Virus record (IMG/VR): IMGVR_UViG_3300042945_002900
Span: 1 to 20,745 of that record
Reading direction: 5' to 3' (one strand)
DNA length: 20,745 nucleotides
Source: a virus
How positions within the stretch are numbered: the stretch's first letter is position 1; every line of letters starts with the position of its first letter. The notes under the pieces were generated by a model, which worked only from the letters and a program-made list of their open reading frames with translations, was not told where the DNA came from and did not search any database. Position numbers and translations under genes: made by a program. Shown here in pieces: positions 1 to 20,745 of the stretch.

Positions 1-169
1 AATACAAGGCTTGACCACCATCATTATAAACATACAAAGAGTCGTACTCGGTTTGTATGAGTCTATCTGTAGTAAAATCAGAATATAGACTATATGGGTC
101 TGAATACCAAGTACCGGTGTTTATCCAGACCCCGTTCTCATACCCGTATCCATACAGCGGATAATCCAT
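1..169 (-). CDS. Unknown Tyr/Gly-rich protein (3' end outside window)
   Basis: The reading frame runs off the left edge; 56 codons are visible. The N-terminus begins MDYPLYGYGYENGVW and is rich in Tyr, Gly and Asp, with no domain I recognise. An earlier in-frame ATG at 178 overlaps the -10 box of the promoter at 177-204, so it cannot be on that transcript. The ATG at 169 lies 8 nt from the end of the -10 box, almost exactly where transcription should begin, so the mRNA may be leaderless. There is no Shine-Dalgarno site. It is the last - strand gene seen, preceded by palindrome 225-310. The frame and promoter are seen; function is unknown. Confidence 0.6.
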   Translation of the reverse strand, partial: MDYPLYGYGYENGVWINTGTWYSDPYSLYSDFTTDRLIQTEYDSLYVYNDGGQALY

Positions 170-176
170 GCTTGCC

Positions 177-204
177 ATTATATAATGTATCGTCGTTTTG
201 TCAA
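177..204 (-). promoter_or_regulatory. Sigma70-type promoter for gene 1-169
   Basis: TTGACA (199-204), 16-nt spacer, TATAAT (177-182). The spacer contains GACGATA (188-194), 4 nt from the -35 box. An A/T tract (AAATATTTTTTAAA, about 211-224) lies directly upstream and resembles an UP element. Confidence 0.75.
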
Positions 205-224
205 TCGCTCTTTAAAAAATATTT

Positions 225-310
225 GTTGATATAAAGCCTTATCTAGCAATGACTTACGGCAAGACGGGCTGGCCCACTTAGCCATAAGTCCTTTATTTAC
301 AACAACTTAG
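225..310 (-). repeat. Palindromic element copy 1
   Basis: Imperfect palindrome of about 85 bp. The core arms are GACTTACGGCAAG (251-263) and CTTAGCCATAAGTC (277-290), around a GC-rich centre. The right end, ACTTAG, contains the stop codon (307-309) of gene 307-441. One of nine related copies in the left arm. Confidence 0.7.
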
Positions 311-441
311 AACTCATCCTCATCGTACTCGTCATAGATGTCTTCTATATCTTCATTATAATGATTGTAGTAATCCCACTCTTTATCTTCATAATAGTCA
401 TAGTCACCCATGACATACTCATTATATACAGGATTTTCCAT
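307..441 (-). CDS. Very acidic Tyr/Asp/Glu-rich 44-aa protein
   Basis: MENPVYNEYVMGDYDYYEDK and onward, 44 aa. I count 9 Asp, 9 Glu and 10 Tyr with a single Lys, so the net charge is near -17. The start at 441 is chosen over the ATG at 447 because GAGG lies about 7 nt upstream of it but collides with the earlier ATG. It sits 14 nt downstream of the tRNA and probably shares its transcript. The TAA stop lies in the palindrome arm. There is no family match; such acidity recalls DNA-mimic or inhibitor proteins of phages, which is inference only. A second acidic protein is encoded at 4268-4522. Confidence 0.65.
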   Translation of the reverse strand: MENPVYNEYVMGDYDYYEDKEWDYYNHYNEDIEDIYDEYDEDEF

Positions 442-454
442 AGTCATTCCTCAG

Positions 455-527
455 TAGGGGTAGTAGGACTCGAACCTACGATATACGGTTTAAAAGACCG
501 CTACTTTAGCCGCTAAGTTATACCCCC
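455..527 (-). tRNA. tRNA-Lys (anticodon UUU)
   Basis: The 73-nt sequence folds into a full cloverleaf. The 7-bp acceptor is GGGGGTA/TACCCCT with one G-U pair. The D arm is ACTT/AAGT with loop AGCGGCTA. The anticodon stem GCGGT/ACCGT carries loop CTTTTAA (anticodon TTT). The variable loop has 5 nt, the T arm is GTAGG/CCTAC with loop TTCGAGT, and the discriminator is A. The 3' CCA is not encoded. Lys AAA codons are very common in the right-arm genes, so supplementing host tRNA is plausible. Confidence 0.93.
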
Positions 528-583
528 GAAACATAGGGTGTCTGCCAATATGACCTTCTTTTACTGTGTGCTGTCTTTACTAG

Positions 584-612
584 TATATATCACACAGCCC
601 TATATTTGTCAA
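584..612 (-). promoter_or_regulatory. Promoter for tRNA-Lys and gene 307-441
   Basis: TTGACA (607-612), 17-nt spacer, TATATA (584-589); TATACT (582-587) is an alternative -10 with a 19-nt spacer. The -35 box contains the TGA stop (609-611) of the upstream gene. There is no CGATA motif in this spacer. Confidence 0.55.
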
Positions 613-1100
613 GCGTCAGCCTCCGAGTCAATCATTTCAAAAAAATCATCTAAAGCATAATCGTCCCAAATGCGGTCGGGGATAATATTCTTACTGTCAC
701 CATAATCTACATAATCATCATCGCCATTATCATATATTCCACAGAATCCCATTCCCGGCTCAAAGTATGTGGCGTCTACATTATAGCCTAAGTCTACAAG
801 ATAGTTATAGAATTGAATGGGTGGCGACCACGCGGTATCAAACGAGATACTCACCACGCCGTCTTCAATAGCCACAGGATCATCCAGTTTATCCTTACCA
901 AAGTCCCACTTAGTTCCCCAATTGTTTACATTCCAAGTATACCAACCGTCAGCCGCAAAGGCGTCACTATTGTTGATACTTTCTGGACGAGGAATAAAAC
1001 TCTGGCACGTTTCGCCGCTATTATATGCGTCAACAAACTTCTTCAACTGGTTAGGATCGTCGTGTGAAATCGTCAGATTATTCATGCACCAATTAGGCAT
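609..1100 (-). CDS. Api92/DUF1281-like ferredoxin-fold phage protein
   Basis: 163 aa beginning MPNWCMNNLTISHDD. The MPNWC...N.L.I opening, the Trp-rich NNWGTKWDF stretch (about residues 61-69) and the acidic tail with D/Y runs match the Api92-like/DUF1281 group found in many phages and plasmids, whose biochemical role is not established. The start at 1100 is preferred over the ATG at 1106 because GGGAGA ends about 6 nt before it and the family starts with MPNWC. It overlaps gene 1093-1299 by 8 nt and is last in the operon 2059-609. Its GCT-TGA end lies in the -35 box of the next promoter. Confidence 0.8.
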   Translation of the reverse strand: MPNWCMNNLTISHDDPNQLKKFVDAYNSGETCQSFIPRPESINNSDAFAADGWYTWNVNNWGTKWDFGKDKLDDPVAIEDGVVSISFDTAWSPPIQFYNYLVDLGYNVDATYFEPGMGFCGIYDNGDDDYVDYGDSKNIIPDRIWDDYALDDFFEMIDSEADA

Positions 1101-1299
1101 CTTCATTCTCCCAGTATGCTGGTTCTGTAATATGTCCCGGAGAAAAACTATTTATTGCATTCCTAGCACGAACTATAATATCTCTTTGGGAATGAGTATC
1201 CATGCCACACTTCTCATGGCACTCTGTATCATACTCATATTCCTCTAGCATGTCAACAAGAACATCAAAAAGATCATATGCGGCATTCATATTTATCAT
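1093..1299 (-). CDS. Unknown 68-aa acidic protein
   Basis: MINMNAAYDLFDVLVDMLEEYEYDTECHEKC and onward: a mainly helical N-terminal half, two Cys (about residues 27 and 31) and a charged tail. GAGGTGG lies 7 nt before the ATG and overlaps the TGA stop of the preceding gene (1309-1311), so translation is probably coupled. The 3' end overlaps the next gene. I do not recognise the family. Confidence 0.7.
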   Translation of the reverse strand: MINMNAAYDLFDVLVDMLEEYEYDTECHEKCGMDTHSQRDIIVRARNAINSFSPGHITEPAYWENEDA

Positions 1300-1308
1300 G
1301 ATACCACC

Positions 1309-1554
1309 TCACGGTAAAAAGTCAAGCAACTCATTTCCATTTTCATCTTTATGACCATAAGTATTATCTTCAACAATCTCTCTGGCCTTTTCCATATATT
1401 CATCCATATCAGATTGTTCTAGCCAATTATCTAGCAACTCATCTGCTATTTCATCATGAATAAAGTGTAGGAAATCTTCGGGCCATTGTTCTTGAGGCGT
1501 AGTATATATTTCACGCAACTTTGTAGCGGTATATTTATCAAAAATATTAGACAT
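1309..1554 (-). CDS. Unknown 81-aa acidic helical protein
   Basis: MSNIFDKYTATKLREIYTT and onward, rich in Glu, Asp and Leu and predicted mostly helical, with no recognised domain. The start at 1554 is chosen because AGAGGA lies 5 nt upstream; a longer frame from 1611 would overlap the upstream gene heavily and has no ribosome site. It overlaps the end of gene 1547-2059 by 8 nt (ATGTCTAA), the usual layout of coupled translation. The stop codon overlaps the ribosome site of the next gene. Confidence 0.7.
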   Translation of the reverse strand: MSNIFDKYTATKLREIYTTPQEQWPEDFLHFIHDEIADELLDNWLEQSDMDEYMEKAREIVEDNTYGHKDENGNELLDFLP

Positions 1555-2059
1555 AACATTCCTCTTTAGTCCACCAGTGCGGAGCGTTTCGCCCCTTTTC
1601 CCATTTAGCAAATCTTGCTTTTTCCATTATATAGTATCGGCGGTAGGAGTCAATAGCGTTAGAAGATTTATATTCATCTGGCATAGCCAGAGCGTATGGA
1701 GTTTGCGTACCCTTTGGCAACATATCCATCATTTCGCACATTTGACGAATCTTCATGTCGCAACTATGGACTTTCTTATATCTAAACATATATTCGTCAC
1801 ACAGTGAAATACCATGAATACCTAGCCATACAAAGTTTGTAATGGTGTCTCCAGCCCAACGTGTGCATGGGTGGTGTTGGTATCCACCCTTGAGGGGCTT
1901 TCCTGCTTGTGTAAGGGGCATCTGGCTATCTGTAGCACCATGACGCCTCAACGCACTACCCATCATCTGGAACGTCTCTACAACCATCTTAGGAATATGC
2001 TTATCGCACATCATTTCCGCAGAAGTTCGCGGATCATTATCTAATACAAATATGTTCAT
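1547..2059 (-). CDS. Conserved phage protein, MNIFVLDxDP family
   Basis: 170 aa with the landmarks of a widespread phage family of unknown function: MNIFVLDNDP at the N-terminus, CDKHIPKM (18-25), HPCTRW (about 63-68), DEYMFRY, AMPDEY, YRRYYIMEKARFAKW and a final RNAPHWW. The conserved DKH..KM..E and HPC..W pattern loosely recalls the pyrimidine-dimer glycosylase (DenV) fold; I regard that as a hint only. The family start is at 2059, with no ribosome site. The -10 box ends 8 nt upstream, so the mRNA is probably leaderless. First gene of the 2059-609 operon. Confidence 0.8.
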   Translation of the reverse strand: MNIFVLDNDPRTSAEMMCDKHIPKMVVETFQMMGSALRRHGATDSQMPLTQAGKPLKGGYQHHPCTRWAGDTITNFVWLGIHGISLCDEYMFRYKKVHSCDMKIRQMCEMMDMLPKGTQTPYALAMPDEYKSSNAIDSYRRYYIMEKARFAKWEKGRNAPHWWTKEECYV

Positions 2060-2066
2060 GTCAATT

Positions 2067-2095
2067 ATTCTAATATACTATCGTCAATTTGTCAA
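2067..2095 (-). promoter_or_regulatory. Promoter for operon 2059-609
   Basis: TTGACA (2090-2095), 17-nt spacer, TAGAAT (2067-2072). GACGATA (2079-2085) lies 4 nt inside the -35 box. Predicted transcription start is about 2060, against the ATG at 2059. Confidence 0.75.
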
Positions 2096-2147
2096 GCGGG
2101 TCTTTAGAATTTCTCTCTCGCTGGCTACCGAAAAAGCAACGACCGGT

Positions 2148-2249
2148 TTATTTTGGCTGAGACTCTGCCCACTCTACCCATTCTTCCCAAACTGTCAACT
2201 CTATGGTATCGTCCTCATCTTGTATATATTCTCTATCATCTGTATTCAT
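2148..2249 (-). CDS. Small acidic 33-aa protein
   Basis: MNTDDREYIQDEDDTIELTV followed by WEEWVEWAESQPK. The ATG shares one base with the TAA stop of gene 2249-2455 (TAATG), which implies coupled translation. It is acidic at the N-terminus and Trp-rich at the C-terminus, with no known family. About 50 bases with no gene or obvious terminator follow before the next promoter. No palindrome copy follows this unit. Confidence 0.5.
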   Translation of the reverse strand: MNTDDREYIQDEDDTIELTVWEEWVEWAESQPK

Positions 2250-2455
2250 TATTCTGTCTCTACATTTACTACCCTAATCATATTCTGTGATCCCCAAAAG
2301 TCAACACTATATGCTACAATTTCACACGGATACGTATCCGTACACATCTTCCTAATCTCTACATCCGTTGGCCACATCTCATCTTGACTATCTTTACTAA
2401 TCCAAAATACTGCTCTATTCTTCGTAGGTTCAGCAATCAGTTTCTCTATATACAT
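2249..2455 (-). CDS. Unknown 68-aa protein
   Basis: MYIEKLIAEPTKNRAVFWIS and onward. The start at 2455 is chosen over the ATG at 2485: the latter lies at the -10 box of the promoter, while 2455 is preceded by TTAGGGA at 4-5 nt. It has a mixed alpha/beta look (FWIS, EIVAYSVDFWG, MIRVVNV), with no recognised domain. First of a two-gene unit with 2148-2249. Confidence 0.65.
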   Translation of the reverse strand: MYIEKLIAEPTKNRAVFWISKDSQDEMWPTDVEIRKMCTDTYPCEIVAYSVDFWGSQNMIRVVNVETE

Positions 2456-2476
2456 ACAATCCCTAACTGTCCATAC

Positions 2477-2505
2477 ATCGTACATACCATATCGTCATTT
2501 GTCAA
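2477..2505 (-). promoter_or_regulatory. Promoter for genes 2455-2148
   Basis: TTGACA (2500-2505), 17-nt spacer, TACGAT (2477-2482), a weaker -10. GACGATA (2490-2496) lies 3 nt inside the -35 box. Confidence 0.6.
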
Positions 2506-2535
2506 GTATGGAGTTAACAAAAAACAATAATGCAT

Positions 2536-2616
2536 GTAAATATATACACAGTAAGGACTTACGACGAGCGCTGCCCGCCGCGACCGCCCTAAACCCTTGT
2601 GGCTAAAGGACTTAGG
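2536..2616 (-). repeat. Palindromic element copy 2
   Basis: The left arm, starting GTAAATATATACACAG and ending GGACTTACGACGAG, aligns gap-free over 33 nt with the left arms of other copies. The right arm carries CGCCCTAAACCC...GGACTTAGG. It lies 19 nt beyond the stop of gene 2635-3024, farther than other copies. Confidence 0.65.
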
Positions 2617-2634
2617 ACGGCTTGGCGAAGAATA

Positions 2635-3024
2635 TCAGATAAAGCTTGCAAACCTATACATTAGATTACCAGCAGGAACGGGCTTGCAATTGACCACTCG
2701 CCCACTCCAAAATCTACGGTAATCGCCGTTTGGCATAACACAGGTAACAAGATTACCTTCACGCTTAAAGTTCTTATCATAGAGCCTATAATCACTACGG
2801 AAATTAAGACGCCGAATTTCATCGTTCGTCCATTTCTGATTGTCAACTACTTTCGCGAGGAATCGTTCTCGTTCACCAGTAACAGGCTGAACGTACTCAA
2901 AATTATAAACACAATAAGATTTAGCATTGGCAAAATCTGCCCTCAAGTTCATGATATATAAAATAGCACCGCAAATGAAACAAGCAATAGCAGCAAAGCA
3001 AACAGTGGAAACATCAACATTCAT
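2635..3024 (-). CDS. Small membrane-anchored protein, unknown function
   Basis: 129 aa with one hydrophobic segment at about residues 8-26 (VCFAAIACFICGAILYIMNL) followed by a basic and polar domain. The hydrophobic part has no signal-peptidase or lipobox pattern that I trust, so it is probably an N-terminal anchor. TAGGAG lies about 8 nt before the ATG. The soluble part has repeated short beta-like stretches (VTCVMPNGDYRRFWSGRVV) but no recognised domain. Single-gene unit between its own promoter and palindrome copy 2. Confidence 0.7.
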   Translation of the reverse strand: MNVDVSTVCFAAIACFICGAILYIMNLRADFANAKSYCVYNFEYVQPVTGERERFLAKVVDNQKWTNDEIRRLNFRSDYRLYDKNFKREGNLVTCVMPNGDYRRFWSGRVVNCKPVPAGNLMYRFASFI

Positions 3025-3057
3025 TCTTCAAACTCCTAGTGAGAAACCCTTTCAACC

Positions 3058-3086
3058 ATTCTACAACGTGTATCGTCAATTGTCAA
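3058..3086 (-). promoter_or_regulatory. Promoter for gene 2635-3024
   Basis: TTGACA (3081-3086), 17-nt spacer, TAGAAT (3058-3063). GACGATA (3071-3077) lies 3 nt inside the -35 box. The -35 contains the TGA stop (3083-3085) of the upstream gene. Confidence 0.75.
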
Positions 3087-3316
3087 GCATCAACGTTAGA
3101 AAAATTCTCTTCCCAAAACTCTTTGAGTTCGTCCAGATCAATTCCGCTATCGTTCCACGCCACATTATCCAAAGTTTCAAGAGAACCCATCTCTCGCATT
3201 TGTTCTACGAAATCCGAATAATCGTCACAACTTCTAGCAAGGTTATACAAACCTTCGTCGTTTGCAATCCAGAGTTGGACATTCCATGTCTGATAGTTTT
3301 TGCAACCGTTATACAT
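3083..3316 (-). CDS. Conserved phage protein, KNYQTWNV family
   Basis: 77 aa starting MYNGCKNYQTWNVQLWIAND. The CKNYQTWNV.LWI.NDEGLY opening is a hallmark of a small family found in many unrelated phages, function unknown. The rest is acidic and helical (DLDELKEFWEENF). AGGAA lies 6 nt before the ATG. It starts 14 nt after gene 3330-3560 ends, in the same operon. It terminates GAT-GCT-TGA inside the next -35 box. Confidence 0.8.
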   Translation of the reverse strand: MYNGCKNYQTWNVQLWIANDEGLYNLARSCDDYSDFVEQMREMGSLETLDNVAWNDSGIDLDELKEFWEENFSNVDA

Positions 3317-3329
3317 AATATATTCCTAT

Positions 3330-3560
3330 TCAATTCTTCTTGGGGAGTGACTTAATACGCTCAAGGATTTCTGCGACTTCTGCGAAACTGCACCATCCAA
3401 CAACATCATTAGTGATAGGGGTATTGTACACAAGTTCTCCGTCCGAGTCAAGCACCCCTACTTCAAATAGACCCTTGTTCCCACCGTATGACATTACGCT
3501 GGAAACCACACTCGCCCCATAACCGTTGTCGAATTTGTAAGTTGCTTGGTAATCGTTCAT
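3330..3560 (-). CDS. Conserved phage protein, FDNGYGASVV family
   Basis: 76 aa. The pattern YxATYKFDNGYGASVV (about 4-19), SYGGNKGLFEVGVLD (24-38) and TPITNDVVGW is one I know from small proteins of many tailed phages with no assigned role. It looks like a compact beta-rich fold with a C-terminal helix. The start at 3560 follows GGAAAAGGAAAA and is downstream of the promoter at 3580-3608; a longer frame from 3608 would begin in the -35 box. The ATG follows the stop of gene 3562-3747 by 1 nt. Confidence 0.8.
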   Translation of the reverse strand: MNDYQATYKFDNGYGASVVSSVMSYGGNKGLFEVGVLDSDGELVYNTPITNDVVGWCSFAEVAEILERIKSLPKKN

Positions 3561-3561
3561 G

Positions 3562-3747
3562 TTATTTTCCTTTTCCAAGATTATAATCCTTGTGATATAT
3601 GCTGTCAAGGGAAATCTTAAAATTTTCTACAACGTAACCATATTCTGCCTGTGGCGTATATACCCCAAAATAAACCTTGCCTTTATCTTGCCCCTCGTAC
3701 CCACAACCATATCCAAGACTACCAAACATCAAAACCAAAGTCAACAT
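3562..3747 (-). CDS. Small Gly/Tyr-rich protein with hydrophobic N-terminus
   Basis: 61 aa starting MLTLVLMFGSLGYGCGYEG. The first 15 residues are hydrophobic and end in Gly-Tyr-Gly-Cys, which resembles but does not fit a lipobox, so an exported or lipid-anchored product is possible but unproven. GGAGGA stands 5-6 nt before the ATG, one of the best ribosome sites in the window. The promoter of the next gene is embedded in its last codons (Asp-Tyr-Asn-Leu overlaps TATAAT). Confidence 0.65.
   Translation of the reverse strand: MLTLVLMFGSLGYGCGYEGQDKGKVYFGVYTPQAEYGYVVENFKISLDSIYHKDYNLGKGK
3580..3608 (-). promoter_or_regulatory. Perfect consensus promoter inside gene 3562-3747
   Basis: TTGACA (3603-3608), 17-nt spacer, TATAAT (3580-3585): a full match to the sigma70 consensus. 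It drives genes 3330-3560 and 3083-3316. No CGATA motif. Confidence 0.8.
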
Positions 3748-3762
3748 ATCTGTCCTCCGTAC

Positions 3763-3791
3763 AGTATATATCGTCCTATGGTCTGAGATAG
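3763..3791 (-). promoter_or_regulatory. Promoter candidate for gene 3562-3747, weak -35
   Basis: TATACT (3763-3768) has no acceptable -35 box (CTATCT at 17 nt). GACGATA (3769-3775) abuts the -10, and an UP-like A/T tract lies at 3792-3808. If real, it may depend on an activator. Confidence 0.4.
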
Positions 3792-3810
3792 TTTAAAAAA
3801 AATATTTGTT

Positions 3811-3892
3811 GTAAGTTGTTGATACTAAAGAACTTATGTCAAATTTCGCCCGCCCGCCTCGCCGTAAGTCTATATGTAGCAATACTTTACGC
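3811..3892 (-). repeat. Palindromic element copy 3
   Basis: The left arm GTAAGTTGTTGATAC...GAACTTATG mirrors the right arm ...GCCGTAAGTC...CAATACTTTACG; the loop is rich in CGCCCGCCCGCC. The TAA stop of gene 3887-3958 lies inside the outer right arm. Confidence 0.75.
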
Positions 3893-3958
3893 TACAAAGA
3901 TTGCCGCAACACACCCGCACAGGAAACTAATAAGAATAATCTTATATTCTTTAGTCAT
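3887..3958 (-). CDS. 23-aa single-helix membrane microprotein
   Basis: MTKEYKIILISFLCGCVAAI followed by FVA: a short charged N-terminus, then one hydrophobic helix (about 7-23). GGAGA lies 8 nt before the ATG, and the frame overlaps the upstream gene by 8 nt. It is the last gene of operon 4522-3887; its stop is inside palindrome copy 3. The ribosome site, tight packing and hydrophobic pattern support a real gene, but it is too short to assign a family. Confidence 0.5.
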   Translation of the reverse strand: MTKEYKIILISFLCGCVAAIFVA

Positions 3959-4061
3959 GTTTATTATCTCCGTAAATATGTTCGCAAAGAACCCAACAAA
4001 GAAATACGCCGCAGATATAACCCGTCGCAAGACTAATAACATCTAATTGAATGTAGTTCAT
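3951..4061 (-). CDS. 36-aa membrane microprotein
   Basis: MNYIQLDVISLATGYICGVF followed by LCWVLCEHIYGDNKHD: one hydrophobic segment (about 8-27) with three Cys, then a polar tail. ATGA overlap with gene 4058-4264 implies coupled translation. With the 23-aa protein it forms a tandem pair of single-span peptides. The role is unknown; membrane-acting host-takeover or lysis-timing peptides are possibilities only. Confidence 0.5.
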   Translation of the reverse strand: MNYIQLDVISLATGYICGVFLCWVLCEHIYGDNKHD

Positions 4062-4264
4062 ACAACTTCCTTTGTCCTAAATGATAAAACACTCACGCCA
4101 CTTGCCTCAATCAACTTATCCAGCATAACCCCGAAATGCTCTTGTCTTTCCATTGGAGTAGAAAGATCGTGGTCTGGAATTTCAAGAGTATAACTCCTAT
4201 CTACAGCGAATTCCGTCAGTCCATCTTCTGATTCTGCAACAATATCGTAAAAGTTATATTTCAT
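4058..4264 (-). CDS. Unknown 68-aa protein
   Basis: MKYNFYDIVAESEDGLTEFAVD and onward: a beta-rich start, then a helix (EHFGVMLDKLIEASG). No family recognised. GGAGG lies about 10 nt upstream and is made by the last Gly-Gly-Glu codons of the preceding gene. Second gene of operon 4522-3887. Confidence 0.7.
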   Translation of the reverse strand: MKYNFYDIVAESEDGLTEFAVDRSYTLEIPDHDLSTPMERQEHFGVMLDKLIEASGVSVLSFRTKEVV

Positions 4265-4267
4265 TTC

Positions 4268-4522
4268 TTATTCTCCTCCGTAATAATCTTCACCTAGCGG
4301 GGTATCGTCACCGTAATATCCGTAATCCTCGTCTGTTCCCCATCCAGCGGAAGCGAGGCCACTTTCATGATCGCCATCCATACTATCATCATACGAATCA
4401 TCCCAACTGTTCTCCAGTTCATCTGCGTCAACTTCGCCATAGTGAAAATCATTGTAATCGTCGTATTTCATATCTTCCTCATAAGAGTTATCGGGATCAT
4501 AGCAAGGGTCTGGATGGCTCAT
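4268..4522 (-). CDS. Extremely acidic 84-aa protein
   Basis: MSHPDPCYDPDNSYEEDMKY and onward. I count 20 Asp and 9 Glu against one Lys and no Arg, with many Tyr and Gly: a low-complexity polyanion. The start at 4522 is preferred to the ATG at 4528 because GGAAA is 8 nt from it but only about 2 nt from the earlier one. First gene of a four-gene unit. The charge pattern would suit a DNA mimic (as for T7 Ocr-type anti-restriction) or an inhibitor of a basic host protein; no homology supports this. Confidence 0.7.
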   Translation of the reverse strand: MSHPDPCYDPDNSYEEDMKYDDYNDFHYGEVDADELENSWDDSYDDSMDGDHESGLASAGWGTDEDYGYYGDDTPLGEDYYGGE

Positions 4523-4545
4523 AATCATTTTCCTTTCTTTCTCTT

Positions 4546-4573
4546 ACTCTACCATATAATATCGGCTTGTCAA
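4546..4573 (-). promoter_or_regulatory. Promoter for operon 4522-3887
   Basis: TTGACA (4568-4573), 16-nt spacer, TAGAGT (4546-4551). GCCGATA (4560-4566) is 1 nt inside the -35 box. Upstream A/T tract at 4586-4600. Confidence 0.65.
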
Positions 4574-4603
4574 GCAAAAAATCTTGAGAAAATAATTTTG
4601 TTC

Positions 4604-4684
4604 TTAAAGTGTTGCCAGATAAGGACTTACGGCGAGCGGGGCCGCGCCGCCTTGACCTAAGTGCTTACGCGGCAATGGTTTAGG
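4604..4684 (-). repeat. Palindromic element copy 4
   Basis: TTAAAGTGTTGCC...AAGGACTTACGGCGAG faces CTTGACCTAAGTGCTTACGC...GGCAATGGTTTAG around a GC-only centre. It stops 1 nt short of the TGA (4686-4688) of gene 4686-4883. Confidence 0.75.
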
Positions 4685-4685
4685 T

Positions 4686-4883
4686 TCATGTTACGAACCA
4701 AGTTTCACCATTTTCATCCATCATTTCAACTGGGGCATATTCGTCCACAATTCCCAAAACATCCGCCCAATCCCAAAAGTTGACTTCCACGCTAGGATCG
4801 TCAATCGGCTCGACCATTGGTTCAATCGTACCCTCTTGAGCCATCTGATCCAGAATCGTGTTGATTTCTTCGAAAGAACGCAT
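4686..4883 (-). CDS. Unknown acidic 65-aa protein
   Basis: MRSFEEINTILDQMAQEG and onward, with a Glu/Asp/Val/Pro-rich middle and a short C-terminal beta stretch (ENGETWFVT). No family recognised. The start at 4883 is chosen because AAGGAA lies 7-8 nt upstream and the ATG at 4943 lies inside the -35 box. Single-gene cassette: promoter, gene, palindrome copy 4. Confidence 0.65.
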   Translation of the reverse strand: MRSFEEINTILDQMAQEGTIEPMVEPIDDPSVEVNFWDWADVLGIVDEYAPVEMMDENGETWFVT

Positions 4884-4920
4884 CTTTGAATTCCTTGTGG
4901 GTTTCACTTGTGATACTCTG

Positions 4921-4948
4921 ATTATATATACTATTTCGGCCAAGTCAA
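4921..4948 (-). promoter_or_regulatory. Promoter for gene 4686-4883
   Basis: TTGACT (4943-4948), 16-nt spacer, TATAAT (4921-4926). The spacer has GCCGAAA where other promoters have GCCGATA. AAAAATATTTTT lies upstream. Confidence 0.7.
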
Positions 4949-4985
4949 TAGCATATCTATAGAAAATCCAAAAATATTTTTATTT

Positions 4986-5069
4986 ACGTAAAGTGTTGGC
5001 ATATAAGGAGTTATGACGAGCGGGGCGGCGCGGCCTCGCCCTAAGTCGTTTAGGGACAAGGCTTTACGT
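4986..5069 (-). repeat. Palindromic element copy 5
   Basis: It is bounded by perfect outer inverted repeats ACGTAAAG (4986-4993) and CTTTACGT (5062-5069). The inner arms are AAGGAGTTATGACGAG and CCTCGCCCTAAGTCGTT. It ends at the TGA (5069-5071) of gene 5069-5377. Confidence 0.8.
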
Positions 5070-5377
5070 CAACTTACAACCATACCATCCATAAATGGAT
5101 AGGATTTATCGTTGATTTTCACAAACCATTCAAAATTCTTTTGATAAACATATCGCGGACTGTATTGATTAATCCGATCCTTAGTTGTCAGAGTTTGCCA
5201 ACCACCACTATTCAGGGTATAGGTACCATTTGGATTAATCTTAACAACATAAGTATTATGCAACTTAATTGCTACAGTACCATCATGCAGAATCTCAGCG
5301 TAGGTATTATTACCAACTTTGCGACGGTTAGCGTTACGCTTTCCACGAACCATAATAACTGCTTCAGCGTGTGTCAT
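5069..5377 (-). CDS. Conserved phage protein, SGGWQTLTTKDRIN family
   Basis: 102 aa. The core LHNTYVVKINPNGTYTLNSG, then GWQTLTTKDRINQYSP (about residues 39-74), then a beta stretch (EWFVKINDKSYPFMDGM), matches a type I recall from many phages and metagenomic contigs without known function. The N-terminal 20 residues are basic. The ATG overlaps the stop of gene 5377-5511 by one base (TAATG). Second and last gene of its unit. Confidence 0.75.
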   Translation of the reverse strand: MTHAEAVIMVRGKRNANRRKVGNNTYAEILHDGTVAIKLHNTYVVKINPNGTYTLNSGGWQTLTTKDRINQYSPRYVYQKNFEWFVKINDKSYPFMDGMVVS

Positions 5378-5511
5378 TATTTGGCTTCCTTTTTCATTTC
5401 ATTATACAACATCTTAAGAAGGGTAACACTTGCCTTTGCCCTTCGTGCTTCACTCTCTAATTTCGCAACCGCTTGACTGTAACGCAAATTGGCTTTTTGG
5501 TACTTATTCAT
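5377..5511 (-). CDS. Unknown basic 44-aa helical protein
   Basis: MNKYQKANLRYSQAVAKLES followed by a Lys/Glu/Ala-rich helix; it looks like a short coiled coil of 44 aa. GGAAAAGGAAAAG lies directly before the ATG, the same leader as for gene 7593-7751. Its TAATG overlap makes translation of the next gene probably coupled. Family unknown. Confidence 0.65.
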   Translation of the reverse strand: MNKYQKANLRYSQAVAKLESEARRAKASVTLLKMLYNEMKKEAK

Positions 5512-5529
5512 TTCTTTTCCTTTTCCAAT

Positions 5530-5558
5530 ATCTTATACATCATATATCGACCTGTCAA
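5530..5558 (-). promoter_or_regulatory. Promoter for genes 5511-5069
   Basis: TTGACA (5553-5558), 17-nt spacer, TAAGAT (5530-5535). GTCGATA (5545-5551) is 1 nt inside the -35 box. UP-like tract TTTAAAAATTATT lies at 5568-5580. Confidence 0.7.
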
Positions 5559-5587
5559 GCATAAAAGTTTAAAAATTATTTCTTGTT

Positions 5588-5669
5588 CTAAGTCTTTATG
5601 TGTCAAGTACTTACGTCAAGTTTTGCCCGCCCGCCTCGCCGCAAGTCCTTATGCAGCAACGGGTTACGT
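5588..5669 (-). repeat. Palindromic element copy 6
   Basis: CTAAGTCTTTATGTG...GTACTTACGTCAAG faces CTCGCCGCAAGTCCTTATG...GGGTTACG. The loop TTTTGCCCGCCCGC resembles that of copies 3 and 7. It ends at the TGA (5670-5672) of gene 5670-5990. Confidence 0.72.
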
Positions 5670-5990
5670 TCAGTCTTTGAACGCGGAGTAGTCAGTATCT
5701 CCCGCATTTGCATACATTTGAGCCAAAGCCTCTACTCGCTCTTTGCTTCCTGGCTTACCAACCTTCACGATCATGCGATCCTCACCACCAATAAATCGCG
5801 GGTCAGTCTTTTCCTTTTTCGTCTTATCAAGATTACGCAACGCCTTACGGTTGAACTTCAAAATCTTTTCCGAGCGAATCGGGCCATACTCACCTTCCGC
5901 AAGAGAGGGTTGGTGGGGAATCGCAATCCCGAGGAAGCACATGCGAGCCTGTTTCTTAGCGTTTTCGATGATTTCAAATTTCTGTTTCAT
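5670..5990 (-). CDS. Unknown basic 106-aa protein
   Basis: MKQKFEIIENAKKQARMCFL and onward, Lys/Arg-rich, with a central LRNLDKTKKEKTDPRF stretch and an ERVEALAQMYANAG helix near the end. Its charge suggests contact with nucleic acid or an acidic partner, but no domain is recognised. The start at 5990 follows AAGGGAAAAC and is downstream of the -10 box; the longer frame from 6023 would begin within the promoter. Followed by palindrome copy 6. Confidence 0.65.
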   Translation of the reverse strand: MKQKFEIIENAKKQARMCFLGIAIPHQPSLAEGEYGPIRSEKILKFNRKALRNLDKTKKEKTDPRFIGGEDRMIVKVGKPGSKERVEALAQMYANAGDTDYSAFKD

Positions 5991-6013
5991 GTTTTCCCTT
6001 TCGTGTTGGTCTG

Positions 6014-6043
6014 ATTCTAGCAAAACTCTTTGGTGAGTGTCAA
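6014..6043 (-). promoter_or_regulatory. Promoter for gene 5670-5990
   Basis: TTGACA (6038-6043), 18-nt spacer, TAGAAT (6014-6019). It lies 3 nt after the stop of gene 6047-6235. No CGATA motif. Confidence 0.65.
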
Positions 6044-6046
6044 GCC

Positions 6047-6235
6047 CTACTTTGAATAATTGTAGGCATCCAAACCCAACTTGCGACGAATCACGCCGAT
6101 GGTTTGCAGATCCTCAATGAGCATCTTGGTTAGATTCTCACTTACTCCGCTTTCCACCAGAGAAGCCATATTTTGCTCACTGGTTTTCAGCAGAGCGGCT
6201 ACAACAATTTCTTCACTCACAGTCAACTTTTCCAT
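6047..6235 (-). CDS. Unknown 62-aa helical protein
   Basis: MEKLTVSEEIVVAALLKTSE and onward: two or three amphipathic helices and a GVIRRKLGLDAYN stretch that could be a small winged or helix-turn-helix-like unit. That is suggestive only. Its leader AAGAAAGAGAGAG is nearly the same as those of 6289-6474 and 6989-7183. A promoter lies immediately upstream (6264-6292). Confidence 0.65.
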   Translation of the reverse strand: MEKLTVSEEIVVAALLKTSEQNMASLVESGVSENLTKMLIEDLQTIGVIRRKLGLDAYNYSK

Positions 6236-6263
6236 CTTACACTCTCTCTTTCTTAGTTGGTGG

Positions 6264-6292
6264 ATTATAGAAACTTCTGTCTAGCCTGTCAA
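6264..6292 (-). promoter_or_regulatory. Perfect consensus promoter for gene 6047-6235
   Basis: TTGACA (6287-6292), 17-nt spacer, TATAAT (6264-6269). The TGA stop (6289-6291) of the upstream gene is inside the -35 box. Confidence 0.8.
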
Positions 6293-6474
6293 GCCCAAGC
6301 GTAAACATTTTCAGCGATTTTCTTGCATCGCGTATCGTGTTTGGGAAGGGAAGAATTAGTCTTGACTCTATCAACTTGCGGGAAAGCCTTGACGATCAGA
6401 TCGACCGAAGAAAGCCTATCCTTTGCAACTACAAAACCAATCGTTTGACCATTCTTGAAAACTTCTGTAATCAT
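6289..6474 (-). CDS. Small protein, paralog of 6989-7183
   Basis: 61 aa: MITEVFKNGQTIGFVVAKDR and onward to NVYAWA. It shares with the product of 6989-7183 the pattern EVF...TIGFV...V...FP.V..V...S.LP..D.RCK.IA.NVY.W over its whole length. It looks like a small alpha/beta domain with one conserved Cys in a basic RCK motif; function unknown. The purine-rich leader replaces a canonical ribosome site. It ends GCT-TGA in the next -35 box. Confidence 0.75.
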   Translation of the reverse strand: MITEVFKNGQTIGFVVAKDRLSSVDLIVKAFPQVDRVKTNSSLPKHDTRCKKIAENVYAWA

Positions 6475-6491
6475 CTCTTACTCTCTCTTTC

Positions 6492-6665
6492 TTATACCAT
6501 ATATAGATGCACATACTGTGCCAAAGTCAGAAATATTTTTTGTGTGTTTTCTTCGGGAAAAACGCTATGATATTTTTTGTGCTTAGATATTGAGCGTAGC
6601 ATTTTGCAACACAGTGTAGCATTTTGCGTTAGCAATTTAGGCCGTGAAAACGCCGTTTGTAGCAT
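6492..6665 (-). CDS. Possible 57-aa basic protein (doubtful)
   Basis: An open frame MLQTAFSRPKLLTQNATLCC and onward to VHLYMV starts at an ATG with GTGAGG 4-6 nt upstream, 17 nt downstream of a T7-like promoter sequence. It is basic with no recognised domain. Against it: the stretch also contains three copies of GCAAAATGCTAC in different frames, and the promoter of the next gene overlaps its 3' end. It may instead be a regulatory region. Confidence 0.3.
   Translation of the reverse strand: MLQTAFSRPKLLTQNATLCCKMLRSISKHKKYHSVFPEENTQKIFLTLAQYVHLYMV
6496..6524 (-). promoter_or_regulatory. Promoter candidate for gene 6289-6474
   Basis: TTGGCA (6519-6524), 17-nt spacer, TATGGT (6496-6501). Weaker than the neighbouring promoters. 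Confidence 0.4.
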
Positions 6666-6670
6666 TTTGC
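6596..6670. repeat. Three direct repeats of GTAGCATTTTGC
   Basis: Exact 12-mers at 6596-6607, 6616-6627 and 6659-6670 (start-to-start 20 and 43 bp, near two and four helical turns). On the - strand each reads GCAAAATGCTAC. A related sequence, TAGTATTTTGC, lies at 7941-7951. Possible protein-binding sites. Confidence 0.7.
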
Positions 6671-6675
6671 CTCAC

Positions 6676-6698
6676 CTTCCCTATAGTGCGGCGCCTTA
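6676..6698 (-). promoter_or_regulatory. T7-class promoter-like sequence
   Basis: On the - strand TAAGGCGCCG is followed by CACTATAGGGA. Against the T7 consensus (-17 to +4) 17 of 21 positions match, including all of CACTATAGGGA, with predicted start at 6681. Only one such site is seen, and no single-subunit RNA polymerase gene is in the window. Confidence 0.35.
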
Positions 6699-6721
6699 CC
6701 CTTGTGCATAGGGAAAGACTT

Positions 6722-6806
6722 GACATAAACCCTTATGAGCATTGAACTTACGGCGAATTTCGCCCGCCCCACTCGCCCTAAGTCCTTTAGTGCTAAGCAC
6801 TTAGGA
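6722..6806 (-). repeat. Palindromic element copy 7
   Basis: GAACTTACGGCGAA faces TCGCCCTAAGTCC; the loop is TTTCGCCCGCCCC. The right arm CTAAGCACTTAGG contains the TAA stop (6801-6803) of gene 6801-6989. GGCGAATTTCGCC inside it is itself a perfect palindrome. Confidence 0.72.
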
Positions 6807-6989
6807 TGCGTATACGAATACCTTTTCGCTAACGCACTTGTTCGTAATAGTTACAATCCAATTCTTACCGCTACCATCCTCACGCATGATAGCATTGATA
6901 ATGCCAACGTGTGCGTTACCCTTGGGATCAATGACGCTACCATACTTACCGCTTCGCATGGCACAGAAAATCTTTTCGAGACTATTCAT
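6801..6989 (-). CDS. Unknown 62-aa protein
   Basis: MNSLEKIFCAMRSGKYGSVI and onward: beta-rich with Gly-turn stretches (DPKGNAHVGIINAI, GKNWIVTITNKCV). No family recognised. The start at 6989 is chosen because GGGAGA lies 6-7 nt upstream and the ATG shares one base with the stop of the preceding gene (TAATG). Coupled with 6989-7183; followed by palindrome copy 7. Confidence 0.7.
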   Translation of the reverse strand: MNSLEKIFCAMRSGKYGSVIDPKGNAHVGIINAIMREDGSGKNWIVTITNKCVSEKVFVYAS

Positions 6990-7183
6990 TAGACATTCTC
7001 CCAAGAGTAGACATTAGGGGCAATCATTTTGCAACGACTATCATTAACAGGAAGGCAACTTTGACTACTAACACTTCCCACATTGGGGAAATACTGACGA
7101 ACAGTATTCATACCCTCAATCTTATTCTGACTCTTAACAAAGCCTATGGTCAACTTCTGATCGTTAAAAACTTCGATGGTCAT
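6989..7183 (-). CDS. Small protein, paralog of 6289-6474
   Basis: 64 aa: MTIEVFNDQKLTIGFVKSQN and onward to NVYSWENV. It is homologous along its length to the 61-aa product of 6289-6474 (shared TIGFV, FP.V, LP..D.RCK.IA.NVY.W). The start at 7183 is preferred to 7222 because it aligns with the paralog and lies beyond the -10 box. The purine leader AGAGAGAAAGAAG precedes it. First gene of a two-gene unit. Confidence 0.75.
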   Translation of the reverse strand: MTIEVFNDQKLTIGFVKSQNKIEGMNTVRQYFPNVGSVSSQSCLPVNDSRCKMIAPNVYSWENV

Positions 7184-7213
7184 CTTCTTTCTCTCTTTCT
7201 TTCTTATGCTCTT

Positions 7214-7241
7214 ATTATACATATATTATCGACTATTGCAA
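7214..7241 (-). promoter_or_regulatory. Promoter for genes 7183-6801
   Basis: TTGCAA (7236-7241), 16-nt spacer, TATAAT (7214-7219). GTCGATA (7227-7233) is 2 nt inside the -35 box. A small inverted repeat (GAGAAATC/GGATTTTCTC, about 7242-7262) lies upstream. Confidence 0.65.
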
Positions 7242-7301
7242 GAGAAATCTTTGGATTTTCTCAAATATAATTTCATGCCAAATGCACATAAATTTTGTGA
7301 T

Positions 7302-7381
7302 GTAAGTTATTGGTACGTAAGCACTTACGTCGAATTTGGCGGGGCCGACTTGCCCTAAGTCCTTATTTGGCAAAGACTTAG
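7302..7381 (-). repeat. Palindromic element copy 8
   Basis: GTAAGTTATTGGTACG...GCACTTACGTCGAA faces CTTGCCCTAAGTCCTTAT...CAAAGACTTAG. The TAA stop (7378-7380) of gene 7378-7527 lies in the outer arm. Confidence 0.75.
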
Positions 7382-7527
7382 AGGATCGTACCATCACCAC
7401 GAATACGATACATGATACCACCGATACTGTACAGATTGATACCTTCGCCCAAGTGCTGTACAAATGTAGCGGAATATCCGTGACGAGCGACCAAGCGGCG
7501 AATGGTGTTTTGTACTTGAATGGTCAT
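7378..7527 (-). CDS. Unknown 49-aa protein
   Basis: MTIQVQNTIRRLVARHGYSA and onward to YRIRGDGTIL. A short basic helix (QNTIRRLVARHG) is followed by two beta-like stretches ending in RGDGTIL. No family recognised. AAGGAAAAACAA precedes the ATG. A complete single-gene cassette: promoter 7550-7578, gene, palindrome copy 8. Confidence 0.65.
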   Translation of the reverse strand: MTIQVQNTIRRLVARHGYSATFVQHLGEGINLYSIGGIMYRIRGDGTIL

Positions 7528-7549
7528 TTGTTTTTCCTTGTGTTATTCT

Positions 7550-7578
7550 ATTATATATATCGGTATATTAGGTGTCAA
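7550..7578 (-). promoter_or_regulatory. Perfect consensus promoter for gene 7378-7527
   Basis: TTGACA (7573-7578), 17-nt spacer, TATAAT (7550-7555). CCGATA is present but 8 nt from the -35 box, unlike other copies. Confidence 0.78.
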
Positions 7579-7592
7579 TACTATACAGAATA

Positions 7593-7751
7593 TCACCCGT
7601 CATCATATCCTTCTTCGAACTTCTTCAGCATCTTATCCCGCAGATCATCGTCTACATTCATATGATCGCAGTACGAATCAAACTCATCTCGGGAATCTTG
7701 ATCGTATCCCATGTTGTAAGCCGCAATCATCAGTTCGTCAATCTGGTTCAT
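7593..7751 (-). CDS. Unknown acidic 52-aa protein
   Basis: MNQIDELMIAAYNMGYDQDS and onward: acidic and helical, with a DDDLRDKMLKKFEEGYDDG end. No family recognised. GGAAAAGGAAAAGAAA precedes the ATG. It is the first - strand gene left of the arm junction. Its stop lies about 15 nt before the promoter of the next cassette, with no palindrome between. Confidence 0.65.
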   Translation of the reverse strand: MNQIDELMIAAYNMGYDQDSRDEFDSYCDHMNVDDDLRDKMLKKFEEGYDDG

Positions 7752-7780
7752 TTTCTTTTCCTTTTCCTTTGTCTGCTACT

Positions 7781-7808
7781 ATTATACAGATATTTATCGG
7801 CTCGTCAA
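7781..7808 (-). promoter_or_regulatory. Promoter for gene 7593-7751
   Basis: TTGACG (7803-7808), 16-nt spacer, TATAAT (7781-7786). GCCGATA (7795-7801) is 1 nt inside the -35 box. A/T tract AAAAATAAAAATATT (7821-7835 on the opposite strand) lies upstream. Confidence 0.72.
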
Positions 7809-7837
7809 GTCTTAATCTGTAATATTTTTATTTTTGT

Positions 7838-7919
7838 CATAAGTGGTTGGTATCATTGGATTTACGGCGAGTCGGGCGTGGTATATATGCCATAAGTACT
7901 GTCTACATATAGACTTAGG
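7838..7919 (-). repeat. Palindromic element copy 9, at the arm junction
   Basis: CATAAGTGGTTGGTATC...GATTTACGGCGAG faces GCCATAAGTACTG...AGACTTAGG. Unlike other copies, no - strand gene ends here. Its centre (GTGGTATATATG) is less GC-rich. Confidence 0.65.
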
Positions 7920-8075
7920 GCTACGGGGGGTTTTATCTTATAGTATTTTGCCCAATTTAACGCCCGAAAAACCTGGGGTGGTTTATGCACAATAGCCAAT
8001 ATATTTATTAATGTATCTCCCAATCCTCCCCCATTGGCCCCTAAACGCTTCGTTTTGTGTCTTTTTGCCTCAATG
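7920..8075. other. Non-coding junction between divergent arms
   Basis: I find no open frame of gene quality in these ~155 bases. They hold a run of six G, TAGTATTTTGC (7941-7951) followed by CAATTTA and GAAAA.CC that parallel the sequence after the repeat at 6617, and a small inverted repeat AAACC/GGTTT (about 7969-7984). It is a likely place for regulator binding, given that transcription diverges here. Confidence 0.5.
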
Positions 8076-8085
8076 TGTGTATAAT
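8076..8085 (+). promoter_or_regulatory. Right-arm promoter, TGTGTATAAT motif
   Basis: TATAAT with TGTG in front and no recognisable -35 box, 18 nt before the ATG of the first right-arm gene. The same motif precedes 17530 (17503-17512) and, as TGTGTATATA, 20587. Confidence 0.55.
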
Positions 8086-8103
8086 CTAGCAGGAGTAATT
8101 AAT

Positions 8104-8268
8104 ATGAATAACAATCAGAATGATCCAAAACAATTAGATTGCAACTTACAGTGCAAGGCCACAGCAGATGTTAAGAAATCTGTTGAGAAAGATATGGAAA
8201 AAGAGGACGCTTCTCTAAAGGACTTATTAGAAAATGGGAATAAAGACACTTCCGAAACTAGTAATTGA
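8104..8268 (+). CDS. Unknown 54-aa charged protein
   Basis: MNNNQNDPKQLDCNLQCKAT and onward, rich in Asn, Asp, Lys and Glu, probably flexible. AGGAG lies 8 nt before the ATG. First right-arm gene, directly behind the TGTGTATAAT promoter. The last 35 nt overlap the start of the next gene. No family recognised. Confidence 0.65.
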   Translation: MNNNQNDPKQLDCNLQCKATADVKKSVEKDMEKEDASLKDLLENGNKDTSETSN

Positions 8269-9022
8269 AAAAGGCGAACCTATCTTTGGTACCAATAGAG
8301 TAAAGCTCGTTGGAACAGAAGCCTTGGCCGATGCTGATATTATTATTTCAGACGCCATCAAATCTAATAGATTAGGTAGCCACAATTGCTCATTCTCCGT
8401 ATGCTATGGATGCGGATGTGAATTTCTGTATAAAATCGACCAAGTTAAAGACGGAAAGACAATACGCGGAGAAGTCGGAAGGGGTTATATTGAAAAAGAT
8501 AAAGATGAATATTTCTTAATAAGATTGCAGCCATACTATGTCATGGATGAACACCAAAATGTTACTGAGCCATTTGGTTTAATAATAGATTTTCCACCTG
8601 AAGATGGCACCCACGTATTAGTTTCTAATTACATATCAAGCAACCCCCAAGAAGTATTATTTGAGGATGGTTGTGTTTTAACTTCTATAGCGCCCCACGT
8701 TCTACATCCAGTTCAGCTTACAAAAGACACAATTTTAGGCAGAACTGATTTTGGTAGCGCAAAAGCGTTGAAACTTTCTAATCTTTGGAGCATAGAAGCT
8801 TTTACTGAAAGTGTTATCAAGTCTGTACTTTCTTACGCTAAACAGCTTGTCTTTAAAACCACACAGATTGACGTTAAAAAGTTAAAAACCACACAGATTA
8901 TCTTAAGACCGTCACAAAAAGCAGTTGAGCAAACCGGCACAATGTTTTTAGATGAGGAAAGTGGAAAGTTAAAAATATACGATGGATCTTCATGGAGAAC
9001 GCTCGCGTATGAAGATACCTAA
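8234..9022 (+). CDS. Unknown 262-aa protein, possibly virion-associated
   Basis: The N-terminus is mixed alpha/beta with a CYGCGC cysteine cluster (about residues 57-62). The C-terminal 40 residues (GTMFLDEESGKLKIYDGSSW) follow a pattern I know from ends of phage fibre and baseplate proteins, where a beta hairpin reads G.....D....KL..Y.GSSW. A 10-residue in-frame duplication (KTTQIDVKKL then KTTQIILRPS) comes from a 30-bp-offset DNA repeat at 8855-8869 and 8885-8899. The start at 8234 has a weak AAGGAC at about 11 nt and overlaps the previous gene; the true start is uncertain. Confidence 0.6.
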   Translation: MGIKTLPKLVIEKGEPIFGTNRVKLVGTEALADADIIISDAIKSNRLGSHNCSFSVCYGCGCEFLYKIDQVKDGKTIRGEVGRGYIEKDKDEYFLIRLQPYYVMDEHQNVTEPFGLIIDFPPEDGTHVLVSNYISSNPQEVLFEDGCVLTSIAPHVLHPVQLTKDTILGRTDFGSAKALKLSNLWSIEAFTESVIKSVLSYAKQLVFKTTQIDVKKLKTTQIILRPSQKAVEQTGTMFLDEESGKLKIYDGSSWRTLAYEDT

Positions 9023-9497
9023 AAATTTAACAGAACAAGAAACACTAGAAAAAATACATTTCGTCATCTCTAAAATCGCCCCAAGATATACATTCAATGG
9101 ATATGAAATTGATGATATAAAACAAGAGGCTTTTATTATATGTATGGATGCACTAGATCGCTACGACGAAAATCGCCCCCTAGAGAATTTCTTATCTGTA
9201 CACCTTTCAAATAGACTAAAAAATTTCATACGTGATAATTTTTATCTCAAAAACGACGAAGAAAAGAAAAAGGTACTAACGCCCGTTCCAATTTCTAATG
9301 AAGATCTTTGCAGTGATTCATCTGACTCCCCCGAACTGTTTGCAACTATAAAAGAATTTAAAGATAAAATTGATGATAGTATACCTTCTTCTATGAGATC
9401 GGATTATTTAAAAATGCTAGATGGTATATATATTGCTAAAAATAGGAAAGAAGAAATAATTTCCTTTATAAAGGATGTCTTAAATGAAGAAAGGTAG
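9009..9497 (+). CDS. Short sigma-factor-like protein (candidate late sigma)
   Basis: 162 aa. Residues about 33-80 read YEIDDIKQEAFIICMDALDR then YDENRPLENFLSVHLSNRLK, the signature of sigma70 region 2: a D..QE..... A...YD.....F..+L...+.N.+RD pattern. I see no region 4, so it resembles T4 gp55-type late sigma factors, which bind core polymerase and read a short -10-like promoter. The start at 9009 is chosen for GGAG 11 nt upstream; the ATG at 8982 has none. It overlaps its neighbours by 14 nt on both sides. The shared TGTGTATAAT motif is a candidate target (inference). Confidence 0.65.
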   Translation: MKIPKNLTEQETLEKIHFVISKIAPRYTFNGYEIDDIKQEAFIICMDALDRYDENRPLENFLSVHLSNRLKNFIRDNFYLKNDEEKKKVLTPVPISNEDLCSDSSDSPELFATIKEFKDKIDDSIPSSMRSDYLKMLDGIYIAKNRKEEIISFIKDVLNEER

Positions 9498-10269
9498 AAT
9501 TTCCAAAGAGGAAGAAAGAATTATTGGTAGGCTGGTTAACAGTCTAACTACAGAAGATATAGCAAAACAGCTAGATCGCGACGTAGAATCAGTAGATAAC
9601 TTTATCAAAAGAAAATTCAAGGTAGGTTTAACGCCCGAAGATTTTGCTGCTTATTCTTTAGAAGATCGCCCCTATTGGATAGAACTAAAGGCCCAGTTTA
9701 CTGATGACGAATTAGAGTTATTTAAGTATCACTGGTCACGTATTATATCACAGTTTAATGATGATGTTCTCCCAACAGAAGAGTTTCAGGTTGTAGATGT
9801 TATTAAGTTAGAAATACTAATGAATAGATGCCTTAAGGGTAATAAGGAAAATATAGAGCAGATTAATACTTACGATAAATTGATACAGGATGAGCGCAGT
9901 AGAGACAAAGACCAGCAAGACATTGACTATATTATTAATTTAGAAAGACAGGTGGCTTCTCTTCGCGCATCTCAAGAGAGTTTAAATCGCGACTATAGAG
10001 AGTTACAGACAAAGAAAGCCACTATTCTTAGAGAGATCAAGGGAACGAGAGAACAAAGAATTAAAAGACTAGAAGATAGTAAGCAAAGCTTTACTAGCTG
10101 GGTTACTAGCATGATGCAAGATCCAGAATTAATGAAGAAGTATGGAATTGAAATGGAAAAAATGAGATTGGCAATGAAAAAAGAAGAGGAACGCCTAAGC
10201 GCGTTCCATAAATATGAAGATGGACAGGTTGACCAACCGCTATTGACACCAGAGACTGTAAAGGACTAA
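9484..10269 (+). CDS. HTH and coiled-coil protein (candidate small terminase)
   Basis: 261 aa. Residues about 6-43 form a likely helix-turn-helix (EERIIGRLVNSL..EDIAKQLDRDVESVDNFIKR). After a mixed region, residues about 130-215 are a long charged coiled coil (LERQVASLRASQESLNRDYR), then a polar tail. A DNA-binding N-terminus plus an oligomerising helix is the usual plan of small terminase subunits, and the large subunit lies 3.2 kb downstream. A transcription regulator is the main alternative. AAGGA lies 8 nt before the ATG. Confidence 0.5.
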   Translation: MKKGRISKEEERIIGRLVNSLTTEDIAKQLDRDVESVDNFIKRKFKVGLTPEDFAAYSLEDRPYWIELKAQFTDDELELFKYHWSRIISQFNDDVLPTEEFQVVDVIKLEILMNRCLKGNKENIEQINTYDKLIQDERSRDKDQQDIDYIINLERQVASLRASQESLNRDYRELQTKKATILREIKGTREQRIKRLEDSKQSFTSWVTSMMQDPELMKKYGIEMEKMRLAMKKEEERLSAFHKYEDGQVDQPLLTPETVKD

Positions 10270-10272
10270 TTC

Positions 10273-10821
10273 ATGAAATCTTACGAAGAAATAGGCGGGT
10301 GGTTTGATTACCCTAACGCTTTTAAATTTTTAGTTGATTCTGTTCCAGACGGTGGGACATTTGTAGAGTGTGGAGCTTGGCTTGGTAAAAGCTCTGCTTA
10401 TCTTTGCGATCTTGCTAAAGATAGACTTAATGTATTTATAGTAGACAGTTGGCAAGGTTCAGTCAATGAGGTGGAAACATATCATAAGTTGGCTCAAGAG
10501 ACAGATATATTCAAGATATTTTTAGATAATATGGGCGAACGTAAATTTACTCCAATACGTAAGCTTTCTCATGGGGCGGTTTTAGAATTTGAAGATGAAT
10601 CTTGTGATGTTGTTTATATCGACATGGAACACACATACGAGGCAGTATGTAAAGATATTGATATGTGGCTTCCTAAAGTTAAGGTTGGAGGATACCTAGC
10701 GGGTCACGATTATAACCCCGGATCATGGCCGGGAGTAGTTCAAGCTGTAAATGAAAAACTTGGTAATAAATTTTATATTCTAGAAAATTCAACTTGGGCA
10801 TATAAAAAGGAAAATACATGA
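10273..10821 (+). CDS. Class I SAM-dependent methyltransferase (Methyltransf_24-like)
   Basis: 182 aa. Motif I, FVECGAWLGKSSAYL (30-44), binds S-adenosylmethionine. An acidic strand end follows (FIVDSW, D58). The later CDVVYIDMEHTYEAVCKDID then MWLPKVKVGGYLAGHDY (about 110-147) is typical of the Methyltransf_24 family, often acting on sugars or small molecules. The stop overlaps the GDP-mannose dehydratase start (ATGA), so the two are co-translated and may act on the same sugar. The substrate is unknown. Confidence 0.75.
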   Translation: MKSYEEIGGWFDYPNAFKFLVDSVPDGGTFVECGAWLGKSSAYLCDLAKDRLNVFIVDSWQGSVNEVETYHKLAQETDIFKIFLDNMGERKFTPIRKLSHGAVLEFEDESCDVVYIDMEHTYEAVCKDIDMWLPKVKVGGYLAGHDYNPGSWPGVVQAVNEKLGNKFYILENSTWAYKKENT

Positions 10822-11861
10822 AAGCGATCATTACGGGCGTTACTGGACAAGATGGTAGCCATCTAGCAGATTTACTTTTAAGTAAAAATTATGAAGTGAT
10901 CGGCATTGCTAGACGGGCCAGTACAGATACAACCCAAAGAATAAAGCACTTATCAAATGTACCAAGCTTCAAATTGGTGGAGGGTGATATTACTGATACA
11001 AGTAGTATTATCAATATTTTGAAAAATACCGAACATGTAGATGAAATCTATAATTTAGCCGCACAGTCTCACGTAGGAACTTCTTTCAAACAGCCAGCAT
11101 TGACTTGGGACATTACCGGAAAGGGATGTATAAATATACTACAATCTATAGTAGATTTAAATTTACATCATATTAAATTTTATCAAGCCTCTTCAAGTGA
11201 GATGTTTGGCAGTTCTTATGACATTAATACTAGCGGAGAGAAGTACCAAAATGAAGAAACCAAATTCATGCCAAATTCTCCATATGCTATAGCCAAATGT
11301 GCCGCTCACCACGCTGTAAGACTATTTAGAGAAGCATATGACTTACATGCTAGTTGTGGTATTTTGTTCAACCATGAAGGACCACGCCGTGGGGATAATT
11401 TTGTAACTCAAAAAATTGTTAAATGGATTGCTAATTTTATAAATTGGCTTAATTGCAACGATCAGCTTGGTGGAGATTTTGTTTTTACTGAAGAATTAAT
11501 ATATAAAAATGGTAACGTTTTTCCAAAGCTTAGATTAGGCAATTTAGATGCTTTTAGAGATTGGGGATATGCTGGAGATTATGTAGAGGCCATGTGGCTC
11601 ATGCTGCAACAAAAAGACGCAGAAGACTACGTAATATGTACCGGAGAGACTCATACAGTAGCCGAATTCTTAGATATAGCATTCAATTATGTTGGTCTTC
11701 CAGAGTGGAGAAATTATATTTATATTGACCCAGAATTCTACAGACCCTCAGAAGTAGATTATCTACGTGGAGATTGCGCAAAAGCCAACGCCAAGCTTGG
11801 ATGGAAGCCAAAATATACACTAGAGGGATTGGTTAAATTGATGCTAGATGCGCAACTTTAA
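10818..11861 (+). CDS. gmd: GDP-mannose 4,6-dehydratase
   Basis: 347 aa, the normal full length. It is an extended short-chain dehydrogenase that converts GDP-mannose to GDP-4-keto-6-deoxymannose, precursor of GDP-fucose and related sugars. The NADP-binding loop is GVTGQDGSHL (7-16), the catalytic set SSSEMFG (125-131) and YAIAK (156-160). Substrate-side motifs are LFNHEGPRRG (183-192), RDWGYAGDYVEAMW and FYRPSEVDYLRGD. All key residues are intact. No GDP-fucose synthase or glycosyltransferase is next to it. Phage copies are known and are thought to alter host surface or virion glycans. Confidence 0.95.
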   Translation: MKAIITGVTGQDGSHLADLLLSKNYEVIGIARRASTDTTQRIKHLSNVPSFKLVEGDITDTSSIINILKNTEHVDEIYNLAAQSHVGTSFKQPALTWDITGKGCINILQSIVDLNLHHIKFYQASSSEMFGSSYDINTSGEKYQNEETKFMPNSPYAIAKCAAHHAVRLFREAYDLHASCGILFNHEGPRRGDNFVTQKIVKWIANFINWLNCNDQLGGDFVFTEELIYKNGNVFPKLRLGNLDAFRDWGYAGDYVEAMWLMLQQKDAEDYVICTGETHTVAEFLDIAFNYVGLPEWRNYIYIDPEFYRPSEVDYLRGDCAKANAKLGWKPKYTLEGLVKLMLDAQL

Positions 11862-12096
11862 ATTAAGTATAGATTTATCAGACTTACAGGCGGATCTTAA
11901 AAAATTTACATTAAGAGAATTTTCACTACCATTTTCTATCATATTTATAGAAGAGAATAACCCAGACGATGCGTGTTATGAATTATTATTAAGATTAATG
12001 AGGTTAATTTTATCACAAGATAATTCCATAAATACTCGTATAATATGTCGCAAGATAAGAAAACTCATGAGAATAGATAAAATTCAATCATTATGA
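11848..12096 (+). CDS. Unknown 82-aa protein
   Basis: MRNFKLSIDLSDLQADLKKF and onward: an amphipathic N-terminal helix, a hydrophobic stretch (FSLPFSIIFIEE), then a Leu/Arg-rich helical C-terminal half with basic KIRKLMRIDK. No family recognised. It overlaps gmd by 14 nt and the HNH gene by an ATGA junction, so it is translated within the same transcript. The ribosome site is poor. Confidence 0.6.
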   Translation: MRNFKLSIDLSDLQADLKKFTLREFSLPFSIIFIEENNPDDACYELLLRLMRLILSQDNSINTRIICRKIRKLMRIDKIQSL

Positions 12097-12353
12097 AAAG
12101 AAACTACGACGATCCACAATATGAACAGTTTAGAAAAGACGTTCTTAAAAGGGATAAATTTAAGTGCAAAATGCCAGGATGTAAATCAAGAACAAGCCTA
12201 CAAGTACATCATATTAAAAAGTGGTCTAGAGCATCCTCTTTAAGATATGATACTAATAATGGTATTACATTATGTAAATATTGCCACAAGTTAGTTACTG
12301 GCAAAGAAAGACACTACGAGCATTTATTTGAAAGTATAATTCATGGAATATAA
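12093..12353 (+). CDS. HNH endonuclease
   Basis: 86 aa. It has a zinc-ribbon-like HNH fold: Cys pairs at about 25/30 (CKMPGC) and 61/64 (CKYC), the VHHIKKWS motif (38-45) and NNGITLCKYCH with the final His at 65. This is a compact free-standing HNH protein. In phages, HNH proteins near the terminase often assist genome packaging and cos cleavage, while others are homing enzymes. Position three genes upstream of terL makes the packaging role attractive, but not proven. The start overlaps the previous stop (ATGA). Confidence 0.85.
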   Translation: MKRNYDDPQYEQFRKDVLKRDKFKCKMPGCKSRTSLQVHHIKKWSRASSLRYDTNNGITLCKYCHKLVTGKERHYEHLFESIIHGI

Positions 12354-12843
12354 AACGGCTCCCAAATTTCTTGTTATTAAAGATACCAGAGAACAAGAAG
12401 GCTATCATTTTAGCGCATTTAATACTTGTTCTGGAATGATTGAACAAAAACTAGACACTGGAGATTATTCCATTGTTGGAATGGAAGATAAGATATGCAT
12501 AGAAAGAAAGGGCTGCGTAGAAGAATTAGCTATTAATTTAGGGCAAAAAAAACATGCATTTCTAGACGAGATAGAAAGAATGAAAGATTTTAAGCATAAA
12601 TATTTAGTCCTAGAATTTTCTTTAGAAGATCTTCTTAAATTCCCAGACGAAACACGTATACCAATTAAAAACAAAGCGTCGGTCAAAATTACTGGAAGGT
12701 ATATGTTAAAATGTTTAATAGAATTTCAATTATATAATGGAATACAAGTTCTCTTCTGCGGAAACAAACATTCCGCATTTTTGGCAGTTAGTAGTATTTT
12801 CAAGCGAATTAATGAAATGTATACTATTGGGAGAAAAAAATAG
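12343..12843 (+). CDS. ERCC4/XPF-type nuclease
   Basis: 166 aa. DTREQ (14-18), LDTGDYSI (37-44) and CIERKG (52-57) form the classic metal-binding set of the ERCC4 nuclease domain (D..., GDY, ERK). No helix-hairpin-helix or helicase part is present, so this is a stand-alone domain. Such phage proteins are presumed structure-specific DNA endonucleases, possibly resolving branched DNA before packaging. It overlaps the HNH gene by 11 nt and ends 1 nt before the protease ATG. Confidence 0.82.
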   Translation: MEYKTAPKFLVIKDTREQEGYHFSAFNTCSGMIEQKLDTGDYSIVGMEDKICIERKGCVEELAINLGQKKHAFLDEIERMKDFKHKYLVLEFSLEDLLKFPDETRIPIKNKASVKITGRYMLKCLIEFQLYNGIQVLFCGNKHSAFLAVSSIFKRINEMYTIGRKK

Positions 12844-12844
12844 T

Positions 12845-13489
12845 ATGACTCAAGATAAAGATTTATTACACGATCTTCATAATTATAGCTGCAATTTAGA
12901 TACCAGAGAAATATTTTTACATAATACTTATAATTCTGAAGACAATAGTAATCCGGGTGTGGAATATAAAATGTCCAACATGTTCTTAAAGAACATAAGG
13001 GCGCTAGAACTTAAGTCAGATAATCCCATTATTGTACACATGCAAAGTATAGGCGGTGAATGGGCCGATGGCATGGCTATATTTGATGCTATAGCAATGT
13101 CTAGATGTTTTGTTACCATCATTGCTTATGGGCAAGCAGAGTCTATGAGTAGCATAATATTACAAGCTGGAGACAGAAGACTAATAACCCCTAATACTTA
13201 CTTCATGTCTCACTTTGGCTCAACGGCTGCTGCTGGCGAATATATGAATGTGCAGAATTGGGTAAAATATGAAAAATACTTGTGTGATATAATGTTAGAT
13301 ATTTACGCGAAGCAGTGCGTTAAAGGATTATTCTTTAAAGAAAAATATGGAAAGAACCCACCAGTTAGTAAAATAAAAAACTTCTTAAACACTAAACTAA
13401 AATCCGGCGATTGGTTTATAAACGCTAAAGATGCTGTTTATTATGGATTTGCAGACGAAATAATAGAGACATGGCAGAAACTAAATTAA
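12845..13489 (+). CDS. ClpP-like serine protease (S14 family)
   Basis: 214 aa. The pattern follows ClpP: QSIGGEWADGMAIFDAI (68-84), AYGQAESMSSIILQAG (94-109) with nucleophile Ser100, TYFMSHFGS with His123, and GDWFINAKDAVYYGFADEI with Asp189. All triad residues seem present. Phages often use ClpP-fold enzymes as prohead proteases. Here a second candidate protease is fused to the scaffold downstream, so this one may serve another step. The start at 12845 follows GGGAG at 11 nt and the upstream TAG by 1 nt; a longer frame from 12737 would overlap the nuclease gene. Confidence 0.8.
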   Translation: MTQDKDLLHDLHNYSCNLDTREIFLHNTYNSEDNSNPGVEYKMSNMFLKNIRALELKSDNPIIVHMQSIGGEWADGMAIFDAIAMSRCFVTIIAYGQAESMSSIILQAGDRRLITPNTYFMSHFGSTAAAGEYMNVQNWVKYEKYLCDIMLDIYAKQCVKGLFFKEKYGKNPPVSKIKNFLNTKLKSGDWFINAKDAVYYGFADEIIETWQKLN

Positions 13490-15447
13490 AAACTATAGAC
13501 GAAGCTTGGCTTGGATTAGATGTAATTGAATCTAATCTATTTAATCCAATGAATCTAGCTTCTCCAATGGATGAAGATTTTCATTTAAGATTATCTTGGC
13601 TAATGACTAGGCCATGTTATCTTTCTTTTATTACGCAGCACATGTTAAATGTTCAGCTTCTACCTTCTCAGGCTTTGTTTTTAAATGAAATTTGGAATAG
13701 AAAATTTCCAATGCTTATAGCAAGTCGTGGATTTGGTAAAAGCTTTATGCTAGCACTATACGCTGTTTTAAGAGCCTTGATATTACCAAAAAGAAAAGTC
13801 GTAGTTGTTGGTGCAGCTTTTCGTCAGTCAAAAGTTTTGTTTGAGTACATGGAAACCATTTGGCGAAACGCCCCAATGCTTAGAGATATTTGCGATGCGG
13901 ATAGTGGTCCGCGCAGAGATACTGATAGATGTACATTAAGATTAAATGAAAGTACTATTACCTGTCTACCGCTTGGCGACGGTCAAAAAATCAGAGGTCA
14001 AAGAGCTAACGATATTATTGCTGACGAGTTTGCTTCTATTCCTAGAGAAATTTTTGAAAACGTTGTTGCCGGTTTCGCTGCGGTTAGCGCAGACCCTATA
14101 TCAAACGTAAAAAAGCTAGCATCCAAAAAGAAGGCTCAAGAGCTTGGGCTAATTATAGAAGAAGAAAAATCAGAACAAAAAAGAGATAACCAAATCATTC
14201 TTTCTGGTACGGCATATTATGACTTTAATCACTTTGCCACATATTGGAAAAAGTGGAAATCTATTATACATAGTCAGGGTCAATTAAACAAGCTAAGAGA
14301 AATATTTGGAGAAGATCCACCAGAAAACTTTGATTGGACACAATATTCTATCATAAGAATGCCATACGAGTTATTACCAAAAGGTTTTATGGATGCTGAT
14401 CAAGTTGCTAGATCTAAGGCTACTGTTCATGCTGGTATTTATCAAATGGAATACGGGGCGTGTTTTACTAGAGACAGTCAAGGATTCTTTAAGAGATCTT
14501 TAATTGAGTCATGTGTCGTGTCTGACGATAATAGTATAAAAGATAGCAATGGCGAAATTATAAAATTTGAAGCTAAACTAATAGGCGATACTAGTAAAAA
14601 ATATATATTTGGAGTAGATCCCGCTTCTGAGGTTGATAATTTTAGTATTGTGGTTTTAGAAATAAACCCAGACCACAGAAAAATTGTTCATTGCTGGACA
14701 ACGACTAGAAATGATCATAAGGAAAAGGTTAAAAAGGGATATGTAAGCGAAACAGACTTTTACGCATATTGCGCTCGTAAAATACGAGATCTAATGAAAC
14801 TATTCCCATGTATACATATTGCAATGGATGCCCAAGGAGGTGGCGTTGCAATTATGGAATCGCTACATGATCTAGATAAGATAAAAGATGGCGAGTTACC
14901 TATTTGGCCAGTAATAGACGATGAGAAACCAAAAGACACAGACGGCGAAAGAGGGTTGCATATTTTAGAAATGTGCCAATTTGCTAAATATGAATGGTTA
15001 GCAGAAGCAAATCATGGAATGAGAAAGGACTTTGAGGACAAAGTATTATTGTTCCCATTTTTTGACACTTTGAGCTTAGACATATCTGCCCACGAAGACG
15101 GTCTTAAAAATAGAATGTTTGATACACTGGAAGAGTGTGTAATGGAAATAGAAGAATTAAAAGATGAGCTATCTATGATACAGATGACTCAAACCAATTC
15201 TGGCAGAGATAGGTGGGATACACCAGAGGTTGTTGTTGGTACTGGCAAAAAGAGCAAGATGCGTAAAGATAGATATTCTGCTCTACTAATGTCTAATATG
15301 GCTGCTAGAACCTTACAAAGAATGCCAACTCAGCAAGAATATCAATTTTATGGCGGCTTTGCAACTGGTGGATATATGCCAAAAACTGAAGACAAATTGT
15401 ATTCTGGACCAAGCTGGTTCTCAGATAATATGAAAGATGTGTATTAA
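13471..15447 (+). CDS. terL: Terminase large subunit
   Basis: 658 aa. It is the packaging ATPase and nuclease of the head-filling motor. Walker A is ASRGFGKSF (84-92), Walker B DIIADEFA (181-188) and the coupling motif LSGTAYY (244-250). The C-terminal RNase H-like nuclease shows GVDPASEVDNF (Asp383), AMDAQGGG (Asp453) and a late RKDRYSALLMS. A charged insert (about 211-242) separates Walker B from the coupling motif. Overlaps the protease gene by 19 nt. The length is above the usual 450-600 aa but all core motifs are intact. Confidence 0.93.
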   Translation: MAETKLKTIDEAWLGLDVIESNLFNPMNLASPMDEDFHLRLSWLMTRPCYLSFITQHMLNVQLLPSQALFLNEIWNRKFPMLIASRGFGKSFMLALYAVLRALILPKRKVVVVGAAFRQSKVLFEYMETIWRNAPMLRDICDADSGPRRDTDRCTLRLNESTITCLPLGDGQKIRGQRANDIIADEFASIPREIFENVVAGFAAVSADPISNVKKLASKKKAQELGLIIEEEKSEQKRDNQIILSGTAYYDFNHFATYWKKWKSIIHSQGQLNKLREIFGEDPPENFDWTQYSIIRMPYELLPKGFMDADQVARSKATVHAGIYQMEYGACFTRDSQGFFKRSLIESCVVSDDNSIKDSNGEIIKFEAKLIGDTSKKYIFGVDPASEVDNFSIVVLEINPDHRKIVHCWTTTRNDHKEKVKKGYVSETDFYAYCARKIRDLMKLFPCIHIAMDAQGGGVAIMESLHDLDKIKDGELPIWPVIDDEKPKDTDGERGLHILEMCQFAKYEWLAEANHGMRKDFEDKVLLFPFFDTLSLDISAHEDGLKNRMFDTLEECVMEIEELKDELSMIQMTQTNSGRDRWDTPEVVVGTGKKSKMRKDRYSALLMSNMAARTLQRMPTQQEYQFYGGFATGGYMPKTEDKLYSGPSWFSDNMKDVY

Positions 15448-15488
15448 TACATTAGCCAATCCAATTATAATCCAATTGAGGTTTAACA

Positions 15489-17480
15489 ATGAGTAATGAA
15501 GATATGTTAACTTGGTCTGAGGAAGATTTTAATAGCAAGGCAAATGCCATGTCGCAATTGTCTGATAATATATCTCATTATCAAGGTGTTAGCAAAAGCG
15601 TTGGTAATCACTATAGACATTTTATAGATATTGAGCCCAATAGGTCTGTTAGGCCGGGCTTCACAAAAGATGATTATTATTCTTTTAGGCCAGATGAAGC
15701 TGTACCTAATCAACAGCGAAAAATTATTAAAATGTGCATGGAAGCATACGATAAGGTTGGCATTATTAAAAATATTATTGATCTCATGGGTGACTTTGGT
15801 AGTCAAGGCATACAAATAGTACATAGAGATAAAAGTGTTGAAAAATTTTATCAACAATGGTTCAAAAGTATTAATGGTAAAGAGAGATCAGAAAGATTTT
15901 TAAACAATTTATATAAATGTGGCAATGTCATTGTCTATCGTAGCTATGCAAAGGTAACTCCTCAGTTAAATAATTACATGAAGGCGCTTTCTAGCGACAT
16001 TAAAGTAGAAGTTCCAAACGCCACGAAAAATCAAATTCCATGGAGATATAATTTTTTTAATCCTTTGACTGTAAAAATGAAAGATGGAAATCTATCGCTT
16101 TTTATGGGATTAAATAACTATACCATAACAACAAATTCTTTTTTTGACAAATTTCAGGCTGGAGATATTCCCAATAATGTTCTTGAGACACTTCCTCCTG
16201 TTATCAAACAAAGTCTAATGCGGGGAGAAAAAGAAATCCCACTAGAATCAGAAAGATTGAGCGTTTTCTATTATAAGAAGGACGATTGGAAGCAATGGGC
16301 CAATCCAATGGTTTATGCCATATTAGATGATATTGTTATGCTAGAAAAAATGAGACTAGCTGACTTATCAGCTTTAGATGGTGCTATTTCTAACATTAGA
16401 CTATGGACGCTTGGTAATCTAGAGCATAAAATCTTACCAAATAAAGCTGCGATAAATAAGCTTCGTGATATTTTGGCTAGCAATGTTGGCGGCGGCACAA
16501 TGGAACTTGTTTGGGGTCCAGAACTAAGCTTTACAGAATCAAATAGTGAAGTATATAAATTCTTAGGTTCAGAAAAATATAGCGCAGTTCTTAATAGTAT
16601 TTATGCTGGACTTGGTGTTCCACCAACATTAACTGGCATGGCTACAAATGGTGGTGGCTTTACTAATAACTTTATTTCTTTAAAAACATTACTTGAAAGA
16701 TTGCAGTATGGGCGCGATCAATTAGTAAGATTTTGGGAAAAAGAAATTGAGATCGTTAGAAAAGCAATGGGCTTTAGATATAAAGCTCATATTCAATTTG
16801 ATCAAATGACATTATCTGATGAGGCCGCGACGAAAAATCTTCTAATACAGTTAGCAGATAGAGACATAATTAGCCACGAAACGCTATTAGAAAGATTTAA
16901 AGAAATCCCACAAATAGAGAATATAAGACTAAAAAGAGAACTGGATAAAAGAGAATCAGATGGGCCACCAAAAGCAAGCCCATTTCATAATGCAAATCAT
17001 AAGCAAGATATGGAAAAAATTAACAAACAAGGACAAATTAATTTGAAAAAGCAAAAAGAAGTTAAAGAAAACGGAAGACCAAACTTTCAGCAAGACACAA
17101 CTGTTAGAAAAAAGCGTGTTGATACTCCAAAATCAAAACCCGGAGTTGCCGAATTGGTTGTATGGTCTGAAAATGCATGGAATAAAGTTTCATCTACTTT
17201 AACAGATGCTTACTTGGATATACATAACAAAAAAAATCTCAGACAGTTAAACAAGTCTGAATTTAATGATCTAGAACAATTGAAATTAGATGTATTCACA
17301 AACTTAAATATCTTACAAGAAGTGACAGATGATAGCATATTTGTTATACTTCGTTCTGGATTAAAAACTCCTAAGTCTTTTTCTGAGAAGTTAAAATCCT
17401 CCAATATTAATATAGAAAATATGACCATCGATACTTACAGAAGACATGTAATTGGTCAGTATGTGGAAGAAAATGCATAA
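15489..17480 (+). CDS. Portal protein
   Basis: 663 aa, directly after terL. The ring-forming portal is the entry vertex for DNA. Supporting stretches are the N-terminal VGIIKNIIDLMGDFGSQGIQ and the central SEKYSAVLNSIYAGLGVPPT with TGMATNGGGFTNNF, typical of portals, followed by a helical stem (LKTLLERLQYGRDQLVRFWE). The C-terminal third (about 495-663) is Lys-rich then helical, an extension of unknown role. GAGG lies 7 nt before the ATG. A 41-nt gap separates it from terL. Confidence 0.88.
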   Translation: MSNEDMLTWSEEDFNSKANAMSQLSDNISHYQGVSKSVGNHYRHFIDIEPNRSVRPGFTKDDYYSFRPDEAVPNQQRKIIKMCMEAYDKVGIIKNIIDLMGDFGSQGIQIVHRDKSVEKFYQQWFKSINGKERSERFLNNLYKCGNVIVYRSYAKVTPQLNNYMKALSSDIKVEVPNATKNQIPWRYNFFNPLTVKMKDGNLSLFMGLNNYTITTNSFFDKFQAGDIPNNVLETLPPVIKQSLMRGEKEIPLESERLSVFYYKKDDWKQWANPMVYAILDDIVMLEKMRLADLSALDGAISNIRLWTLGNLEHKILPNKAAINKLRDILASNVGGGTMELVWGPELSFTESNSEVYKFLGSEKYSAVLNSIYAGLGVPPTLTGMATNGGGFTNNFISLKTLLERLQYGRDQLVRFWEKEIEIVRKAMGFRYKAHIQFDQMTLSDEAATKNLLIQLADRDIISHETLLERFKEIPQIENIRLKRELDKRESDGPPKASPFHNANHKQDMEKINKQGQINLKKQKEVKENGRPNFQQDTTVRKKRVDTPKSKPGVAELVVWSENAWNKVSSTLTDAYLDIHNKKNLRQLNKSEFNDLEQLKLDVFTNLNILQEVTDDSIFVILRSGLKTPKSFSEKLKSSNINIENMTIDTYRRHVIGQYVEENA

Positions 17481-17502
17481 AAATACAAAAAATTTACTCT
17501 TT

Positions 17503-17512
17503 TGTGTATAAT
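17503..17512 (+). promoter_or_regulatory. Right-arm promoter, TGTGTATAAT motif (second copy)
   Basis: TGTGTATAAT after a T-rich stretch, 17 nt before the ATG at 17530, with no -35 box. It is followed by GAGGAGTAA, as at 8091 (AGGAGTAA). Identical over 10 bp to 8076-8085. Confidence 0.55.
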
Positions 17513-17529
17513 GTTGATGAGGAGTAAAT

Positions 17530-18966
17530 ATGAAAATATACCCACAAGAAATCAGAGACGGTATAGCTGACGCTGTTCAAGCTTCTGCTAGTGTTGCATA
17601 TTGCTCTCCAGCAACAGTTTCCAAAAGCATTAGCAATAACAGTGTCGCTTTTGCCGAAACAGTTAAAGCTCAAAGCGCAAATCCAAAACAAATAGATTTA
17701 TATTATATCAAGTCCATTTTAGTTTCTACTGGATGGAACAAGAATGATGATGTTTTCGATTCGTCACAAACTTGGGCTGCTAGAAATACACCGGAAGATA
17801 AACAATTTAACTTCATGCACAACGAAAATGATATTATTGGTCATATTACCGGAAGCTATGTTGTAGATAAGTCTGGTAATTCAATTTCTGGTGATAGTGA
17901 ACCAGAGGATTTTGATATTATCACAGAGGCCGTATTATATAATAGCTGGACAAATCCAGACAATAGAGAAAGAATGAACCAGATCATTGCCGAAATCGAA
18001 GAAGGCAAGTGGTTTGTTTCAATGGAGTGCTTATTTTCAGGATTTGATTATGCCTTAATAGATAATAATGGAAATGCTAAAAAACTGGAAAGAAACGAAG
18101 GATCGGCATTTTTAACTAAGCATTTACGTGCCTATGGTGGTACTGGTGAATATGAAGGCTTTAAAATTGGTAGATTATTAAGAGACATTTCTTTTTCTGG
18201 CAAAGGTCTTGTATCTAGGCCAGCAAACCCAAGAAGTGTTATCCTTGATTCTAGCAGAGCTTTTCATACAACTTCTAATTCAAATTTAACTAGTTTTCCT
18301 AAAGGAGAAGATAATATGTCAGATTTAAATCTTTTAGAGAAGCAGCTTGCTGAAGTTCGTAGTGAGCTAGCATCTGCTAAAGAAGAAAATAAACTTCTAC
18401 GTGATCAATTAGAGACTTTAGCTTCGAAAGAAGACACAGATTCAATTGCTAAATTAGAAGCGGCCCTAGCAGAACAAGGCGAAGTAATTAAAAATCTTCA
18501 AGCTTCTCTCACAGAGAAAGAAACCACTTTAACAGAGCTTCATCAAGCAATTTCGGCCAAAGACGGCGAAATGAAGAAAAAGGATGAAGAACTCATGAAT
18601 ATGAAAAAGAAAGAAAAAATGTCTATGCGCAAAGCTAGCTTAGTAGAAGCCGGTTTTGAAGACGCAGAGGCAGAAGAATCATTAGTGGCATATGATGCCC
18701 TTAGTGACGAAGCCTTTGAAACTGTTCTTGCTGCCATGAAGAAGAAAATGGCCAAATGGCAGGAAGAAAAGATGAAGAAGGAAGAAAAATCAAAGTCAGA
18801 AGATCTTCAAACAGTAGCATCAGAAGAAACCCCAACAGAAGAAATTTTTGAAGGTGTTTCAACTACTGAGGCCGCTCTTGTTGATGCTTCTAATGATACA
18901 GATGAGCTTGTTGCCACAAGAGCTAGCGTAGCAGAGTGGCTTGAAAAAAATGTACTTCGTAAGTGA
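17530..18966 (+). CDS. Prohead protease fused to scaffold
   Basis: 478 aa. The N-terminal half (about 55-235) looks like a phage prohead protease: STGWNKNDDVFDSSQTW, then KQFNFMHNENDIIGHI (candidate His97), FVSMECLFSGFDYA (candidate Ser164) and SGKGLVSRPANPRSVI. After a Ser/Thr linker (244-258) the C-terminal half is a Glu/Lys/Ala coiled coil, as in scaffolding proteins. A strong internal ribosome site at 18301-18307 probably makes the scaffold alone. Protease-scaffold fusions with a nested scaffold are known from lambda C/Nu3. GAGGAG lies 5 nt before the ATG. Confidence 0.82.
   Translation: MKIYPQEIRDGIADAVQASASVAYCSPATVSKSISNNSVAFAETVKAQSANPKQIDLYYIKSILVSTGWNKNDDVFDSSQTWAARNTPEDKQFNFMHNENDIIGHITGSYVVDKSGNSISGDSEPEDFDIITEAVLYNSWTNPDNRERMNQIIAEIEEGKWFVSMECLFSGFDYALIDNNGNAKKLERNEGSAFLTKHLRAYGGTGEYEGFKIGRLLRDISFSGKGLVSRPANPRSVILDSSRAFHTTSNSNLTSFPKGEDNMSDLNLLEKQLAEVRSELASAKEENKLLRDQLETLASKEDTDSIAKLEAALAEQGEVIKNLQASLTEKETTLTELHQAISAKDGEMKKKDEELMNMKKKEKMSMRKASLVEAGFEDAEAEESLVAYDALSDEAFETVLAAMKKKMAKWQEEKMKKEEKSKSEDLQTVASEETPTEEIFEGVSTTEAALVDASNDTDELVATRASVAEWLEKNVLRK
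18316..18966 (+). CDS. Scaffold protein from internal in-frame start
   Basis: An ATG at codon 263 of the protease frame (MSDLNLLEKQLAEVRSELAS) is preceded by AAAGGAG with 8 nt spacing, as good as any gene start here. The 216-aa product would be almost purely coiled coil (about residues 1-110) plus an acidic tail ending in a conserved-looking helix (VAEWLEKNVLRK), where scaffolds usually bind the capsid protein. Inferred from sequence; the lambda Nu3 case is the precedent. Confidence 0.65.
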   Translation: MSDLNLLEKQLAEVRSELASAKEENKLLRDQLETLASKEDTDSIAKLEAALAEQGEVIKNLQASLTEKETTLTELHQAISAKDGEMKKKDEELMNMKKKEKMSMRKASLVEAGFEDAEAEESLVAYDALSDEAFETVLAAMKKKMAKWQEEKMKKEEKSKSEDLQTVASEETPTEEIFEGVSTTEAALVDASNDTDELVATRASVAEWLEKNVLRK

Positions 18967-18984
18967 AAATAAGGAGAAATTAAT

Positions 18985-19440
18985 ATGGCTCTAAAAACAG
19001 ATAGATATGAACTTCAGACAGACATCAGCTTTTTCTATAATGCTGGTACTGCTACCCGTGGCGGCGTGGTTCGTCATGACGTTACAGCTGGCGTCGGCGC
19101 TTCTATGGATCAAGGTGTAAACCTTGTGAAGTATTCAACAAGCGGCGTCCCAGTTGGTCTTTTACTAAATGACGTTGTTAATAAAGATCTTACCCGTACA
19201 CACCTTAATCAACACAAAGATGAAGTGCAGAAGGGTGGCAAGGTTACAGTGCTTCGTAAGGGCTATGTTGTAACCAATAATGTAGACGGTGTTCCAGTTG
19301 CTGGTTCTGGCGCTTATGCCAGTAACACAGTTGCTGGTAATATCACAATGGCAACAAACCAGGGGCCAAAGATTGGCTCGTTCTTAACTGGTCCAGATGC
19401 TGACGGTTACTGCAAAGTAGAAGTCAACCTTCCCCTCTGA
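18985..19440 (+). CDS. Head decoration/stabilisation protein
   Basis: 151 aa, beta-rich, starting MALKTDRYELQTDISFFYNA. The GVPVGLLLNDVVNKDLTRTH and GKVTVLRKGYVVTNN stretches resemble small cement proteins in which a Gly/Val-rich fold sits on the capsid. Position between scaffold and major capsid protein is the classical place. AAGGAG lies 8 nt before the ATG. Codons are more GC-rich than in neighbouring genes, as for the capsid gene, consistent with high expression. Confidence 0.75.
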   Translation: MALKTDRYELQTDISFFYNAGTATRGGVVRHDVTAGVGASMDQGVNLVKYSTSGVPVGLLLNDVVNKDLTRTHLNQHKDEVQKGGKVTVLRKGYVVTNNVDGVPVAGSGAYASNTVAGNITMATNQGPKIGSFLTGPDADGYCKVEVNLPL

Positions 19441-19470
19441 ACTTAAAAAACTATAAAGGAGAATTATAAT

Positions 19471-20478
19471 ATGCCTACAAATGAAAGACCTAGTGATGAA
19501 TTCATCAGTCTCCTACGCAAGTCGGGGGATTCTGATATTCAAGTAGCACAAGCCGCTCAGCGTGAGTTTGCTAAAGCTCTTGAACTACCTCTTCGTAAGG
19601 GTGTTCTCGTTGGTAATATCCTCGGAAACATCTTTGAAACAATTAATGTAGAAGCCGGTTCAACAACCGAATTTCCTCTTGATTTAATTAGCCCCGGCCT
19701 AGAAGGTGAGCATGTTGCTTACACAAATCCCGGCCACGGCAGAATTCCAGAGCGTTCAGTTGAAGGCGACTACGTTATGATTCCAACTTATAACATTGCC
19801 TCTTCTGTCGATTATCTCTTACGTTATGCCCGCGAGGCTCGTTGGGATATTGTCGGTCGCGCAATGCAAGTCATGGAAGCTGGCTTCGTTAAGAAGATGA
19901 ATGATGACGGTTGGCACACCCTTCTAGCCGCTGGTGTTGATCGCAACATCCTCGTCTATGACGGTGACGCTACAGCCGGTCTATTCACCAAGAGATTAGT
20001 TTCTCTTATGCAGACTGTAATGCGCCGCAACTCAGGTGGCAATAGTGCATCTGTTGGTCGTGGCCGTCTTACAGATCTATATGTTTCACCAGAAGCTTTA
20101 GAAGACGTTCGTAATTGGGGTCTTGATCAAGTTGACGAAGTAACTCGTCGTGAAATTTATACAGCATCAGAAGGTGGCGCGCCAATCACACGCATCTTCG
20201 GTGTTAATCTTCACGATCTTGATGAACTTGGCGAAGGTCAAGAATATCAAAACTTCTTCGACAATCAGCTTTCTGGTAATGTTCAGGCCAGCGATCTTGA
20301 GCTAGTTGTTGGTCTTGATCAATCTGCCAACGATAGCTTTGTCATGCCAGTAAAAGAGCAGCTACAGGTCTTTGAAGATCCAACTCTTCATCGTCAGCAG
20401 CGCGCCGGTTACTACGGCTGGGCAGAGCTTGGCTTTGGCGTTCTAGATAACAGAAGAGTGATTCTTGGTTCATTCTAA
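19471..20478 (+). CDS. Major capsid protein
   Basis: 335 aa, probably an HK97-fold shell protein. Evidence: its position after scaffold and decoration genes, its length, the N-terminal arm (SDEFISLLRKSGDSDIQVAQ), a spine-helix-like stretch (WDIVGRAMQVMEAGFVKKMN) and the RLTDLYVSPEALEDVRNWG and GVNLHDLDELGEG loops common in capsid proteins. The strong ribosome site AAGGAG and bias toward CGT/CTT/GGT codons point to heavy expression. A strong terminator follows. Confidence 0.88.
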   Translation: MPTNERPSDEFISLLRKSGDSDIQVAQAAQREFAKALELPLRKGVLVGNILGNIFETINVEAGSTTEFPLDLISPGLEGEHVAYTNPGHGRIPERSVEGDYVMIPTYNIASSVDYLLRYAREARWDIVGRAMQVMEAGFVKKMNDDGWHTLLAAGVDRNILVYDGDATAGLFTKRLVSLMQTVMRRNSGGNSASVGRGRLTDLYVSPEALEDVRNWGLDQVDEVTRREIYTASEGGAPITRIFGVNLHDLDELGEGQEYQNFFDNQLSGNVQASDLELVVGLDQSANDSFVMPVKEQLQVFEDPTLHRQQRAGYYGWAELGFGVLDNRRVILGSF

Positions 20479-20501
20479 TATTATTTAGATTACATCACAT
20501 G

Positions 20502-20533
20502 AGCCACCCTCTCTCGTCAGGGGGTGGCTTTTT
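20502..20533 (+). terminator. Intrinsic terminator after the capsid gene
   Basis: Perfect 8-bp stem AGCCACCC (20502-20509) and GGGTGGCT (20522-20529), 12-nt loop, then TTTTT. It lies 23 nt beyond the capsid stop. Confidence 0.92.
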
Positions 20534-20542
20534 GTGTATATA
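20533..20542 (+). promoter_or_regulatory. Right-arm promoter-like motif TGTGTATATA (third copy)
   Basis: Directly after the terminator T run; matches TGTGTATAAT in 8 of 10 bases. It lies 44 nt before the next ATG and could restart transcription past the terminator. Confidence 0.4.
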
Positions 20543-20586
20543 CCAATAGAACGTTTACCTTATAAGGATTTTTTAGGAGAAAAATA

Positions 20587-20745
20587 ATGGCAGCAATTTC
20601 AGATTATCTTGAAAATCAACTATTGAACCATCTTTTTCGTACTAGCAGCTTTCCAAAGCCTTCATCAATAGCTATAGCTTTAACAAACGGGCTAGTAAAA
20701 GACTCAGACACTGGAGCAACTCTACCAGAAGTTCCCACCGGCACA
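20587..20745 (+). CDS. Virion-associated protein, SDYLENxLL family (3' end outside)
   Basis: 53 codons are visible: MAAISDYLENQLLNHLFRTS and onward, with PSSIAIALTNG and a Glu-Val near the end. The SDY.EN.LL.H.....S....P....AL pattern is common in small virion or tail-fibre-like proteins of many phages; exact role unclear. AGGAG lies 7 nt before the ATG. Confidence 0.75.
   Translation, partial: MAAISDYLENQLLNHLFRTSSFPKPSSIAIALTNGLVKDSDTGATLPEVPTGT

Follow-up and report, generated by a model that had tools for sequence, protein, structure and literature searches.

The genome of phage SPbeta has a repeated 15-bp motif, SPBRE, at about ten promoter regions, where the master repressor MrpR binds it (PMC10516654). 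Some mycobacteriophages also contain families of repeated sites. The stoperators of cluster A are dispersed, repeated intergenic operators that are proposed to be transcription silencers and are asymmetric and oriented with transcription (PMC4351075). The SAS and ESAS of cluster K and the 17-bp dyad repeats of cluster O (Corndog) are found in non-structural regions and are presumed to be sites for dimers (PMC3203893, PMC4351075). ESAS have a variable spacer and are located at translation starts, and the Corndog repeats are mostly not near promoters (PMC3203893, PMC4351075).

Here we analyze a repeated element in a 20,745-nt stretch of phage DNA (IMG/VR record IMGVR_UViG_3300042945_002900, positions 1 to 20,745; hereafter the window). 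A first-pass annotation had described nine palindromes in its left arm and had proposed that they may function as folded RNA, as terminators or as cassette junctions.

Results

The window is a fragment from an uncultured phage that, judged by terminase, has many relatives in IMG/VR. Isolated phages have identities below 30%, and its capsid protein only distantly resembles the Bacillus phage G protein. Each of the nine copies was found and re-anchored (Table 1). Scored with a profile built from the copies themselves, they reach 53-74 bits, and all are on the - strand. The copies are real, but the length of 80-86 bp first given for them is not: each is exactly 82 bp, and they align without gaps. 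The right arm was said to have none, and a profile of the nine copies finds nothing there. Similarly, a matrix of the 29-bp half-module has no matches in the right arm of the window, and none in 472 kb of shuffled sequence.

Table 1. Positions of the elements, promoters and other features in the window, and of features in related contigs.
Feature	Position	Strand	Remarks
e1	230..311	-	82 bp; outer TAA is stop codon of 307-441 gene
e2	2535..2616	-	82 bp; upstream stop codon 16 nt away
e3	3810..3891	-	82 bp; outer TAA is stop codon of ORF 3887-4042
e4	4603..4684	-	82 bp; -35 at 29 bp beyond
e5	4987..5068	-	82 bp; -35 at 38 bp beyond, about one helical turn more
e6	5587..5668	-	82 bp; -35 at 28 bp beyond
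e7	6724..6805	-	82 bp; without clear promoter within 130 bp
e8	7301..7382	-	82 bp; -35 at 59 bp beyond
e9	7838..7919	-	82 bp; divergent junction of left and right arms; no gene ends; promoter 29 bp beyond
Promoter after e1	177..204	-	TTGACA-16-TATAAT
Promoter after e2	2477..2505	-	TTGACA-17-TACGAT
Promoter after e4	4546..4573	-	TTGACA-16-TAGAGT; UP-like AT tract between promoter and e4
Promoter after e5	4921..4948	-	TTGACT-16-TATAAT
Promoter after e6	5530..5558	-	TTGACA-17-TAAGAT
Promoter after e8	7214..7241	-	TTGCAA-16-TATAAT
Promoter after e9	7781..7808	-	TTGACG-16-TATAAT
Pyrimidine dimer DNA glycosylase gene	1547-2059		Pfam Pyr_excise
Repeated box	6595, 6615, 6658		GTAGCATTTTGC
Second inverted repeat	near 7282	-	
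Sigma-like gene	9009-9497		similarity to sigma-70 region 2
Gene of conserved HTH protein	9484-10269		adjoins sigma-like gene
Array segment	89.2-105.4 kb		of 153.6-kb contig
Array segment	161-181 kb		of 231-kb contig
Array segment	21-43 kb		of 88-kb contig
Second inverted repeat, related array	39373-46419		G003 (L062 contig)
Predicted tmRNA gene	4570-4908		contig L083
Predicted tmRNA gene	9723-10078		contig L090

An absence of copies from relatives had been named as evidence against the family; instead, related phage contigs yielded 211 full-length copies, 181 of them distinct. The distinct copies have no gaps over 82 columns, and 179 of 180 anchored copies are exactly 82 bp. There are 9 to 21 copies per phage (at most 21 per contig), and where large contigs span it, the elements are confined to a single segment of about 13-21 kb (Table 1). 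Low copy counts in some contigs are uninformative, since these contigs stop within the segment or short of it. A pattern scan found the element in further large phage contigs; isolated phages were found to have none. The 66 pattern matches in bacterial genomes are weak and resemble chance, the best scoring 21 bits, and a search of Rfam returned tRNA only. The phages that carry the element are large, uncultured and widespread as a group.

Read in gene sense, the copies have the consensus CnTAAgtCCTT-N7-AAGGACTTAGGGCGAG-(GC-rich)-TCGnCGTAAGTCCTT-N7-AAcnACTTACG. It is dyad-symmetric overall, and each half is a 29-bp palindrome of its own, CGTAAGTCCTT-N7-AAGGACTTACG. The centers of the two modules are 53 bp apart (about five helical turns) and flank the GC-rich core. 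The symmetric arms described earlier thus characterize the consensus. Individual copies make poor palindromes (at best 26 of 38 gapless pairs), too weak to measure symmetry, and the family consensus was used for this purpose. Truncated copies contain one module and half of the core, or a module alone, and among the contigs searched they are found only in or beside the array region.

Pairing in the arms had seemed to be broadly kept, as if structure were under selection. We find no covariation beyond chance. At every position of the full dyad, Watson-Crick pairs are as frequent as the multiplied column frequencies predict. Pairing in the half-dyads falls a little short of what is expected (827 vs 856 and 777 vs 833, as sums of percentages). 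An independent count on 70 copies gave 65.3% paired cells in the long stem, compared to 66.2% in column shuffles, and 71.0% in the two short stems, compared to 72.8%. A slid-partner control is exceeded, as it is for any palindromic consensus. G-T mismatches in the half-dyads are not favored over A-C, which are equally common or commoner, and RNAalifold predicts zero pairs on the alignment. The lack of both covariation and predicted pairs points to sequence-specific DNA contacts rather than folding, and the dyad most likely reflects two-fold symmetric contacts by protein.

Contact with a stop codon, at or near the arm, was confirmed in seven of the nine window copies. In e1, e3, e7 and e8, the outer box supplies the stop as its conserved TAA, and in e4-e6 the stop is a TGA just ahead of this TAA; at e9 there is no credible upstream gene. 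The outer end of the extended consensus, TTGACGTAA, carries TGA and TAA and covers two of the three frames. Where a long open frame runs into the element, it ends at the outer TAA in 22 copies and 5 nt before it in 29; another 45 such copies have no stop of this kind nearby. Because the element's own end contains these stop codons, the contact is largely a by-product of a compact genome running into this sequence.

The elements are linked to promoters. A good or strong sigma-70 promoter (TTGACA-TATAAT type) is located downstream, in gene sense, of 143 of 180 copies, and about 20% of the elements are without a close strong promoter. A promoter within 80 nt was found on the downstream side of 110 of 179 copies, in contrast to 5 of 180 on the upstream side and 5 in shuffles. 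In the window, e3 and e7 have no clear close promoter, and some early-type promoters have no element (for example, those with a -35 at 6292, 6043 and 3608). In the left-arm promoters of the window, the spacer between -35 and -10 very often contains a CGATA motif. Copies at gene junctions are in divergent contexts 11 times and in convergent contexts 3 times.

The distance to the promoter is phased. In the main group of copies, the -35 starts 28-29 bp beyond the edge of the element; lesser peaks are at 18-19, 38-40 and 48-49 bp. Of the off-peak offsets (12-56 bp, with similar flanks removed), 21 of 31 are in phase with the main peak, where 33% is expected; the p value of ~1e-4 is a guide only, since these same data, through their main peak, defined the phase, and the copies are not fully independent. 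The AT tract that separates the element from the -35 scores 10.1 of 15 for its match to the E. coli UP-element consensus, compared to 8.8 in shuffles. This T-rich tract belongs to the next promoter, where it fits an UP element, and the match accounts for what was earlier read as part of a terminator. A scan for intrinsic terminators found none in positions 1-8300 of the window (4.9 expected from shuffles). In several isolated modules, the last half-site forms the -35 (TTGCG or TTGTG), or the module starts directly after the -10. Linkage, phasing and module positions were computed directly, as were the fixed geometry and the absent covariation.

Gene order in the array is largely conserved, and whole units have been gained, lost and moved. 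In contig G018, the element at 104784 matches one element of G019 on its left side (flank 100%, half 95%) and another from its right half on (98% and 95%). A second parentage switch of the same kind is in G020. Alignments end inside elements 57 times compared to 28 expected, in pairs that overlap. The suggestion of a cassette junction is supported to this extent, by two clear mosaic elements that switch parentage inside the GC core, but a tyrosine recombinase was not found. PF00589 is absent from 33 contigs, several of them 80-230 kb, although contigs may be fragments and a diverged fold could escape Pfam.

The arrays have other features as well (Table 1). A second inverted repeat, approximately TTTGGCAYGATATTTGC-N4/5-GCAAATnnCRTGCCAAA, has many copies in related arrays. 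Its half resembles a sigma-54 promoter: TGGCAYRN4TTGC occurs at 0.204 per kb in arrays and 0.010 outside, and the TGGCAC-N5-TTGC matches on which the sigma-54 reading is based form part of the repeat. It may be an operator or a sigma-54 promoter. A repeated box, with 18 copies in array regions and 1 outside, is a possible third regulatory motif. The short protein similar to sigma-70 region 2 is conserved in 11 of 12 larger contigs and is perhaps a phage sigma factor. The DNA glycosylase gene is among the small left-arm genes of the window. The predicted tmRNA genes in related contigs encode the tags ADTSVLALAA and GETQLALAA.

Discussion

We think it likely that the element is a multi-copy composite DNA operator of an early-gene regulon and that it mainly turns promoters down. 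From the layout of the sites, we infer a putative dimeric DNA-binding protein that would recognize the 29-bp palindrome. Two dimers, mirror images of each other, could occupy one face of the helix, one on either side of the GC-rich core. This platform would usually precede an UP element and a strong sigma-70 promoter, with the element at approximately -64 to -145 and in helical register, so that the bound complex could act on RNA polymerase there. The putative protein would then be a timing or shut-off switch for genes that we presume to be early. We favor repression because isolated modules often overlap the -35 or directly follow the -10, positions at which a bound protein blocks RNA polymerase. 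A point against a repressor is that, from -64 to -145, regulators more usually activate than repress.

The binder may be encoded by the host. No candidate encoded by the phages was retained. The small protein F1, the most conserved of the array, gave a poor model (pLDDT 64). The conserved HTH protein next to the sigma-like gene has a weak match to "D5-like transcriptional regulator", but the two phage subgroups with the same element consensus differ in its HTH segment, which argues against this protein. Another candidate, G018_5, is similar to a homing endonuclease.

Activation from upstream sites is the next possibility after repression, and the full upstream elements, taken alone, fit an activator equally well. 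For example, Fis activates rrnB P1 from upstream sites. A nucleoid-type factor of the host, or a phage factor, could activate strong early promoters from the position and helical phasing of the element behind its UP-like tract. We consider this possible but somewhat unlikely: single modules overlap the -35 or directly follow the -10, the GC-rich core is unlike Fis sites, and a candidate activator is itself putative.

The element could also be a protein-dependent terminator or insulator, a stoperator- or roadblock-like complex that, bound at the end of a unit, blocks read-through. The elements separate tandem units and in most cases contact the stop codon upstream, the scan of positions 1-8300 gave no intrinsic terminators, and the fixed symmetric architecture is that of a binding site. 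However, the stop codons are provided by the element itself, the spacing to the next promoter is phased, single modules are over the -35, divergent contexts outnumber convergent ones, and e9 is at a divergent junction without an upstream unit. We regard this role as unlikely.

There is some support for the element core serving also as a junction for exchange of transcription units. If so, the element could have a dual use, as an operator that times early genes and as a junction at which phages swap whole transcription units. The exchanged unit would be half element, promoter, genes and half element, and the array would be modular and integron-like with no recombinase. We suspect that this combination is distinctly unlikely; it would be a case in which a regulatory site and a junction of genome mosaicism coincide. 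The mosaics are explained most simply by homologous recombination between repeats, combined with selection that keeps the element intact.

In integron attC sites, which are located at the 3' ends of genes, a central region is flanked by core sites in two inverted pairs. The elements are similar in their inverted core-site pairs around a center and in their position at gene 3' ends, and the left arm could be a gene-cassette array with attC-like or Xer-like recombination sites. The four inverted half-sites with N7 spacers do resemble tyrosine-recombinase cores, and the parentage switches and the excess of alignment ends are in the elements. We nevertheless strongly doubt a role in site-specific recombination. 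In contrast to attC, which has a conserved folded bottom strand and a sequence-variable stem, the elements have a fixed length and no covariation, and thus are not a folded attC; no integrase was found (PF00589, 33 contigs). In addition, gene order is largely conserved, and the traced crossovers are in the core and not in the N7 spacers, a pattern that homologous recombination between repeats also gives.

Lastly, RNA hairpins that protect mRNA 3' ends or serve in their processing, perhaps by RNase III as first proposed, are hardly credible: each copy can be folded as RNA and is placed at a gene end, but neither the full dyad nor the two half hairpins covary, both pair below the mean of column shuffles, A-C mismatches equal or exceed G-T, and no pairs are predicted.

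If the element is an operator, as we favor, it would be part of a previously unnoticed regulatory code, common to widespread large uncultured phages, that most likely times the genes of host takeover. It could offer a testable way into the control of early genes in phages that have no cultured relatives, and a bait for the regulator. It would also be a case in which a repeated "palindrome" mimics RNA structure although its symmetry reflects protein dimers.

By probable function, the nearest described systems are probably SPBRE/MrpR of SPbeta and the dispersed operators and dyad repeats of mycobacteriophages. Like SPBRE, the element is repeated in many promoter regions of one phage genome, with a binder that is here only putative. 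SPBRE is 15 bp, whereas the element is a double palindrome of 82 bp that precedes an UP element. MrpR is a repressor with a tyrosine-recombinase fold; here PF00589 had no match in 33 contigs, although a diverged fold could escape it. The element resembles cluster A stoperators in being dispersed and repeated between genes, but it is 82 bp, dyad-symmetric and promoter-phased, not asymmetric and in a single orientation. ESAS and the Corndog repeats are also inverted-repeat families of non-structural regions, whereas the geometry here is invariant and linked to promoters. What is new compared to these systems is the invariant 82-bp double dyad, its phased placement upstream of an UP element, and its modular half-elements.
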